Assembly: GCA_900635465.1 (NCBI GenBank)
Contig: LR134135.1
Span: 1,798,001 to 1,862,000, forward strand
Origin: Lelliottia amnigena
Lineage (GTDB): Bacteria; Pseudomonadota; Gammaproteobacteria; Enterobacterales; Enterobacteriaceae
Length of the DNA stretch: 64,000 nucleotides
Reading direction: 5' to 3'
Position numbers and translations under genes: made by a program. The notes beneath the pieces are model-generated. The model had not been told where the DNA came from. It made no database searches and saw only the letters and a list, made by a program, of their open reading frames with translations. Each line of letters opens with the position of its first letter. The first letter of the stretch is position 1. This document shows, piece after piece, positions 1 to 64,000 of this stretch.

Positions 1-163
1 CAATAACGCTCACCATCATTGGCGCTTCGAACGCGCTGCGGGCGTTGCCCGTTGCGGTGACGGTCATTTCATCAGAGGCCGCAAAAGCAATGCCCGGAAG
101 GGCACTGACAATGGCCAGCGCCAGCAGCGATGGGCGCAACGACGCGGAATGCAGGTATGGCAT
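1..163 (-). CDS. TonB-dependent haem/haemoglobin receptor (N-terminal part only)
   Basis: Only the first 54 codons lie in the window; the rest runs off the left edge. The protein opens with a signal peptide (hydrophobic LLALAIVSALPG, then AFA) followed by a TonB-box-like stretch, DEMTVTATGNARSAFEAP, and the start of the plug domain. It lies directly downstream of hemP on the same strand under a Fur box, so the family call is an outer-membrane haem receptor of the HemR/HmuR type that uses TonB energy to import haem. Family assignment rests on the short N-terminus plus the hemP linkage; the substrate cannot be proved from this fragment. Confidence 0.75.
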   Translation of the reverse strand, partial: MPYLHSASLRPSLLALAIVSALPGIAFAASDEMTVTATGNARSAFEAPMMVSVI

Positions 164-241
164 AGCAACTCTCCATTAGGAAATCGAAAGCGCTGGCTGC
201 CTGGGGATCACCTGGGTGGCTGGCGAATAGTATGGCTAGGT

Positions 242-430
242 TTATTTCGTAAGAATCAGTTTTCCGGCATGGGTCTGGCGCAGCAGATACTGCTGGCCGT
301 CATGCTCAATAATTACCCGTCCTTCATCGCCAAGCAGACTTTTGCTGTCTATCCGACGCTCCGAAGCAGTGGGTGTAGGCTGTGTGCAATCTTTTGCGAG
401 CGTGGTCGCCGTGTTATCCGTACGTGACAT
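242..430 (-). CDS. hemP: Haemin uptake protein HemP
   Basis: A 62-residue protein of the HemP family, recognised by the C-terminal segment with [20 protein letters not shown] and the closing [12 protein letters not shown]. HemP proteins are small cytosolic proteins usually encoded just before haem receptor genes and needed for full receptor expression in some bacteria. Here it is the first gene of a hemP-receptor operon: the receptor ATG lies about 80 bases downstream. E. coli K-12 has the related ydiE at the same place beside aroH, so this is the fuller ancestral form. A strong Fur box lies 26-44 bases before the ATG. Iron-repressed expression is inferred. Confidence 0.88.
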
Positions 431-455
431 AATGTTTAAAAATAATAATCAAAGT

Positions 456-474
456 AACAATGATAATCATTATC
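456..474 (-). promoter_or_regulatory. Fur box upstream of hemP
   Basis: The 19 bases AACAATGATAATCATTATC match the classical Fur consensus GATAATGATAATCATTATC at 16 of 19 positions and carry a perfect ATGATAATCATTAT core. The site is 26-44 bases upstream of the hemP start, where a promoter is expected, implying Fe-Fur repression of the hemP-receptor operon. Confidence 0.88.
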
Positions 475-567
475 AACAAAGTGAAATTTCACGGCAAGCC
501 TTTTTGTGAAAAAAATGTGACTGGATCAAATTTGCTGCGAAGGGTTTGAAAAGTGACGGGTTGTGAA

Positions 568-595
568 ATAAAAACCCCGCCAGGGCAGCGGGGTA
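568..595 (-). terminator. aroH terminator
   Basis: On the minus strand a CCCCGC / GCGGGG stem with a seven-base loop is followed by TTTTTAT just after the aroH stop codon. This is a canonical intrinsic terminator. Confidence 0.88.
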
Positions 596-600
596 GGTAA

Positions 601-1647
601 TTAAAAACGGCTATCGACGGCAGACGCTAATTTTTCAAGCAACAGTTCGCTGTCTTCCCAGCTTAGACACGGATCGGTGATCGACTGACCATACGCAATG
701 GGTTGTCCTGCCACGACTTTTTGTGTGCCTTCTTTCAGGAAACTTTCCGCCATGATTCCGGCGATAGCGGTCGAACCGCTGCGGATTTGCTGGCAAATTT
801 CATCGCACACGTCCAGTTGGCGACGATGTTGCTTCTGGCAGTTGCCGTGGCTGAAATCGACCACCAGATGTTCCGGCAGATCAAACTCGTGCAGCGTATC
901 GCAGGCCGCGGCGATATCTTCGGCATGGTAGTTAGGTTTTTTACCCCCACGCATAATGATATGGCCATACGGGTTACCGCTGGTCTGATAAATGGTCATC
1001 TGACCGTTTTTGTCCGGCGAGAGGAACATATGGCTGGCACGCGAGGCGCGGATAGCATCGACCGCGATGTGCGTATTTCCATCCGTACCGTTTTTAAAGC
1101 CCACCGGGCAAGAAAGGGCAGAGGCCATCTCGCGATGGATCTGGCTTTCGGTAGTCCGCGCGCCAATCGCGCCCCAGCTAATCAAGTCAGCGATAAACTG
1201 TCCGATCACCATATCGAGAAACTCGGTGGCTGTCGGCACGCCGAGTTCGTTCACCTGGAGCAGTAATTTACGCGCCAGTTCGATACCGTGATTAACGCGA
1301 TAGCTGCCGTTCAAATCAGGATCAGAAATCAGCCCTTTCCAGCCCACCACGGTACGCGGTTTCTCGAAATAGGTGCGCATTACGATTTCAAGGCGATCCT
1401 GGTGCTTATCGCGCAGCACCTTCAGGCGTTTGGCGTAATCCATTGCAGCATCAAGATCGTGGATCGAGCACGGGCCAATAACCACCAGCAAACGGCGATC
1501 TTCACCGTTCAGTATTTTTTCGATGCGTCGGCGCGACGCAATGACATGTTCCGCAACGTTTGCGGAAACGGGGTGGCGCTGTGCCAGTTCTGCGGGCGTC
1601 ACCAGACTTTCAATACGCGCTGTGCGAAGTTCGTCGGTTTTATTCAT
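601..1647 (-). CDS. aroH: DAHP synthase, Trp-sensitive (AroH)
   Basis: A 348-residue type I 3-deoxy-D-arabino-heptulosonate-7-phosphate synthase, which condenses PEP with erythrose 4-phosphate at the entry to the shikimate pathway. Diagnostic stretches include VVIGPCSIHD, MRTYFEKPRT, GARTTESQ, VGFKNGTDG and VVDFSHGNCQK, which hold the PEP, metal and phosphate ligands. Near-identity to E. coli AroH from MNKTDELRTARIESLVTP onward fixes the start; an in-frame upstream ATG at 1674 would add nine non-conserved residues. A TrpR-operator-like palindrome lies at 1785-1808. It lies beside ppsR and ppsA as in E. coli. Confidence 0.95.
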   Translation of the reverse strand: MNKTDELRTARIESLVTPAELAQRHPVSANVAEHVIASRRRIEKILNGEDRRLLVVIGPCSIHDLDAAMDYAKRLKVLRDKHQDRLEIVMRTYFEKPRTVVGWKGLISDPDLNGSYRVNHGIELARKLLLQVNELGVPTATEFLDMVIGQFIADLISWGAIGARTTESQIHREMASALSCPVGFKNGTDGNTHIAVDAIRASRASHMFLSPDKNGQMTIYQTSGNPYGHIIMRGGKKPNYHAEDIAAACDTLHEFDLPEHLVVDFSHGNCQKQHRRQLDVCDEICQQIRSGSTAIAGIMAESFLKEGTQKVVAGQPIAYGQSITDPCLSWEDSELLLEKLASAVDSRF

Positions 1648-1784
1648 GGAATGTCTCAGAAATATTTGCTTCATCGGCAGACTACCGGGAAGTGATGGGC
1701 ATCACCTTAAACCAATCCCTGCTGATTTCAAGTTCGGGGCATGTCGGCCCCGAGAGTGAAAGCGATCATAACTGAAATGAAAAT

Positions 1785-1808
1785 AATGTACTAGCATATT
1801 AGTACATG
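1785..1808 (-). promoter_or_regulatory. TrpR operator of aroH
   Basis: Two arms ATGTACTA (1786-1793) and TAGTACAT (1800-1807) form a perfect inverted repeat with a six-base spacer. The CTAG/ACTAGT-type core resembles the aroH, trp and trpR operators bound by the tryptophan repressor. It overlaps the last codons of ppsR and lies about 140 bases upstream of aroH. Repression of aroH by TrpR is known in E. coli and is inferred here. Confidence 0.8.
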
Positions 1809-2632
1809 CGGCGATTCAGACCCATGATGTCGAGGATTTTTGTGGCGATCTCTTCTACCGAATAGTTGGTGCTGTTCAGCCACGGAATTTGGTTTTTGCG
1901 GTACAGCGCTTCGACTTCCGACACTTCCATGCGGCACTGACGCATTGACGCGTAACGACTGTTCTCACGCCGTTCTTCACGGATGGCAGCGAGGCGCTCT
2001 GGGTTAATGGTCAGACCAAAGAGTTTATGCTGCAGCGGTTTCAGCGCGGGAGGGAGCACCAGGTTATCCATATCGTCGGCAATAAAAGGGTAATTCGCGG
2101 CACGAATGCCAAACTGCATCGCCAGATACAGGCTGGTGGGCGTTTTGCCGCAGCGCGATACGCCAAGCAAAATCACCTGGGCCTGATCGAGATTACGCAT
2201 CGAAATCCCGTCGTCGTGCGCCAGGGTGTAATCAATCGCGGCGATACGCGCGTCATATTTGATCAGGTTGCCCGGATTAAGCCCATGAGTGCGATGGGCA
2301 ATGGGCGTCGGGTCGAGTTTTAACTCACCCTGCAAGGGCGCGACCAGCGCCTGCACAATATCCTGACAAAATCCTTCACTTTGCAAAATAATGTCGCGAA
2401 TTTCGGGGATAACGATGGAGTAAAACACTAACGGGCGCGCGCCGGTTTGCTGGTAAATCGCATCAATTTGCTCTTTCACCGCTTTGGCGCGACTTTCATT
2501 TTCGACAAACGGCAGCGTGATGCTGTTTATCGCCACCGGGAATTGTGACATCACCGCATGGCCCAACACCTCGGCGGTGATGGCCGTACCATCAGAAATA
2601 TAAAAAACGTGGCGATCGACAGCATTATCCAT
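1799..2632 (-). CDS. ppsR: PEP synthetase regulatory kinase/pyrophosphorylase PpsR
   Basis: A 277-residue DUF299-family protein, the bifunctional ADP-dependent kinase and Pi-dependent pyrophosphorylase that inactivates and reactivates PpsA by phosphorylating a Thr beside its catalytic His. The P-loop-like [16 protein letters not shown] (about residues 151-166) and N-terminal [17 protein letters not shown] are characteristic. The ATG at 2632 ([10 protein letters not shown]) gives the E. coli length; the open frame continues upstream to 2695 without conserved residues. The gene is divergent from its target ppsA. Its 3' end contains the TrpR operator of aroH. Confidence 0.95.
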
Positions 2633-2967
2633 TTTACTCACCCAGAATAGCGAACCTAATTGACTGAAAGCATAAATTAAAAAAGTAAAATACACAGCAA
2701 AGAACGTTTTTAAATTATAAATGAAATGGTGTTTTTAATTTTAATGAAAAGTGGATTTCATTTTTAAAATAGGCGTCTTAGTTTCATGGTCTTTGTATGA
2801 ATCCATACGAATCATGGCGTTAGGCGCTGATGGGAAAGTATCCGAAAAAGAGAAAAATAAAAGTGCTTACACGATTCACCGTTTTTTTGTCGGGGATAAA
2901 TATGTAAGTATAAATACGAAGTCAGACGTTTCTTACTCCGCTTAAATATCACAAAAGGATTGTTTCG
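2633..2967. promoter_or_regulatory. ppsR-ppsA divergent intergenic region
   Basis: A 335-base AT-rich spacer between divergent ppsR and ppsA, expected to hold both promoters. A 64-codon open frame (2751-2945) lies inside it but has no recognisable family and is judged spurious. Apart from a Cra-like site near 2867-2880, no feature could be assigned. Confidence 0.6.
2867..2880 (-). promoter_or_regulatory. Candidate Cra (FruR) site upstream of ppsA
   Basis: Read on the minus strand the site is GGTGAATCGTGTAA, which fits the Cra consensus RSTGAAWCSNTHHW at all but one position. It lies about 90 bases before the ppsA start. In E. coli Cra activates ppsA during gluconeogenic growth; the same role is inferred here. 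The match is short, so confidence is moderate. Confidence 0.45.
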
Positions 2968-5346
2968 ATGTCCAACAATGGCTCGTCACCGCTGGTGCTT
3001 TGGTATAACCAACTCGGCATGAATGATGTAGACAGAGTTGGAGGCAAAAATGCCTCCCTGGGTGAAATGATTACAAACCTGTCCGGTATGGGTGTTTCCG
3101 TACCGAATGGTTTTGCCACTACCGCCGATGCGTTTAACTATTTTCTCGATCAGAGCGGTGTAAACCAGCGCATTTACGACCTGCTGGACAAAACGGATAT
3201 TGATGACGTGACCGAGCTTGCCAAAGCCGGTTCGCAAATCCGCCAGTGGATCATCGACACACCTTTCCAGCCTGAACTGGAACACGCCATTCATGAGGCT
3301 TATAACCAACTGTCTGCCGACGACGCGCAGGCTTCGTTTGCCGTGCGCTCTTCCGCCACCGCAGAAGATATGCCGGATGCCTCGTTTGCCGGTCAGCAGG
3401 AAACGTTCCTCAACGTGCAGGGGTATGACGCCGTGCTGGTCGCGGTGAAACACGTCTTTGCTTCGCTGTTCAATGACCGCGCCATCTCCTATCGTGTGCA
3501 TCAGGGCTACGATCACCGTGGCGTCGCGCTCTCTGCGGGCGTGCAGCGCATGGTGCGCTCCGATGTTGGCGCTTCCGGCGTGATGTTCTCGATTGATACC
3601 GAATCCGGTTTCGATCAGGTGGTCTTTATCACATCCGCCTGGGGGCTGGGTGAGATGGTGGTGCAGGGCGCGGTTAACCCTGACGAATTCTATGTACACA
3701 AACCGACGCTGGCGGCGAATCGCCCCTCTATCGTTCGTCGTACGATGGGTTCCAAAAAAATCCGCATGATTTATGCGCCGAATCTTGAACACGGTAAACA
3801 GGTTGAGATTGAAGATGTGCCGCAGGAGCAGCGCGACCGTTTCTCTCTCAGTGATGACGACGTGCAGGAGCTGGCGAAACAAGCGGTGCAAATTGAGAAG
3901 CACTACGGCCGTCCGATGGACATCGAATGGGCGAAAGACGGGCACACCGGTAAGCTGTTTATCGTGCAGGCCCGTCCAGAAACCGTGCGTTCTCGCGGCC
4001 AGGTGATGGAGCGTTACACGCTGCATGCGCAGGGCAAAATCGTGGCCGAAGGCCGTGCGATTGGCCACCGTATTGGCGCGGGTCCGGTCAAAGTGATCCA
4101 CGATATCAGCGAAATGAATCTGGTTCAGCCGGGTGATGTGCTGGTGACTGACATGACCGACCCGGACTGGGAACCGATCATGAAAAAAGCCGCGGCGATC
4201 GTCACAAACCGTGGTGGCCGCACCTGTCACGCCGCCATCATCGCGCGTGAGCTGGGCATCCCGGCGGTGGTGGGCTGTGGTGACGCGACCGAACGCATGA
4301 AAGATGACGAGAAAGTGACCGTCTCCTGCGCCGAAGGCGATACCGGCTACGTGTATGCCGATATTCTGGACTTCAGCGTGAAAAGTTCCAGCGTCGATAC
4401 CATGCCGGATCTGCCGCTTAAAATCATGATGAACGTCGGTAACCCTGACCGTGCCTTTGATTTTGCCTGTCTGCCTAACGAAGGCGTGGGCTTGGCGCGT
4501 CTGGAATTTATCATCAACCGCATGATTGGGGTGCATCCGCGTGCGCTGCTGGAGTTTGACGACCAGGACGTCGCGCTTCAAAAAGAAATTCGCGAGATGA
4601 TGAAAGGCTACGACTCGCCGAAAGAGTTCTACGTAGGCCGTCTGACGGAAGGGATCGCGACGCTTGGGGCGGCGTTCTATCCGAAGCGGGTGATTGTGCG
4701 TCTGTCAGACTTTAAGTCTAACGAATACGCCAATCTGGTGGGCGGTGAACGCTACGAGCCAGAAGAAGAGAACCCGATGCTGGGCTTCCGTGGCGCTGGC
4801 CGTTACGTTTCTGACAGTTTCCGCGACTGTTTCGCCCTGGAATGCGACGCGGTAAAACGCGTGCGTAACGAAATGGGTCTCACCAACGTCGAAATCATGG
4901 TGCCGTTTGTGCGAACCGTTGAGCAGGCGAAAGCCGTGGTAGAGGAGCTGGCACGTCAGGGACTCAAACGCGGCGAGAACGGGCTGAAGATCATCATGAT
5001 GTGCGAAATCCCGTCGAATGCCCTGCTGGCAGAGCAGTTCCTGGAACATTTCGACGGTTTCTCTATCGGCTCCAATGATATGACGCAGCTGGCGCTGGGC
5101 CTGGACCGCGATTCTGGCGTGGTGTCAGAGCTGTTCGACGAACGTAATGAAGCGGTAAAAGCGTTGCTGTCGATGGCTATTCGCGCAGCCAAGAAACAGG
5201 GCAAATACGTCGGGATTTGTGGTCAGGGTCCTTCCGATCACGAAGATTTTGCGGCATGGCTGATGGAAGAAGGGATCGACAGCCTGTCCCTGAACCCAGA
5301 TACGGTGGTGCAAACCTGGCTGAGTCTGGCCGAACTGAAGAAGTAA
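2968..5346 (+). CDS. ppsA: Phosphoenolpyruvate synthase PpsA
   Basis: A 792-residue PEP synthase converting pyruvate, ATP and water to PEP, AMP and Pi; it allows growth on pyruvate and lactate. Three domains can be seen: N-terminal ATP-binding PPDK domain (about residues 15-340), the swivelling phosphohistidine domain with catalytic His421 in [15 protein letters not shown], and the C-terminal PEP-binding TIM barrel ending with [10 protein letters not shown]. Thr419, two residues before the His, is the likely PpsR target. Length equals E. coli PpsA. The AAAAGGATTG sequence ahead of the ATG supplies the ribosome site. A strong terminator follows. Confidence 0.97.
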
Positions 5347-5356
5347 TATCTTCCTG

Positions 5357-5393
5357 AAAAAGCCCGGCGGCGTCATGCTTGCCGGGCTTTTTT
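5357..5393 (+). terminator. ppsA terminator
   Basis: AAGCCCGGC and GCCGGGCTT arms enclose a 12-base loop and are followed by TTTTTT, a strong intrinsic terminator 14 bases after the ppsA stop. Confidence 0.92.
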
Positions 5394-5425
5394 ATGTCTG
5401 AGGCTTGAACCCGCCAAAAAAGCAT

Positions 5426-5531
5426 AAAAAAAAGCCCATCGTGGGAGATGGGCAAAGACTACACACAGCAATTCGTTGTTTCACTCAGGGGATTTCCATG
5501 CTTATAAATCAATGCGTTGATTTATAACCTT
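5426..5531 (-). ncRNA. rprA: RprA small regulatory RNA
   Basis: The minus strand reads GGTTATAAATCAACGCATTG at the 5' end, then the conserved AAATCCCCTGAGTGAAACAA core, and ends in a CCCATC...GATGGG hairpin with eight T residues. This matches E. coli RprA along its whole ~106 nt, with few changes in the first stem. RprA is an Hfq-dependent sRNA that opens the rpoS leader and is induced by the Rcs phosphorelay. A TACTAT -10 box lies at 5538-5543, and a sequence like the E. coli RcsB box lies at about 5562-5582. The place downstream of ydiK is also conserved. Confidence 0.93.
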
Positions 5532-5561
5532 GAGCTAATAGTAGGCATGCTACGTTTTTGC

Positions 5562-5582
5562 GTCGATCAGATTCGTCTCAAT
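5562..5582 (-). promoter_or_regulatory. Candidate RcsB site for rprA
   Basis: About 30-50 bases upstream of the RprA start, the minus strand contains GAGACGAATCTGATCGACG, placed where the RcsB activation site of E. coli rprA lies. The assignment is by position and remembered similarity, not by a computed match. Confidence 0.45.
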
Positions 5583-5688
5583 AGTTTAAGAGGTGTGAAC
5601 ATTTTGCGAGGGGAATGACGTGGTTAGGTGAGGTGCAGCAGGTCAGACTCGTTTTACGTATCAAAATTGATTAGTTGGGCTTATGTAT

Positions 5689-5708
5689 CAGGCGGGTTGC
5701 CCCGCCTG
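5689..5708 (-). terminator. Hairpin downstream of ydiK
   Basis: CAGGCGGG and CCCGCCTG form a perfect eight-base-pair stem with a four-base loop immediately after the ydiK stop. No good T tract follows, so it is a weak terminator or an mRNA 3' end stabiliser. Confidence 0.55.
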
Positions 5709-5715
5709 GAGAGAA

Positions 5716-6831
5716 CTACTGCTTGTTTTTATCTTCCAGCGTTTCGAGTTCGTGTAACACCACATCCGGGTCGGTCGCAGGGGGCGGAATTTCATGCACC
5801 CATGCGGAGAACAGACGCCAGGTCACGGCCAACAGAACCGGACCAATAAACAGTCCAATCATGCCGAAAGCAATCAAACCGCCAATGACGCCAGACAGGA
5901 TCAGAATCAGCGGCAGATCGGCGCCCATGCGTATCAGCATCGGGCGGATAACGTTGTCCATCGTGCCAACCACGCAACTCCACACCAGCAGCACTGTGCC
6001 CCAGGTGGTGTCGCCGCTCCAGTAAAGCCAGATAATGCACGGGACCAGCACCAGCAGAGGCCCAAGCTGCACCAGACAGGTCAGGATCATGATGACCGTG
6101 AAAATGGTCGCATACGGTACGCCTGAAATCGCCAGACCAATGCCGCCGAGAACCGCTTGCACCAGCGCAGTTACCACCACACCGAGCGCCACGGCGCGTA
6201 CCGCCTGTCCTGCCAGCAACACGGCCGCATCGCCGCGCGGTCCTGCCAGGCGCGTGGCAAAATGACGCACGCCGAGGGCCACCTGTTCGCCACGCCAGTA
6301 AAGCAGGGCGCTGAAGACCAGCATCAGGGCGCAATGCATCACGAAACGCCCAACATGCGCCGCCTGACCTACAAACCAGGTGGTGGTGGTGCCGATGTAA
6401 GGCCGGACCTTCGTCATGATTGCGCTGCCGCCCATCTCCAGCAGGCTATGCCAGCCGCTGTAAAGCTTCGCGCCAATTATCGGGACACTGTTCAGCCACG
6501 CGAGATCCGGAATGCTCATTTCGCCGCTGGTAATCGAGCGAATCACCGGGCCGCTGGTATCGACCAGACTGTTCACCAGCAGCGCAATCGGAATAATGAA
6601 GACCAGAAAAAGAAACAGCGTCATCACCAACACCGCCAGTGAGCGACGACCAAACAGCAGTTTTTGCAAACGAATAAACAGTGGCCAGGTGGCGATAACC
6701 ACCGTTCCGGCCCACGCAAAACCCAGAACAAAAGGGCGTACTATCCATAGACACGCAATGATGATGATGGCTAAAAACAGCACCGACAGCAGAATTTGCG
6801 CAACGTCCCTGGGCTGACGAAGATTGACCAT
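5716..6831 (-). CDS. ydiK: AI-2E family inner-membrane transporter YdiK
   Basis: A 371-residue polytopic membrane protein of the AI-2E/PerM family, closely resembling E. coli YdiK. Hydrophobic segments are visible near residues 12-45, 60-85, 155-180, 205-235, 240-275 and 305-345. The family includes TqsA-like putative exporters and Na+/H+ antiporters, but YdiK's substrate is not known. It is a single gene, divergent from ydiJ and followed by rprA, as in E. coli. The C-terminus is short, charged and cytosolic (ETLEDKNKQ). Confidence 0.9.
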   Translation of the reverse strand: MVNLRQPRDVAQILLSVLFLAIIIIACLWIVRPFVLGFAWAGTVVIATWPLFIRLQKLLFGRRSLAVLVMTLFLFLVFIIPIALLVNSLVDTSGPVIRSITSGEMSIPDLAWLNSVPIIGAKLYSGWHSLLEMGGSAIMTKVRPYIGTTTTWFVGQAAHVGRFVMHCALMLVFSALLYWRGEQVALGVRHFATRLAGPRGDAAVLLAGQAVRAVALGVVVTALVQAVLGGIGLAISGVPYATIFTVIMILTCLVQLGPLLVLVPCIIWLYWSGDTTWGTVLLVWSCVVGTMDNVIRPMLIRMGADLPLILILSGVIGGLIAFGMIGLFIGPVLLAVTWRLFSAWVHEIPPPATDPDVVLHELETLEDKNKQ

Positions 6832-7155
6832 AAATGAAATTTACCTTTAATGAACACCAGCCGCGCTGGTGGAAAGCTAAAACCGCGTCACTCTAATCAT
6901 TAGTGATTTCAGCCGTTTTTGACAGTCGGATTCTGCCCGTAATTCTGCTGAGCGTATAAGAAAAAAATGTGATACAAACATTCAGACACAACGCAAACGA
7001 TTATCTCCCGTCATATTTCATGCTGTAGCTGCGTTGGTTGGGTGCGTTCCTCCCCGTTAAAGCGTTATCTCTGCGCCAGGGGCCACGCCGTTACCAGCCG
7101 CAATCAGCGCGAACTATCCAGGGAGTTCACCACTTAATAATTAGGGTCGACAGTA
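6832..7155. other. ydiK-ydiJ divergent spacer
   Basis: This 324-base region separates divergent ydiK and ydiJ. It must contain both promoters, but no operator, RNA or conserved small gene could be recognised. A 68-codon frame starting at 7038 overlaps the ydiJ start in another frame and looks spurious. Confidence 0.5.
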
Positions 7156-10100
7156 ATGATCCCATTGATTTCTCAGGCACCCGGCGTCGTTCAGCTGGTA
7201 CTGAATTATTTGCAAGCACTGGAGCAACAGGGTTTTACAGGTGATACCGCCACCAGTTACGCCGACAGGCTAACGATGGCGACCGACAACAGTATCTATC
7301 AGTTACTTCCCGATGCCGTCGTTTTCCCGCGTTCCACCGCAGACGTGGCGCTCATTTCGCGTCTGGCGGCCCAGGAACGTTTCGCGTCGCTGGTCTTTAC
7401 CCCGCGCGGCGGCGGAACCGGCACCAATGGTCAGGCTCTGAATCAGGGCATCATCATTGATATGTCGCGTTATATGAACCGTATTATTGAGATCAATCCC
7501 GAAGAGGGCTGGGTGCGTGTTGAAGCGGGCGTGATAAAAGATCAGCTCAACCAGTTCCTGAAGCCTTACGGCTATTTCTTCGCGCCGGAGCTCTCGACCA
7601 GTAACCGCGCCACCATTGGCGGCATGATTAACACCGATGCCTCCGGGCAGGGGTCGCTAGTCTACGGGAAAACATCCGATCACATTCTGGGCGTCCGTGC
7701 GGTGCTGTTGGGCGGCGATATCCTTGATACCCAGGCGATGCCGGTTGAACTGGCTGAAACGCTCGGGAAAGACAACACCGCGGTCGGGCGAATTTACCGT
7801 ACCGTGCTGGATAGCTGTCGCGACAACCGTCAGCTGATTATCGATAAATTCCCGAAACTTAACCGCTTCCTGACCGGCTACGATCTGCGTCATGTTTTCA
7901 ATGACGATCTCAGCGAATTCGATTTAACCCGTATTCTGACCGGCTCCGAAGGTACGCTGGCGTTTATCACTGAAGCGCGTCTGGACATCACCCGGCTGCC
8001 GAAGGTGCGCCGTCTGGTCAACGTTAAATATAACTCTTTCGATTCTGCGCTGCGCAATGCGCCGTTTATGGTCGATGCGCGGGCGCTGTCGGTGGAAACC
8101 GTCGACTCTAAAGTGCTCAACCTGGCGCGAGAAGATATTGTCTGGCATTCGGTCAGCGAGCTGATTACCGACGTGCCGGATAAAGAGATGCTTGGGCTAA
8201 ACATCGTGGAATTTGCGGGCGATGACGCGGCGCTGATTGAGAGCCAGGTATCAATGCTATGCAACCGTCTCGATGAACTGATCGCCACGGGTGCAGGCGG
8301 CGTGATTGGCTGGCAACTGTGCAACGACCTCTCGGGCATCGAGCGGATCTATGCGATGCGTAAAAAAGCAGTCGGTCTGCTGGGTAACGCTAAAGGGGCG
8401 GCCAAGCCGATTCCGTTTGCGGAAGACACCTGCGTACCGCCGGAACATCTGGCGGATTATATCGTCGAGTTCCGCGCGCTGCTCGACGGCCACGGCCTGA
8501 GCTACGGCATGTTCGGCCATGTCGATGCCGGCGTATTGCACGTGCGTCCTGCGCTGGATATGTGTGATCCCCAGCAGGAGATGCTGATGAAGCGCATCTC
8601 TGACGAGGTGGTGGCGCTCACGGCAAAATACGGCGGTCTGCTGTGGGGCGAGCACGGCAAAGGATTCCGCGCAGAGTACAGCCCGGCGTTTTTCGGCGAG
8701 CAACTGTATGGTGAACTGCGCAAAGTGAAAGCGGCGTTTGATCCGGATAACCGTCTCAATCCGGGCAAAATTTGCCCGCCAGCAGGCGTTGACGATCCGA
8801 TGATGCAGGTCGACGCCGTGAAGCGTGGCACCTTCGACCGGCAGATTCCGATTGCGGTGCGCTCATCCTGGCGTGGCGCGATGGAGTGTAACGGCAACGG
8901 TTTGTGCTTTAACTTCGACGTGAAAAGCCCGATGTGTCCGTCGATGAAAATCACCAGCAACCGCATCCATTCCCCAAAAGGGCGTGCGACGCTGGTACGT
9001 GAATGGCTGCGTCTGCTGGCGGATCGTGGTGTCGATCCGGTTAAGCTGGAAAACGACCTGCCGGAAAAACGCGCCAGCCTGCGCACGCTGATTGAACGCT
9101 CCCGAAACAGCTGGCATGCCAGTAAAGGTGAGTACGATTTCTCGCACGAAGTGAAAGAGGCGATGTCCGGCTGCCTGGCCTGTAAAGCCTGCTCGACGCA
9201 ATGCCCGATCAAAATTGACGTGCCGGAGTTCCGCTCGCGCTTCCTGCAGCTTTATCACTCCCGCTATCTGCGCCCGGTGCGCGATCATCTGGTAGCGACG
9301 GTTGAAATCTATGCACCGCTGATGGCGCGCGCGCCAAAAACCTTCAACTTTTTCATCAATCAGCCGCTGGTACGCAAGCTGTCCGAAAAGCATATCGGCA
9401 TGGTCGATCTGCCGCTGCTCTCTACGCCGTCTTTGCAACGCGAGCTGGTCGGACACCGTTCGGCCAATATGACGCTGGAACAGCTGGAAACCCTGAGCGA
9501 CGAGCAAAAAGCGAAAACCGTGCTGGTGGTGCAGGATCCGTTCACCAGCTATTACGATGCACGGGTGGTCGCCGATTTTGTACGCTTAGTGGAACGTGTG
9601 GGCTATCAGCCGGTGGTCCTGCCGTTCTCACCAAATGGCAAAGCGCAGCATATTAAAGGCTTCCTGAGTCGGTTTGCCAAAACGGCGCAGAAAACGTCTG
9701 ACTTCCTGAATCGCGTTGCGCAACTAGGGATGCCGATGGTGGGCGTCGATCCGGCGCTGGTGCTGTGTTATCGCGATGAATACAAACAAACGCTCGGCGA
9801 TAAGCGCGGTGATTTCAACGTCATGCTGGTACACGAATGGTTGCCCGCGGCGCTGCAAAATGTTGCGACGCAGGAGACCAGCGGGGAATCCTGGTATCTG
9901 TTTGGCCACTGTACCGAAGTGACCGCGCTGCCCGCTGCGCCTGCTCAGTGGGCGTCTATCTTCGCCCGTTTTGGGGCGAAACTGGAAAACGTCAGCGTCG
10001 GCTGCTGCGGTATGGCCGGGACGTATGGGCATGAAGTGAAAAACCACGCCAATTCCCTCGGGATTTACGAATTGTCGTGGCATCAGGCGATGCAGCGTTT

Positions 10101-10212
10101 GCCGCGTAACCGGTGTCTGGCGACGGGGTATTCCTGTCGCAGCCAGGTGAAACGCGTCGAAGGCAACGGCGTTCGCCATCCGTTACAGGCTTTACTGGAG
10201 ATTATGGGATGA
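7156..10212 (+). CDS. ydiJ: D-2-hydroxyglutarate dehydrogenase, FAD/Fe-S (YdiJ)
   Basis: A 1018-residue fusion of an FAD_binding_4/GlcD-type dehydrogenase (about residues 45-530; FAD motif PRGGGTGTNGQ) with a C-terminal GlpC-like Fe-S and CCG-domain part. A [4Fe-4S] motif has C673, C676, C679 and C683 in GCLACKACSTQCP, and a CCG-type GCCGMAGTYG lies near the C-terminus. YdiJ proteins oxidise D-2-hydroxyglutarate, a by-product of SerA. The length agrees with E. coli YdiJ. The stop overlaps the menI start (ATGA), so the two genes are translationally coupled. Confidence 0.92.
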   Translation: MIPLISQAPGVVQLVLNYLQALEQQGFTGDTATSYADRLTMATDNSIYQLLPDAVVFPRSTADVALISRLAAQERFASLVFTPRGGGTGTNGQALNQGIIIDMSRYMNRIIEINPEEGWVRVEAGVIKDQLNQFLKPYGYFFAPELSTSNRATIGGMINTDASGQGSLVYGKTSDHILGVRAVLLGGDILDTQAMPVELAETLGKDNTAVGRIYRTVLDSCRDNRQLIIDKFPKLNRFLTGYDLRHVFNDDLSEFDLTRILTGSEGTLAFITEARLDITRLPKVRRLVNVKYNSFDSALRNAPFMVDARALSVETVDSKVLNLAREDIVWHSVSELITDVPDKEMLGLNIVEFAGDDAALIESQVSMLCNRLDELIATGAGGVIGWQLCNDLSGIERIYAMRKKAVGLLGNAKGAAKPIPFAEDTCVPPEHLADYIVEFRALLDGHGLSYGMFGHVDAGVLHVRPALDMCDPQQEMLMKRISDEVVALTAKYGGLLWGEHGKGFRAEYSPAFFGEQLYGELRKVKAAFDPDNRLNPGKICPPAGVDDPMMQVDAVKRGTFDRQIPIAVRSSWRGAMECNGNGLCFNFDVKSPMCPSMKITSNRIHSPKGRATLVREWLRLLADRGVDPVKLENDLPEKRASLRTLIERSRNSWHASKGEYDFSHEVKEAMSGCLACKACSTQCPIKIDVPEFRSRFLQLYHSRYLRPVRDHLVATVEIYAPLMARAPKTFNFFINQPLVRKLSEKHIGMVDLPLLSTPSLQRELVGHRSANMTLEQLETLSDEQKAKTVLVVQDPFTSYYDARVVADFVRLVERVGYQPVVLPFSPNGKAQHIKGFLSRFAKTAQKTSDFLNRVAQLGMPMVGVDPALVLCYRDEYKQTLGDKRGDFNVMLVHEWLPAALQNVATQETSGESWYLFGHCTEVTALPAAPAQWASIFARFGAKLENVSVGCCGMAGTYGHEVKNHANSLGIYELSWHQAMQRLPRNRCLATGYSCRSQVKRVEGNGVRHPLQALLEIMG

Positions 10213-10619
10213 TCTGGAAACGTGACGTCACGCTGCACGCGCTCAACGCCATGGGCGAAGGCAATATGGTCGGGCTGCTCGATATTCAGTTTACGCGTAT
10301 CGGGGCAGACGACATTGAGGCCACCATGCCCGTGGATCACCGCACCCATCAGCCGTTCGGCTTGCTGCACGGCGGAGCCTCGGTGGTGCTCGCCGAAACG
10401 CTGGGTTCGGTTGCGGGTTATCTTTGTACCGAGGGCGAGCAAAAAGCCGTCGGGCTTGAGGTGAATGCCAATCACATCCGGTCTGTGCGCAGTGGGCGTG
10501 TGCGGGGTGTGTGCCGGGCATTGCATACGGGGGGCCGTCATCAGGTGTGGCAAATTGACATCTTTGATGAGCAGGACCGCCTGTGCTGCTCGTCGCGGCT
10601 GACGACCACCGTGGTTTAA
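10209..10619 (+). CDS. menI: 1,4-dihydroxy-2-naphthoyl-CoA hydrolase MenI
   Basis: A 136-residue hotdog-fold thioesterase that releases 1,4-dihydroxy-2-naphthoate from its CoA ester in menaquinone synthesis. The motif HQPFGLLHGGASVVLAET holds the catalytic Glu (in LAET) and HGG helix-cap typical of the 4HBT-II class. Start selection: ATG at 10209 overlaps the ydiJ stop as ATGA and gives exactly the E. coli MenI (YdiI) length; the longer open frame upstream overlaps ydiJ in another frame. Confidence 0.93.
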   Translation: MIWKRDVTLHALNAMGEGNMVGLLDIQFTRIGADDIEATMPVDHRTHQPFGLLHGGASVVLAETLGSVAGYLCTEGEQKAVGLEVNANHIRSVRSGRVRGVCRALHTGGRHQVWQIDIFDEQDRLCCSSRLTTTVV

Positions 10620-10714
10620 ACAACGGTAAGCATCTGCAACAAATTGTCTCTGGTCAAAAAATGGGCAGTGAAAGGTGTTATACTGGTCAGGTTTTGTACA
10701 CAAGAGAGGATGTT

Positions 10715-10909
10715 ATGGATACCGAATTAAACCCAGCCATACTGGCAGTAGAGTTTTTGCGTCGCGATAAGAGCAACTTGTCTCCGGCACAGTACCTGAA
10801 AAAGCTGAAACAGCTTGAACTGGAATTTGCCGACTTGCTCGCGCTCTCTTCTAATGAATTAAAAGAAGAGATCTATTTTGCCTGGCGGTTGGGCGTTCAC
10901 GTCCATTAA
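10715..10909 (+). CDS. ydiH: Small conserved protein YdiH
   Basis: A 64-residue protein nearly identical to E. coli YdiH through the segment LSPAQYLKKLKQLELEFADLL and the end EEIYFAWRLGVH. It is of unknown function, predicted helical and cytosolic. The ATG at 10715 follows AGAGAGGATGTT. In E. coli this gene lies beside sufA; here an approximately 11 kb accessory block separates them. A terminator follows directly. Confidence 0.9.
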   Translation: MDTELNPAILAVEFLRRDKSNLSPAQYLKKLKQLELEFADLLALSSNELKEEIYFAWRLGVHVH

Positions 10910-10923
10910 TGTTCGATACCTGA

Positions 10924-10952
10924 TAAAAGGTCGCTGAGGCGGCCTTTTTTGT
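10924..10952 (+). terminator. ydiH terminator
   Basis: AAAGGTCGC ... GCGGCCTTTTTT makes a short GC stem with a small loop and a T tract 15 bases after the ydiH stop. Confidence 0.85.
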
Positions 10953-10991
10953 TTTTTACTCCTCTGTGATCTCACCGCGTATAACCACAAA

Positions 10992-11027
10992 TGGATAATG
11001 GTTTATCCAGCTTAATAACCCTATAAT
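10992..11027 (+). promoter_or_regulatory. Predicted fdn-operon promoter with overlapping palindrome
   Basis: A perfect -10 box TATAAT lies at 11022-11027, 42 bases before the fdnG-like ATG. The region of the -35 element (about 10999-11004) is poor (TGGTTT) and sits in the middle of a perfect palindrome, TGGATAA-TGGT-TTATCCA, at 10992-11009. A weak -35 covered by a palindrome suggests a regulator site. No match to FNR, NarL or ModE consensus was found by eye. Confidence 0.5.
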
Positions 11028-11068
11028 CTCCGTCCCTTTTCCCGTCTTAAGTTTAAGCTGGAGGATAC

Positions 11069-14000
11069 ATGGAGTTTAGCCGGAGGCAGTTCTTTAAGAT
11101 CTGCGCGGGCGGTATGGCAGGAACCACTGTTGCATCTCTCGGATTTTTATCATCTTTTTCCGCGCTCGCGGAAACACGTCAATACAAACTCTTAAAAGCA
11201 AAAGAGACGCGTAATAACTGTACATACTGCTCGGTTGGCTGCGGCATGATCATGTATAGCCTCGGCGACGATGCCAAAAACGTCAAAGAAAGTATCTATC
11301 ACGTCGAAGGCGACGCGGATCATCCGGTCAGCCGGGGTTCACTTTGCCCGAAAGGGGCAGGGGTACTCGATTACATCCACAGTGAGACCCGCCTGCTGTA
11401 TCCCGAATACCGCGCGCCGGGGTCTGATAAATGGCAGCGTATTTCATGGGACGACGCCATCGGCCGTATTGCCCGTCTGATGAAAGCGGATCGTGACGCC
11501 AATTTTATCGAAAAGAACGCCCAAGGGCTGACGGTCAACCGCTGGACAACCACGGGCATGCTCTGTTCGTCGGCGGCCAGCAATGAAACCGGTATTCTCG
11601 ACGGAAAATTTGCCCGCGCGCTGGGCATGGTGGCGATCGACTGTCAGGCACGTTTGTGCCACGGTCCAACCGTTGCCGCCCTGGCACCGACCTTTGGTCG
11701 CGGGGCGATGACCAATAACTGGGTTGATATTAAAAACGCCAACGTGGTGTTGATCATGGGCGGTAACGCCGCGGAAGCCCATCCGGTCGGCTTTAAATGG
11801 GTCGTTGAAGCGCAGACCAAAAACGACGCCACGGTGGTGGTGGTGGATCCACGCTTTAACCGCAGCGCGGCGGTTGCCGATCTTTATGCGCCCATCCGTG
11901 CCGGTTCAGACACCGCTTTCCTGCTGGGGGCCATTCGCTATCTGATTGCGCATGACGCCATCCAGCACGAATACGTCCGTGCCTACACCAATGCCAGCCT
12001 GATTATTCGCGACGACTATGCGTTCGATGACGGTCTGTTCAGCGGCTATGACGCTGAAAAGCGTCAGTACGATAAATCGAGCTGGTTCTATCAACTGGAC
12101 GCGCAGGGCCACGTGCAGCGTGACGATACGCTCAGCCACCCGCGCTGCGTCTGGAATCTGCTTAAAGCGCACGTCGATCGCTATACGCCAGAGATGGTGA
12201 ACCGTCTGTGCGGAACGTCGATTGATGATTTCAACCGCATTTGCGCGATCCTGGCCAGCACCAGCGTACCGGATCGCACGGCGACAATCTTGTACGCGCT
12301 CGGCTGGACGCACCACACGGCGGGCGCACAGATCATCCGCGCGGCGGGCATGTTGCAACTGCTGCTCGGCAATATCGGGATGGCAGGCGGTGGCGTCAAC
12401 GCGCTGCGCGGCCACTCCAATATTCAGGGCTACACCGATCTGGGGTTGCTCTCAACCAATCTGCCGGGCTACATGCCGCTGCCGTCCGAAAAGCAGCCGG
12501 ATTATCAGACCTATATCTCGCAGATCACCCCGCCGTCGCTGGGGCTTAACGAAGTGAACTACTGGCAAAACACGCCGAAGTTCTTTATCAGCATGATGAA
12601 AAGCTTCTGGGGTGAACATGCCACGGCAGACAACAACTGGGGCTACGACTGGCTGCCGAAATGGGATCGTCTGTATGACGTGATGACCCAGGCCAAGCTG
12701 ATGCTCGACGGGAAAATCAATGGTTACATCGTTCAGGGCTTTAACCCGCTGGCGGCGTTCCCGGATAAGAACAAATCGTCCCGGGCGCTCTCGAAGCTCA
12801 AATACATGGTGGTTATCGATCCGCTGGTCACCGAGTCATCGACCTTCTGGCAGCATCACGGCGAAATGAACGACGTTAATCCGGCAGATATCCAGACCGA
12901 AGTCTTCCGTCTGCCATCATCCTGTTTTGCGGAAGAAGACGGTTCCATTGCCAACTCGGGCCGCTGGCTGCAATGGCACTGGGCGGCCGCTGAGCCACCG
13001 GGTGAAGCGATGCACGACGGCAAAATTCTGGGCCGCCTGTTTACGCGCCTGCGCGAACTCTATCAGGCCGAAGGCGGGGCGAACCCGGCGCCGGTGCTGA
13101 ACATGTCGTGGGATTACAAAAATCCCCGCGATCCGCATCCGGAAGAGATTGCCCGCGAAGCCAACGGTATGGCGCTGGTGGATCTGTTTGATGACAAAGG
13201 CCAGCTGGTGGCGAAAAAAGGCCAGCAGCTCAGCAGTTTTGCGCAGCTACGCGATGACGGCACCACCAGCAGCTTCTGCTGGGTGTACTGCGGAAGCTGG
13301 ACTGAGCAAGGCAACCAGATGGCGAACCGCGATAACAGCGATCCGTACGGACTGGGCTGTACGCCAGGCTGGGCGTGGTCGTGGCCGGCGAACCGTCGCA
13401 TTCTCTACAACCGCGCCTCTGCCGATGTGGCCGGGAAACCCTGGGACGCCAAACGTGCTTTGCTGCACTGGGATGGCAAAAAATGGACCGGTCAGGACGT
13501 GGCGGATTACAACGCGTCGGCACCGGGCAGCAACGTCGGGCCGTTTATCATGAATCCAGAAGGGGTGGCGCGCCTGTTCTCCATCGACAAGATGAACGAC
13601 GGCCCGTTCCCGGAACATTATGAACCGATTGAATCGCCGATTGGCACCAACCCGCTGCATCCGAATGTGATCTCCAGCCCCGTCGCACGCATCTTCAAGG
13701 AAGACCTGCCGAATATGGGCAAAGCCGATGACTTCCCGTATGTCGCTACCACCTATTCAATCACCGAGCTGTTCCGTCACTGGACCAAACATGCGCGGCT
13801 CAACGCGATTGCCCAGCCGGATCAGTTTGTCGAAATTGGCGAAGCGCTGGCGCAAGAGAAGGGCATTGTCGCCGGGGACGAAGTGAAAGTGATGTCGAAA
13901 CGTGGCTTTATCAAAGCGAAAGCGGTGGTCACCAAACGCCTGCAAACCCTGACCATTGACGGACGTAAGGTCAACACCGTGGGCATTCCGTGTCACTGGG

Positions 14001-14119
14001 GCTTTGAGGGGGCGACGCGTAAAGGCTTCCTGGCGAATACGTTGACGCCCTCCGTGGGCGACGCCAACTCGCAGACGCCGGAGTACAAGGCGTTTTTAGT
14101 CGACATCGAGAAGGCGTAA
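11069..14119 (+). CDS. fdnG: Formate dehydrogenase-N-type alpha subunit, Cys form
   Basis: A 1016-residue membrane-associated formate dehydrogenase catalytic subunit closely resembling E. coli FdnG/FdoG. It has a twin-arginine signal (SRRQFF, residues 4-9), a [4Fe-4S] cluster bound by C51, C54, C58 and C93, and molybdopterin-binding domains through to the C-terminus (EYKAFLVDIEKA). The Mo ligand that is selenocysteine (UGA) in E. coli is an ordinary Cys197 (TGC, 11657-11659) followed by His198 in ARLCHGPTVA. The reading frame has no internal stop. It is first in an operon with beta and gamma subunits and should oxidise formate in the periplasm, passing electrons to quinone. Confidence 0.93.
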   Translation: MEFSRRQFFKICAGGMAGTTVASLGFLSSFSALAETRQYKLLKAKETRNNCTYCSVGCGMIMYSLGDDAKNVKESIYHVEGDADHPVSRGSLCPKGAGVLDYIHSETRLLYPEYRAPGSDKWQRISWDDAIGRIARLMKADRDANFIEKNAQGLTVNRWTTTGMLCSSAASNETGILDGKFARALGMVAIDCQARLCHGPTVAALAPTFGRGAMTNNWVDIKNANVVLIMGGNAAEAHPVGFKWVVEAQTKNDATVVVVDPRFNRSAAVADLYAPIRAGSDTAFLLGAIRYLIAHDAIQHEYVRAYTNASLIIRDDYAFDDGLFSGYDAEKRQYDKSSWFYQLDAQGHVQRDDTLSHPRCVWNLLKAHVDRYTPEMVNRLCGTSIDDFNRICAILASTSVPDRTATILYALGWTHHTAGAQIIRAAGMLQLLLGNIGMAGGGVNALRGHSNIQGYTDLGLLSTNLPGYMPLPSEKQPDYQTYISQITPPSLGLNEVNYWQNTPKFFISMMKSFWGEHATADNNWGYDWLPKWDRLYDVMTQAKLMLDGKINGYIVQGFNPLAAFPDKNKSSRALSKLKYMVVIDPLVTESSTFWQHHGEMNDVNPADIQTEVFRLPSSCFAEEDGSIANSGRWLQWHWAAAEPPGEAMHDGKILGRLFTRLRELYQAEGGANPAPVLNMSWDYKNPRDPHPEEIAREANGMALVDLFDDKGQLVAKKGQQLSSFAQLRDDGTTSSFCWVYCGSWTEQGNQMANRDNSDPYGLGCTPGWAWSWPANRRILYNRASADVAGKPWDAKRALLHWDGKKWTGQDVADYNASAPGSNVGPFIMNPEGVARLFSIDKMNDGPFPEHYEPIESPIGTNPLHPNVISSPVARIFKEDLPNMGKADDFPYVATTYSITELFRHWTKHARLNAIAQPDQFVEIGEALAQEKGIVAGDEVKVMSKRGFIKAKAVVTKRLQTLTIDGRKVNTVGIPCHWGFEGATRKGFLANTLTPSVGDANSQTPEYKAFLVDIEKA

Positions 14120-14131
14120 GGGAGGCCACGT

Positions 14132-15019
14132 ATGTCCATGCAATCACAAGATATTATCAAGCGTTCGGCCACCAACGGCTTCACGCCTCCGCCCCAGGCG
14201 CGGGACTTCAAAACCGAGGTCGCGAAGCTTATCGATGTCTCAACCTGCATCGGCTGTAAAGGTTGTCAGGTCGCCTGTTCCGAATGGAATGATATTCGCG
14301 ATGAAGTGGGGGTGTGCGAAGGCGTGTACGACAATCCGATGGATTTGACGGCCAAATCCTGGACGGTGATGCGCTTTAGCGAAACCACGCAAAACAACAA
14401 GCTGGAGTGGCTGATCCGCAAGGACGGCTGCATGCACTGCGCGGATCCGGGCTGTCTCAAGGCCTGCCCGTCTGCCGGGGCGATTATCCAGTATGCCAAC
14501 GGGATTGTGGATTTTCAGTCCGAGCACTGCATCGGTTGCGGATACTGCATCGCCGGCTGTCCGTTCAACATTCCCCGCCTGAATCCTGACGATAACCGCG
14601 TCTACAAATGTACGTTGTGCGTGGATCGCGTGACCGTCGGCCAGGAACCGGCGTGCGTCAAAACGTGTCCGACCGGCGCGATTCATTTCGGCAGCAAAAA
14701 AGAGATGCTGGAGATGGGGGAGACGCGCGTGGCGCAGCTCAAAAAACGCGGCTATGCGCATGCGGGCGTTTACAACCCGCAGGGTGTGGGCGGCACGCAT
14801 GTAATGTACGTGTTGCACCATGCCGACCAGCCGGAGCTGTATCACAATCTGCCAAACGATCCGAAAATCGACGTCCCGGTCAACCTGTGGAAAGGCATTC
14901 TGAAGCCGCTCTCTGCAGCCGGATTTATCGCCACGTTTGCCGGACTGATTTACCACTATATCGGTGTGGGGCCAAACAAAGAGACGGACGACGATGAAGA
15001 GGAGAACGATCATGAGTAA
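14132..15019 (+). CDS. fdnH: Formate dehydrogenase beta subunit (Fe-S)
   Basis: A 295-residue ferredoxin-like subunit carrying four [4Fe-4S] clusters. Cys groups are at 39/42/45/49, 100/103/108/112, 133/136/139/143 and 160/163/175/179, and a single C-terminal membrane helix lies at about 252-274 before an acidic tail. It conducts electrons from the alpha subunit to the haem-b subunit, as in FdnH/FdoH. It starts 12 bases after the alpha gene with GGGAGGCCACGT upstream, and overlaps the gamma gene by eight bases. It presumably crosses the membrane with alpha by the Tat route. Confidence 0.94.
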
Positions 15020-15650
15020 GAGCAAAATGATCCTGCGCACGAAGTTTATCGATCGCGCCTGTCACTGGACGGTAGTGATCTGCTTCTTCCTGGTCTCTCT
15101 CTCCGGGATTGCGCTCTTTTTCCCGACGCTTCAGTGGCTCACTCAGACCTTCGGCACACCGCAAATGGGGCGTATTCTGCATCCGTTTTTTGGCGTACTG
15201 ATATTCTTTGCGCTGATGTTTATGTTTGTGCGTTTCGTGCATCACAACATTCCGGATAAACAGGATCTGCCCTGGATAAAAGGGATTGTTGAAGTGCTGA
15301 AAGGCAACGAACACAAAGTGGCGGACGTCGGCAAATATAACGCCGGACAGAAAATGATGTTCTGGAGCATTATGAGCATGATTTTTGTGCTGCTGGCGAC
15401 GGGCGTGATTATCTGGCGTCCCTATTTTGCCCATTATTTCCCGATGACGGTGGTGCGCTGGAGTCTGTTAATTCATGCCACGGCGGCGATTATTTTGATC
15501 CACGCCATCCTGATCCATATGTATATGGCGTTCTGGGTGAAAGGGTCGGTCAAGGGAATGATTGAAGGGAAGGTGAGCCGTCGTTGGGCGAAGAAACACC
15601 ATCCACGCTGGTATCGCGAGGTCGAAGCCAAAGAGCAAAACAAAGAGTAA
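15012..15650 (+). CDS. fdnI: Formate dehydrogenase gamma subunit (cytochrome b556)
   Basis: A 212-residue four-helix membrane cytochrome of the FdnI/FdoI family. His residues in DRACHW (N-terminal), VRFVHHN, LIHATAA and HAILIHMY fit the two haem-b sites and quinone site of the family. The ATG at 15012 overlaps the beta gene and gives the usual length; an open frame extending to 14964 is inside fdnH. It anchors the complex and reduces menaquinone or ubiquinone on the cytoplasmic side. A shared terminator separates it from the convergent fdhF-like gene. Confidence 0.94.
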
Positions 15651-15655
15651 GCGAT

Positions 15656-15690
15656 AAAAAAGAGGCTCGCACCGGCGAGCCTCTTTGCTG
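15656..15690. terminator. Bidirectional terminator fdnI/fdhF
   Basis: AGAGGCTCGC and GCGAGCCTCT form a perfect ten-base-pair stem with a four-base loop. A runs precede it and CTCTTTGC follows, so it can act for both convergent transcripts. Confidence 0.85.
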
Positions 15691-15711
15691 TTCATTCCCG
15701 TTAATTCTCTG

Positions 15712-17862
15712 CTAAACGTTCACCGCACTGATTAACCGTGATTTCATCGACTGATAGGCCGTCGCGGCATAATCTTCCGCCCAACGCTGATCGTCGATAG
15801 CCTCAAGCTGCACCGCACAATATTTGGTTTCGGGCGTTTTGGAAATCGGATCGAGGTTATCCTGGGTCAGTTCATTGCACGCCCCAATCCACCACTGATA
15901 GGTCATGTAAACCGCACCGGCGTTAATGCGCTCACTGACGCTGGCACGGGTAATCACTTTCCCGCGGCGCGAACGCACCCACACCAGTTGTCCATCCGCA
16001 ATGCCCAACGCGTCGGCATCTGCCGGGTGAATATGTACGCGCCCCGGTTCATCGGCCAGACTTTGCAACGCAGCGCAGTTACCGGTCATCGAGCGGCAGG
16101 AGTAATGTCCGACTTCACGCACGGTGCAGAGTACCAGCGGATAATCCAGGTCCGGCACTTCGGCAGGTGCGCGCCACGGTGCGGCGAACAGCTGACCTTT
16201 GCCGCTCGGCGTATCGAACTGATTATCTTTGTACAGGTACGGCGTGCCTGGGTGATCCAGCGTCGGACATGGCCACTGAATATGACCCATCTCGCCCATT
16301 TTTTCGTAGGTGACACCGTAAAACAGCGGGCACAGCTCGCGCATTTCGTCCCAGATTTGCTGGTTAGAATCGTAATGCATCGGATAACCCATCTCGCTGG
16401 CCAGCAAACTGATGATCTCCCAGTCGCGCTTCACGTTGCCGGTGGCATCGATCGCCTTGCCAAAACGCTGGAATCCGCGATCGGCGCAGGTGAAAACCCC
16501 GCCGTGCTCGCCCCAGGACGTCGCGGGCAGCAGCACGTCCGCCACTTCCGCCGTTTTGGTCATGAAGATATCTTGCACCACAACGAAATCGAGAGCCTCA
16601 AAACCGCTGCGCACCAGGCCCAGATCGGCCTCGGTCTGAAGCGGATCTTCGCCCATGATGTAATAGGCTTTCACCTTGCCTTCCAGCGCCAGATGCGGGA
16701 CTTCGGTGATGCGAACGCCTGGCTGATCGTCCATTTTGGTGGCGTCGATTCCCCACGCGTCGGCAAATTTCTGACGTATTTCAGGATCGGTGACATCCTG
16801 ATAGCCCGGGAACATGTTGGGCAGGACGCCCATATCACACGCACCCTGCACGTTGTTTTGACCGCGAACCGGGCCGACGCCAACGGCAGGACGACCGAGA
16901 TTCCCGGTCAGCAGCGCCAGGCTGGAAAGCCCTTTTACCACATCCACCGCTTGTCCAAACTGCGTCACGCCCATGCCCCACATCACCGTGGCAGACGGCG
17001 CGGCCGCAAAGGTGCGCATTGCCTGACGCACGTCCCGCGCGGGAATGCCGGTCAGATGCTCAACCTTTTCTGGGGCGTAATCTTTGACGGTCTCACGATA
17101 GGCATCGAGCCCCTCAGCAAAGCGTGCGACGTAGGTTTTGTCGTACAACTCCTCTTCCAGCAGGACGTAGCCGAACGCATTAACCAGCGCCATATTGCTG
17201 CCGTTTTTGAGCGGTAAATGTTGATCGGCGATGCGGGCGGTTTCGATACGACGCGGGTCGCAAACGATGATTTTCGCGCCGTTCTGACGCGCTTTCAGCA
17301 CGCGGCGCGCCACGATAGGGTGAGAATCTGCACAGTTATAGCCAAACACCAGCAGGCATTTTGAGTTCTCGATATCGTTAATTGAGTTACTCATCGCCCC
17401 GTTCCCGAGGGTTTGCTGCAAACCGGCAACAGACGGGCCGTGACATACGCGCGCGCAGCAATCCACATTGTTGGTGTTCAGGACGGCGCGAGCAAATTTC
17501 TGCATCACATAGTTGGTTTCGTTGCCCGTTCCGCGTGATGACCCGGTGGTCATAATGGATCGTGGGCCATAGTGTTCTTTGATCGTTTTCAGTTTATTCG
17601 CGGTGTAACGGATCGCCTCTACCCAGGTGACGGGCGTAAAGGCGTCACCTTTGTTGTAGCGGATCATCGGTTGGGTCAGGCGAGGGGTGAGGAGTCGGGT
17701 ATCGTTCAGAAAATCCCAGCCGTAAAAACCTTTCAGGCACAGCGTACCCTGGTTCGTGACGCCATCGGCGGCTTCGGCGCGGATAATACGATTGTTTTCG
17801 ACAACGAGATTTAATTTACAGCCTGCACCGCAGTAAGGGCAGACGCTTGCGACTTTTTTCAT
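15712..17862 (-). CDS. fdhF: Formate dehydrogenase-H-type molybdoenzyme, Cys form
   Basis: A 716-residue cytosolic molybdopterin oxidoreductase aligned end to end with E. coli FdhF. It has a [4Fe-4S] cluster bound by C8, C11, C15 and C42 and conserved blocks TTGSSRGTGNETNYVMQKFARA, REVGHYSCRSMTGNCAAL and MTYQWWIGACNELT. The residue that is Sec140 in E. coli is Cys140 here (TGT, read from 17445 to 17443) in ARVCHGPSVAG. The ATG at 17862 was chosen over an in-frame TTG one codon upstream because it matches FdhF length. A sigma-54-type promoter lies at 17928-17943. No hydrogenase-3 genes are nearby, so its electron partner is unknown. Confidence 0.92.
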   Translation of the reverse strand: MKKVASVCPYCGAGCKLNLVVENNRIIRAEAADGVTNQGTLCLKGFYGWDFLNDTRLLTPRLTQPMIRYNKGDAFTPVTWVEAIRYTANKLKTIKEHYGPRSIMTTGSSRGTGNETNYVMQKFARAVLNTNNVDCCARVCHGPSVAGLQQTLGNGAMSNSINDIENSKCLLVFGYNCADSHPIVARRVLKARQNGAKIIVCDPRRIETARIADQHLPLKNGSNMALVNAFGYVLLEEELYDKTYVARFAEGLDAYRETVKDYAPEKVEHLTGIPARDVRQAMRTFAAAPSATVMWGMGVTQFGQAVDVVKGLSSLALLTGNLGRPAVGVGPVRGQNNVQGACDMGVLPNMFPGYQDVTDPEIRQKFADAWGIDATKMDDQPGVRITEVPHLALEGKVKAYYIMGEDPLQTEADLGLVRSGFEALDFVVVQDIFMTKTAEVADVLLPATSWGEHGGVFTCADRGFQRFGKAIDATGNVKRDWEIISLLASEMGYPMHYDSNQQIWDEMRELCPLFYGVTYEKMGEMGHIQWPCPTLDHPGTPYLYKDNQFDTPSGKGQLFAAPWRAPAEVPDLDYPLVLCTVREVGHYSCRSMTGNCAALQSLADEPGRVHIHPADADALGIADGQLVWVRSRRGKVITRASVSERINAGAVYMTYQWWIGACNELTQDNLDPISKTPETKYCAVQLEAIDDQRWAEDYAATAYQSMKSRLISAVNV

Positions 17863-17927
17863 CAATAACAGACCTGTTAAGAAATGAAGAGAGGTTCAGC
17901 GGGAAACACTCTCGAAAGCAGGACATA

Positions 17928-17943
17928 AGCAGAATCCATGCCA
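17928..17943 (-). promoter_or_regulatory. Predicted sigma-54 promoter of fdhF-like gene
   Basis: The minus strand reads TGGCATG-GATT-CTGCT, with GG at -24 and GC at -12 in the exact spacing of the RpoN consensus TGGCACR-N4-TTGCW. It lies about 66 bases before the ATG. E. coli fdhF is transcribed by RpoN with FhlA, so an equivalent formate-dependent control is inferred. A full FhlA site was not seen; only a CATTTC-like half site is present just upstream. Confidence 0.72.
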
Positions 17944-17999
17944 TATATTCATTTCATTGATATATCAGGGTTTATTGGAGGGTTTGTTGCCAGGAAGAG

Positions 18000-18041
18000 C
18001 GTGTCATCGTCATGATGCTCGACACATTTGACGATGACACG
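18000..18041. repeat. Long perfect hairpin between fdhF and ariR
   Basis: CGTGTCATCGTCA (18000-18012) and TGACGATGACACG (18029-18041) are a perfect 13-base inverted repeat separated by 16 bases. There is no T run on either side. It lies 24 bases after the ariR stop and upstream of the fdhF promoter, so it could end or stabilise the ariR transcript or bind a protein. Confidence 0.7.
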
Positions 18042-18064
18042 TTACGGGGATTAGCGTACAGGCG

Positions 18065-18343
18065 TTAAATATCATCCATTGTGTAACCCACAACGATTTC
18101 CAGCGTTTTGCGAATCACGTCGGCGCGAACGACATCGCTCGTCGACTCCAGCGCATGAATGAGCCAAAGAATGATCGCTTTGTTGGAGACATATCCATCG
18201 TTTACCAGCACATCACGCACCGCAGCGTTAAAAACAGCGGACTCATCCGCAAACCGATCGCCTGCGTTACGAAAATATTCTGATACTGCGCTATCGAAGT
18301 TTACTGTATTAAATTCGGGTTGAACCTGAATATTCTGTCTCAT
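18065..18343 (-). CDS. ariR: AriR/YmgB-family biofilm and acid-resistance regulator
   Basis: A 92-residue member of the AriR/YmgB family. The C-terminal half, KAIILWLIHALESTSD then VVRADVIRKTLEIVVGYTMDDI, matches the E. coli YmgB dimerisation helices closely. E. coli AriR is a small helical protein that represses biofilm and supports acid resistance, induced through BluR/BluF. Here it is the last gene of the ycgZ-ymgA-ariR operon; ymgC is absent. The GGTGAGAATAA sequence upstream supports the ATG at 18343. Confidence 0.83.
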   Translation of the reverse strand: MRQNIQVQPEFNTVNFDSAVSEYFRNAGDRFADESAVFNAAVRDVLVNDGYVSNKAIILWLIHALESTSDVVRADVIRKTLEIVVGYTMDDI

Positions 18344-18379
18344 TTATTCTCACCGTGATGGTTAAGTGGCGGTTGGCAG

Positions 18380-18700
18380 TCAATGTATTTTCTTTGGATC
18401 GGCAGGCTTTCCGTTGCTGAATAAAGGAACAACGTTGTTATTATTCATCCTTTGAGATCCCTCTCGATTCGCTGGGTTTTGCACGGCTCTGTAATGTTTA
18501 AACGCCACATCATTGCCGCTTATCTCTGCAATAACCGCTGCTATGGCTTCCCGCCGCTCAGGATCCTTTTCATGAGCTTTCATATTCCGTAATCTTTGCG
18601 TTAATGCATGCGTATTGATGGGGCCGTTCTCTTTCAAAAGCGAAAGAACGGCTTCACCAATAAGCTCGTCAACTATTTTGTCTACACCACGTCTATTCAT
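18380..18700 (-). CDS. ymgA: YmgA-like two-component connector protein
   Basis: A 106-residue protein whose first 70 residues (ending AIAAVIAEISG) are helical and related in pattern to YmgA and AriR; the remaining tail is low in hydrophobics (NNNNVVPLFSNGKPADPKKIH). Position between ycgZ and ariR on the same strand supports the YmgA call. In E. coli YmgA and YmgB act through the Rcs phosphorelay to raise colanic acid and lower curli. The spacing to ariR is 36 bases, fitting one operon. Identity to YmgA is partial, so the name is by family and synteny. Confidence 0.68.
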   Translation of the reverse strand: MNRRGVDKIVDELIGEAVLSLLKENGPINTHALTQRLRNMKAHEKDPERREAIAAVIAEISGNDVAFKHYRAVQNPANREGSQRMNNNNVVPLFSNGKPADPKKIH

Positions 18701-18808
18701 AACAGCATCTCTAACAGCATTTCCGATCGCCTGGTCTTTGCTAGCCCTCAGCGCTCCTTCGTCCCGTTGACTGACAAACCAGGAAACCTGTTAATTGTTT
18801 TGCGAACT

Positions 18809-19047
18809 TCAGCGATCAAACAGTAATCCGATAAGCGTTTGATAATGTTTCTCTTCTTCCAAATCCGATGCATCTTCAAGACGGCACAGGAGCTTGGCAC
18901 ACAGCGTTTTGCGGTTCAGGCTGCGCCCGTCACGCAGGATTTCGACAACCACCTGCCCGAGCGTCTCCTGCTGGGTAGGTAAGGCGGCCTTGTCAAAGTA
19001 CTGTGCAATGGCAGTGGCGGCATCGGTTGGTATCCGTTCTGGCGCAT
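18809..19047 (-). pseudogene. ycgZ: ycgZ, frameshifted near codon 5
   Basis: No intact frame of normal length exists, but the minus strand encodes a clear YcgZ: after ATG-CGC-CAG-AAC (MRQN; E. coli MHQN) the frame must shift at the GG of 19034-19035 to continue as IPTDAATAIAQYFDK, then TQQETLGQVVVEILRDG and LCAKLLCRLE up to GLLFDR. Adding one base restores 79 residues against 78 in E. coli. AGGATCGAAAC is a good ribosome site for the ATG at 19047. It is the promoter-proximal gene of the BluR-controlled small-protein operon. A missing G (GGG read as GG) is the simplest explanation; a sequencing slip is as likely as a mutation. Confidence 0.8.
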
Positions 19048-19107
19048 GTTTCGATCCTGTAAAAATGAGTAATCAGTAACGTTACAAATAAGGTATACAC
19101 TTTTCCT

Positions 19108-19136
19108 AAATCTGTACATTAAAAATGTACAGATTT
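19108..19136. promoter_or_regulatory. Palindromic operator candidate in the ycgZ-bluF spacer
   Basis: AAATCTGTACAT (19108-19119) and ATGTACAGATTT (19125-19136) form a perfect 12-base inverted repeat with a five-base spacer. It contains two TGTACA cores and lies about 60 bases upstream of ycgZ. By position and by repetition of the core elsewhere in the locus it is a candidate site for the MerR-type repressor BluR. Inference only. Confidence 0.62.
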
Positions 19137-19222
19137 TTCATATTTTTTCATTTTTTGTAACAGGTTTTATATAAATCAATGCTTTACGTTTATCAGGAAT
19201 GCAGGATTATGCAAAGGATATA

Positions 19223-19257
19223 TTGTACAACGTGTATGCCGAAGCAAAGTTGTACAA
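19223..19257. promoter_or_regulatory. Paired TTGTACAA sites upstream of bluF
   Basis: Two copies of the perfect octamer palindrome TTGTACAA lie at 19223-19230 and 19250-19257, their centres 27 bases apart, between the divergent ycgZ operon and bluF. The same octamer recurs twice before bluR. They are candidate BluR operators. Confidence 0.58.
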
Positions 19258-19389
19258 GGCGGAAAAACGGATCAAAAAAACACCTAAATCCTTGAGCTGT
19301 AAATTATTTGTTAAGCAACTAATATGGTATAACAAGCGATATTCACACCATTTGCATGTGTGACTCACTCAAAAACACCCTGGAAAATC

Positions 19390-20611
19390 ATGCTCACAAC
19401 CATTATTTACCGCAGCCATATCTGCGCGGACGTTCCAGTTAAATCTCTGGAAAAGATGGTAGAGGCTGCCGCGGATAAGAACCGGCACTCTGACGTCACA
19501 GGGATTTTATTATTCAACGGAATGCACTTTTTCCAGCTGCTGGAAGGGCCAGAAGAGAGCGTCAGGCGTATCTACGAGCATATTTGCCAGGACACCCGGC
19601 ACTACAATCTGGTGGAGTTGCTCTATGACTACGGTCCATCAAGACGATTTGGCCATGTAGGAATGGAACTCTTTGATCTGAGGCGCTATGACAGGGAAGA
19701 AGTGCTTCAGCAGGTGTTGAATAAAGGGACAACGCGCTATCAGCTGACGTACAACGATCGTGCGCTACAGTTCTTTCGAACCTTTGTTGAAGCCACTGAA
19801 AAAGAAAACTATTTCGAGATTCCGCCGGGCGATTCGTGGGATTTTTATCCCCGAAGAGGATGCGTTTTCACGCCAGCCTCAAGTGATCGCCAAAGGGGCA
19901 GACTGTAGCTTTGCGTTTCAGCCTATTGTTGACCCGTTGACTCAACAAGTTGTCTCCTGGGAAGCGCTGCTGCGTACGCCGTCTGGCGAGTCACCGGTCA
20001 CTTATTTTGCGTCGCTGACCGGGAATGCGATTTACGAATCTGATCTGAAAAGCAAACAGGTGGCGCTGTCGATGGCGAGTGCGCTGGGCCTTGAAGGCCA
20101 GACGTTATCCCTGAATCTGCTGCCGATGACGCTGGTCAATGTGCCTGATGCCGTCGATTTCCTGCTGAAAGAAATTGCTGCCAATGGTCTGGTGCCTGAG
20201 CAAATCATTATCGAATTCACCGAAAGTGAAGTGATTTCGCGGCTCACCGAATTCAAAGTGGCGGTCCGACAGCTCAAGAGCGCCGGCATCAGCGTGGCGA
20301 TCGATCACTTTGGAGCTGGTTTTGCGGGCTTGCTGCTGCTGGCGCAATTCCAGCCAGATCGTATCAAGATCAACCGCGAACTGGTTGCGGATGTGCATAA
20401 AAGCGGCCCGCGCCAGGCGATTGTCCAGGCCATCATCAAATGCTGCGCCTCACTGGAAATCCAGTTTTGCGCCGTGGGCGTTGAAAAAGCGGAAGAGTGG
20501 ATGTGGCTTGAATCGGCTGGCATTTCTGAGTTTCAGGGGCATCTTTTTGCCAGCCCAAAACTGGGAGGCATTCCGCCGATTGCCTGGCCTGAAAAGAAAG
20601 TCGATTTCTAA
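19390..20611 (+). pseudogene. bluF: bluF (BLUF-EAL blue-light antirepressor), frameshifted
   Basis: Two overlapping frames together encode BluF. The first (from ATG 19390) gives the BLUF flavin domain MLTTIIYRSHI...FFQLLEGPEE and runs to EIPPGDSW; the second continues IFIPEEDAF, then FAFQPIVDPL and the EAL domain to IAWPEKKVDF. The switch is at GGG 19838-19840: removing one G gives SWIFIP, matching E. coli SWLFIA, and a 406-residue protein. The EAL domain retains an EALLR sequence but has DHFGAGFAG in place of DDFG, fitting the E. coli protein that binds BluR rather than hydrolysing c-di-GMP. As given, only the BLUF part would be made. Confidence 0.85.
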
Positions 20612-20654
20612 CGTTGCCGTAAATCTCCCTCATGCTAAGCGATACATATCGTAA

Positions 20655-20749
20655 AGATTGTACAACAATGCATAAACCTAATCCGGGTTTGTAAGACTAA
20701 TACTTGCTGTCATCCGGGTTCTTAGTTATACATTTCGTTTGTACAATCT
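20655..20749. promoter_or_regulatory. Inverted TTGTACAA pair between bluF and bluR
   Basis: AGATTGTACAA (20655-20665) and TTGTACAATCT (20739-20749) are exact reverse complements 73 bases apart, lying in the spacer before bluR. They repeat the TTGTACAA octamer found before bluF. Autoregulation of bluR by BluR, perhaps with looping, is a reasonable inference. Confidence 0.55.
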
Positions 20750-20799
20750 GATAAGGTTAGTTAGTTTTTAGTATGGAAGTATTGAGCGTGAGGGAGCTA

Positions 20800-21537
20800 A
20801 TGGCCTATTACAGTATCGGCGAAGTCGCCGAACGATGCGGAATCAACCCAGTTACGCTGCGTGCATGGCAGCGTCGCTACGGTTTGTTGAAACCGCAGCG
20901 CAGCGAAGGCGGCCATCGCCAGTTCGATGAAGAAGACATTCTGCGCATCGAAGAAATTAAACGTCTTATGAAGAGCGGCGTTTCGGTGGGCAAGGTGAAA
21001 GCCCTTTTGGGCACGCAGGAACTGGTCACGGAGAGTAGCTGGACGGCATATCAGGAAGAGATGATGCTGGTCTTGCGCTACGCCAGCCCGGCAAAACTGC
21101 GCGCCAAACTTGCTGACTTCCGCCGTGAACATTCCGTTGAAGCCCTCATCGATCATATTCTTGTCCCGGTCCGCCAACGCATGAGTCTCGATCAAAACAC
21201 GGTTCGCCATATGGCAAGTCTGCTAGACGGTGTGCTCATTGAGGTTGCGGCGGCTTCTCTGGTGGAGTCGCGCAAAAAACCAGGAAAAGACGCGCTGTTA
21301 ATGGGATGGGAGTGCGAAGACCGCACGCGCTTGTGGCTTGAAGCTGCCCGGCTTTCCCATAAAGGCTGGCATATTGACGTGTTAGCAGAGCCGATCGATT
21401 CCCCACGCCCGGAGCTTTTCCCGGGGCAAAAAATCTTTGTCTGGACGGGTAAAACCGCTACACCACGTCAGCAGGAACAGCTGGATCACTGGCGAGAGCA
21501 GGGGTTTGCGGTGTCGTTCCACGAAGCGGGATTGTAA
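20800..21537 (+). CDS. bluR: MerR-family repressor BluR
   Basis: A 245-residue MerR-type regulator: N-terminal winged helix [25 protein letters not shown] with GGHRQF, and a C-terminal domain related to cobalamin-binding regions but lacking the B12 motif. It closely matches E. coli BluR (YcgE), which represses the ycgZ-ymgAB operon until BluF, excited by blue light at low temperature, binds it. Start: ATG 20800 has GAGGGAG five bases upstream and matches BluR; an in-frame ATG at 20773 would add nine residues. The gene is intact, unlike bluF. Confidence 0.9.
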
Positions 21538-21557
21538 AAAAGGCCCTTGCGGGCCAG
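21534..21557 (-). terminator. Terminator of the DUF883-type gene (and bluR end)
   Basis: On the minus strand GGCCC-GCAA-GGGCC is followed by TTTTTT, directly after the stop at 21568. It overlaps the bluR stop codon on the plus strand. Confidence 0.82.
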
Positions 21558-21567
21558 AGTGAAGGTA

Positions 21568-21840
21568 TTATTTACGACCCATCAACAGGCCAATAATCAG
21601 GCCAATGGCACCTGCGGCCATCAATCCGGTTAGCGGATTATCACGCACTCTTTCAGACACATCATCTGCCACATCCGACGCTTTGGCGGCATATTTTCGT
21701 GCTGCGCCTTTAAGCTGATGTTTCGGAGAGTCAACCGCAGCGCCAAACTGGGATTGCGCTTCTCCAGCAAGTTCGTCAGCTTTGTTAAAGGCTTTATTCG
21801 CCAGGCGATCGGCTTCATTCTCAAAATCATGTGATGACAT
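21568..21840 (-). CDS. ElaB/YqjD/DUF883-type membrane-anchored protein
   Basis: A 90-residue protein with a long charged, alanine-rich helical N-terminal part (EADRLANKAFNKADEL...), and a single C-terminal hydrophobic anchor DNPLTGLMAAGAIGLIIGLL ending MGRK, with regularly spaced glycines. This is the layout of the ElaB/YqjD/YgaM family, inner-membrane proteins that bind stationary-phase ribosomes in E. coli. AAGGAGATTACT precedes the ATG. Which paralogue it equals is unclear, and K-12 has no such gene here. It is a single gene convergent with bluR. Confidence 0.75.
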   Translation of the reverse strand: MSSHDFENEADRLANKAFNKADELAGEAQSQFGAAVDSPKHQLKGAARKYAAKASDVADDVSERVRDNPLTGLMAAGAIGLIIGLLMGRK

Positions 21841-22121
21841 AGTAATCTCCTTTTGGTGTCTCCTAAAGTCTAGCGCCTGACGGCCAAATCGCTCGCTCGA
21901 CGCGCCATTTTCACCCTGTTTCAGTATTTTCCTGGAAATTCTGCTCTGTCTATTTTAAAAATAGGTATTGTCTATGCATCTTTAACAGGGTAACCCGTTG
22001 CAGCGATTAGCTTTTTCTAATCCATTATTTATCAATATATTGCATTATTTTATCCAACGCTCCTGCCAGCCGTGGCAGGGTCTATGCTTAAGTAAAGTAG
22101 CCAAAAAGGGCGATTAAGCCG

Positions 22122-22147
22122 AAAGCCCCTGCTGTCAGGGGGTTGAA
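22122..22147 (+). promoter_or_regulatory. IscR type 2-like site at the suf promoter
   Basis: This 26-base site, from AAAGCCCCTG through GGGGGTTGAA, agrees with both half-sites of the IscR type 2 consensus (AWARCCCYTS ... KKKTKWA), with mismatches only in the central bases. Apo-IscR activates suf in E. coli under iron limitation or oxidative stress. It lies just upstream of the Fur box, as expected for a promoter where the two compete. Confidence 0.65.
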
Positions 22148-22165
22148 GTGATAATCGTTATCACT
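22147..22165 (+). promoter_or_regulatory. Fur box at the suf promoter
   Basis: AGTGATAATCGTTATCACT is a near-perfect palindrome with the GATAATnnTTATC architecture of Fur sites, 46-64 bases before the sufA ATG. The 370-base spacer upstream (21841-22121) shows no other recognisable element. Confidence 0.82.
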
Positions 22166-22210
22166 AACATGGTGTTATGCCCGTAGTGGCTCAATAGACG
22201 AGGTGGACCT

Positions 22211-22579
22211 ATGGAACTGCATTCAGAAACCTTTAACCCTGCTGATTTCGCCTGGCGTGGATTGACTCTCACGCCGACTGCGGCGGCGCAGATTCACGAA
22301 TTAATCGATAAAAAACCGGAAATAGTGGGTTTGCGTTTAGGCGTGAAACAGACTGGCTGTGCGGGCTTTGGCTACGTGCTGGATACGGTCACCGAGCCTG
22401 AGAAAGACGATCTGGTCTTTGAAACGGACGGCGCGAAGCTGTTTGTTGCCCTCCAGGCCATGCCGTTTATCGACGGAACAGAAGTCGATTTCGTGCGCGA
22501 AGGTTTAAACCAGTTATTCAAATTTAATAACCCGAAAGCCCAGAACGAATGCGGCTGCGGCGAAAGCTTTGGGGTATAG
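22211..22579 (+). CDS. sufA: A-type Fe-S carrier SufA
   Basis: A 122-residue A-type carrier protein that receives Fe-S clusters from SufBCD and passes them to targets. The three cluster-binding cysteines are in QTGCAGFGY and the C-terminal [22 protein letters not shown] before the ATG is the ribosome site. It heads the six-gene sufABCDSE operon; the gap to sufB is eight bases. Confidence 0.96.
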
Positions 22580-22587
22580 GCGGTACT

Positions 22588-24075
22588 ATGTCTCGTAATA
22601 CTGAAGCAACAGACGATGTCAACACCTGGAGCGGCGGGCACCTCAATTACAAAGAGGGGTTCTTCACCCAGCTACAAACTGATGAGCTCGCAAAAGGCAT
22701 TAACGAAGATGTCGTGCGGGCAATCTCGGCAAAGCGTAACGAGCCAGAATGGATGCTCGAATTTCGCCTGAGCGCATTTCGCGCATGGCTGGAGATGGAA
22801 GAGCCGCACTGGCTGAAGGCGCACTATAAACATCTTAACTATCAGGATTACAGCTATTATTCCGCGCCGTCTTGCGGTAGCTGTGACGATACCTGTGCCT
22901 CACAGCCTGGCGCTGTGCAGCAGACCGGGGAAAATAGTTATCTGAGTAAAGAGGTGGAAGAGGCGTTTGAACAGCTCGGCGTGCCGGTCCGTGAAGGACG
23001 CGAAGTGGCGGTCGATGCCATATTTGACTCCGTTTCCGTCGCCACGACCTATCGCGGCAAGCTGGCGGAGCAGGGCATTATCTTCTGTTCATTCGGCGAA
23101 GCGATCCACGATCATCCGGATCTGGTGAAAAAGTACATCGGCACCGTTGTGCCGAGTAACGATAATTTCTTTGCCGCACTCAATGCCGCTGTGGCCTCTG
23201 ACGGGACCTTTATTTACATTCCGAAAGGCGTGCGTTGCCCGATGGAACTGTCGACCTATTTCCGTATCAACGCCGAAAAAACCGGACAGTTCGAGCGCAC
23301 CATTCTGGTGGCCGACGAAGGCAGCTACGTCAGTTATATCGAAGGGTGTTCTGCGCCCGTGCGCGACAGCTACCAGCTGCACGCAGCGGTGGTGGAAGTG
23401 ATTATCCATAAAGATGCGGAAGTAAAATATTCCACCGTGCAGAACTGGTTCCCGGGCGATGGCAATACGGGCGGGATTTTGAATTTCGTCACCAAACGCG
23501 CGTTGTGCGAAGGTGAAAATAGCAAGATGTCCTGGACGCAATCGGAAACCGGCTCAGCCATCACCTGGAAATACCCGAGCTGCATTTTGCGCGGGGATAA
23601 CTCCATCGGTGAGTTCTACTCCGTAGCGCTGACCAGCGGGCATCAGCAGGCCGATACCGGCACCAAGATGATTCACATCGGTAAAAACACCAAATCGACA
23701 ATTATTTCGAAAGGGATCTCCGCCGGACACAGCCAGAACAGCTATCGCGGCCTGGTGAAAATCATGCCGACGGCCACCAACGCACGCAACTTTACCCAAT
23801 GCGACTCGATGCTGATTGGCACCGACTGCGGCGCGCACACCTTCCCGTATGTGGAGTGCCGTAACAATACGGCTCAGCTTGAACATGAAGCCACCACTTC
23901 GCGCATCGGTGAAGATCAGCTGTTTTACTGTCTGCAGCGCGGGATCAGCGAAGAAGATGCCATTTCGATGATTGTGAACGGCTTCTGTAAAGACGTGTTC
24001 TCTGAACTGCCGCTGGAGTTCGCCGTTGAAGCACAAAAACTGTTGGCAATTAGCCTCGAACACAGCGTCGGTTAA
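22588..24075 (+). CDS. sufB: Fe-S cluster scaffold SufB
   Basis: A 495-residue SufB, the scaffold subunit of the SufBC2D complex where clusters are built. The C-terminal beta-helix contains the functional region [22 protein letters not shown], and a Cys-rich stretch [11 protein letters not shown] lies near residue 100. Start: ATG at 22588 ([11 protein letters not shown]) equals the E. coli start; the open frame extending to 22549 overlaps sufA. Confidence 0.96.
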
Positions 24076-24091
24076 GGATTAAGGAAAGCAC

Positions 24092-24838
24092 ATGTTAAGC
24101 ATTAAAGATTTACAGGTCAGTGTGGAAGATAAAGCGATCCTGCGCGGGCTGAACATCGAGGTTCGTCCGGGCGAAGTGCACGCCATTATGGGCCCGAATG
24201 GCTCCGGTAAAAGCACGCTGTCGGCTACGCTTGCCGGACGTGAAGACTATGAAGTCGTCGGCGGAACGGTTGAATTCAAAGGCAAAGATTTGCTGGAACT
24301 GTCACCGGAAGACCGCGCGGGCGAAGGCATTTTCATGGCTTTCCAGTACCCGGTCGAAATCCCGGGCGTCAGCAACCAGTTCTTCCTGCAAACGTCTCTG
24401 AATGCGGTGCGGAAATACCGCGGTGAAGAAGAACTGGATCGTTTTGATTTTCAGGATCTGATGGAAGAGAAGATCAAACTGCTGAAAATGCCGGAAGATT
24501 TGCTGACCCGTTCGGTGAACGTGGGGTTCTCCGGCGGTGAGAAAAAGCGTAACGATATTCTGCAGATGGCGGTGCTTGAACCTGAGCTGTGCATTCTGGA
24601 TGAAACCGACTCCGGGCTGGACATTGATGCGCTCAAAATTGTCGCTGACGGCGTGAACTCCCTGCGTGACGGCAAACGTTCTTTCATTATCGTCACCCAC
24701 TACCAGCGCATTCTGGACTATATCAAACCGGATCACGTCCACGTGCTGTACCAGGGCCGTATTGTGAAATCGGGTGATTTTACGCTGGTCAAACAACTGG
24801 AGGAGCAGGGCTATGGCTGGCTTACCGAACAGCAGTAA
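24092..24838 (+). CDS. sufC: Suf ATPase SufC
   Basis: A 248-residue ABC-type ATPase with Walker A GPNGSGKST, signature SGGEKKR, Walker B CILDETDSGLD and the switch His in IVTHYQR. It is a cytosolic partner of SufB and SufD, not a transporter. It starts 16 bases after sufB, and its end overlaps sufD by 26 bases, so translation is coupled. Confidence 0.96.
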   Translation: MLSIKDLQVSVEDKAILRGLNIEVRPGEVHAIMGPNGSGKSTLSATLAGREDYEVVGGTVEFKGKDLLELSPEDRAGEGIFMAFQYPVEIPGVSNQFFLQTSLNAVRKYRGEEELDRFDFQDLMEEKIKLLKMPEDLLTRSVNVGFSGGEKKRNDILQMAVLEPELCILDETDSGLDIDALKIVADGVNSLRDGKRSFIIVTHYQRILDYIKPDHVHVLYQGRIVKSGDFTLVKQLEEQGYGWLTEQQ

Positions 24839-26084
24839 CGCGCTGCAGCAGTGGCATCGCCTGTTTGAAGCGCAGGGCAAAACGCGTTCGGAATACGCGC
24901 AGCAGCATCTGCAACACATGCTGCGACTGGGCCTGCCGACGCGTAAGCATGAGAACTGGAAATACACCCCGCTGGACGGCTTGCTGAACAGCCAGTTTGT
25001 GACGCGGCTGGCGGACGTTAGCCCGGCTCAGCGCGATGCGCTGGCGCTGAATATTGACGCCGTGCGCCTGGTGTTTGTCGACGGGTGCTATAACCCGTCA
25101 CTTAGCGATAGCACCGAAGGCAGCGGTTTTGACGTTGAGATTAACGACAATCGTCAGGCCTTGCCCGCACCAGTGCAGCCGGACGTGTTTCTGCATCTGA
25201 CCGAAAGCCTTTCTCCGAGCGTGACGCACATTCGCGTTAAGCGTAATCAGCGTCCGGCAAAACCGTTGCTGCTGCTGCATATCACGCAGGGTCTTGAGGG
25301 CGACGAGGTCAACACCGCGCATTATCGTCACCATGTTGAATTGGCCGAAGGGGCCGATGCGACCATTCTTGAGCATTACGTCAGCCTGAACGAGACTGCG
25401 CATTTCACCGGCGCGCGGGTGACGATGAACGTCGCGGCGAATGCGCAACTGCATCACATCAAGCTGGCGTTCGAAAACCCGTCTTGTCACCATTTTGCCC
25501 ATAACGATCTCTTTATGGCAGCCGATGCGGCGGCGTATAGCCACAGTTTCCTGCTCGGCGGTTCGGTGCTGCGCCACAACACCAGTACCCAGCTCAACGG
25601 CGAAAATACCACACTGCGCATTAACAGCCTCGCGATGCCGGTGAAATCTGAAGTGTGCGATACGCGCACCTGGGTTGAGCATAATAAGGGCTACTGCAAT
25701 AGCCGCCAGATGCACAAAATTATCGTCAACGATAAGGGTCGTGCGGTATTTAACGGCATGATCAATGTTGCGCAACACGCTATCAAAACTGACGGCCAGA
25801 TGACCAACAACAATTTGCTGCTGGGGCGTTTGTCTGAGGTGGATACCAAGCCGCAGCTGGAAATTTACGCCGATGACGTGAAGTGCAGCCATGGCGCGAC
25901 GGTCGGTCGTATCGACGACGAACAGATGTTCTATCTCCGTTCGCGTGGGATTGACAAACAGGCCGCGCAGAAAATGATCATCTACGCGTTTGCTGCGGAA
26001 CTGACGGAAGCACTCGGCGACGAAGTACTCAAACAGCAGGTGCTGGCACGCATTGGTCAGCGTTTGCCTGGAGGCAAAGCATGA
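24813..26084 (+). CDS. sufD: Suf scaffold subunit SufD
   Basis: A 423-residue SufD, structural paralogue of SufB completing SufBC2D and needed for iron entry. The conserved C-terminal core [22 protein letters not shown] contains the His and Cys used by the complex. ATG 24813 (MAGLPNSS) gives the E. coli length; an upstream in-frame start at 24774 falls deep in sufC. The stop overlaps the sufS start (ATGA). Confidence 0.95.
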
Positions 26085-27301
26085 GTTTCCCGGTAGAGAA
26101 AGTGCGGGCGGATTTCCCTGTCCTGACCCGTGAAGTCAACGGTTTGCCGCTTGCCTATCTCGACAGCGCAGCCAGTGCGCAAAAGCCGAATCAGGTGATT
26201 GACGCCGAGATGGAATTTTACCGCCACGGCTATGCGGCCGTGCATCGCGGGATCCATACCCTGAGCGCAGAAGCCACGCAGCGTATGGAAACTGTCCGCA
26301 CGCAGGTGGCAACATTCCTGAATGCCCGTTCGCCGGAAGAGCTGGTGTTTGTACGCGGCACGACAGAAGGGATTAACCTGGTCGCCAATAGCTGGGGCAA
26401 TGCCCAAGTGCAGGCGGGCGATAATATTGTGATCACCCAGATGGAGCACCACGCCAATATCGTGCCGTGGCAGATGCTCTGCGAGCGTGTAGGTGCGCAG
26501 CTGCGCGTCATCCCACTCAATGTGGACGGCACGTTGCAGCTGGAGCAGCTCGACGCGCTGCTCGATGCGCGTACGCGACTGGTGGCGATTACGCAGATCT
26601 CTAACGTGCTGGGCACGGAGAATCCGGTCGCTGAAATCATTGCGAAAGCGCATCAGGCTGGCGCAAAAGTGCTGGTGGATGGCGCGCAGGCCGTTATGCA
26701 TCACACCGTTGACGTGCAGGCGCTGGACTGTGATTTTTACGTGTTTTCCGGCCACAAACTCTACGGCCCTACCGGTATCGGCATGCTGTATGTGAAAGAC
26801 GCTATTTTGCAGGCGATGCCGCCGTGGGAAGGGGGCGGATCGATGATCGCGACCGTCAGCCTGACGCAGGGGACGACGTACGCCAAAGCCCCGTGGCGGT
26901 TTGAAGCGGGTACGCCGAATACCGGCGGGATCATTGGGCTGGGTGCGGCAATCGGCTACGTTTCGACGATCGGGCTGGATGCTATCGCAGAGTATGAAGC
27001 GTCTCTGATGCGCTATGCGCTCGCGGAACTGGCCAGCGTGCCGGATCTGACCCTGTATGGTCCTGACTCGCGTAAAGGCGTTATTGCCTTTAATCTGGGC
27101 AAACATCATGCCTACGATGTGGGCAGTTTCCTGGATAACTATGGCGTGGCGGTCCGCACGGGTCACCACTGCGCAATGCCGCTGATGGCGTTTTACCAGG
27201 TGCCGGCAATGTGCCGCGCGTCGCTGGTGATGTATAACACGACGGAAGAGGTCGACAGGCTGGTGACGGGGCTGAAACGCATCCATCACCTCCTGGGATA
27301 A
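26081..27301 (+). CDS. sufS: Cysteine desulfurase SufS
   Basis: A 406-residue PLP-dependent group II cysteine desulfurase that takes sulfur from cysteine and hands it as persulfide to SufE. The PLP lysine is in [11 protein letters not shown] (about residue 226) and the catalytic Cys in [10 protein letters not shown] (about residue 364). Translationally coupled to sufD through ATGA. Confidence 0.96.
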
Positions 27302-27315
27302 GAGAGAGGCAAGAG

Positions 27316-27732
27316 ATGGCCGCGTTGCCGGACAGAGATAAACTGTTGCGTAACTTTACCCGTTGCGCCAACTGGGAAGAAAAGTACTTGTACATCATTG
27401 AGCTGGGGCAGCGACTGCCGGTTCTCTGCGAAGAGGCACATAGCCCGGAGAATATTATTCAGGGCTGCCAGAGTCAGGTGTGGATTGTGATGCGCCAGAA
27501 CGATGATGGCGTGATTGAGTTGCAGGGCGATAGCGATGCGGCGATTGTCAAAGGGCTGGTGGCCGTCGTTTTCATTCTGTATCACCAGATGTCCGCGCAG
27601 GATATTGTCGCCTTTGACATTCGCCCGTGGTTCGAAAAAATGGCGCTGGCACAGCATTTAACCCCTTCCCGATCTCAGGGGCTGGAAGCGATGATCCGCG
27701 CAATCCGCTCCAAAGCCGCCAACATTAGCTAA
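27316..27732 (+). CDS. sufE: Sulfur acceptor SufE
   Basis: A 138-residue SufE that activates SufS and relays persulfide to SufB. The acceptor Cys lies in [11 protein letters not shown] (about residue 51). It is the last suf gene, 14 bases after sufS with GAGAGAGGCAAG upstream; a terminator follows. Confidence 0.96.
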
Positions 27733-27758
27733 ACTAACAAAACAGCATTCATTCATGT

Positions 27759-27790
27759 TTCGCGAGGTGGTTCCCATCTCGCGGGTTTTT
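27759..27790 (+). terminator. suf operon terminator
   Basis: CGCGAG and CTCGCG arms with an 11-base loop, then GGTTTTT, 28 bases after the sufE stop. Confidence 0.82.
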
Positions 27791-27830
27791 CAGCTTTCTG
27801 GCGTCCTGTCAGTGAATAAGGAATCTCAGC

Positions 27831-28844
27831 ATGAAGCGCGCGTCTCTTATTACTCTTTTACTGATTAGCTCTTTCGGTGGCCTTCATTCTGCGAGCGCGA
27901 TGGATTACCCGTTGCCGCCTGCGGGAAGTCGTCTTATCGGTCAAAATCAAACCTATTCCATTCAGGAAGGGGATAAAAATTTGCAGGCTATTGCCCGACG
28001 ATTTAATACGGCGGCGCAACTGATCCTCGAAACCAATAATACGATTGCACCGGTCTATCCTGCGCCCGGCACGGTGATTACGATCCCGTCGCAAATGCTG
28101 CTCCCTGATACGCCGCGAGAAGGCATTGTGGTGAACCTGGCCGAACTGCGGCTCTATTATTTCCCGCCGGGTGAAAATATCGTCCAGGTCTATCCGTTAG
28201 GGATAGGGCAATTAGGACTGGAGACGCCGGTCAGCACCACGCGGGTAAGCCAGAAGATCCCTAATCCAACCTGGACGCCTACAGCGGGCATCAGAGCGCG
28301 CTCACTGGCTCAGGGCATCAAACTGCCGCCGGTAGTACCAGCAGGGCCTAATAACCCGTTAGGGCGCTTTGCGTTGCGTCTGGGGATAGGTAATGGAGAA
28401 TATCTTATCCACGGCACCAGTGCTCCCGATAGCGTCGGGCTGCGTGTCAGTTCCGGGTGCATGCGAATGAACGCCCCGGATATTAAAGCGCTGTTTGCGC
28501 AGGCCCGCGTGGGGACGCGCGTGCAGATCATCAATGAACCAGTGAAGTTCTCGGTAGAACCGGATGGCAGGCACTACATTGAGGTGCACCGTCCTCTGGC
28601 GCAGACAGAAGGCGAGAACCCGCAAACCACGCCAATCCTCCACAACGCAGACTTTGCGTCGTTTGCGTCTCAGGAAGGGAATGACAAGGCGCTGATCGAC
28701 AAAGCGTTAACGCGTCGTGCCGGGATTCCGGTCGCTGTGTCGGCCGGTAATGGCCCTTCTGCGAACAGTGCGGTGTTGTCGGTGCAGAACACTCGTGTTT
28801 CAGCGGCAGTCTCTGAAGGCGAGCAGGACGTGGTGATGCAGTAG
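27831..28844 (+). CDS. ldtE: L,D-transpeptidase LdtE
   Basis: A 337-residue periplasmic enzyme making 3-3 (DAP-DAP) cross-links in peptidoglycan. It has a signal peptide ending SASAM, a LysM module (about 41-87; [15 protein letters not shown]), and a YkuD catalytic domain with [10 protein letters not shown] and SSGCMRM holding the catalytic His and Cys. It closely resembles E. coli LdtE (YnhG) and lies between suf and lpp as there. The last 70 residues form a Pro/Ser-rich tail. Confidence 0.93.
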
Positions 28845-28863
28845 GGATTCGCGGAAAACAGGC

Positions 28864-28895
28864 AAAAAAAATGGCGCACAATGTGCGCCATTTTA
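28864..28895. terminator. Bidirectional terminator ldtE/lpp
   Basis: AAAATGGCGCACA and TGTGCGCCATTTT arms surround a short loop, flanked by A and T runs on both sides. It corresponds to the well-known strong lpp terminator. Confidence 0.92.
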
Positions 28896-28908
28896 TTAAC
28901 AGGTACTA

Positions 28909-29230
<322 letters not shown>

Positions 29231-29401
29231 TGGGAATACCCTTAATTTTGATCGTTCGCTCAAAGAAACAACGAATCCGGGCAATTCTTTAAAAAAGCTA
29301 TGTTAAAAAAAGGGATTTATCATCGGATTCATCTTAGATAATTCACTCTTAAATAGAAAAACTCGATTTGCTTTTAGAATAAACATGGCGTTGTCAAAAA
29401 T

Positions 29402-29428
29402 AAAAAAGCGCCCCGAGGGCGCTTTTTG
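29402..29428 (-). terminator. pykF terminator
   Basis: AAAAAGCGCCC and GGGCGCTTTTT arms around a short loop, 26 bases after the pykF stop; an intrinsic terminator on the minus strand. Confidence 0.9.
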
Positions 29429-29453
29429 TAAAAAACAATTCGTTGGTTAATGA

Positions 29454-30875
29454 TTACAGCACGTGAACAGATGCCGTGTTGGTGGTGCCACTTGGAACCA
29501 GTGCACCAGAAACCATCACTACAACGTCGCCTTTACGTGCCAGACCACGATCAACCAGCTGCAGCGCAACTTCTTTACCCAGACGATAGAAATCGTCGGT
29601 AGACGCAATCTCTTTGACCAGGTGTGGGATCACGCCTTTGCTCAGAACCAACTGACGCGCAGTGGTTTCATTGGTCGTCAGCGCCAGGATGGTTGCGCTT
29701 GGGAAGTATTTACGCACGGCTTTCGCAGATTTACCGCCCTGGGTCGCTACAACGATCAGCGGCGCATCCAGTTTTTCAGCCGTTTCTACCGCGCCACGAC
29801 AAACGGCTTCGGTGATACGCATCTTACGGCTATCGTTGTTGCTGTCCAGACGGCTGGTCATCACGCGGTCAGTACGCTCGCAGATGGTTGCCATGATGGT
29901 TACAGCTTCCAGCGGGTATTTACCCTTCGCGGACTCACCGGACAGCATTACTGCGTCGGTACCATCAATGATGGCGTTCGCGACGTCGCCGGCTTCTGCA
30001 CGGGTAGGACGTGGGTTTTTGATCATAGAATCAAGCATCTGTGTTGCGGTGATAACCACTTTACGCGCACGCACACATTTCTCGAACATCATCTTCTGCG
30101 CGAAGATAACTTCTTCAACCGGGATCTCAACGCCCAGGTCGCCACGCGCAACCATGATGCCGTCTGACGCTTCGAGGATTTCGTCGAAGTTGTTCAGGCC
30201 TTCCTGGTTTTCGATCTTGGAGATGATCTGGATGTTCTCGCCACCGTGGGCTTTCAGGTGTTCACGGATTTCGACAACGTCAGAACGCTTACGGATGAAG
30301 GAAGCCGCAACAAAGTCAACGCCTTGTTCGCAACCAAAGATCAGGTCCTGTTTGTCTTTTTCAGCCAGCGCTGGCAGAGCAATAGAAACGCCTGGCAGGT
30401 TAACGCCTTTGTTTTCGCCCAGGTCGCCGTTGTTCAGTACTTTACAAACAACGTTTTTGCCTTCGATCGCGGTGACTTCCATACCGATCAGGCCATCGTC
30501 CACCAGTACGGTGTTGCCAACAGACAGATCGCTGGTGAAGCCTTCATAAGTTACAGCCACGATATCGCTGTTACCCACAACGGTTTTATCCGTGGTGAAG
30601 GTGAAGGTCTGACCGGCTTTCAGGGAGACGTCGTTGCCGCCTTCCAGTTTAATGGTGCGGATTTCTGGGCCTTTGGTATCCAGCAGAATGGCGGCTTTTT
30701 TACCCGACTTGCTCATCACGTTGCGCAAGTTCTGAATACGCTGACCGTGTTCAGCATAATCGCCGTGAGAGAAGTTCAGACGCATTACGTTCATGCCGGC
30801 GTCCAGCATTTTGCTCAGCATCTCTTCAGATTCGGTTTTCGGGCCGATGGTGCAAACAATTTTCGTCTTTTTCAT
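29454..30875 (-). CDS. pykF: Pyruvate kinase I (PykF)
   Basis: A 473-residue fructose-1,6-bisphosphate-activated pyruvate kinase converting PEP and ADP to pyruvate and ATP. Clear blocks are [27 protein letters not shown] with the catalytic Lys, and [11 protein letters not shown]. It differs from E. coli PykF (470) by a three-residue insertion near residue 440 ([13 protein letters not shown]). It is opposed in flux to PpsA at the start of the window. A Cra-like operator lies just after the predicted promoter. Confidence 0.96.
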
Positions 30876-31080
30876 GACAGTCTTAGTCTTTTAAGTTGGG
30901 AAGGATATGGGAATCTCGCTCCGGGGGCGCACTGCCGCGGAGTCAAACCTGTGTTGCGAAATTTTAAATGGCACGCACTAAGGATAGGTGACATCAAATG
31001 AGCGTGCAGAAGAAAGTGTGCCTGAGTATCAGCCCAACGAAGGAGAGGAGAAATTTTACGTTGTTTTTTGTATTCCAAGG

Positions 31081-31117
31081 GCTGAAACCATTCACCAGGG
31101 ATTAGGCGCGCATTATA
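31081..31117 (-). promoter_or_regulatory. pykF promoter with Cra operator
   Basis: On the minus strand a TATAAT -10 box lies at 31112-31117. About 11-24 bases downstream of the expected start is GCTGAAACCATTCA (plus strand 31081-31094), a perfect match to RSTGAAWCSNTHHW. Cra represses pykF in E. coli, and a site just after +1 fits repression. Open frames crossing this 378-base spacer look spurious. Confidence 0.7.
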
Positions 31118-31253
31118 CGCTGATTTTCAGACAAAAGGAAAATGGAAACGGCGTTTCAAAAATAATCTGTGCAGTTTCACATAAGATTGTTATCAACGCG
31201 TTAAGGTGCCAGAGCAGGTTGTTGCGGCAGATGACCTCTCTGCCGCAAAAGGG

Positions 31254-32399
31254 TTAAATTGTCAGCGCGTGTTCCAGGTCGGCAATCAGGTCGTTCACAT
31301 CCTCTATTCCGACAGACAGGCGAATCAGCTGTGGAACTATGCCCTTTGCCAGCCGCTGATCGAGAGGAATAGACGCATGGGTCATGCTGTACGGCTGGCT
31401 AACAAGGCTTTCCACACCGCCCAGGCTTTCGGCCAACGTAAATAATTTCAGCTTACGGATGATGTCCGTTGCCCGTTGCGCATCCCCTTTGACCACCACC
31501 GAAATCATCCCACCGGGCAGCGCCATCTGGGTGCGGGCAAGCTGATAATGTGGATGAGTTTCCAGCCACGGGAACCAGACTTTTTCAATTTGTGGATGCT
31601 GCTCCAGCCGTTGCGCAATCGCCAGCGCATTCGCGCTGTGTTTTTCCATGCGCAACGCAAGGGTACGAATTCCACGTAATGTCAGGAAACTGCTGAACGG
31701 ATCGAGGACGCCACCAATCGCATTTTGCAAATACCCCAGCTTTTCTGCCAGCGCGCTATTACTGCCGACCACCGCCAGCCCTGCGACGACATCCGAGTGG
31801 CCGTTGAGGTATTTCGTCGCAGAATGCACCACGATATCAAAACCAAACTCCAGCGGACGATGAATGACCGGCGACGCAAAGGTGTTATCCGCGACGCTAA
31901 TAATGTTATGGCGACGGGCGATATCGGCGATCCCCGCGAGATCGGCCAGTTTCAGCAGGGGATTGGTCGGCGTTTCCACCCAAATCATTTTGGTCTCGGG
32001 GCGGATGGCCGCGTCGATCCCGGCAAGGTCGCCGGGCTCAACCCAGCTCACCTGCAGGCCTGAACTGCGCTTGCGCACATTCTCTATCAGGCGATACGTT
32101 CCGCCGTAAACATCATCAATCGCGACAATATGGCTGTCTTTATCCAGCAGCTCCAGCACGGTGGCGATAGCCGCCAGCCCTGATGCGAACGCAAACCCGC
32201 GCGTGCCGCTCTCCAGTTCAGCGATGGCGGTTTCCAGCGCATAGCGGGTCGGATTGCCGCTGCGGGAATATTCATATCCGGTGTGATTGCCGGGTGACGG
32301 TTGCGCAAATGTTGATGTGGCATAAATCGGCGGCATCACCGCGCCATGCTGATCGTGAAATTCGCCGCTGTGAACGCTTAACGTGGCCAGTGTTTTCAT
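31254..32399 (-). CDS. mtcC: Cystathionine gamma-lyase (reverse transsulfuration)
   Basis: A 381-residue Cys/Met-metabolism PLP enzyme (fold type I). The PLP lysine is in VVHSATKYLNGHSDV, with YSRSGNPTR and SGLAAI at the N-terminal part. Paired with a cystathionine beta-synthase, it is best read as a gamma-lyase splitting cystathionine into cysteine, 2-oxobutyrate and ammonia, rather than a MetB synthase. Start: ATG 32399 has AAGGAG in front; upstream frame to 32447 overlaps the previous gene. This pair corresponds to the mtcBC methionine-to-cysteine genes described in Klebsiella, absent from K-12. The symbol assumes that order of naming. Confidence 0.85.
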   Translation of the reverse strand: MKTLATLSVHSGEFHDQHGAVMPPIYATSTFAQPSPGNHTGYEYSRSGNPTRYALETAIAELESGTRGFAFASGLAAIATVLELLDKDSHIVAIDDVYGGTYRLIENVRKRSSGLQVSWVEPGDLAGIDAAIRPETKMIWVETPTNPLLKLADLAGIADIARRHNIISVADNTFASPVIHRPLEFGFDIVVHSATKYLNGHSDVVAGLAVVGSNSALAEKLGYLQNAIGGVLDPFSSFLTLRGIRTLALRMEKHSANALAIAQRLEQHPQIEKVWFPWLETHPHYQLARTQMALPGGMISVVVKGDAQRATDIIRKLKLFTLAESLGGVESLVSQPYSMTHASIPLDQRLAKGIVPQLIRLSVGIEDVNDLIADLEHALTI

Positions 32400-32409
32400 G
32401 GTGTTCTCC

Positions 32410-33780
32410 TTATTGTTGTAGACGGTTGCGCCAGACGGTGAGGACATCGCTGCGCGTTATCAGACCGAGAAAACGGTCACGGTCATTAATGACGGCGACC
32501 AGGCCGCGATCGAAAATCGGCTTCAGCGCGCTCTCTGGCGCATGTTTATCGAGCACTTCAACGTGACGGGTCATGGCGTGCGTCACGGGCAGGGCGAAAC
32601 GCGCTTCGTCTCCCGCGATATGGCTGACGAGATCCCATTCATCGACGATGCCGACAACCTGGCCGTTCTCCAGCACCGGAAGCTGGGAAATGTCATACAG
32701 GCGCATTCGCGCCAGAACGGTGGCGAGCGTGTCATCGGGCGCGGCGGTCACGGTGGCCCCTTCGTCATGACGTAGTGCAATGTAGTCAGACAGATCGCCC
32801 GATCGAGGACGCGCGATCAGCCCTTGCTGGCGCATCCAGTCGTCATTAAACATTTTCGACAGATATTTGTTGCCGCTGTCGCAGGCAAACGTCACCACCC
32901 GTTTGGGTGTGGTTTGCGCCTGGCAGTATCGCAGCGCCGCCGCGAGCAACGTACCGCTCGACGAGCCGGCCAGAATGCCTTCGGTTTTCAACAGGTCGCG
33001 CGCAGTGGCAAACGCTTCCCGATCGCTCACGCGAAACGCCTGGTGCACCCCTTCGATGTGAGCCAGCGGCGGAATAAAATCCTCGCCGATGCCTTCCACC
33101 AGCCACGACCCCGCTTCCTGATAACGACCGGACTCCACCTGATCGGCCAGCACCGATCCGGCCGGATCGGCGAGGACAAACTCGGTGTGTGGCGAGTGCT
33201 CGGCAAACCACGCCTGCAATCCGCCAAGCGTCCCGCCCGATCCTACGCCAACCACAATGGCGTCAATGCTGCCGTCAAGCTGTTCAAACAGCTCCGGCGC
33301 AGTGGAGGTGCGATGAGCCAGCGGATTCGCCTCGTTATTGAACTGGTCAATATAAAATGCGCCTGGCGTCTCCTCTGCCAGCCGCTGGGCGTAATCCTGG
33401 TAATACGCCGGATGACCTTTATTCACGTCGGACCGCGTCAGCACAACGTGCGCACCCAGCGCACGGAGATGGAAGATTTTTTCGCGGCTCATTTTGTCGG
33501 GGACGACCAGAATTAAGGCATAGCCTTTTTGCGCGGCAATCAGCGCCAGCCCCAGCCCGGTGTTTCCGGCGGTGGCTTCAATAATGGTCCCGCCCGGTGC
33601 GAGCAGACCTTTACGCTCGGCTTCATTAATCATCGACAGCGCCACGCGGTCTTTAATGGAGCCGCCGGGATTCTGGTTTTCGAGTTTTAAAAAGAGCGAG
33701 CACGGACCGGTATTCAGTTTATGAAGCTGAATCATCGGCGTGCGGCCGATCAGTTCGGTAACGGAGTGATAAATCGCCAT
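32410..33780 (-). CDS. mtcB: Cystathionine beta-synthase
   Basis: A 456-residue protein with an N-terminal fold type II PLP domain (about 1-320; PLP lysine in NPGGSIKDRVAL, phosphate loop VGSGGTLGG) and a C-terminal pair of CBS domains (about 335-456). This layout marks cystathionine beta-synthase, joining homocysteine and serine, rather than plain cysteine synthase. The gene for the lyase begins ten bases after its stop. The operon is divergent from a MetNIQ-like methionine importer, fitting methionine-to-cysteine recycling. The CBS pair may sense adenosyl compounds, by analogy with other CBS enzymes. Confidence 0.87.
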   Translation of the reverse strand: MAIYHSVTELIGRTPMIQLHKLNTGPCSLFLKLENQNPGGSIKDRVALSMINEAERKGLLAPGGTIIEATAGNTGLGLALIAAQKGYALILVVPDKMSREKIFHLRALGAHVVLTRSDVNKGHPAYYQDYAQRLAEETPGAFYIDQFNNEANPLAHRTSTAPELFEQLDGSIDAIVVGVGSGGTLGGLQAWFAEHSPHTEFVLADPAGSVLADQVESGRYQEAGSWLVEGIGEDFIPPLAHIEGVHQAFRVSDREAFATARDLLKTEGILAGSSSGTLLAAALRYCQAQTTPKRVVTFACDSGNKYLSKMFNDDWMRQQGLIARPRSGDLSDYIALRHDEGATVTAAPDDTLATVLARMRLYDISQLPVLENGQVVGIVDEWDLVSHIAGDEARFALPVTHAMTRHVEVLDKHAPESALKPIFDRGLVAVINDRDRFLGLITRSDVLTVWRNRLQQ

Positions 33781-34179
33781 GGTCTTTTCCAGAAAGGGAA
33801 CATGGCTGGATGATAGGACTGTGAAATCTACTCAATAAAGAACGTTTCACTGCCTTATAGAACGGAAAGTAATATAAATGACGTTTTTGGCGGTAAGGAC
33901 TGCAAGCCGTCAAGTGCTCCAGATGGGAGGATGGCTATCTAAGCGCAAAATGCTGCAAAAATGCGCGTTTTTTACGTCAACTACACCGTCACATATGCAT
34001 CTGACAGATAATGATTGCTGAAAATAAGCTAATCCTCCTGCGGCCAGTTGCCACGCTACATATTTCTGGAGGTTATAAGAAAGACTATTTTGTTCATTTA
34101 AATCATGATAACGTCTGTTTATTATCGTTTGGACATCCATACTGCTAAACCGCTATATGCGTAACGGATAAGTAAAATA
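33781..34179. promoter_or_regulatory. mtcB / metN-like divergent regulatory region
   Basis: This 399-base, AT-rich spacer should hold both divergent promoters. Met-box-like pieces occur near the importer gene: AACGTCTG at about 34110-34117 and GGACATCC at 34131-34138, compared with AGACGTCT. The spacing is not a clear tandem array, so MetJ control is only suggested. No CysB consensus could be judged by eye. Confidence 0.35.
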
Positions 34180-35202
34180 ATGATTGTTCTCAGGAATATT
34201 TCGAAGGTTTTTGACAACGGGAAAGTGTCGCTCACCGCTGTTGATAACGTCAATTTGACGGTTGAGCAGGGACAGATTTACGGAATTATTGGCTATAGCG
34301 GCGCCGGAAAAAGTACGCTGATTCGCCTGCTGAACGGTCTGGAAAAACCGACGTCCGGCAATGTGACGATTAACGGCCATGACATCTCATCGGCGAAGGG
34401 CGAAGCATTGCGCCAGGCGCGACTGAAAATCAGCATGGTTTTCCAGCACTTCAACCTGCTGTGGTCGCGTACGGTCAATGAGAATATTGCCTTTTCCATG
34501 CAAATCGCGGGCGTACCGAAAAACAAAATTACGGCGCGGGTGGCTGAACTGGTGGAGCTGGTGGGCCTGACAGGACGCGAAAATGCCTATCCGTCCCAGT
34601 TGAGCGGCGGGCAAAAGCAGCGCGTCGGCATTGCGCGTGCGCTGGCTAATAACCCGGATGTGTTGCTGTGCGATGAGGCGACCTCTGCGCTCGATCCGCA
34701 GACGACCGATCAGATCCTTGATTTGCTGCTCGACATTAACCGTCGTTTCAAACTGACGATTGTGCTGATTACTCATGAGATGCACGTTGTGCGCAAAATC
34801 TGCGACCGCGTGGCGGTAATGGAAAATGGTCAGGTGGTGGAGGAGGGCGACGTCCTGAGCGTCTTCACGCATCCGCAAAAACCGATTACCCGGCAGTTCG
34901 TACGCCAGGTGAGTCAGTATCACGAGGAGGAGGCATTCAACCCGGAGCTGGCAAATGAACTTGAAGGCACCGTCATTAAGCTGACGTTTACCGGGCACAG
35001 CACACACAAGCCGATTGTCGGTGAGCTGACGCTGCGTTACGGTCTGCCGTTTAATATCCTGCACGGCAAAATGACACAAACCGCCCACGGTGTGTTTGGC
35101 CAGCTTTGGCTGCACGTGGTGGCGACAGAAGAACAATTGAACAATATCCTCGCCGACCTGAAGCACAGCGATATTGATGGTGAGGTAATTAAGCATGGCT
35201 GA
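34180..35202 (+). CDS. MetN-like methionine ABC transporter ATPase
   Basis: A 340-residue ATPase of the methionine uptake (MUT) family: Walker [10 protein letters not shown], signature LSGGQKQR, Walker [13 protein letters not shown] and a C-terminal NIL (ferredoxin-like) domain from about residue 265, which in MetN binds methionine and inhibits transport. It is a second copy relative to the metNIQ locus near rrnH in E. coli. It overlaps the permease gene by eight bases. Linkage to the mtc genes suggests import of methionine or a related sulfur compound as cysteine source. Confidence 0.88.
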
Positions 35203-35864
35203 AACACTTTTCCCGCATCTGAAATGGGATCAACTCTGGGCGGCGACGCTGGAAACGTTGTACATGACCGCACTGTCCGGGATCGCGACTTTTGTGCTCG
35301 GCATTGCACTGGGCCTGGCGCTGTTTTTAACCGCGCGCGGCGGGTTATTTCAGAACCGAACGCTGTATAGGCGTGATCTCGATTGTGGTGAACGTGTTCC
35401 GTTCTATCCCGTTCATCATCCTGATTGTTTTGTTGATTCCCTTCACCAAAACGATTGTCGGTACCATTCTCGGTGCGAATGCAGCACTTCCTGCACTGAT
35501 TGTCGGTGCGGCCCCTTTCTATGCGCGCCTGGTCGAGATCGCCCTGCGAGAAGTGGATAAAGGGGTTATCGAAGCGACGCGTTCAATGGGTGCACGACTG
35601 AGTACCTTAATTTTTCGGGTTTTATTGCCAGAATCATCCCCTGCGCTGGTATCAGGCATCACGGTAACGCTGATTGCCCTGGTGAGCTACAGCGCAATGG
35701 CCGGGGTGATCGGGGCAGGCGGTTTGGGAAATCTGGCTTATCTGGAAGGATTCCAGCGCAACCACGGTGACGTCACGCTGGTGGCAACGGTGACCATTTT
35801 AATCATCGTTTTCATTATCCAGTATTGCGGCGATGTCATGACTTCATTGCTCGATAAACGCTGA
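35195..35864 (+). pseudogene. MetI-like permease, frameshifted
   Basis: The first frame gives a MetI N-terminus ([20 protein letters not shown]... to LFQNRTLY); the second continues SVISIVVNVFRSIPFIILIV through the permease EAA-type loop (IALREVDKGVIEATRSMGA) to MTSLLDKR. Removing one G from the GG at 35370-35371 joins them into 222 residues, close to the 217 of E. coli MetI. Flanking genes for ATPase and binding protein are intact, so a single-base sequence error is likely. If real, the importer would be inactive unless another permease substitutes. Confidence 0.85.
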
Positions 35865-35900
35865 AATTACACATACTAAAAACACACAGGAAACGACATC

Positions 35901-36713
35901 ATGAAAAAAACACTGACACTGATTGCCGCCGCAACGCTGAGCGCCCTGAGTTTTGCATCCTGGGCGGACACCCTGACCGTGGGAGCGTCCAACACGCCAC
36001 ATGCCGAAATTCTGGAGCAGGCCAAACCGATTCTGGCAAAACAGGGCATCGATCTGGAAATCAAACCGTTCCAGGACTACATCCTGCCGAACACCGCGCT
36101 GGCGGGCCGTGACATCGACGCGAACTATTTCCAGCACATTCCTTACCTGAACAGCGTACTGAAAGATCATGCTGGCGATAAAGATTACGATTTCGTTAGT
36201 GCGGGCGCGATCCACATTGAGCCTATTGGCATTTACTCGAAAAAATACAAGTCGCTGAAAGACCTGCCGGAAGGCGGCAAAATCATCATGCGTGATGCGG
36301 TCTCTGAAGAAGGTCGTATTCTTTCCATCTTCGAGAAAGAAGGCGTTATCAAGCTGAAGCCGGGCATTGATAAAGTAACGGCACGCATCAGCGATATCGT
36401 TGAAAACCCGAAAAAACTGAAATTCACCCCGAACGTCGAAGCCGCGCTGCTGCCGCAGATGTATAACAATGACGAAGGCGATGCGGTAGTGATTAACGCC
36501 AACTATGCCATCGATGCAGGTCTGGACCCGGTTCACGATCCTATCGCCGTCGAGAGCGGTGAAAATAACCCGTATGCCAACATCATTACGGTGCATCGTG
36601 GCGATGAGAAGAAGAAAGATATCGTGGCGCTGGTGAGCGTACTGCATTCAAAAGAAATTCAGGACTGGATCCGCACCAAATATAAAGGCGCAGTTATTCC
36701 TGTAAATAATTAA
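35901..36713 (+). CDS. MetQ/NlpA-family substrate-binding protein
   Basis: A 270-residue periplasmic binding protein of the MetQ/NlpA family (TLTVGASNTPHAEILE, then IEPIGIYSKKYKSL and the C-terminal EIQDWIRTKYKGAVIPV). Its signal peptide ends SFASWA-DT and has no lipobox cysteine, unlike E. coli MetQ and NlpA, so it should be a soluble periplasmic protein. GGAAACGACATC precedes the ATG, 36 bases after the permease gene. Ligand unknown; methionine or a derivative is expected from context. Confidence 0.88.
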   Translation: MKKTLTLIAAATLSALSFASWADTLTVGASNTPHAEILEQAKPILAKQGIDLEIKPFQDYILPNTALAGRDIDANYFQHIPYLNSVLKDHAGDKDYDFVSAGAIHIEPIGIYSKKYKSLKDLPEGGKIIMRDAVSEEGRILSIFEKEGVIKLKPGIDKVTARISDIVENPKKLKFTPNVEAALLPQMYNNDEGDAVVINANYAIDAGLDPVHDPIAVESGENNPYANIITVHRGDEKKKDIVALVSVLHSKEIQDWIRTKYKGAVIPVNN

Positions 36714-36729
36714 ACATCTATTTTTTTAT

Positions 36730-36760
36730 TAAAGCCCGGCGCATTGTGCCGGGCTTTTTC
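36730..36760 (+). terminator. Terminator after the MetQ-like gene
   Basis: AAAGCCCGGC and GCCGGGCTTT arms with a short loop and a five-T run; it ends the MetNIQ-like operon before fumD. Confidence 0.9.
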
Positions 36761-36818
36761 TTTGTATAGATCCAGTGAATCCTTTAAGCTAGGCGAAAAG
36801 GCCAATGGAGTGAGCAAT

Positions 36819-37028
36819 ATGGGCAATATCACCAAAGACGAAGCGTTGTATCAGGAGATGTGCCGGGTCGTAGGCAAAGTGGTTCTTGAAATGCGTGATT
36901 TAGGCCAGGAGCCAAAACACATTGTTATCGCAGGCGTTCTGCGCACTTCGCTGGCAAACCAGCGCATCAAGCGCAGCGAGTTAACCACTCAGGCGATGGA
37001 AACCGTCATCAAATCGCTGGCGGGATAA
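36819..37028 (+). CDS. fumD: Fumarase D (FumD/YdhZ)
   Basis: A 69-residue protein nearly identical to E. coli FumD (EMCRVVGKVVLEMRDLGQEP, HIVIAGVLRT). E. coli FumD was reported to have fumarase activity despite its size. ATG 36819 follows GGAGTGAGCAAT; upstream in-frame codons to 36744 lie in the preceding terminator. In K-12 it follows pykF directly; here the sulfur block lies between. The ydhYVWXUT cluster next to it in K-12 is absent. Confidence 0.9.
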   Translation: MGNITKDEALYQEMCRVVGKVVLEMRDLGQEPKHIVIAGVLRTSLANQRIKRSELTTQAMETVIKSLAG

Positions 37029-37274
37029 TCCTGGCAGCGTTACTTGTTTGCAATAGTAATACCCCGCGTTATTTATTTTCAGATGCCACTTTTGAAAATC
37101 AGCGTTAAAAATGACGCGCACATCATGTTTACCTTTAAATAAAATGTGCGAATCATTATTCCTCAAATCAAAAATGTTTTAATCAACAGCGTTATGAAAT
37201 CCAAAAATATCTACTTGGTTGTATTCACCGCGTAAGCATGAAGGCGCATCGCGCATTCTCATCACGTACATCCC

Positions 37275-37960
37275 TCAAAACGCTGGCCGGGTTGCCCGCC
37301 AGCGTTTTGCTATTTGCTCCAGGGCGCAGCAAAGCAGGTAATACACCAGGCCGGTGAAGATAAAGATCGCTGCCGGGTAAATTTGCACCCGGTTATTGAC
37401 CTGTCCGGCCACGGTCGTTAGCTCCGGAACGTTCACAATAAAGGCCAGCGACGTGTCTTTCAGCAGACTGATAAAAATCCCCAAAAGCGATGGCAGAATG
37501 GTGCGGAATACCTGCGGGAGTAATATTAACCATAGCGTTTGCTGCGTGCCAAAACCCTGCGTCAGCGCGGCTTCGTATTGCCCGGTCGGCAGGGCGCGAA
37601 GGCCCGCTAACACCGAGTGCATCACCGCCGCCGCGGTAAACCATGCCAGCGCCAGGGTTACGGTAACGGCACCGGGCATATCCCCACCGGTTAACAGTGG
37701 CAGCAAATACCACATCCAGAAAATTACAAAGATAAGCGGAATACCGCGAATCACTTCCGCCCATACATAAAGCACCTTGCGCACCATGCCAGGGAAACGC
37801 CAGGCCAGACTTGCCAGTGCTATACCCGTGGGCAGAGCCAGAACCGCCGCGCCCAACGCCATCAGCAATGTCAGCAACACGCCCCCGGGCTGGCCTGCGG
37901 AAAGCCGCCCCACAGCAGATAATCCAGGTTATCGGTTATCACAGCCAGTCCGGCGATCAT
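37275..37960 (-). pseudogene. Polar amino-acid ABC permease, frameshifted
   Basis: The main open frame begins in mid-protein at 37913 and encodes a HisM/GlnP-type permease (ASLAWRFPGMVRKVLYVWAE, EALTQGFGTQQTLWLILLP). The missing start lies in another frame: ATG 37960, overlapping the previous stop as ATGA, reads MIAGLAVITDNLDYLLW. Adding one G to the run at 37908-37911 joins this to GRLSAGQPGGVLLTLL and gives 228 residues. The ATGA overlap supports the longer gene. It is the last gene of a four-gene importer operon. A sequence slip is the likeliest cause. Confidence 0.8.
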
Positions 37961-38733
37961 GCGTTTTCACTCCCTGTGGCAATCGTGATTTTTGGTGCTC
38001 GCTGAATACGCTTTGCGCAAGAGGGGCCGAGTTTGCCCAGCAGCAGCCCCATTAATACGCCGGTCAGCAGGTAAAGCACCGTGCCGACGGTAAAGGCTTC
38101 CAGCGCATGCGCGTTATAACTTTCAATTTGCCGCACCTGATAGGTCAGCTCGGCAAAGCCAATGCCGCTGGCCAGTGAGGAGAGTTTCATTAAGTTCAGA
38201 TACTGGCCAACAACGGGCTGCCACGCATGCGCCAGGCCTTGCGGGAGCAGGATAAAGCGGAAGATCTGCCATGAGGAAAACCCTTGCGCAAGCGCAGCCT
38301 GCCGCTGCCCGCGCGAGACAGCCTGTAACCCGGATTCAATTTCTTCAACCAGAAACGCTGAGGTGAACACGCCAAGTCCCCAGGCGGAACATAAAAACTC
38401 AGGCGTGAACCACCAGACGTCGCCCGGTAAAACAGACCAGGTGTGTTCGCCATTGATGTAATCCCGGAGCGTAAACGGCAGCCAGTTCCACGCCGCAAAA
38501 TACCAGAACAGGAGTTGCACCAGTAACGGCGTATTGCGAAACAGCGACACCCAGACGGAAACGACGATGTTGCCCGTTTTACCGCCAGCCGTGCGTAACA
38601 ACAGAAACAGAATCGCCAGGCTGCTGGCGATGATTATCCCCGCCAGCGTCACCCACAGCGTGGTCAGGAAGCCGGATAAAATCCATTGCACAGGTTGTCC
38701 TGTCAACACACCTTGCCAGTCGAGAGCGGGCAT
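37957..38733 (-). CDS. Polar amino-acid ABC permease
   Basis: A 258-residue inner-membrane permease of the His/Glu/Gln/Arg/opine family with about five membrane helices and the conserved cytosolic loop VSRGQRQAALAQGFSSWQIFRFILLPQGL. It should pair with the downstream permease as a heterodimer. Its start adjoins the ATPase stop (shared base region at 38733), and its stop overlaps the next ATG. Substrate is not evident; an acidic or polar amino acid is likely. Confidence 0.88.
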   Translation of the reverse strand: MPALDWQGVLTGQPVQWILSGFLTTLWVTLAGIIIASSLAILFLLLRTAGGKTGNIVVSVWVSLFRNTPLLVQLLFWYFAAWNWLPFTLRDYINGEHTWSVLPGDVWWFTPEFLCSAWGLGVFTSAFLVEEIESGLQAVSRGQRQAALAQGFSSWQIFRFILLPQGLAHAWQPVVGQYLNLMKLSSLASGIGFAELTYQVRQIESYNAHALEAFTVGTVLYLLTGVLMGLLLGKLGPSCAKRIQRAPKITIATGSENA

Positions 38734-39548
38734 TACGGCTGCTCCTGATGAAGCGGGTTTAACACTTTTTGCAGGAAACGGCGGGTGCGAGGATGTTCCG
38801 GATGCTGGAAAAATTGCGCTGGCGGGGCGGTCTCAAGGATCTCGCCGCCGTCAATAAACACCACCCGGTCAGCAATCTCACGAGCGAACTGCATCTCATG
38901 CGTTACCACAATCATGGTGATCCCGCTGTGGGCGAGGGATTTCATGACCTGCAGTACCTCGCCGATCATTTCGGGATCGAGCGCGGATGTCGGCTCATCA
39001 AACAGGATAATTTGTGGTGAGGACGCCAGTGCGCGCGCAATCGCGACGCGCTGCTGCTGCCCGCCGGAAAGCTGTGCCGGATAATGGTGCGCCTTTTCCA
39101 CCATGCCGACGTGTTCGAGCAGGGCCAGCGCGCGCGCCTGAGCCAGCGGCGGTGTCCAGCCGTGCACTTTTTCAAGCGCCAGACTGATGTTCTCAGACGC
39201 GCTGAGATGGGCGTATAGGTTGAATTGCTGGAACACAAATCCGACACGGCTTCGCAGTTGACGAAGGGCCGTGCCGGTCAGCGCGCGCGTGGGTTTGTTA
39301 TCAATCAGTATGTCACCACCGTTCAGAGATTCGAGCTGATTGATGAGGCGGATCATGGTGGATTTGCCGGAACCCGAGGGGCCGAGGATGGCCACCACTT
39401 CGCCGGGTGCGACGGTGAAATTTATCCGGTTGAGCACCTGATGGTCGCCGTAGCGTTTGACCACATTTCGGAACTCAACGCTGGCATGTTCCAGATGTGA
39501 AAAATCCGCGGCACGAGCCGCGGAGCGTGAGAGTAAACCTGAGAGCAT
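38733..39548 (-). CDS. Polar amino-acid ABC transporter ATPase
   Basis: A 271-residue GlnQ/HisP-type ATPase with Walker [10 protein letters not shown], signature LSGGQQQR, Walker [13 protein letters not shown] and the switch VVTHEMQF. An N-terminal extension of about 20 residues precedes the conserved start [11 protein letters not shown]; a later start is possible, but no clear ribosome site decides. It sits between binding protein and permeases, two bases after the former. Confidence 0.9.
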
Positions 39549-39549
39549 T

Positions 39550-40380
39550 TTACTGGGCTTCTATTTTAAAGGCGCGGGGCTGCGGTGAAGGGGTTTGCGG
39601 CCCGAACCAAACGTCATAGATTTTGGCCGCTTCGCCGCTTTTCTCAAGGTTAACGAGCTCGGTGTTGACGACGTTGAGCAGGGCGGTTTCGCCTTTTTTC
39701 ACGCCGACGCCAATCTCTTCTTTACTGAGCAGGTCCGGCAGAATTTTGAAGTGGGCTTTATCAGGGGCTTGCGCCAGCAAGCCCGCCAGAATGGTGCTGT
39801 CCTGCGTGATCGCCTGGACGTTACCGTTTCGCAGCGCGGTCAGCGCCAGCGGAATATCATCATAGGAAAGTACGCGGGATTGCGGGAAACGCTGATGCAA
39901 CGCCTGTTCACCAGTGGTCCCTTTAACCGCGCCAATGCGCGCCTTGCTGTAAGCGTCGAGTTTATCCGCCGATTTTACCGGAACAAGGAATTGCTGACCG
40001 GTTACGAAATAGGGCGTTGAGAAATCAATGACCTGGGCACGTTCCGGGGTGATGGTGATGTCCGCGACAATAAGATCGGCTTTGCCAGATTGCAGCAAAG
40101 GGATGCGGTTGGCGGGATTCGTCGCCACCAGTTCCAGCTTAACGCCCAGGGATTTTGCGAGCGCTTTCGCAAAATCAACGTCATATCCGACGATGTCATG
40201 TGTTTTCGCATCGATGGAGCCGAACGGCGGATTCGCGTCAAAAGTGGCGACTTTCACCACGCCTGCGGCTTTGATATCCGCGAGCTGATCGGCCTGAGCC
40301 TGTGTTGATAAAATACCGCCTGCCGTCAGTAAACCGAGTGCCAGTACGAGCTGCTGATAATGCTTTTTATGCGTTGCCAT
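39550..40380 (-). CDS. Polar amino-acid-binding periplasmic protein
   Basis: A 276-residue solute-binding family 3 protein: signal peptide ([20 protein letters not shown]), then [33 protein letters not shown] and [22 protein letters not shown], typical of binders for polar or acidic amino acids. Start: ATG 40380 has AGAGGAATCC upstream; the open frame runs to 40449 without a better signal. First gene of the operon. Its ligand is unproven. Confidence 0.9.
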
Positions 40381-40626
40381 GGATTCCTCTGCTTTCCCGT
40401 TGTTTTTGTTTTGTCCCGTTACGCTCCCATAAGCGTTCGCTATCGCCAAATAAGAAATCGTTCTTTGCTATATGCAAAAAGGCATTAGTGAACAATGTGT
40501 TATCGACAAGTAGCGGAAAAGAATGCTTTTGCAGATAACGCACATCGTCTGCCGAAATTGGTATTTCCTTTGTGGTGAAAACGGGTGTTTAACTGAGATC
40601 AGACAAAACGGTGAGGAGTCAGAATC

Positions 40627-40794
40627 ATGCAAAACTGGGTGAATACGTTACGGCGGTTCTTTGCAATTCCATCCGAGCGTGCGGAGAACAGTGCGCAACG
40701 TGTTATCGAGTCGGTACTTCCGATTGCCAGTCTTTACGGCGTCGATGTCGCGAATATCGATCCGGAGTGGTTCCATGACAAAACATCACGCTGA
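40627..40794 (+). CDS. Hypothetical 55-residue protein
   Basis: A small open frame starting MQNWVNTLRRFFAI and ending FHDKTSR, with GGTGAGGAG upstream of the ATG. Codon use looks like that of neighbouring genes, and it is divergent from the amino-acid importer. I do not recognise the family. A second small frame (40775-40867, 30 codons, MTKHHAELRQTRV...) starts within its last codons and may be coupled. Low hydrophobicity; probably cytosolic if real. Confidence 0.45.
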   Translation: MQNWVNTLRRFFAIPSERAENSAQRVIESVLPIASLYGVDVANIDPEWFHDKTSR

Positions 40795-41006
40795 GTTACG
40801 CCAGACGCGCGTCACTTACTGGAACGAACTGTGCAGCCGATACCTGAATGTATCTCCACAACGCTGACTGCAAAGGCGTCGCCGCGTGGGCTACCAATGA
40901 AAGAAGAGGAGGCCGTGAAGGATGTTATGAGTATGGGCGCTGCGCCGGGCGGTAATCGTGATGAGATTCGCGGGCAACCGGCGATTGTCAGCCTGGATAA
41001 ATGCAT

Positions 41007-41036
41007 AAAAAAGCACCGGAACCAGTCCAGTGCTTT
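41007..41036 (-). terminator. Terminator of the 46-residue peptide gene
   Basis: On the minus strand AAAGCACTGG pairs with CCGGTGCTTT, followed by a T run, 12 bases past the stop at 41049. It marks the peptide gene as its own transcript. Confidence 0.8.
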
Positions 41037-41048
41037 GATAATGAAAGA

Positions 41049-41189
41049 TTAGATTTTGCAGGCGTCGCCGCAATCATCGTCAGCCACAACCGCCTGGGCT
41101 TTTTTGTCCGCATCTTCCAGACGTTCAGCGTTGCGCTCTTCAGCTTCATCCAGTCCGTTAAACACCAGATTATCGAGATCAATTTCCAT
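41049..41189 (-). CDS. Acidic 46-residue peptide with C-terminal CxxxC
   Basis: A short gene not covered by longer frames: MEIDLDNLVFNGLDEAEERN, then an acidic/alanine helix, ending in VVADDDCGDACKI. GTAGG six bases before the ATG at 41189 and a clean terminator after the stop support expression as a single gene; an adjacent ATG at 41192 is possible. The last residues hold two cysteines spaced CGDAC. I do not recognise a named family. The layout (short acidic leader, Cys-bearing tail) resembles modified-peptide precursors or metal-binding peptides, but no maturation enzyme is obvious beside it. Confidence 0.65.
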   Translation of the reverse strand: MEIDLDNLVFNGLDEAEERNAERLEDADKKAQAVVADDDCGDACKI

Positions 41190-41316
41190 CATTTACCTAC
41201 TTTGTTCGTTTTTGTTCCTGGAACATTATAAGGCAAAAATGGACGATGAAGTACATCACCGCACGTAAGGCCAATCCCTGCCATACTCTTTCCCTGATGA
41301 CATAACGGGAGAGCCC

Positions 41317-42108
41317 ATGATTATTCTCTGCAAAACCTGTGGGACGTCTTATGACGCGTCACGGGGTACGGTTGAGCGTTGCAAAATTTGTGAGGACGAG
41401 CGCCAGTATGTTCCGGTGAGCGGGCAGTCTTGGGTCGATTTTGACACCGTAATAACGTCGCACACGAATAAATGGCAGCAGCTTGAACCGCACCTTCTTA
41501 GCCTTAAAACGGTGCCCAAATTCGCGATTAATCAACGCGCTTTTCTGCTGAGAACCCCGCAGGGTAACGTGCTGTGGGACTGCATTGCGAACCTTGATGC
41601 CGCAACTCAAACGCTGATTACCGCACTCGGCGGGATCAGCGCGATTGCAATATCGCATCCTCATTACTACACGACCATGCAGGACTGGGCCGCGGCGTTC
41701 GACGCGCCGGTTTATCTCCACGCCAGCGACCGCAAATGGGTGATGCGAGACAGCCCGGTGCTGCATTTCTGGGACGGGGATGTTCTGGATATTCTGCCGT
41801 CCGTGAGGCTGCTGCGGCTGGGGGGGCACTTTGCGGGCGGGACGGTGCTGCACTGGCACGAGGGTGACGGCGTATTGCTCGCCGGTGATATTTTGCAGGT
41901 GACGCCAGGCGCTGATCGCGTCTCGTTTATGTGGAGCTATCCGAATATGCTGCCGCTGCCGGGTGCAGTGGTTGAGGAGATCGTCCGTCGCCTGAGCCCT
42001 GTTAAATTTGACCGCCTGTACGGTGCGTTTGAAGGCCAGAACATCAATGCGCACGCGCATGAAATCGTGATGCATTCGGGTCAGAAATATATTTCTTGTC
42101 TCAAGTGA
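41317..42108 (+). CDS. Metallo-beta-lactamase-fold protein with N-terminal zinc ribbon
   Basis: A 263-residue protein. C5, C8, C22 and C25 form a rubredoxin/zinc-ribbon-like knuckle at the N-terminus; the rest is an MBL-fold domain with SHPHYYTTMQDW, a GGHFAGGTVLHW motif and LLAGDILQ as metal-site segments. The first metal motif departs from HxHxDH, so the metal set or activity may be altered. Function unknown; members are called MBL fold hydrolases. It starts 26 bases after a small promoter-like spacer and precedes the carbonic anhydrase gene by 70 bases on the same strand. Confidence 0.75.
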   Translation: MIILCKTCGTSYDASRGTVERCKICEDERQYVPVSGQSWVDFDTVITSHTNKWQQLEPHLLSLKTVPKFAINQRAFLLRTPQGNVLWDCIANLDAATQTLITALGGISAIAISHPHYYTTMQDWAAAFDAPVYLHASDRKWVMRDSPVLHFWDGDVLDILPSVRLLRLGGHFAGGTVLHWHEGDGVLLAGDILQVTPGADRVSFMWSYPNMLPLPGAVVEEIVRRLSPVKFDRLYGAFEGQNINAHAHEIVMHSGQKYISCLK

Positions 42109-42180
42109 AGCGCGGTGGGTAAACTTCAGGAGCGTGATCCAGATCATGCCTAAACTAAAACAGATAAAAGAGACATTGCT

Positions 42181-42816
42181 ATGCAACATATTATTGAAGG
42201 TTTTCTCAGCTTTCAAAAAGAGGTTTTCCCGCAACGTAAAGAACTCTTCCGCAGTTTAGCGTCCAGCCAGAATCCCAAAGCGCTTTTCATTTCCTGCTCG
42301 GATAGCCGTTTGGTCCCCGAACTGGTCACCCAGCAGGAACCCGGACAGCTCTTTGTCATTCGTAATGCGGGAAATATCGTACCGTCGTTCGGGCCAGAGC
42401 CGGGTGGTGTATCAGCCACTATTGAGTACGCCGTCGTGGCGCTGGGTGTAACCGACATCGTGATTTGTGGTCACTCCAACTGCGGCGCGATGAAAGCCAT
42501 TGCTGACAACGCGAATCTTGATCCTATGCCGGCTGTCTCCCACTGGTTGCGCTATTCCGATGCCGCGAAAGCGGTTGTTGAGCAGAAAACCTGGGACAAT
42601 CCGACAGACAAAGTGAACGCAATGGTTCAGGAAAATGTCATCGCTCAGCTGAATAACGTCAAAACGCACCCGTCGGTCGCCGTTGGCTTACGGAACAACG
42701 CCATCCGCCTGCACGGCTGGGTTTATGATATTGAAAGCGGCGATATTCGTGCGCTGGATAAAGACAGCAAAAGCTTTGTGTCGCTGTCTGATAATCCGCA
42801 GGTTTACTTCGAGTAA
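42181..42816 (+). CDS. Beta-class carbonic anhydrase
   Basis: A 211-residue beta-carbonic anhydrase interconverting CO2 and bicarbonate. Zinc ligands and catalytic pair are visible: C39 and D41 in SCSDSR, His and Cys in [10 protein letters not shown]. It resembles CynT more than Can in length, but no cyanase genes are next to it. Such an enzyme may supply bicarbonate for carboxylation. A strong hairpin follows. Confidence 0.9.
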
Positions 42817-42827
42817 GCGTGCGGCCT

Positions 42828-42862
42828 TTCAGGGTGGGGATTAATCCCACCCTGAATTTCAT
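42828..42862 (+). terminator. Carbonic anhydrase gene terminator
   Basis: TTCAGGGTGGG (42828-42838) and CCCACCCTGAA (42846-42856) form an eleven-base-pair stem with a seven-base loop, followed by TTTC; 12 bases after the stop. Confidence 0.78.
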
Positions 42863-42914
42863 GCCTTTTCGCAACGTCATGTTTGTCGCTTCAACCCGCG
42901 TTAGACGCCGCAAA

Positions 42915-42956
42915 ATAAAAAAGAGCTGTAGCAAAGCATGCTAACAGGCTCCTTTT
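42915..42956 (-). terminator. ydhS terminator
   Basis: On the minus strand GAGCCTGTTAGCA pairs with TGCTACAGCTC (one bulge), followed by TTTTTTATTTTG, downstream of the ydhS stop. Confidence 0.8.
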
Positions 42957-42983
42957 AAACGATTGCAGCGAAATCAGACCGCT

Positions 42984-44594
42984 TCACATCTCAATAAACG
43001 GCAGCCGTTTTCGCGTTTTTGATGTCTGGCGATTGACCGCCTGAGCAATGGCCTCCCCAATTTCAGCGCTGACCACTAGCCCCTGTACGAAGGGTTGGTC
43101 ATGCATAAGATAGGGTAATGCGGCAAACGCAATTTTCCCGCGAACATCCTCAGGCTCAAGCAACGTGTAATCATCGCCAACGTCCGGAATCGCATCGCCG
43201 GTTGCCTCAATCTGCTTGCGTAACCTCGGGAACGGAAGGTCTTTCGTCTTCAGCGGTTTTTGCCCACGGGCATCGATAAACACGTCGAATTCATACGTTT
43301 TATCCTGCGTTCGAATCACCGTCAGATTCTCTTTCACCTCCATGTCGTAATCCGCGCCCAGCGCCACGACGCTGATGATGCCTGCCTCGCGTAACGCCAG
43401 CAGCCTGCGAATCGACTCTGACGGGATGGCCGCATAATTATCGATGAAAACGCGAGCGAGACCCGCGTCAAAACGCTTTCTGTCTTTTTCATTCAGATGC
43501 GGAACAATGTCCTGAACGACTTCATGCAGCCTCAGAATCGTATAGCGCCAGGGCACCGTGCGTTTGTCGCGTTTATTTCGTTCGACTTCCTCAAGGTTGG
43601 ACTCGGCCCAGTGGAAGGGATCGTGCTTGTGACGCTCGGCAAACCAGGCATCGTGAAAACTGTCAGCATTCAGTGTGTTGAGTGCGACGGTTTGGCTCCA
43701 GTGCGGATCGGCATGTTCAAGTTCCTGAACCATGAGGGCAAACACGCGATCCAGCAGGCCTTCTGCGCCCGCTGCGATTTCGTTTTCAATGGCCTGTTCT
43801 GTCGCGAGGGTTAACGGTTCATAGGGAATAGGGCAGTAAAAATCGGCTTCTGGCAGGATTCCTGAACGAGAGGCCAGCACGATGTTAAGCGACTCGCTCC
43901 CTTCATCCAGGCGGAAGGTCACACAGTGATTATCTGTTTCAGTGAATGTGCCATGCTGAATGACGACGGCCATCGCGGCATCCAGGCCACTCAGCGAGGT
44001 CCCTAAAATACCGACATTACAGGCGCGGATATCCGCCGCCATGAGACCGGACCAGGGGCTGGGAAAGAAGGCGCGCGTAGAGGTGTCATCTTCAGGCCAG
44101 ACGTGCCCTGTGGCGATAACCGCGAGATCGAAAACCTCAGGACTGGACTGATTTTCTGCCCATACTGTGACGCCGTCTGGCAACGCCTCGAGGTCGTTCA
44201 CCTGGCATGACTCGATCACGTTGACCTCAAACCCTGTTTTCCTGGCTTGTTGAACGAGTTCCAGAAACTGATCGCGGAAATACTCGCCGAGCAGAATACG
44301 CGGCAGGAATTGTCGGACATGAAGGGACGATTTATCGACGCCGTAGCGGGCGAGGTGCGCGGGTTCCTGAGTCCGCAGCCAGTCGATGTAGGTAGAGAAA
44401 AGCGGCGGAATTTCTATGCTGGCGATATTGGCCAGCATCATCCTGGAATTATCTTCATCGCTGTACGGCATCCCAACACCGGCTTCTTCGGCTTGCTCAT
44501 AGATTGTCACTGAAAGCGGCGTCTTGTGTCTGAGCAAAGAGAAAAACGTGTAGATGCCCGTAGGCCCGGCCCCAATTATCGCAATTTTTTTCAT
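42984..44594 (-). CDS. ydhS: FAD/NAD(P)-binding protein YdhS
   Basis: A 536-residue protein matching E. coli YdhS in length and layout. It opens with a dinucleotide-binding fold (KIAIIGAGPTGIYTFFSLL) and has a second GILGTSLSGLDAAMA Rossmann motif near residue 200, as in FAD-dependent NAD(P)-binding_9 oxidoreductases. The substrate is unknown; in K-12 it follows the ydhYVWXUT Fe-S cluster, which is missing here, so it does not depend on that cluster by position. The tRNA-Val pair lies upstream, as in K-12. Confidence 0.85.
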   Translation of the reverse strand: MKKIAIIGAGPTGIYTFFSLLRHKTPLSVTIYEQAEEAGVGMPYSDEDNSRMMLANIASIEIPPLFSTYIDWLRTQEPAHLARYGVDKSSLHVRQFLPRILLGEYFRDQFLELVQQARKTGFEVNVIESCQVNDLEALPDGVTVWAENQSSPEVFDLAVIATGHVWPEDDTSTRAFFPSPWSGLMAADIRACNVGILGTSLSGLDAAMAVVIQHGTFTETDNHCVTFRLDEGSESLNIVLASRSGILPEADFYCPIPYEPLTLATEQAIENEIAAGAEGLLDRVFALMVQELEHADPHWSQTVALNTLNADSFHDAWFAERHKHDPFHWAESNLEEVERNKRDKRTVPWRYTILRLHEVVQDIVPHLNEKDRKRFDAGLARVFIDNYAAIPSESIRRLLALREAGIISVVALGADYDMEVKENLTVIRTQDKTYEFDVFIDARGQKPLKTKDLPFPRLRKQIEATGDAIPDVGDDYTLLEPEDVRGKIAFAALPYLMHDQPFVQGLVVSAEIGEAIAQAVNRQTSKTRKRLPFIEM

Positions 44595-44735
44595 CGTGAC
44601 TTACCTGTTTTATTGTACCGACTCCATGGGAAATAACGGCCATGCAGAATAATTGTGGTAGAAAACGGGTAATGAGCAAATGAAACGAAAGGAGGAATTT
44701 AGCAGAGGGATGAATCAGGATTCAAAAGAAGGAAT

Positions 44736-44764
44736 GTGCACCATTTCAGAGCTGAAATGGTGCG
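44736..44764 (-). terminator. Hairpin at the 3' end of the tRNA-Val operon
   Basis: GCACCATTTCAG and CTGAAATGGTGC form a near-perfect palindrome that includes the encoded CCA end of the promoter-distal tRNA. The minus strand then reads CATTCCTTCTTTTG, a weak T-rich tail. It probably terminates the tRNA transcript, and it would compete with acceptor-stem folding before processing. Confidence 0.65.
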
Positions 44765-44834
44765 TCCGAGTGGACTCGAACCACCGACCCCCACCATGTC
44801 AAGGTGGTGCTCTAACCAACTGAGCTACGGACGC
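44758..44834 (-). tRNA. valW: tRNA-Val (GAC)
   Basis: A 77-nt cloverleaf: acceptor GCGTCCG with CGGACGC partner, D-loop AGCTCAGTTGGTTAGAGC, anticodon GAC in CCTTGACATGG, T-loop GGTTCGAGTCC and encoded CCA. Second gene of a tandem pair, like E. coli valV-valW. Confidence 0.95.
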
Positions 44835-44838
44835 AAAA

Positions 44839-44915
44839 TGGTGCGTTCAATTGGACTCGAACCAACGACCCCCACCATGTCAAGGTGGTGCTCTAACCAA
44901 CTGAGCTATGAACGC
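44839..44915 (-). tRNA. valV: tRNA-Val (GAC)
   Basis: A 77-nt tRNA with the same GAC anticodon loop and encoded CCA. Its acceptor stem (GCGTTCA with TGAACGC) and T-arm differ in a few paired bases from the other copy. Only four bases separate the two genes, so both come from one transcript. Confidence 0.95.
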
Positions 44916-45032
44916 AACGTGTTGTCTGGGACAACGGGGACGAATATTAGCGGCACCGGGGAGAACAGGCAAGAGAGAAATCGCAATTTTCTTTCGTATT
45001 TCACGCGATTGCGGAATTACCGCGCAAAGTGA

Positions 45033-45062
45033 AGAGAAAGTAGCCGCCCGCAGGCGGCTATC
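45033..45062 (-). terminator. mdtK terminator
   Basis: TAGCCGCC and GGCGGCTA arms with a four-base loop, followed on the minus strand by CTTTCTCTTC, just after the mdtK stop. Confidence 0.75.
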
Positions 45063-45068
45063 TGTGGT

Positions 45069-46442
45069 TTAGCGTGCTGCGCGTTGCAAAATGACGCTGG
45101 ACGGCTGACGTTGCAGGAAACGCATCCGCAGCATCATCAGGATAGCGGCGGACGTTAAACCGATAATGAAGCCTATCCAGAATCCGGCCGGTCCCATGCG
45201 ATCAACAACCAGATCTGTAAGTGCCAGAATATAACCGGTTGGCAAACCCAGCACCCAGTAAGCGGTGAAGGTAATAAAGAAGATCGACCGCGTATCTTTA
45301 TAGCCACGCAGGATACCGCTGCCGATAACCTGAATGGAATCCGAGAGCTGATATATCGCGGCTAACAGCATGAGATGCGACGCCAGGGTAATCACTTCCG
45401 GATTGTCATTATAAAGCAGGGCGATTTGCTCGCGCAGGGCGATGGTAAAAAGTGCCGTGCAGAACGCCATACAGACTCCCACACCCAATCCCGTGCGCGC
45501 GGCAGTTTGTGCATCGAGCGTTGATCCTTGTCCCAGGCGATAGCCAACGCGAATCGTCACCGCGGCCGCCAGCGACATAGGCAGAACAAACATCAGCGAG
45601 CTGAAATTCAGCGCGATCTGGTGCCCTGCAACATCCACAATGCCCAGCGGTGAAACCAGCAGAGCGACAACGGCAAACAAAGTCACCTCGAAAAAGAGCG
45701 CCAGCGCGATAGGTAAACCCAACTGTGTCAGACGCTTGAGAACATCCATATCAGGTTTGCTGAAGCGTTTTTCATTGCGGATGTCACGCATGGAACGTGC
45801 GCGCTTCACATAGGAAATCATGCTAAAGAACATGACCCAATAAACAGCAGCGGTTGCCACGCCGCAGCCGACGCCTCCCAGTTCAGGCATGCCGAAATGA
45901 CCATAAATGAAGATGTAGTTGACCGGGATGTTGACCAGCAGCCCGATAAAGCCCATGACCATACCGGGTTTGGTTTTGGCCAAACCTTCGCATTGATTTC
46001 GCGCGACCTGGAAGAGCAAATAGCCTGGAACACCCCACAGCAGGGCGCGTAAATAGCCGACGGATTTATCCGCCAGCGCGGGATCGATGTTATCCATGGA
46101 GCGAATGATGTAGCCCGCATTCCACAGTACAACCATCACCAGAATGGAGACAAAACCGGCGAGCCAGAAACCCTGACGCACCTGATGGGCGATACGCTCG
46201 CGACGTCCTGAACCATTCAACTGCGCAATAACGGGCGTCAGCGCGAGCAGCAGGCCGTGGCCAAAAAGAATTGCCGGGAGCCAGATAGAGGTACCGATCG
46301 CCACGGCAGCCATATCGGTGGCGCTGTATCCGCCGGCCATCACCGTATCCACGAATCCCATTGAGGTTTGAGCGACTTGCGCGAGGATCACTGGTATTGC
46401 CAGTGCTAATAACTGCCGCGCTTCTAGCATGTACTTCTGCAC
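45069..46442 (-). CDS. mdtK: MATE multidrug efflux pump MdtK
   Basis: A 457-residue, twelve-helix MATE transporter (NorM family) exporting fluoroquinolones and cationic dyes in exchange for Na+ or H+. Highly similar to E. coli MdtK (YdhE), including [19 protein letters not shown] and [13 protein letters not shown]. The start is GTG at 46442 (MQKYMLEAR), preceded by AAAAGGTG; it gives the E. coli length. The ATG four codons on is an alternative. Divergent from ribE, as in E. coli. Confidence 0.95.
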
Positions 46443-46669
46443 GTGAACACCTTTTATATTGTTGTTATTTGAAAGACTACAAAACCCGCCATAACTGGCA
46501 GCAAGAAGAAAATGCAGGGGGGATGCCAGCTATTGTAGCGGGGTTTATTCTTTTATCTAGTGAAAAAATCGCCAGAAAATGCGCTTAACTGGCAACCTGT
46601 TTTTCCAGCTGTTATTGTGATGCGATTAAGCGGTGTCAACGCCGCGCGGATAAAAAAGGAGTGATAAGC

Positions 46670-47308
46670 ATGTTTACTGGTATCGTGCAGGGCACAGCAA
46701 AACTGGTGTCTATTGATGAGAAACCCAATTTCCGTACCCATGTTGTAGAGCTGCCGGATCATATGCTCGACGGGCTGGAAACAGGTGCATCGGTTGCGCA
46801 CAACGGTTGCTGTCTGACGGTAACGGAAATTAACGGTAATCGTATTAGCTTTGATCTGATGAAAGAGACGCTGCGTATTACCAATTTGGGCGAGTTGGTC
46901 GAAGGCGATACGGTAAACGTTGAACGCGCGGCGAAATTTAGCGATGAAATTGGCGGTCATTTAATGTCAGGCCATATTATGACCACTGCTGAGATTTCAA
47001 AAATCCTCACGTCTGAAAACAACCGTCAGATCTGGTTTAAGCTCCAGGATCCCACCCTGATGAAATACATTTTGTATAAGGGGTTTATTGGTGTTGATGG
47101 GATTAGCCTGACGGTTGGCGAAGTGACTCCAACGCGTTTCTGTGTGCATTTAATTCCAGAAACGCTGCAGCGCACCACGCTTGGCAACAAAAAGATCGGT
47201 CATCGCATCAATATCGAAATTGATCCGCAAACGCAGGCTGTAGTCGACACTGTAGAACGCGTACTGGCTGCGAAACAAGCGGCAAGTCAATTCGGCTCGG
47301 AAGAGTGA
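46670..47308 (+). CDS. ribE: Riboflavin synthase
   Basis: A 212-residue riboflavin synthase alpha chain: two repeated lumazine-binding halves, each starting with a GI(V)-type segment ([12 protein letters not shown] and [12 protein letters not shown]). It dismutates two 6,7-dimethyl-8-ribityllumazines to riboflavin and the pyrimidinedione. ATG 46670 has AAAAAGGAGTG upstream; an ATG three codons earlier is less well spaced. Named ribC in some E. coli maps. No FMN riboswitch is seen before it. Confidence 0.94.
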
Positions 47309-47762
47309 TTCAGTACGTTTAATCCCTGGCACCTGTATTGACGGTTTAATAACGCCAACGTGAGTAATCCGGGAATGGTCATCGTTTCCGGTTTTTTTAT
47401 GCGGAATATTCAGCAATTTGCGCCATTTTGCCTTAACACGTATTAGCGCAAACCGAGTGGTCTCCCAACTTTCTTAACGTAATCCGTCTCAAGCTCATTA
47501 AGCCCGCGTTTAAAAATGCTTCAGCTAAAAGCACAATTTCACTCGACTAGAATGGCAGTTACAAATTTATAACGCTAATTTCTGGTTTGGAAACCAATTC
47601 ATAACAATTAAAATGAAACAATATTTTATTTTATGGGTAACTTCGTTTCTTTTGTGATTTGGTTATCACTTAACCCATTCTGAGTAGTGCTAGTATGCTG
47701 GTGATTTGAGTTTCTTATAAAACGCTCGCCATGGGCATACAATATCTGACTGGGATTCGATA
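47309..47762. other. ribE to EIIC spacer (454 bases)
   Basis: An AT-rich gap holding a ribE terminator at 47369-47398 (CCGGGAA/TTTCCGG stem and TTTTTTT) and the promoter region of the EIIC gene. An inverted repeat GTGAT-TTGGTT-ATCAC lies at 47654-47669, about 100 bases before that gene. It is two bases too wide for a CRP site. No small gene or RNA is recognised. Confidence 0.55.
47369..47398 (+). terminator. ribE terminator
   Basis: CCGGGAA pairs with TTTCCGG (one G-T pair) across a nine-base loop, followed by seven T residues, about 60 bases after the ribE stop. Confidence 0.72.
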
Positions 47763-49040
47763 ATGGATATACTATTAGGGCTAGTGAAAACGCCCGCCGT
47801 AATAATAGCAATTGTGGCATTTCTTGGTTTGTTATTCCAAAAGGCATCGGTATCAAGATTGATAACCGGGACGGCGCTTTCTTTTATTGGCTTTACAATG
47901 ATAAAAGTGGGCGGCAGCATTTTAATGAAAGTGCTGACAGCGTTCAGTTCACTGTTCTCAAAAGCTTTTGATATCGTGGGTGTGGTCCCCAGCAATGAAG
48001 CGATCATGGCCGCGACAATTGATAAGTTAGGGGCGACAGCAGCGCTTATTCTTCTTTTTTCAATGATACTTAATATTATTTTGGCGCGATTCACGCGCTT
48101 TAAATTTATTTATCTTTCCTTGCATCTCGTCTTGTTTATGGCTTTTGCGCTCACTGCAGTATTAATGCAATTTGGATTCAGTAATTACCAAATGGTGATG
48201 ATATGTTCAGTGCTGATCGGGACTTACATGGCGGTATCACCTTTTATTCTTAATCGCTTTAGCCGTGAAATTATCGGTTCAGATGAGTATGCCATTTCAC
48301 ATGCGGCCATCTCGTCTTATATTATTGGCTCATACATGGGGAAATGGTTTGGTAACAAGAGTACTGATACCGAACACTTGAAAATCAGTAATAAATTTGA
48401 TTTTATTCGTGAGCCGAATATCGCCACGCTATTAACTATGCTGGTCTTACTGCTTATCTCATGTTTATTTGCGACCCAGCCTCAAGTCAAAGATGCGATG
48501 ACAATGGTTTACGGTCCAGGTGCAGGTGATAAAAACGTTGTTATCTTTATTCTTGAGCAATCCGCTATTTTTGCCTGTGGTCTCTATCTGGCTAAAGCGG
48601 GTGTGAATCTGTTTACTGCCGAAATCGTTCCCGCCTTTAAAGGCTTTGCTCGCGTGTTCGCCCCGGGTGCCGTACCTGCCGTTGATGTCATGGTGCTCTT
48701 CACCAAAGCGCCAAACGCAACGTTAATCGGTTTCCTGATAAGCTTTATTGTTGAACTGGTTTGTATCTTAATTTTCCCGGTCATAGGCCTTCCTATTATC
48801 GTACCAGGCATCATGGCAAGCTTTATTACGGGGGGCGCGGCGGCTATCTTTGGTAATGCAACCGGTGGTTTCCGAGGGGCAGTGATTGCCAGTGGAATTA
48901 ACGGCTTGTTGTTATGCGTATTGCCTGCTCTTACGCTGCCGATTTTCTCTCAGCTGGGCGCTCACGGTGTGACATTCGCTGACCCTGACTTTACCCTTCC
49001 ATCCCTTATTCTGGATTATATTTTACGCATCTTCAGCTAA
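47763..49040 (+). CDS. PTS EIIC, ascorbate (UlaA/SgaT) type, orphan
   Basis: A 425-residue membrane protein with about eleven hydrophobic segments, of the L-ascorbate PTS EIIC (UlaA/SgaT-UlaA) family: it has GTYMAVSPFILNRFSREI, FEQSA-like ILEQSAIFACGLYLAKAG and VPGIMASFITGGAAAIFGNATGG. No EIIA, EIIB or catabolic genes accompany it, so partner subunits must come from elsewhere or it works alone. Its DNA is more AT-rich, with more rare codons, than the core genes on either side, suggesting acquisition. Not present here in K-12. Substrate unknown; called sugar or ascorbate-like by family only. Confidence 0.78.
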   Translation: MDILLGLVKTPAVIIAIVAFLGLLFQKASVSRLITGTALSFIGFTMIKVGGSILMKVLTAFSSLFSKAFDIVGVVPSNEAIMAATIDKLGATAALILLFSMILNIILARFTRFKFIYLSLHLVLFMAFALTAVLMQFGFSNYQMVMICSVLIGTYMAVSPFILNRFSREIIGSDEYAISHAAISSYIIGSYMGKWFGNKSTDTEHLKISNKFDFIREPNIATLLTMLVLLLISCLFATQPQVKDAMTMVYGPGAGDKNVVIFILEQSAIFACGLYLAKAGVNLFTAEIVPAFKGFARVFAPGAVPAVDVMVLFTKAPNATLIGFLISFIVELVCILIFPVIGLPIIVPGIMASFITGGAAAIFGNATGGFRGAVIASGINGLLLCVLPALTLPIFSQLGAHGVTFADPDFTLPSLILDYILRIFS

Positions 49041-49081
49041 TGCCTTGATGACCGGTCGGTCAACGTCTTGTCGGCAGGTAT

Positions 49082-49111
49082 GAACGGTGAGGAACAAAAC
49101 GCTCACCGTTC
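49082..49111. repeat. Hairpin after the EIIC gene
   Basis: GAACGGTGAG and CTCACCGTTC form a perfect ten-base-pair stem with a ten-base loop, immediately before the shared terminator at 49119-49156. No T run follows. Confidence 0.7.
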
Positions 49112-49118
49112 AAACGGC

Positions 49119-49156
49119 AAAAAAATCCGGAAATGCTCACCATTTCCGGATTTTTC
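49119..49156. terminator. Bidirectional terminator EIIC/cfa
   Basis: AAAAATCCGGAAATG (49121-49135) and CATTTCCGGATTTTT (49141-49155) form a perfect 15-base-pair stem with a five-base loop and A/T runs on each side, placed between convergent genes. Confidence 0.92.
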
Positions 49157-49180
49157 AATTGTGCCTTATACGCGTGATAA

Positions 49181-50329
49181 CTATCTCGGCACGCGCAGAC
49201 CGTGCTCTACACCCCGGCTAAACACAATCTGCCACAGCTGGATATCCCGGGCGCGAAAAGCTCCCGCGCAAGCGTTCAGATAATAGCTAAACATCCGCCT
49301 GAAACGATCTGAATAATTATCAGCAATGTCAGGCCAGGAGGCCTGGAAGCGAGCGTGCCAGGCCATCAACGTGGTATCGTAATCCGCGCCAAAATTATGC
49401 CAGTCTTCCATCACATAATGAGGCTCGCTGGCCTTCGCAATCTGACGGACCGAGGGGAGACAACCGTTCGGGAAAATGTATTTATTGATCCACGGATCGA
49501 CAGTATGGTCCGTTTTTTTGGAACCGATTGTGTGGAGAAGGAACACGCCGTCTGGCTTGAGATTGCGATCGGTGACCGCGAAATAGGTATCGTAATTTTT
49601 GGGGCCGACGTGTTCAAACATCCCAACAGAGACAATGCGGTCAAACTGGTCGTCAAGGTCACGGTAATCTTGCAATAAAATGGTGACGTCCAGACCCTCG
49701 CAGCGGTCCTGAGCCATTTTTTGCTGTTCTGCAGAAATGGTCACGCCCACCACGCTGACACCGTAATTTTTGGCCATGTAATACGCCAGTCCTCCCCAGC
49801 CGCAGCCAATATCCAGCACGCGCATGCCGGGTTGCAGCTGTAATTTCTCGCAGATGAGGTGGAGTTTGGCTAACTGTGCCTCCTCAAGCGTTGAGGCGTC
49901 TTTCCAGTAAGCGCAAGAATACTGCATCAAGGGGTCGAGCATCCGCGTGAACAGGTCATTACCGAGATCGTAATGTTCCTTCCCGACAATCCACGCCCGC
50001 TTTTTACTTTGCAGATTAAACAGGCGGGCGGAGGCGATGCGTAAAGTGTCTCTCAGATGGTGAGGGAGTTGCCTATCAAGGCCGGCGCGCAGCACGTTGT
50101 TGAAAAAAACATCCAGCCGCTCACACTCCCACCAGCCGTCCATAAAGCTTTCGCCCAATCCGAGCGATCCCTCCTGTAACACGCGCTTAAAAAAATCGGG
50201 ATGTTTGACCTGAATATCAGAAGGGGCGGGCCCATTGACGGTAATGCCCGCGCGACTCAATAACTCACTCACTATTCGGGACCAATTGTCGTCCCGAAGG
50301 CTGACTTCTTCTATGCACGATGAACTCAT
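49181..50329 (-). CDS. cfa: Cyclopropane-fatty-acyl-phospholipid synthase
   Basis: A 382-residue S-adenosylmethionine-dependent enzyme that adds a methylene bridge to unsaturated acyl chains of membrane lipids as cells enter stationary phase. The SAM site is VLDIGCGWGGLAYYMA (about 170-185), with VGMFEHVG and the C-terminal YYLNACAGAFRARDIQLWQ. Start at ATG 50329 (MSSSCIEEVS) as in E. coli; the frame runs to 50404 within the leader. Its long leader is an sRNA target in E. coli; not judged here. Confidence 0.95.
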   Translation of the reverse strand: MSSSCIEEVSLRDDNWSRIVSELLSRAGITVNGPAPSDIQVKHPDFFKRVLQEGSLGLGESFMDGWWECERLDVFFNNVLRAGLDRQLPHHLRDTLRIASARLFNLQSKKRAWIVGKEHYDLGNDLFTRMLDPLMQYSCAYWKDASTLEEAQLAKLHLICEKLQLQPGMRVLDIGCGWGGLAYYMAKNYGVSVVGVTISAEQQKMAQDRCEGLDVTILLQDYRDLDDQFDRIVSVGMFEHVGPKNYDTYFAVTDRNLKPDGVFLLHTIGSKKTDHTVDPWINKYIFPNGCLPSVRQIAKASEPHYVMEDWHNFGADYDTTLMAWHARFQASWPDIADNYSDRFRRMFSYYLNACAGAFRARDIQLWQIVFSRGVEHGLRVPR

Positions 50330-50479
50330 AGCTTCTCCATCACCTGATGTGATCAGAACCTTCAAACAGCGTAGCCGCTTTTTATGGTTTGTGAGAAGTC
50401 TCACGGAATTATCCGTGAGGCTAGTATCCGACGTAGAACAGAGGAAGGGAGATAACCCTTGCCGAAAAGCCTTCCATGG

Positions 50480-50508
50480 TAAAACGGGAGCACTCCGGCT
50501 CCCGTTAA
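50480..50508 (-). terminator. punC terminator
   Basis: AACGGGAGC and GCTCCCGTT arms with a six-base loop, followed on the minus strand by TTTACC. It lies between punC and cfa on the same strand. Confidence 0.7.
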
Positions 50509-50626
50509 CAGATAATATTTATCGTAATTATATGAACCAAATTTAGTATAGGCTTCAAAAATCACGCATTCAACTGAAAGTTGTTAGCAGCCTAATCACT
50601 CGTAAATCAGATAATTACGTCCACGA

Positions 50627-51826
50627 CTATGCTTGTGACGATTCTACCGCCGTTCCATCTTGCATATTTTCAGTGGCTGAAACTTGCATGCGATAACCGA
50701 GTGCGGCGAGCGCGACCGTCACCAGCATCACGCTGGTGGTCGTCATCAATGGCGTGGCGATCAATGCCGAAACAATGAGGCTTGAGAGGAAACACAGACC
50801 CAATTGCAGCGTGTTTTGTAACGCCGCAGCACGACCCGTTGCATGAGGAAACGGACGTAGCGCCTGGGCAACCACGATCGGATAAATAGCGCCGTTGGCG
50901 ACGGCCATCACGCAGAACGGAATTAAGATTTCAGCCAGGCCGACGTTTGGAATAAACCCGACAGCCCAGGTGCCGATAACGCTCAGTGCGTACAGCACCA
51001 ACAGCCAGGGCAGCATCTGTTGCCCCTGCCATTTTTGCAGCGCTGCGCGACAGCCATAGCCGCCGACAAGGAACGCGATGGTCTGCGGCACGTAGCTCAG
51101 GCCAATCACTGCCGGGGTGTAACCCATGTCGTGCAGAATAAACGGTGAGCCAGTGAGCCAGGCAAAAAAGCTCGCGGAACAGGCCGCGTAAATCAGCACA
51201 TTTCCACGATAAGCGCGGGAACGCAGCAGTGACATAAAGGTGACACGGGTCGCATTGTTCCCGACCGGCTTGGCTTGAGCGGGCTTAAGCGCAAACGCGG
51301 GCAGCATCAGAGCCAGGGTGATGATAAACAGCGTGGCAAAGATCGCCTGCCAGTCAAAATGCACCAGAATCCAGCTCCCGAGCAGCGGCGCCAGAGCCGG
51401 TGAAAGCCCCACGAGCGGCATGATGGTCGCAAAAATACGGTTAACGCGCGATGCGGGATAGTAGTCGGTGACCAGCGCCTGCCAGGTCACCGCGGCAGCA
51501 CACACGCCAAACGCCTGTACAAAGCGCAGTACCAGCAGCCAGGTTGCATCACGCACCCACAGCATGCCCAGACATCCCAGCGCAAAGATGGTTAACCCGA
51601 GAAGAAGAATAGGTTTGCAGCCATAACGGTCAGAGAGCGGTCCCCACAGCAGCTGTGCGAAGGCAAAACCGGCCAGGAACAAGCTGAGGCTTGCGCTGAT
51701 CGCGGCAGCAGGTGTCTGCAGGTCTTCCTGCATCGCGGCAAACGCCGGCAAATACATGTCGGTGGCTAAAAAGCCCAGCACGCTCAAACCGCCGAGCCAG
51801 ACTAAGAATCCGTTGTTGGGTTGCAT
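50627..51826 (-). CDS. punC: Purine nucleoside MFS transporter PunC (YdhC)
   Basis: A 399-residue, twelve-helix MFS protein of the Bcr/CflA drug-resistance type, highly similar to E. coli PunC, which exports or imports purine nucleosides such as adenosine and inosine. Family motifs: [16 protein letters not shown] after helix 2 and [16 protein letters not shown] at 51826 (MQPNNGFLV) has AGGA at proper spacing; ATG 51832 is too close. Divergent from its activator punR. Confidence 0.92.
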
Positions 51827-51938
51827 TGTCATTTCCTAATGAAGGCAGGTGTACTTTGGCGCAGAGTGTAGGGAGTGCAATCTGGCTTGTGAAACGCTAA
51901 TATTTGGCGGTTGCGTTCAAAAATTTTGCAGGCAAAAA

Positions 51939-52850
51939 ATGTGGTCTGAATATTCATTAGAAGTTGTGGATGCTGTCGCCCGAAATGGTAGCTTTAGCGG
52001 AGCCGCGCAAGAACTGCATCGCGTACCGTCTGCCGTCAGCTATACGGTACGTCAGATGGAGGAGTGGCTGGCGGTTCCCTTGTTCGAACGCCGTCATCGG
52101 GATGTCGTTCTGACCCCCGCTGGCGTATGGTTTTTGAAAGAAGGCCGATCTGTTATCAAAAAAATGATGATCACGCGTGAACAGTGCCAGCAGATTGCCA
52201 ATGGCTGGCGCGGCCATCTTTCGATTGCGGTGGATAACATCGTTAAACCTGAACGGACGCGGCAGATGGTAGTCGATTTCTATCGCCATTTCTCGGATGT
52301 GGAACTTCGCGTGTCCCAGGAAGTGTTTAATGGCGTGTGGGATGCGTTATCCGACGGTAGGGTGGAGATGGCGATCGGCGCGACACAGGCCATTCCCGTC
52401 GGGGGCCGCTATGCCTTTCGGGACATGGGAACATTGAGCTGGCGCTGCGTGGTGGCAAGCGATCATCCTCTGGCAACGATTGAAGGCCCACTGAGTGATG
52501 ACGTGTTGCGCAACTGGCCGTCGTTGGTGATGGAGGATACGTCACGATCGCTGCCAAAACGCATCACCTGGCTGCTTGATAACCAGCGGCGGGTCGTCGC
52601 GCCAGACTGGGAATCGTCGGCAACCTGTTTGTCGGCTGGGTTGTGTGTGGGGATGGTGCCTGTGCATTTCGCGCGTCCACGGATCGATCGCGGAGAATGG
52701 GTGGCGCTCGAGCTTGAAAATCCGTTTCCGGTCGCGGCCTGCTGCCTGACATGGCAGCAAAACGATATGTCGCCTGCGCTGGCCTGGTTGCTGGACTATT
52801 TAGGTGATAGTGAAACGCTGAACAGAGAGTGGCTACGGGAGCCGGAATAA
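51939..52850 (+). CDS. punR: LysR-type activator PunR (YdhB)
   Basis: A 303-residue LysR regulator: N-terminal winged helix LEVVDAVARNGSFSGAAQEL, then VPSAVSYTVRQMEEWLAVPLFERR, and an effector domain. E. coli PunR senses purine nucleosides and activates punC. Start at ATG 51939 (MWSEYSLEV); the frame extends to 51849, toward punC, without similarity. It ends 18 bases from the convergent purR stop. Confidence 0.92.
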   Translation: MWSEYSLEVVDAVARNGSFSGAAQELHRVPSAVSYTVRQMEEWLAVPLFERRHRDVVLTPAGVWFLKEGRSVIKKMMITREQCQQIANGWRGHLSIAVDNIVKPERTRQMVVDFYRHFSDVELRVSQEVFNGVWDALSDGRVEMAIGATQAIPVGGRYAFRDMGTLSWRCVVASDHPLATIEGPLSDDVLRNWPSLVMEDTSRSLPKRITWLLDNQRRVVAPDWESSATCLSAGLCVGMVPVHFARPRIDRGEWVALELENPFPVAACCLTWQQNDMSPALAWLLDYLGDSETLNREWLREPE

Positions 52851-52868
52851 CCGGCCCCGTAGAAACGA

Positions 52869-53895
52869 TTAACGACGGTAATCGCGGAACGGTCCATCAG
52901 CGACGGAGCGACGTTCAATCAGACGCGGATGGACTTCAATTGACTGAGACTCTTCACGCTTGCTGACGATACGATCCATCAGCATGTTGAACGCCGTTTC
53001 ACCCAGGGAGTCTTTCGGCTGATGAATCGTCGTCAGTGCGGGAGTAAAGTAGCGAGCGTTGCGCACGTTATCATACCCGATCACGGAAATATCCTGCGGG
53101 ACGCGTAAAACCCAGCTCATCGGCTGCGCAAAGCGCACCCATTGCCATAATATCACCGCCGCAGAACACGGCTGTCGGACGATGTGACTGCGAAACAATC
53201 TGCTGCATCGCGCGGTAGCCCGATTCTGGCTCAAAGTCGCCCTGTACAATCCAGTTTTCCGGGACGGTAATCAGCGCTTCTTCCATGGCTTTCATAAAGC
53301 CCGCCAGGCGGCCAGCTCCGGTGTTGCGCTCAAGCGGGCCGGGGATGACACCAATCTCGCGATGACCACGTTCGATCAGGTAACGGCCAGCCATGTAACC
53401 GCCTTCGAAGGCGTTATCGTTAACGGAATCGGTAAAGTCTGCGCGCGTGTCACCCCAATCCATTACCACCATTGGGATATGACGATACTCCTCGAGCATC
53501 GACAGCACGGATTCTGGATATTCGGAACACATGACCAACAGGCCATCGACGCGCTTTTGCGCCATCATCGACAGGTAAGCGCGCTGTTTTTCCTGGCTGT
53601 TCCAGGCATTTCCCAGAATCAGGGTATAGCCTTTCTGGAAGCAGTTTTTCTCAACCGCTTCGATAATTTCGGCGAAATAGGCCGCTTCACTGCTGGTCGC
53701 CAGCAGACCAATTGACTTGGTGTGATTCACTTTCAAGCTGCGAGCAACGGCGCTCGGTGAGTAGTGCAATTCTTTGATTGCAGCCCAAACGGCGTTGCGC
53801 GTCTCTTCCGCCACGAAACGGGTTTTGTTAATTACATGTGATACGGTTGTAGTGGAAACGTTTGCGCGTTTCGCTACATCTTTAATTGTTGCCAT
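52869..53895 (-). pseudogene. purR: purR (purine repressor), frameshifted near codon 263
   Basis: The N-terminal 262 residues are a standard PurR: LacI-type helix-turn-helix [21 protein letters not shown], hinge and most of the corepressor domain. At the AAAA run 53107-53110 (TTTT on the coding strand) the frame goes wrong; removing one base gives [17 protein letters not shown] and continues to FRDYRR, a 341-residue protein as in E. coli. Uncorrected, the protein would lose about 80 residues of the corepressor and dimer domain. PurR controls purine synthesis with hypoxanthine or guanine. The operators of the gene remain. A sequence error is likely, since inactivation would derepress many genes. 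Confidence 0.88.
53852..53867 (-). promoter_or_regulatory. Candidate PurR operator inside purR
   Basis: Coding-strand GCGCAAACGTTTCCAC, within codons 10-15, fits the PUR box ANGCAANCGNTTNCNT except at the two outermost fixed bases. E. coli purR has a second, intragenic operator, so this is its likely equivalent. Confidence 0.55.
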
Positions 53896-53939
53896 TAGCT
53901 GTCACTCCAGACCATATCCTAAGCTCCTGATAAATTGAG

Positions 53940-53955
53940 AGGTAAACGTTTGCCT
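53940..53955 (-). promoter_or_regulatory. PurR operator upstream of purR
   Basis: AGGTAAACGTTTGCCT fits the PUR box at all but one fixed position and equals the E. coli purR O1 operator. It lies 45-60 bases before the purR start, fitting autorepression. Confidence 0.8.
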
Positions 53956-54191
53956 TCTCTCACCCTAATCTCGCAAATTGAATTGCGATACGCCGGGAAA
54001 ACGACACAGGACGTCAGGAGGGGGTCAGTGGCCGGTACGCTTATAAATTTAGCGTGGAATTTTGTCTTATCTTGATGAAAAGGGGAAGCGCAAAAAAGGT
54101 TATCAGCCTAAATCCAGGAAGATTTTTGAGGTAAACTGTGTAAAAATGAGCAAGCTCACTTTTCATGTGGGGATTAAAAGGAGAAAAATTG

Positions 54192-54281
54192 ATGAATACC
54201 GATCTTAAGTTTTCGTTAACGACCACGATTATCGTGCTGGGTTTGATTGTTGCGGCAAGTTTTACAGCTATTCTGCACTGA
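54192..54281 (+). CDS. ynhF: Small membrane protein YnhF
   Basis: A 29-residue single-helix membrane protein: MNTDLKFSLTTTIIVLGLIV followed by AASFTAILH, differing at only a few places from E. coli YnhF. The helix spans about residues 10-25. AAAAGGAG precedes the ATG. Its role is unknown; E. coli YnhF is an expressed cytochrome bd-I associated or stress-linked small protein in some reports, which I do not assert here. It lies between purR and ydhP. Confidence 0.88.
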   Translation: MNTDLKFSLTTTIIVLGLIVAASFTAILH

Positions 54282-54288
54282 TTCAGGC

Positions 54289-54318
54289 GGGGGAGAGCCT
54301 TCTCCCTCGTTTTCTTCC
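54289..54318 (+). terminator. ynhF terminator
   Basis: GGGAGA and TCTCCC arms with a four-base loop and a T-rich tail CTCGTTTTCTTCC, ten bases after the ynhF stop. Confidence 0.65.
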
Positions 54319-54444
54319 TTTCATTGTTACTCTCCCGACAATAATCTTTTGCCAATTTGTTAACTTCTCATTTTTTGTGATTGCTGTCATGCTTTCGGCA
54401 TGTTTTTCTGTGTCGCGTAAAGGCACAGTATCCGGAGTTAATGA

Positions 54445-55611
54445 ATGAAAATCAATTTTCCACTGCTGGCCCTTGCGATTGGCGCATTTGGGATCGGCAC
54501 CACCGAGTTTTCCCCAATGGGGCTTTTACCGGTCATCGCTAAAGGGGTTGACGTTTCTATTCCTGCGGCGGGCATGCTGATCAGTGCTTATGCCATTGGC
54601 GTGATGATCGGCGCACCCCTGATGACGTTACTGCTTTCCCATCGCGCGCGTCGTAATGCGCTTATTTTTCTGATGGCCATCTTCACGCTGGGTAATGTGC
54701 TTTCGGCGCTCTCTCCGGACTACACCACCCTCCTGTTGTCGCGCATTCTGACAAGCCTCAACCACGGCGCATTCTTTGGTTTAGGATCGGTAGTGGCCGC
54801 AAGCGTGGTACCCAAACATAGGCAGGCCAGCGCGGTCGCCACGATGTTTATGGGGCTAACGATTGCGAATATTGGCGGCGTGCCGGCGGCCACCTGGCTG
54901 GGTGAAGTCATCGGCTGGCGTATGTCTTTCCTTGCGACAGCGATGCTGGGTGTCGTGGCGATGATCGCGCTGTTCTTCTCGTTGCCGAAAGGCGGAGCGG
55001 GCGAGCGTCCGGATGTGCGCAAAGAGCTGTCGGTTCTGCTCCGTCCGCAGGTGCTGTCTGCGCTGTTGACGACGGTACTGGGCGCTGGAGCGATGTTTAC
55101 GCTCTATACCTATATTTCGCCCGTGCTGCACGACATTACGCATGCCACACCGTTCTTTGTAACGGCAATGCTGGTGTTGATTGGTGTGGGATTCACCCTC
55201 GGCAACTACCTGGGCGGCAAACTGGCGGACCGTTCAGTGAGCGGTACATTGAAAGGATTCTTGACGTTGCTCATCGTCATCATGGTCGCCATTCCTTGGC
55301 TGGCTCGTAACGAGTTCGGTGCTGCTATCGCCATGGTGGTATGGGGTGCTGCGACGTTTGCGGTGGTACCGCCGTTGCAGATGCGTGTCATGCGAGTGGC
55401 GCACGAAGCACCTGGGCTTTCATCTTCCGTGAATATCGGGGCGTTTAACCTGGGCAATGCGCTGGGTGCAGCGGCAGGGGGCGCGGTGATTTCCGCTGGG
55501 CTGGGATACAGTTTTGTTCCGGTTATGGGGGCGATTATTGCGGGGTTGGGTCTGCTGTTGGTGCTTTTGTCCGGGCGCCAACAACCGCAACCCGCTTGCG
55601 CAGCCGAGTGA
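54445..55611 (+). CDS. ydhP: MFS transporter YdhP
   Basis: A 388-residue MFS protein of the arabinose-efflux/DHA1 type, near-identical to E. coli YdhP through FGIGTTEFSPMGLLPVIA and the second-half LADRSVSGTLKG loop. About twelve membrane helices. The substrate is unknown. It has its own promoter region after ynhF and ends at a terminator shared with sodB. Confidence 0.9.
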   Translation: MKINFPLLALAIGAFGIGTTEFSPMGLLPVIAKGVDVSIPAAGMLISAYAIGVMIGAPLMTLLLSHRARRNALIFLMAIFTLGNVLSALSPDYTTLLLSRILTSLNHGAFFGLGSVVAASVVPKHRQASAVATMFMGLTIANIGGVPAATWLGEVIGWRMSFLATAMLGVVAMIALFFSLPKGGAGERPDVRKELSVLLRPQVLSALLTTVLGAGAMFTLYTYISPVLHDITHATPFFVTAMLVLIGVGFTLGNYLGGKLADRSVSGTLKGFLTLLIVIMVAIPWLARNEFGAAIAMVVWGAATFAVVPPLQMRVMRVAHEAPGLSSSVNIGAFNLGNALGAAAGGAVISAGLGYSFVPVMGAIIAGLGLLLVLLSGRQQPQPACAAE

Positions 55612-55645
55612 TAAAAACGCAGAAGGGTTAGCCCTTCTGCGAGTC
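55612..55645. terminator. Bidirectional terminator ydhP/sodB
   Basis: CGCAGAAGGG and CCCTTCTGCG arms with a four-base loop between the two convergent stops; A residues precede it and T residues follow a little later. Confidence 0.82.
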
Positions 55646-55649
55646 GTTT

Positions 55650-56231
55650 TTACGCGGCGAAGTTCTTCGCAACAAATTCCCAGTTAACCAGCGCCCAGAA
55701 ATGCTCCAGGTAGTTTGGGCGAGCGTTGCGGTAATCGATATAGTAAGCGTGTTCCCACACATCGACGGTCATTAGCGGTGTGGCAGCTGTAGTCAACGGC
55801 GTTCCCGCGTTGGACGTCGACACGATCGCCAGTTTGCCATCCGCCTCTTTCACCAGCCAGGTCCAGCCTGCGCCAAAGTTTTTAACCGCCGCATCCGTAA
55901 ACTTCGCTTTAAATTCTGCAAAGCTGCCGAAAGCCTTGTTGACGGCAGTTGCCAGTTCGCCAGTGGGTTCTCCGCCTGCGTTAGGTGCCAGACAGTTCCA
56001 GTAGAAAGTATGATTCCAGACCTGTGCGGCGTTATTGAATACACCGCCCTCTGAGCTGCGTACGATCTCTTCCAGGGTTTTCCCTTCAAAGGCCGTATCT
56101 TTGATCAGATTGTTAAGGTTGGTGACATAGGTCTGATGATGTTTGCCGTAATGGTACTCCAGAGTTTCCACGGAAATATGGGGGACCAGGGCGTCTTTTG
56201 CATACGGTAATGCAGGTAATTCGAACGACAT
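55650..56231 (-). CDS. sodB: Iron superoxide dismutase SodB
   Basis: A 193-residue Fe-SOD converting cytosolic superoxide to peroxide and oxygen. Metal ligands are in [15 protein letters not shown] (His27), NHTFYW (His74), and [11 protein letters not shown] (Asp157, His161); [12 protein letters not shown] is Fe-type rather than Mn-type. ATG 56231 follows AAGGAGAGAAGC; the frame continues upstream without similarity. In E. coli the leader around the start codon is the RyhB target, and the AT-rich leader here is similar. Confidence 0.96.
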
Positions 56232-56353
56232 TGCTTCTCTCCTTATTATTTTAAATACACTCAATAACCACACTGAATGCAAGGATAGAGTAGCAAATTG
56301 AAAGAGTCGGCAAAAGAGGAACTTACCCTGCCGACAGCGCGGCAGGGCAGGGA

Positions 56354-57124
56354 TTAACGGATGGTTTTCGGGGTCATTACGCGGCGAGCGCCAACGTAGT
56401 GGCGGACCCAATAATCTTCGCTCAAGGAGGTTATCTGAATATCCTGGCCGCTACGTGGGGACTGAATGAATTTTCCATTGCCCACATAAACACCCACGTG
56501 ATCGGCGGTGCCACGACCCTGCGTGCGGAAGAACACCAGATCGCCGCTTTCCAGCTCCCCACGATTCACGGATGCCGCGTCACGCAGATGGTACATTTCG
56601 TTAGCGGTACGCGGAATGCGGAATTTCACTAAATCTTTGTAGGCGTAATACACCAGACCGCTGCAATCAAAACCGGTACGCGGCGAGGTGCCTCCCCAGC
56701 GATAAGGCTTGCCTATTTGGCCCATCAGTTTATTCATGGCCGTTTTTTGTGCCTTCTGCACACGGACTTTATGCACTTCTGAGAGTTTCGCCGTTTTCCC
56801 CACTTTCAGACAATTTGATTTATGCCCTTTACGCACGGTGCATTTTTCAGTGACGAGAGTTGAGGCGGTACGAGAAGTTTTGCGGGATTTCTTAGCGGCA
56901 GGTTTGCTGGTCTTGCTGGAAACGGTTTGCTGCTTGTGAGTCGCTGTCTTTTTCTTTTCGTTTTTACTGGTGGTTTTTTTCTTACGTTCTGTGCTTTTTG
57001 CCAGATGCGTTTTTTGTACGGCCGAATGCCGCGCCTGCTCAGAGGCGTTAGCCATCGGCGTGAATGAGAGTGTTGTAAACAGTAAAGCACAGAGCGTGAT
57101 CGAGATTTTATTTATCCGCGCCAC
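56354..57124 (-). CDS. mepH: Murein DD-endopeptidase MepH (YdhO)
   Basis: A 256-residue NlpC/P60 enzyme cleaving 4-3 peptide cross-links. A signal peptide ends ANASE; a Lys/Thr-rich linker (about 30-95) leads to the catalytic domain from about residue 130, with catalytic Cys in [14 protein letters not shown] and His in [12 protein letters not shown]. Slightly shorter than E. coli MepH (271), the difference lying in the linker. Confidence 0.92.
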
Positions 57125-57461
57125 TGGGCATTCCCCTGGTTAAAGCAGGTCATCAATAATACCTGCGTGTGATTTACAAAGCTCGTCGATTCTAATCTAT
57201 AAAACCCAATTCGTTAAGTCTCTTTTTAGATCTAAAATCGCGTTTCGCTAGCAAGTGCAAAGATTTTCGCCAAACTGAAGCGCTTTTGCTCACACTATGA
57301 GCAAGGCCACAGACAACGCAGGGTTAAACTATATTGCGAATGCAACTTCAGCAGACACACGTTAAGATATATAAACGTGACAAAAATGTTATTTTCCGAT
57401 ATTGGTCTGAACCGCTACAATGTCAGACGATTGCCGTAACAGAAGTATAAGGAAGCAAGAA
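57125..57461. other. mepH-grxD divergent spacer
   Basis: This 337-base AT-rich spacer contains the promoters of divergent mepH and grxD. No operator, RNA or small gene is recognised. A frame that starts at 57420 is only a 14-codon upstream extension of grxD. Confidence 0.5.
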
Positions 57462-57809
57462 ATGACCACGACTATTGAAAAAATTCAGCGCCAGGTCGCT
57501 GAAAACCCGATCCTGCTGTACATGAAAGGTTCTCCGAAGCTGCCAAGCTGCGGCTTTTCCGCACAAGCCGTGCAGGCGCTTTCAGCCTGTGGCGAGCGTT
57601 TTGCTTACGTTGATATCCTGCAGAACCCGGATATCCGCGCTGAAATGCCAAAATATGCGAACTGGCCAACGTTCCCGCAGCTGTGGGTTGATGGTGAGCT
57701 GGTTGGCGGTTGCGACATCCTGATCGAAATGTATCAGCGTGGCGAACTGCAGCAGTTGATCAAAGAAACCGCGGCGAAGTACAAAACCGAAGAACCTGAC
57801 GCAGAATAA
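57462..57809 (+). CDS. grxD: Monothiol glutaredoxin GrxD
   Basis: A 115-residue CGFS glutaredoxin (KLPSCGFSAQA, Cys30) that binds a shared [2Fe-2S] cluster with glutathione and passes it to targets. The glutathione-binding WPTFPQLWVDGELVGGCDI follows. Start: ATG 57462 (MTTTIEKIQRQ) after ATAAGGAAGCAAGA. Functionally linked to suf within this window. Confidence 0.96.
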   Translation: MTTTIEKIQRQVAENPILLYMKGSPKLPSCGFSAQAVQALSACGERFAYVDILQNPDIRAEMPKYANWPTFPQLWVDGELVGGCDILIEMYQRGELQQLIKETAAKYKTEEPDAE

Positions 57810-57825
57810 TTTTTGCACCAGACAT

Positions 57826-57856
57826 AAAAAAGCGACCATCCGGTCGCTTTTTTTTA
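57826..57856. terminator. Bidirectional terminator grxD/rnt
   Basis: AAAAAAGCGACC and GGTCGCTTTTTT arms with a four-base loop between convergent grxD and rnt. Confidence 0.92.
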
Positions 57857-58510
57857 TTCCTCGCTATCGCTTTCGGCCATCGGCAACGGCCAGCCGCCAA
57901 GGCGTTTCCAGCGGTTCACTATTTCGCAGAATAATTCCGCTGTGCGTTCCGTATCGTACAGCGCGGAGTGCGCCTGCGTACCGTCAAAATCAATGCCCGC
58001 AGTGATACAGGCTTTAGACAGCACCGTTTGCCCCAGCGCCAGGCCGCTCAGCGCGGCGGTATCGAAGGTTACAAACGGGTGGAACGGGTTGCGTTTCAGT
58101 GATGCGCGTTCAGAGGCCGCCATCATAAAGCTGTGATCGAATGTAGCGTTGTGCGCCACCATGATCGCGCGATTGCAATTGCTGTCCTTCATCCCTTTGC
58201 GCACCATTTTGTAGATGGCGTGCAACGCGTCATATTCGCTTACCGCGCCGCGCAGTGGGTTATGCGGATCGATGCCGTTAAAAGCCAGCGCTTCGGGTTG
58301 AAGATTGGCACCTTCGAAAGGATCAACATGGAAATGTAGCGTGGTGTCCGGTGTAAGCCAGCCCTGTTCATCCATTTTCAGCGTGATGGCAGCAATCTCA
58401 AGCAGCGCATCGGTTTTAGCGTTAAATCCGGCTGTTTCAACATCAATAACAACAGGATAAAAACCACGAAAACGGTCGCACAGACCGGTAAGTTGAGCGT
58501 TATCGGACAT
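57854..58510 (-). CDS. rnt: Ribonuclease T
   Basis: A 218-residue DEDDh 3'-5' exoribonuclease that trims tRNA, 5S and 23S rRNA ends. Catalytic blocks: [11 protein letters not shown] (Asp, Glu), [11 protein letters not shown] (Asp) and [11 protein letters not shown] (His, Asp). Three residues longer than E. coli at the C-terminus ([11 protein letters not shown]). The start overlaps nothing; gloA precedes it on the same strand. Confidence 0.95.
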
Positions 58511-58573
58511 CAGGGTCTCTTACAAGGGGAAAAAAAGCAGTGCGCATTATGGCAAATTTTGAGAGGGGATGCA

Positions 58574-58603
58574 GTAAAACAACGGGCGCAAAATGCGCCC
58601 GGA
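58574..58603 (-). terminator. gloA terminator
   Basis: On the minus strand CGGGCGCA and TGCGCCCG pair across a three-base loop, followed by TTGTTTTA, just after the gloA stop. Confidence 0.85.
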
Positions 58604-58607
58604 GGGA

Positions 58608-59015
58608 TTAATCGCCCAGACCGCGACCGGCGTCTTTGGCTTCGATCAGTTCGATTTTATAACCGTCTGGATCTTCAACAAAGGCGATGACCGTGGTGCC
58701 GCCTTTTACTGGACCGGCTTCACGAGTGACGTTACCGCCGTTGCTGCGGATGCGTTCGCAGGCTTCAGCGGCGTTATCCACTTCCAGCGCGATATGGCCG
58801 TACGCCGTGCCCAGCTCATAGCTGTCGACATCCCAGTTATAGGTCAGCTCGATAACGGCTTCATCGCTTTCCGGACCGTAGCCCACAAACGCCAGTGAAT
58901 ATTTATATTCCGGGTTTTCGCTGGTGCGCAGCAACTGCATCCCCAAAACGTTTGTGTAGAAATCGATCGAACGTTGCAGGTTGCCAACGCGCAGCATGGT
59001 GTGAAGTAGGCGCAT
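58608..59015 (-). CDS. gloA: Glyoxalase I (lactoylglutathione lyase)
   Basis: A 135-residue Ni-dependent glyoxalase I converting the methylglyoxal-glutathione adduct to S-lactoylglutathione. Metal ligands: His5 in [10 protein letters not shown], Glu56 in AVIELTYNW, His74 in YGHIALEV and Glu122 in KIELIE. It is the last gene after nemR and nemA, the electrophile-response set. Confidence 0.96.
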
Positions 59016-59073
59016 AATTTCCTCTTAACCAACTCAATGGCTTATCTTTTTGAACAGAAACGATGTTTTAGTA

Positions 59074-59097
59074 TAGCGGCGAATCATCGCCGCTATC
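59074..59097 (-). repeat. Hairpin in the nemA-gloA spacer
   Basis: ATAGCGGCGA and TCGCCGCTAT form a perfect ten-base-pair stem with a four-base loop. The minus strand lacks a T run after it (ACTAAAAC), so it may only attenuate nemA read-through into gloA or protect the 3' end. Confidence 0.7.
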
Positions 59098-59114
59098 AAT
59101 GGACAGCAGAGGGA

Positions 59115-60212
59115 TTATAAAGAAGGGTAGTCGGTGTAGCCTTCAGCGCCGCCGCCGTAGAAGCTCTCAGGGCGCTGCGGGTTCAATTCCACTTTACGCT
59201 CAAGACGTGCCACCAGGTCAGGGTTCGCGATGTAATCGCGACCAAATGCCACCGCGTCAATCAAACCTTTGTTAATTAAATCTTCCGCTTTCTCAGGCGT
59301 GTAGGCGCCTGCACCGATAATCACACCGTGGAAACGCGCACGGACTTTTTCACGGAATGCATCAGAGTACGGCGCGCCGCCTGCCCAGTCTGGCTCGGAC
59401 ATATGCAGATACGCGATCCCGCGTTTTGCCAGCTCTTCGATCAGATACAGTGCATCAGCTTCTTCGTTTGGACCGTTATCCACATTCTGGAAAGAACCGA
59501 TTGGAGAAACACGAATACCGATACGATCCGGGTTCCACTCCTGACACACGGCGTCCACCACTTCAAGCACCAGGCGAGCACGGTTTTCAACGCTACCGCC
59601 GTACTGATCGGTACGCTGGTTGGATGACGGTGACAGGAACTGGTGCAACAGATAACCGTGTGCAGAGTGCAGTTCGACTAAATCAAAGCCGGCTTCACGC
59701 GCATTCGCCACAGCCTGACGGAAATCGTTAACGATGCCTGGGATTTCGTCGAGTTCAAGTGCGCGCGGCGTAGAGGTGTCGACACGAATAGCCTGGCCGT
59801 TTTCATCACGCAAAGAGGTGCGCGTGCCAGCGTTTAACGCGGAGGCAGAAACAGGGGCTTCGCCGCCAGGTTGAATGCTGCTATGTGAGATACGACCGGT
59901 GTGCCACAGCTGAACGGCGATGCGGCCATCTTCAGCGTGAACGCCCGCGGTGATTTTTTTCCATGCCGCGATTTGCTCCGGGCTGTGCAGCCCAGGTGCG
60001 CCAGCATAACCTTTTGCCTGCGCGGAAATCTGCGTTGCTTCGGAGATAATCAGGCCGGAGCTGGCGCGCTGGCGATAGTATTCACCCATCAGCGGGGTAG
60101 GAATATCACCCGGCTCAATACTACGCAGACGGGTGAGTGGGGCCATAAATACGCGATTCGGCGCAGTGACCGCGCCCACTTTTAGTGGGGTGAATAATTT
60201 TTCTGCTGACAT
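59115..60212 (-). CDS. nemA: N-ethylmaleimide reductase NemA
   Basis: A 365-residue old yellow enzyme (FMN, TIM barrel) reducing N-ethylmaleimide, nitrate esters and other electrophiles with NADPH. Conserved segments: [59 protein letters not shown] and [15 protein letters not shown]. It follows nemR after a terminator-like hairpin and has its own NemR-box-like sequence upstream. Confidence 0.95.
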
Positions 60213-60225
60213 CGTGACTCCTGAG

Positions 60226-60240
60226 TAGACCGGTCGTCTA
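60226..60240 (-). promoter_or_regulatory. Second NemR-box-like site, before nemA
   Basis: TAGACCGGTCGTCTA at 60226-60240 matches the TAGACC...GGTCTA arms of the site before nemR with a shorter, imperfect centre. It lies 14-28 bases before the nemA start. It may give nemA its own NemR control. Confidence 0.45.
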
Positions 60241-60254
60241 GTGATTTAATAAAT

Positions 60255-60280
60255 AAAAACGCCTGTTAAACGACAGGCGT
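60255..60280 (-). terminator. Terminator-like hairpin overlapping the nemR stop
   Basis: On the minus strand ACGCCTGT and ACAGGCGT pair across a six-base loop containing the nemR stop region, followed by TTTTTATTT. This is a good intrinsic terminator between nemR and nemA. Confidence 0.75.
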
Positions 60281-60865
60281 CGTAATGCTGTTTTCCACAT
60301 GCGCCAGCGCGCTTTCGAGCGGCACGGCGCTGCGGGAAATCTTAGCTTGCAGGTTTGCCCCTAACCACAGCGCATAAAGGACTTGAGCCTGGGTCAGGGC
60401 GTCACCGGTAAAGTTCAGCGTTTTTTCATCGCGACCTTTTTCCAGCGCCTGGGCCAGCAAAGCGATAACGCCGCTGGCCCCCTTGTCCATCGCCGTGCGC
60501 ATATCTTCAGAAAGATCGCACACTTCGGCAGACAGTTTGACGGTCAGACAACCACTGATAATGCCTTTCTCGCAAAATTGTCTCAGTGTTTCCTGATAAT
60601 AGTTAAGAACACGATCCCTGTAGCTGCCTTCGCCACACGAAAAGTGAGTGGCGAGTCGCTGATGGTAGCAAGCATAGTGCCGTTCCAGCATCGCGACGCC
60701 AAACGCCTCTTTCGAGCGAAAGTAGTGATAAAACGAACCTTTAGGCACCTCAGCGGTTTTAAGCAACTCGCTAAGACCCATGCCGGTAAACCCGCGATGC
60801 ATACAAAGTTGCTCGCCGGTTGCCAGTAGATGTTCGCGCGTATCGTGTTCAGTATTTCTGCTCAT
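60266..60865 (-). CDS. nemR: TetR-family repressor NemR
   Basis: A 199-residue TetR repressor that senses bleach, quinones and methylglyoxal through reactive cysteines. Helix-turn-helix: GFTGMGLSELLKTAEVPKGSFYHYFRSKE. Cysteines at about 21, 67, 78, 98, 106 and 116 include those used for sensing, with the Cys106/Lys175 pair known from E. coli. A perfect operator palindrome lies at 60879-60894. Confidence 0.94.
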   Translation of the reverse strand: MSRNTEHDTREHLLATGEQLCMHRGFTGMGLSELLKTAEVPKGSFYHYFRSKEAFGVAMLERHYACYHQRLATHFSCGEGSYRDRVLNYYQETLRQFCEKGIISGCLTVKLSAEVCDLSEDMRTAMDKGASGVIALLAQALEKGRDEKTLNFTGDALTQAQVLYALWLGANLQAKISRSAVPLESALAHVENSITTPVV

Positions 60866-60878
60866 GCCGTCACTCTAA

Positions 60879-60894
60879 TAGACCGTTCGGTCTA
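60879..60894. promoter_or_regulatory. NemR operator
   Basis: TAGACCGTTCGGTCTA is a perfect palindrome 14-29 bases upstream of nemR, equal to the known NemR box. It controls nemR and possibly genes beyond. Confidence 0.88.
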
Positions 60895-60903
60895 ATGCAA
60901 GCG

Positions 60904-62532
60904 TCATGATGCGCGGCACGGTGTCAGTATGTCCATCTGCGGCTGATAAACCGATGATTTTATGTTCATCATACCCAGCGCGGTCGAGAATAAATTATCC
61001 TGCGATACGGTCTGTTTTGCCGCCTGCTCGCGCAAGCAAGTCTCATTTACGCGGAAGTTTTTGACGTAGTCCGGTGAGAGCCAGAACATAAAGGGAATAT
61101 GCGTTTGCTGTTCTGGTGCTAACAGATACGGTGTGCCGTGCAGGTACACGCCATTCTCACCCAATGATTCACCGTGATCGGACAGATAAATCAGGGCGGT
61201 ATTCATCGTCGCCTGGCGTGCTTTTAAGGTGTCGATCGCCTTGCCGAGCACGCTGTCCGTATAAAGAATGGTGTTGTCATAAGTATTTATCAGCGCCTGG
61301 TGATCGCAGTCCTGAATTTGGTTGGTGTCGCAGGTTGGGGTGAAGCGTCGGTATGCCTGCGGGTAGCGCTGAAAGTAGGCCGGGCCGTGGCTACCCATCA
61401 GGTGAATCACCAGTACGGTATCCTGCTTAAGGCCATCCAGCACGTTATCAAGTCGATAGAAATTCACATCGTCAATACAGGATTTATCTTTGCAAAACTG
61501 ATCCAGCTTCCACTGCGTCATGTCGGTATGCGGTACGCGATTACATGCGCCTTTACAGCCGCCATCATTTTCACGCCAGAGGACGTTAACGCCAGCATGT
61601 GCCAGTACGTCCAGCAACCCTTCCTGATGATGGGCTAAATCGGCGTCATATTTTTTACGCGGCATACCCGAGAACATGCAAGGAACGGAAACCGCTGTTT
61701 CTGTGCCGCACGATGAGGCATGCGGGAAATTAATCACATTTTGTTGCTTCAACTGCGGATTGGTGTCGCGTTCATATCCGTTCAGAGAATAGTTCGCTGC
61801 GCGAGACGCTTCGCCCACCACCAGGATCAGTACGGTCTTTTTCTTCTGGGCAAGGATTGCCGGGCCTTTATGGGCATCTTGTCCGATACGCACCAGCGTT
61901 TGATCGCCTGCAAACCAGCGCTCCTGGCTGTATTTCATCATTGCGCTGACGTAATTGGCCGGGGTGACCATTTTGACAATGCTTTTGTTGTTGCGAAACA
62001 GCGAGGCGTAGTCCTTATAAAACACAGAGGCTACCAGGATAATGACCATTAACGCACCGAGGAAGGCGGCTAAACGCATCAGCAGCGTGTACCACCATTT
62101 ACCGGAACGAACACGAATGAACAGCAACGCGATGGAAGGGATCAGGCCAATGCCTGCAATCCACAGCAGCATCTGCGGTGTCACCAGCGCGGTGGCTTCC
62201 TGTGAGTTCGTTTCGAAAACATTTACCATCATGTTCTTATCGATAACCGCGCCGTAGGTATGCATAAAGTAAGTCGCACCGGCGCATCCCACCGCTAACA
62301 AAATGAGCAAGGGCTTGCGGATAAAAGGGAGACCTATCACGCTAAAAACGATCACCCACCCGCAAAACAGCACCAGAGGCACCGATGCGGCGAATAACAG
62401 GTCATGCAAATGCGCTGGCGCGATAATGCTCCAGCTACGGCTAATGAACATCGCATTAACGAGGGTAAAAAACAGGGCACAGCCCAGGGTGAAGGTTAAA
62501 TCGCTACACTGTAACTTTTTCACTGACCACAT
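60904..62532 (-). CDS. Phosphoethanolamine transferase, EptA family
   Basis: A 542-residue inner-membrane enzyme that moves phosphoethanolamine from phosphatidylethanolamine, most likely to lipid A. Five membrane helices lie in the first ~180 residues (ending ASVFYKDYASLFRNNKS), followed by a periplasmic sulfatase-type domain with metal/nucleophile site VGEASRAANYSLNGY, catalytic Thr in SCGTETAVSVPCMFS, DNDGG-like ENDGGCKGACNRV and LSDHGESLGENGVYLHG. It resembles EptA across its length but is not in the basRS operon; in K-12 nothing separates nemR from ydhL. ATG 62532 is preferred over the adjacent ATG at 62535. Relevant to polymyxin susceptibility if expressed. Confidence 0.86.
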   Translation of the reverse strand: MWSVKKLQCSDLTFTLGCALFFTLVNAMFISRSWSIIAPAHLHDLLFAASVPLVLFCGWVIVFSVIGLPFIRKPLLILLAVGCAGATYFMHTYGAVIDKNMMVNVFETNSQEATALVTPQMLLWIAGIGLIPSIALLFIRVRSGKWWYTLLMRLAAFLGALMVIILVASVFYKDYASLFRNNKSIVKMVTPANYVSAMMKYSQERWFAGDQTLVRIGQDAHKGPAILAQKKKTVLILVVGEASRAANYSLNGYERDTNPQLKQQNVINFPHASSCGTETAVSVPCMFSGMPRKKYDADLAHHQEGLLDVLAHAGVNVLWRENDGGCKGACNRVPHTDMTQWKLDQFCKDKSCIDDVNFYRLDNVLDGLKQDTVLVIHLMGSHGPAYFQRYPQAYRRFTPTCDTNQIQDCDHQALINTYDNTILYTDSVLGKAIDTLKARQATMNTALIYLSDHGESLGENGVYLHGTPYLLAPEQQTHIPFMFWLSPDYVKNFRVNETCLREQAAKQTVSQDNLFSTALGMMNIKSSVYQPQMDILTPCRAS

Positions 62533-62678
62533 CATTGAGAAACCAACTGTTTTATTGATGAGGTGAGTATAGGGAGTGAAGATTAGTGAAACCTTAATGC
62601 CACATTTCGACGTAAATTCCTTGCGGCCGTGGCGTTTAGCGGCTTCACTGTAGGTGAGAAGAGTTTCAGGAGGTATGT

Positions 62679-62918
62679 GTGGCAGAGCAGCTGGAGTTTT
62701 TCCCCGTCCAGAGCCCGTGCCGGGGCATTTGTCAGTCGGATGAACGCGGTTTTTGCCGGGGCTGCATGCGCAGTCGTGACGAGCGTTTTAACTGGCAAAA
62801 GATGAGCGATGCGCAGAAGCAGGACGTGATCCGACTGTGCCGTCAGCGTTTGTTGCGTAAATTACGCGCAAACAAACCTTCCGAAACCGAAGAACCGCAG
62901 CAACCTTCACTTTTTTAG
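62679..62918 (+). CDS. ydhL: DUF1289 protein YdhL
   Basis: A 79-residue protein with four cysteines in SPCRGICQSDERGFCRGCMRS, probably a metal or Fe-S binding knuckle, as in E. coli YdhL. The start is GTG at 62679, set by CAGGAGG five bases upstream and by identity (MAEQLEFFPVQSP); a nearby ATG is out of frame. Function unknown. It precedes ydhF by 48 bases in the same direction, as in E. coli. Confidence 0.92.
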   Translation: MAEQLEFFPVQSPCRGICQSDERGFCRGCMRSRDERFNWQKMSDAQKQDVIRLCRQRLLRKLRANKPSETEEPQQPSLF

Positions 62919-62966
62919 CAGCGTTAATGCGTATACTCATGACATTACTTCCTTGAGGAAATTGTT

Positions 62967-63862
62967 ATGGTTCAGCGCATTGCCCTTGCCCCGCAGGGCC
63001 CGGAGTTTTCACGTTTTGTCATGGGTTACTGGCGCTTAATGGACTGGAATATGTCCCCGCGCCAGCTGGTGAGTTTCATTGAGGAACATCTCGACCTCGG
63101 GATCACCACTGTCGATCATGCTGATATTTATGGCGGTTATCTCTGTGAGGCGGCGTTTGGCGAGGCGATGAAGTTAGCGCCTGCGCTGCGTGAACGTATG
63201 GAGATTGTCACTAAATGTGGCATCGCGACCACGGCGAATCCGGACAATGCGCTAGGTCATTACATCACTGACAGCGATCACATCATTAAAAGTGCCGAGC
63301 AGTCGCTGGTAAATCTGGCGACCGACCGCCTTGATCTGCTGCTGATCCACCGTCCAGACCCGTTGATGGACGCCGATGAAGTCGCTGCCGCGTTCCTCAA
63401 TTTGCACCAGAGCGGAAAAGTGCGTCACTTTGGCGTATCCAACTTTACCCTGCGCAATTCACACTGCTTCAGTCTCGTTTGCCGTTTACGCTCGCGACCA
63501 ACCAGGTTGAAATCTCCCCGGTACACCAGCCACTGCTGCTTGATGGCACGCTCGATCAGCTGCAACAGCTGCGTATTCGGCCTATGGCGTGGTCTTGTCT
63601 CGGCGGTGGCCGTCTGTTCAATGACGACGCTTTCCAGCCGTTACGTGATGAGCTCCAGACCGTTGCCCGTGAACTCAACGCCGAAAGCATCGAGCAAGTC
63701 GTGTACGCCTGGATAATGCGCTTGCCTTCTCAACCGCTGCCGATTATCGGCTCGGGAAAAATTGAGCGCGTGCGTTCGGCTATCGCGGCTGAAGAGCTAC
63801 AGATGACGCGTCAGCAATGGTTCCGAATTCGTAAAGCATCGCTGGGTTACGACGTACCTTAA
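62967..63862 (+). pseudogene. ydhF: ydhF (aldo-keto reductase), frameshifted
   Basis: The first frame gives the N-terminal half of an aldo-keto reductase (RFVMGYWRLMDWNM, GITTVDHADIYGGY, LLLIHRPDPLMD) to HFGVSNFT; the second frame gives PAQFTLLQSRLPFTLATNQV, then MAWSCLGGGRLF and the end ASLGYDVP. Adding one C to CCC at 63448-63450 joins them into 298 residues, the E. coli YdhF length. The catalytic Asp, Tyr, Lys and His lie in the first part. As written, the cofactor-binding C-terminal half would be lost. Probably a sequence slip. Confidence 0.87.
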
Positions 63863-63942
63863 TAACGTTTATTGGCGACTTTCCGGTGAAAACGTTGCCC
63901 CTGGTATAAACTTAAGGGGCAAAAATAACCCGTGGAGGTCTC

Positions 63943-64000
63943 ATGAAGCATTTTGCTCTGGCAGCGATCGCGCTGCTTGTGTGTGCAGGCGCGCAGGCAG
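63943..64000 (+). CDS. sodC: Cu,Zn superoxide dismutase SodC (start only)
   Basis: Nineteen codons lie before the window ends: MKHFALAAIALLVCAGAQA, a cleavable signal peptide like that of periplasmic SodC (E. coli MKRFSLAILALVVATGAQA). GTGGAGGTCTC precedes the ATG. The order ydhL-ydhF-sodC is that of E. coli and supports the name; the enzyme domain itself is not visible. Confidence 0.82.
   Translation, partial: MKHFALAAIALLVCAGAQA

Follow-up and report, generated by a model that had tools for sequence, protein, structure and literature searches.

A second, cysteine-type formate dehydrogenase H in Lelliottia amnigena, probably co-regulated with the selenocysteine enzyme of the same genome

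In this study, a gene for a formate dehydrogenase of the H class (fdhF), with cysteine at the selenocysteine position, was identified in a 64,000-nucleotide stretch of the Lelliottia amnigena genome, hereafter the window (C1:1798001-1862000 of a 4.47 Mb single-contig genome). The gene is intact and constrained, it is not peculiar to one strain, orthologues being found across Enterobacterales, and it falls within an enzyme type already known, the Cys formate dehydrogenase H (FDH-H) of formate hydrogenlyase. With a probability of about 0.8, we read it as a second, selenium-independent FDH-H of formate hydrogenlyase, which would be co-regulated with the Sec enzyme of the same genome, probably by FhlA. 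The features of the window on which the argument draws are as follows.

11069..14119, forward strand: Cys-type FDH-N alpha subunit (fdnG class) with the active-site Cys, convergent neighbour of fdhF (TIGR01553, 1533 bits)
14132..15019, forward strand: FDH beta subunit (TIGR01582, 467 bits)
15009..15650, forward strand: FDH-N gamma subunit, cytochrome b (NF007558 (PRK10179), 455 bits)
15712..17862, reverse strand: Cys-type fdhF (formate dehydrogenase H class), 716 aa
17443..17445, reverse strand: codon 140 of fdhF, TGT (Cys), the selenocysteine position, as read in the sequence
17928..17943, reverse strand: sigma54-type promoter TGGCAYN6TGCW, 81 nt before the fdhF start codon
18001..18040, reverse strand: larger inverted repeat around the upstream palindromic site, as read in the sequence
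18019..18033, reverse strand: palindromic upstream site CGTCAN4TGWCGA, a probable FhlA site, binding being predicted

The coding region and its ancestry

The fdhF reading frame begins with ATG and has an in-frame TTG one codon upstream. Its product scored 903.5 bits against the equivalog model TIGR01591 (formate dehydrogenase alpha; cut-off 666.25), and E. coli FDH-H (1AA6) aligned with it end to end over the full length (1098 bits, 64.9% identity), the selenocysteine of 1AA6, printed X, falling on Cys140. The classical E. coli enzyme has selenocysteine at 140; since the codon here is TGT, the window protein is a Cys FDH-H and not a selenoprotein, and the sequence, the 1AA6 alignment and TIGR01591 together confirm the earlier note, which had described an FdhF-type enzyme with Cys at the Sec140 position. 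In the alignment, the cluster cysteines 8, 11, 15 and 42, Lys44, His141 and Arg333 are all kept, residues that we take to form the metal site and to hold the Fe4S4 cluster. Position 140 was Cys in 30 of 30 near loci, the window's own among them, and in all 79 motif matches among 80 named loci, the best 80 of at least 593 relatives. Against 29 orthologues, dN/dS ranged from 0.024 to 0.050 (median 0.030; many dS values exceed 1 and the ratio is rough), and a value of about 0.03 points to strong constraint, that is purifying selection.

A recent Sec-to-Cys conversion of the window gene was considered and rejected, because its product is closer to the Cys orthologues of other genera (80-85% identity to those of Serratia, Pectobacterium and Klebsiella) than to the Sec FdhF paralogue of its own genome (only 64%), and because the Cys clade is old. 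In a quick maximum-likelihood tree of 73 rows, made without bootstrap and with two Sec rows of a different family as outgroup, 47 scored Cys rows and one unscored row formed one clade (SH-aLRT 100), which holds the window, Serratia and Pectobacterium genes and has a five-row Sec group as its sister (99); the tree contains no row from L176, L177 or L178, and L129, mis-scored in the motif search, was excluded from the state counts. Given this one well-supported clade, the Cys lineage of the window gene is an old one. Another two Cys rows, L170 (genome G109) and L171 (G093), lie within the E. coli-type Sec fdhF clade and thus represent separate conversions, which are probably recent; both genomes keep SelB. 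A remnant SECIS was also considered and not taken as evidence, a short apical hairpin being possible in the window segment and none or a weak one in most other Cys orthologues shown; the comparison of folding energies is uninformative, since even the two Sec segments were no more stable than shuffled sequences.

A promoter pattern shared with the selenocysteine enzyme

The main support for co-regulation comes from the region upstream of fdhF. The element TGGCAYN6TGCW was found 67-120 nt before the start codon in 30 of 30 window-type (orphan) loci compared, window included, and the palindrome lay upstream of it in all 30, an arrangement resembling the region before E. coli fdhF. Within the window, the sigma54 element alone gave 2 matches against 0.89 expected (weak evidence) and the palindrome alone 1 match against 0.13 expected (modest evidence), so that the strength of the control pattern comes from its combination and repetition across genomes rather than from single parts. 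The inverted repeat at 18001..18040 could also terminate an upstream transcript.

An initial composite pattern matched twice in the window's own genome, upstream of the Sec fdhF and of the Cys fdhF, with 0 matches for the control. The final pattern, CGWCAN4TGWCGA-N60-90-TGGCAYN6TGC, in which one palindrome position was relaxed to W after the alternative letter had appeared in four orthologues, was applied to 60 genomes with the reversed pattern as control, and gave 86 matches in 48 of them, against 1 for the control. Each of the 86 preceded a same-strand fdhF by no more than 200 nt: 45 of the 66 Sec genes and 41 of the 41 window-type Cys genes carried the pattern, leaving 21 Sec genes and all 11 Cys genes of an 82-84% identity type without it; two genomes with partial genes (G033 and G055) were counted as neither Cys nor Sec in this tally. 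Since the pattern was designed from the two sites of the window's own genome, the result for that genome is circular, and since the earlier comparison already covered 30 of the 41 Cys upstream regions, the fresh test consists of 11 Cys and 44 Sec regions. For some members of the 82-84% type, L046 and L052 among them, a hydN-like gene precedes fdhF, so that the promoter may be located in front of the hydN-like gene. A cruder sigma54 scan of the named loci (best 80 of at least 593 relatives) gave a match in 25 of 25 orphan loci, and before hydN in 9 of the 55 hydN-bearing loci, the hydN starts being roughly set.

The sigma54 site of Salmonella fdhF is given as TGGCATAAAACATGCATA, with FhlA listed as activator (PMC3844500), and FhlA has been reported to bind upstream of fdhF and hyc (PMC11291172). 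FhlA is probably the activator of window fdhF. In the open-access PMC literature searched, we found no description of the orphan Cys fdhF of Enterobacter, of its promoter shared with the Sec enzyme, or of Cys-only genomes with hycE.

Selenium machinery and the state of the assembly

The Sec fdhF of the same genome (C1:332603-334732, 64% identity to the window protein) contains one in-frame TGA, and a Sec gene of the FDH-N/O type at C1:4380433 likewise has one TGA. SelB scored above its curated cut-off in 60 of 60 genomes of the genus, this genome included. The earlier note had proposed a setting in which selenium or SelB is limiting; with SelB in every genus genome and two Sec formate dehydrogenases in this one, a loss of Sec decoding did not hold up. 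Sec fdhF was also present in 49 of the 52 genus genomes that carry a full-length Cys fdhF. Among 149 genomes of the family, Cys fdhF (at least 74% identity, Cys here meaning a match without in-frame stop) was found in 34, of which 27 had Sec fdhF and 29 had SelB; as a consistency check, none of the 14 counted SelB-lacking family genomes with a formate dehydrogenase had a Sec gene. Genome G087 (49% complete, with one broken FDH-N type match and no SelB match) was excluded from the family tallies.

In 10 of the 60 genus genomes, the Sec copy lies at most about 6 kb from the Cys gene. L096 and L117 have an operon-like order hydN - fdhF(Cys) - hypF - (hoxN-like) - fdhF(Sec), the L117 gene between hypF and fdhF(Sec) being unread, and similar layouts with Cys and Sec fdhF side by side were seen in L044, L045, L046 and L052.

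The FDH-N/O type gives two matches in this genome versus three in each of the six other genomes in which the two Cys genes are adjacent. A loss of the Sec fdnG was considered on this count and judged to be an assembly problem, not a replacement by the Cys fdnG. In this assembly hypF, hycF, hycG, fdnG, bluF and several unrelated genes are frame-split, with intact copies in relatives, and in fdnG, the one gene inspected, nearly all gap differences from G004 are extra single bases. The fdnG break pattern looks like consensus or sequencing error in an indel-prone assembly, thus gene loss was not read from such breaks; because hypF, hycF and hycG are frame-broken in the assembly, the function of formate hydrogenlyase in this strain is not assured. 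Frame breaks in both formate/hydrogenase and unrelated genes were seen at L041 and L154 of the same genome (C1:2176000-2190000 and 3375000-3394900). Within the window, a gene at 19360-20611, presumably of BLUF/EAL type, runs over two frames, where L048 and L057 have intact single reading frames of about 406 aa.

Hydrogenase-3 as the probable electron acceptor

As the earlier note observed, no hycBCDEFG genes adjoin window fdhF, and the hydN/hypF linkage is absent from the window locus as well. The hyc genes lie elsewhere: about 1.57 Mb from window fdhF, the same genome has hycE (93% match) with hycABCD, hydN, a hoxN-like gene and fhlA nearby, hydN standing together with hypF near hyc. HycE was detected in 59 of the 60 genus genomes, in two as a partial match. 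Three genomes, G008, G022 and G043, have Cys fdhF together with hycE (93-94% identity) but no Sec fdhF, and a DNA search of them with the yjcO-fdhF(Sec) block returned nothing beyond the Cys gene and short stray hits; they are 96-100% complete, G022 and G043 being drafts of about 20 and 70 contigs and G008 an assembly of 2 contigs. The electron acceptor of window FdhF is therefore probably hydrogenase-3. The question of the acceptor, which the earlier note had left undecided, thus leans towards formate hydrogenlyase through the shared promoter pattern, the linkage of many orthologues to hydN, hypF, hyc or hyf, and the presence of hycE in Cys-only genomes.

It might alternatively be argued that window FdhF is a cytoplasmic formate dehydrogenase feeding a HydN-like ferredoxin or some other Fe-S partner instead of hydrogenase-3. 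The gene does stand alone without hyc neighbours, and in the E. coli structure FdhF Glu621 contacts HycF Arg122, the same source allowing that FdhF may interact with other proteins (PMC9474812). The Glu621 position is Ala in window FdhF, and Glu in 2 of 49 Cys rows and 9 of 23 Sec rows; this comparison of one published contact, at a position variable in both groups, leans slightly against docking to HycF. However, the window gene and Sec fdhF have a promoter pattern in common, many orthologues are embedded in hyc or hyf clusters that include hydN and hypF, hycE is kept in Cys-only genomes, and the genetics of Pectobacterium (PMC7384014) also speaks for hydrogenase, so that we consider another acceptor unlikely. 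Even less probable is that the protein is a paralogue, either relaxed or altered in its substrate, that has little activity on formate. The Sec-to-Cys form of E. coli FDH-H is quoted as about 20-fold less active (PMC6004506), and ECA1507, the second FdhF homologue of P. atrosepticum, is reported to bring only a slight increase in H2 (PMC7384014), but dN/dS of about 0.03, the conservation of every catalytic residue checked and the H2 production supported by the Pectobacterium-type enzyme (PMC7384014) all argue against such a paralogue.

Distribution and comparison with known systems

Full-length Cys fdhF was found in 52 of 60 genus genomes (41 at 90-100% and 11 at 82-84% identity) and partial copies in 2; in the other 6 it was not found. 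Of the 80 named orthologous loci, the best 80 of at least 593 relatives, 55 had a detectable hydN, and many of these show the order hyc or hyf - hydN - fdhF(Cys) - hypF - hoxN-like, or a variation on it; hydN was not detected in the remaining 25, orphans whose surroundings are of three kinds, Enterobacter/Lelliottia/Huaxiibacter (8), Klebsiella/Raoultella-like (7) and Citrobacter (10). The orphan position of window fdhF is presumably secondary. In a plasmid collection, FdhF proteins 80-90% identical to the window protein occur on nine records, H6-H14 (Klebsiella, Citrobacter and Pantoea), Cys and Sec forms not being distinguished; one of these records, H8, is of chromosome size (5.37 Mb).

The closest functional precedent comes from Pectobacterium atrosepticum, in which most of the H2 production depends on a Cys FdhF whose gene stands with hypF and hoxN next to hyf, H2 production being about 500-fold less without this FdhF (PMC7384014). 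That protein, ECA1250 of formate hydrogenlyase-2, has Cys at 140 as window FdhF does; its identity to E. coli FdhF is given as 65% in the discussion of the paper and printed as 85% in its results (PMC7384014). The P. peruviense orthologue, from a matching hyf-hydN-fdhF-hypF-hoxN locus, is 83.5% identical to the window protein, and, judged through this orthologue rather than through ECA1250 itself, ECA1250 and window FdhF are probably of the same lineage. The settings differ, however: ECA1250 stands beside hyf (Hyd-4) in a host which is reported to lack selenocysteine machinery genes (PMC7384014), whereas window fdhF stands alone, with Hyd-3 elsewhere and selB and Sec fdhF in the genome.

The hydN-fdhF(Cys) unit of Serratia liquefaciens (PMC6004506) also has a Cys FdhF like that of the window, but there the gene goes with hydN, which does not adjoin window fdhF. 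Serratia orthologues in L133, L134 and L137 follow hyc-hydN. In L134, from Serratia plymuthica, Cys fdhF comes after hyc and hydN, and a hycE mutant of another S. plymuthica strain loses stationary-phase deacidification (PMC4340222). Compared with E. coli FDH-H, window FdhF is similar in its catalytic and cluster residues and in the layout of the sigma54 and upstream sites, but has Cys for Sec140, and the apical hairpin that follows the Sec codon in two Sec genes is inconsistent in Cys orthologues.

Pairs of Sec and Cys isoenzymes switched by selenium are known, as for the formate dehydrogenases of Treponema primitia. Methanococcus maripaludis also keeps both versions in one genome, as here, and switches them by selenium, FdhA being described as an exception without Cys isoform (PMC11097638). 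The Sec/Cys pair described here has a common formate-type promoter pattern.

The adjoining Cys-type fdnGHI

Both Cys formate dehydrogenase genes of the window, fdhF and fdnG, are intact, and the earlier note was right that a Cys FDH-N (fdnGHI, 11069-15650, forward strand) adjoins and converges with Cys fdhF, in a block absent from the ydiH-suf junction of E. coli, at least in K-12, whose ydiH-sufA junction holds rydB alone. The window order ydiJ-ydiH-suf agrees with K-12; the names ydiJ, ydiI, ydiH, bluF, bluR, yqjD, ymg/ari and 'hoxN-like' are those that we presume for these genes. Sequence similar to window fdhF occurs in 5,369 of 5,426 E. coli genomes, every best place being at 60-80% DNA identity; no near-identical copy was seen among the 5,426, and the five matches listed are ordinary fdhF. 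Two small genes upstream of fdhF (18065-18343 and 18380-18700) matched no NCBIfam model.

The earlier note had further proposed that the two Cys genes form a selected selenium-free unit, and co-occurrence was counted for this pair. Adjacency extends beyond this strain: a Cys fdnG of 93-100% identity adjoins Cys fdhF in 7 of 60 genus genomes (G000, G004, G015, G023, G031, G035 and G058), which indicates that the arrangement has lasted through speciation and speaks for a unit. An association beyond chance was not found. In the family sample (149 genomes, of which the 79 with a formate dehydrogenase match were counted), 10 genomes have both Cys genes, 24 and 13 one only and 32 neither (Fisher p = 1.0); among 65 SelB-positive family genomes p = 0.52, and within the genus p = 0.58, counting as having both an eighth genome, G056, which has a 73% relative on another contig. 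Moreover, 45 further genus genomes carry Cys fdhF without Cys fdnG beside it, and of the nine other genera with both genes, eight have them on separate contigs and one has them at a distance of about 80 kb. At the variable ydiI/ydiH-fdhF junction, occupied by fdnGHI in the window, L048, L049 and L051 have what we take to be a fimbrial-type cluster, and L050 has almost nothing between ydiH/ydiI and fdhF. The upstream elements of fdnG and fdhF also differ, and selB and Sec formate dehydrogenases are present. A selected unit is therefore very improbable; since the two Cys genes are independent and the junction is empty or otherwise filled in other species, the adjacency is best explained by a single insertion next to a gene of greater age. 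Upstream of Cys fdnG, at 10980-11006, the window has TATAACCACAAATGGATAATGGTTTAT, near-identical in 4 of 4 loci compared and followed by a TATAAT box; this element presumably resembles an IscR type-2 site.

A selenium-buffered formate hydrogenlyase

Taken as a second FDH-H of formate hydrogenlyase, the window enzyme would oxidise formate in the cytoplasm at a Mo-bisMGD centre in which Cys ligates the metal, and electrons would pass through its [4Fe-4S] cluster to the hydrogenase-3 complex encoded elsewhere in the genome, with putative docking to HycB/HycF. It would be made under the same formate-responsive sigma54 control as the Sec enzyme, probably through FhlA. Its ancestry would lie in the old Cys lineage often found in hydN-fdhF-hypF-hoxN clusters, the gene standing in this genus mostly alone between ydiH and suf with a promoter of its own, and its physiological use may be insurance when selenium is short.

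More tentatively, and at somewhat less than even odds, we propose that Enterobacter and its relatives have a selenium-buffered formate hydrogenlyase, in which Sec and Cys FDH-H respond to one formate signal through a common FhlA/sigma54 promoter design without a selenium switch, and that in G008, G022 and G043 the Cys form has displaced the Sec form in FHL-1 while Sec decoding and Sec FDH-N/O were kept. While the Cys FDH-H of formate hydrogenlyase is itself already known, the dual Sec/Cys regulon is the interesting part, as it offers a clean natural setting in which to ask why bacteria able to make selenoproteins also retain a Cys form of one of these enzymes, although that form is expected to be slower. 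Promoter, signal and partner complex all seem to be common to the Sec and Cys forms, so that one could measure directly how H2 output depends on the supply of selenium, and a selenium-free FDH-H from genomes with hydrogenase-3 (FHL-1) may be useful for formate-to-hydrogen systems without selenium machinery.
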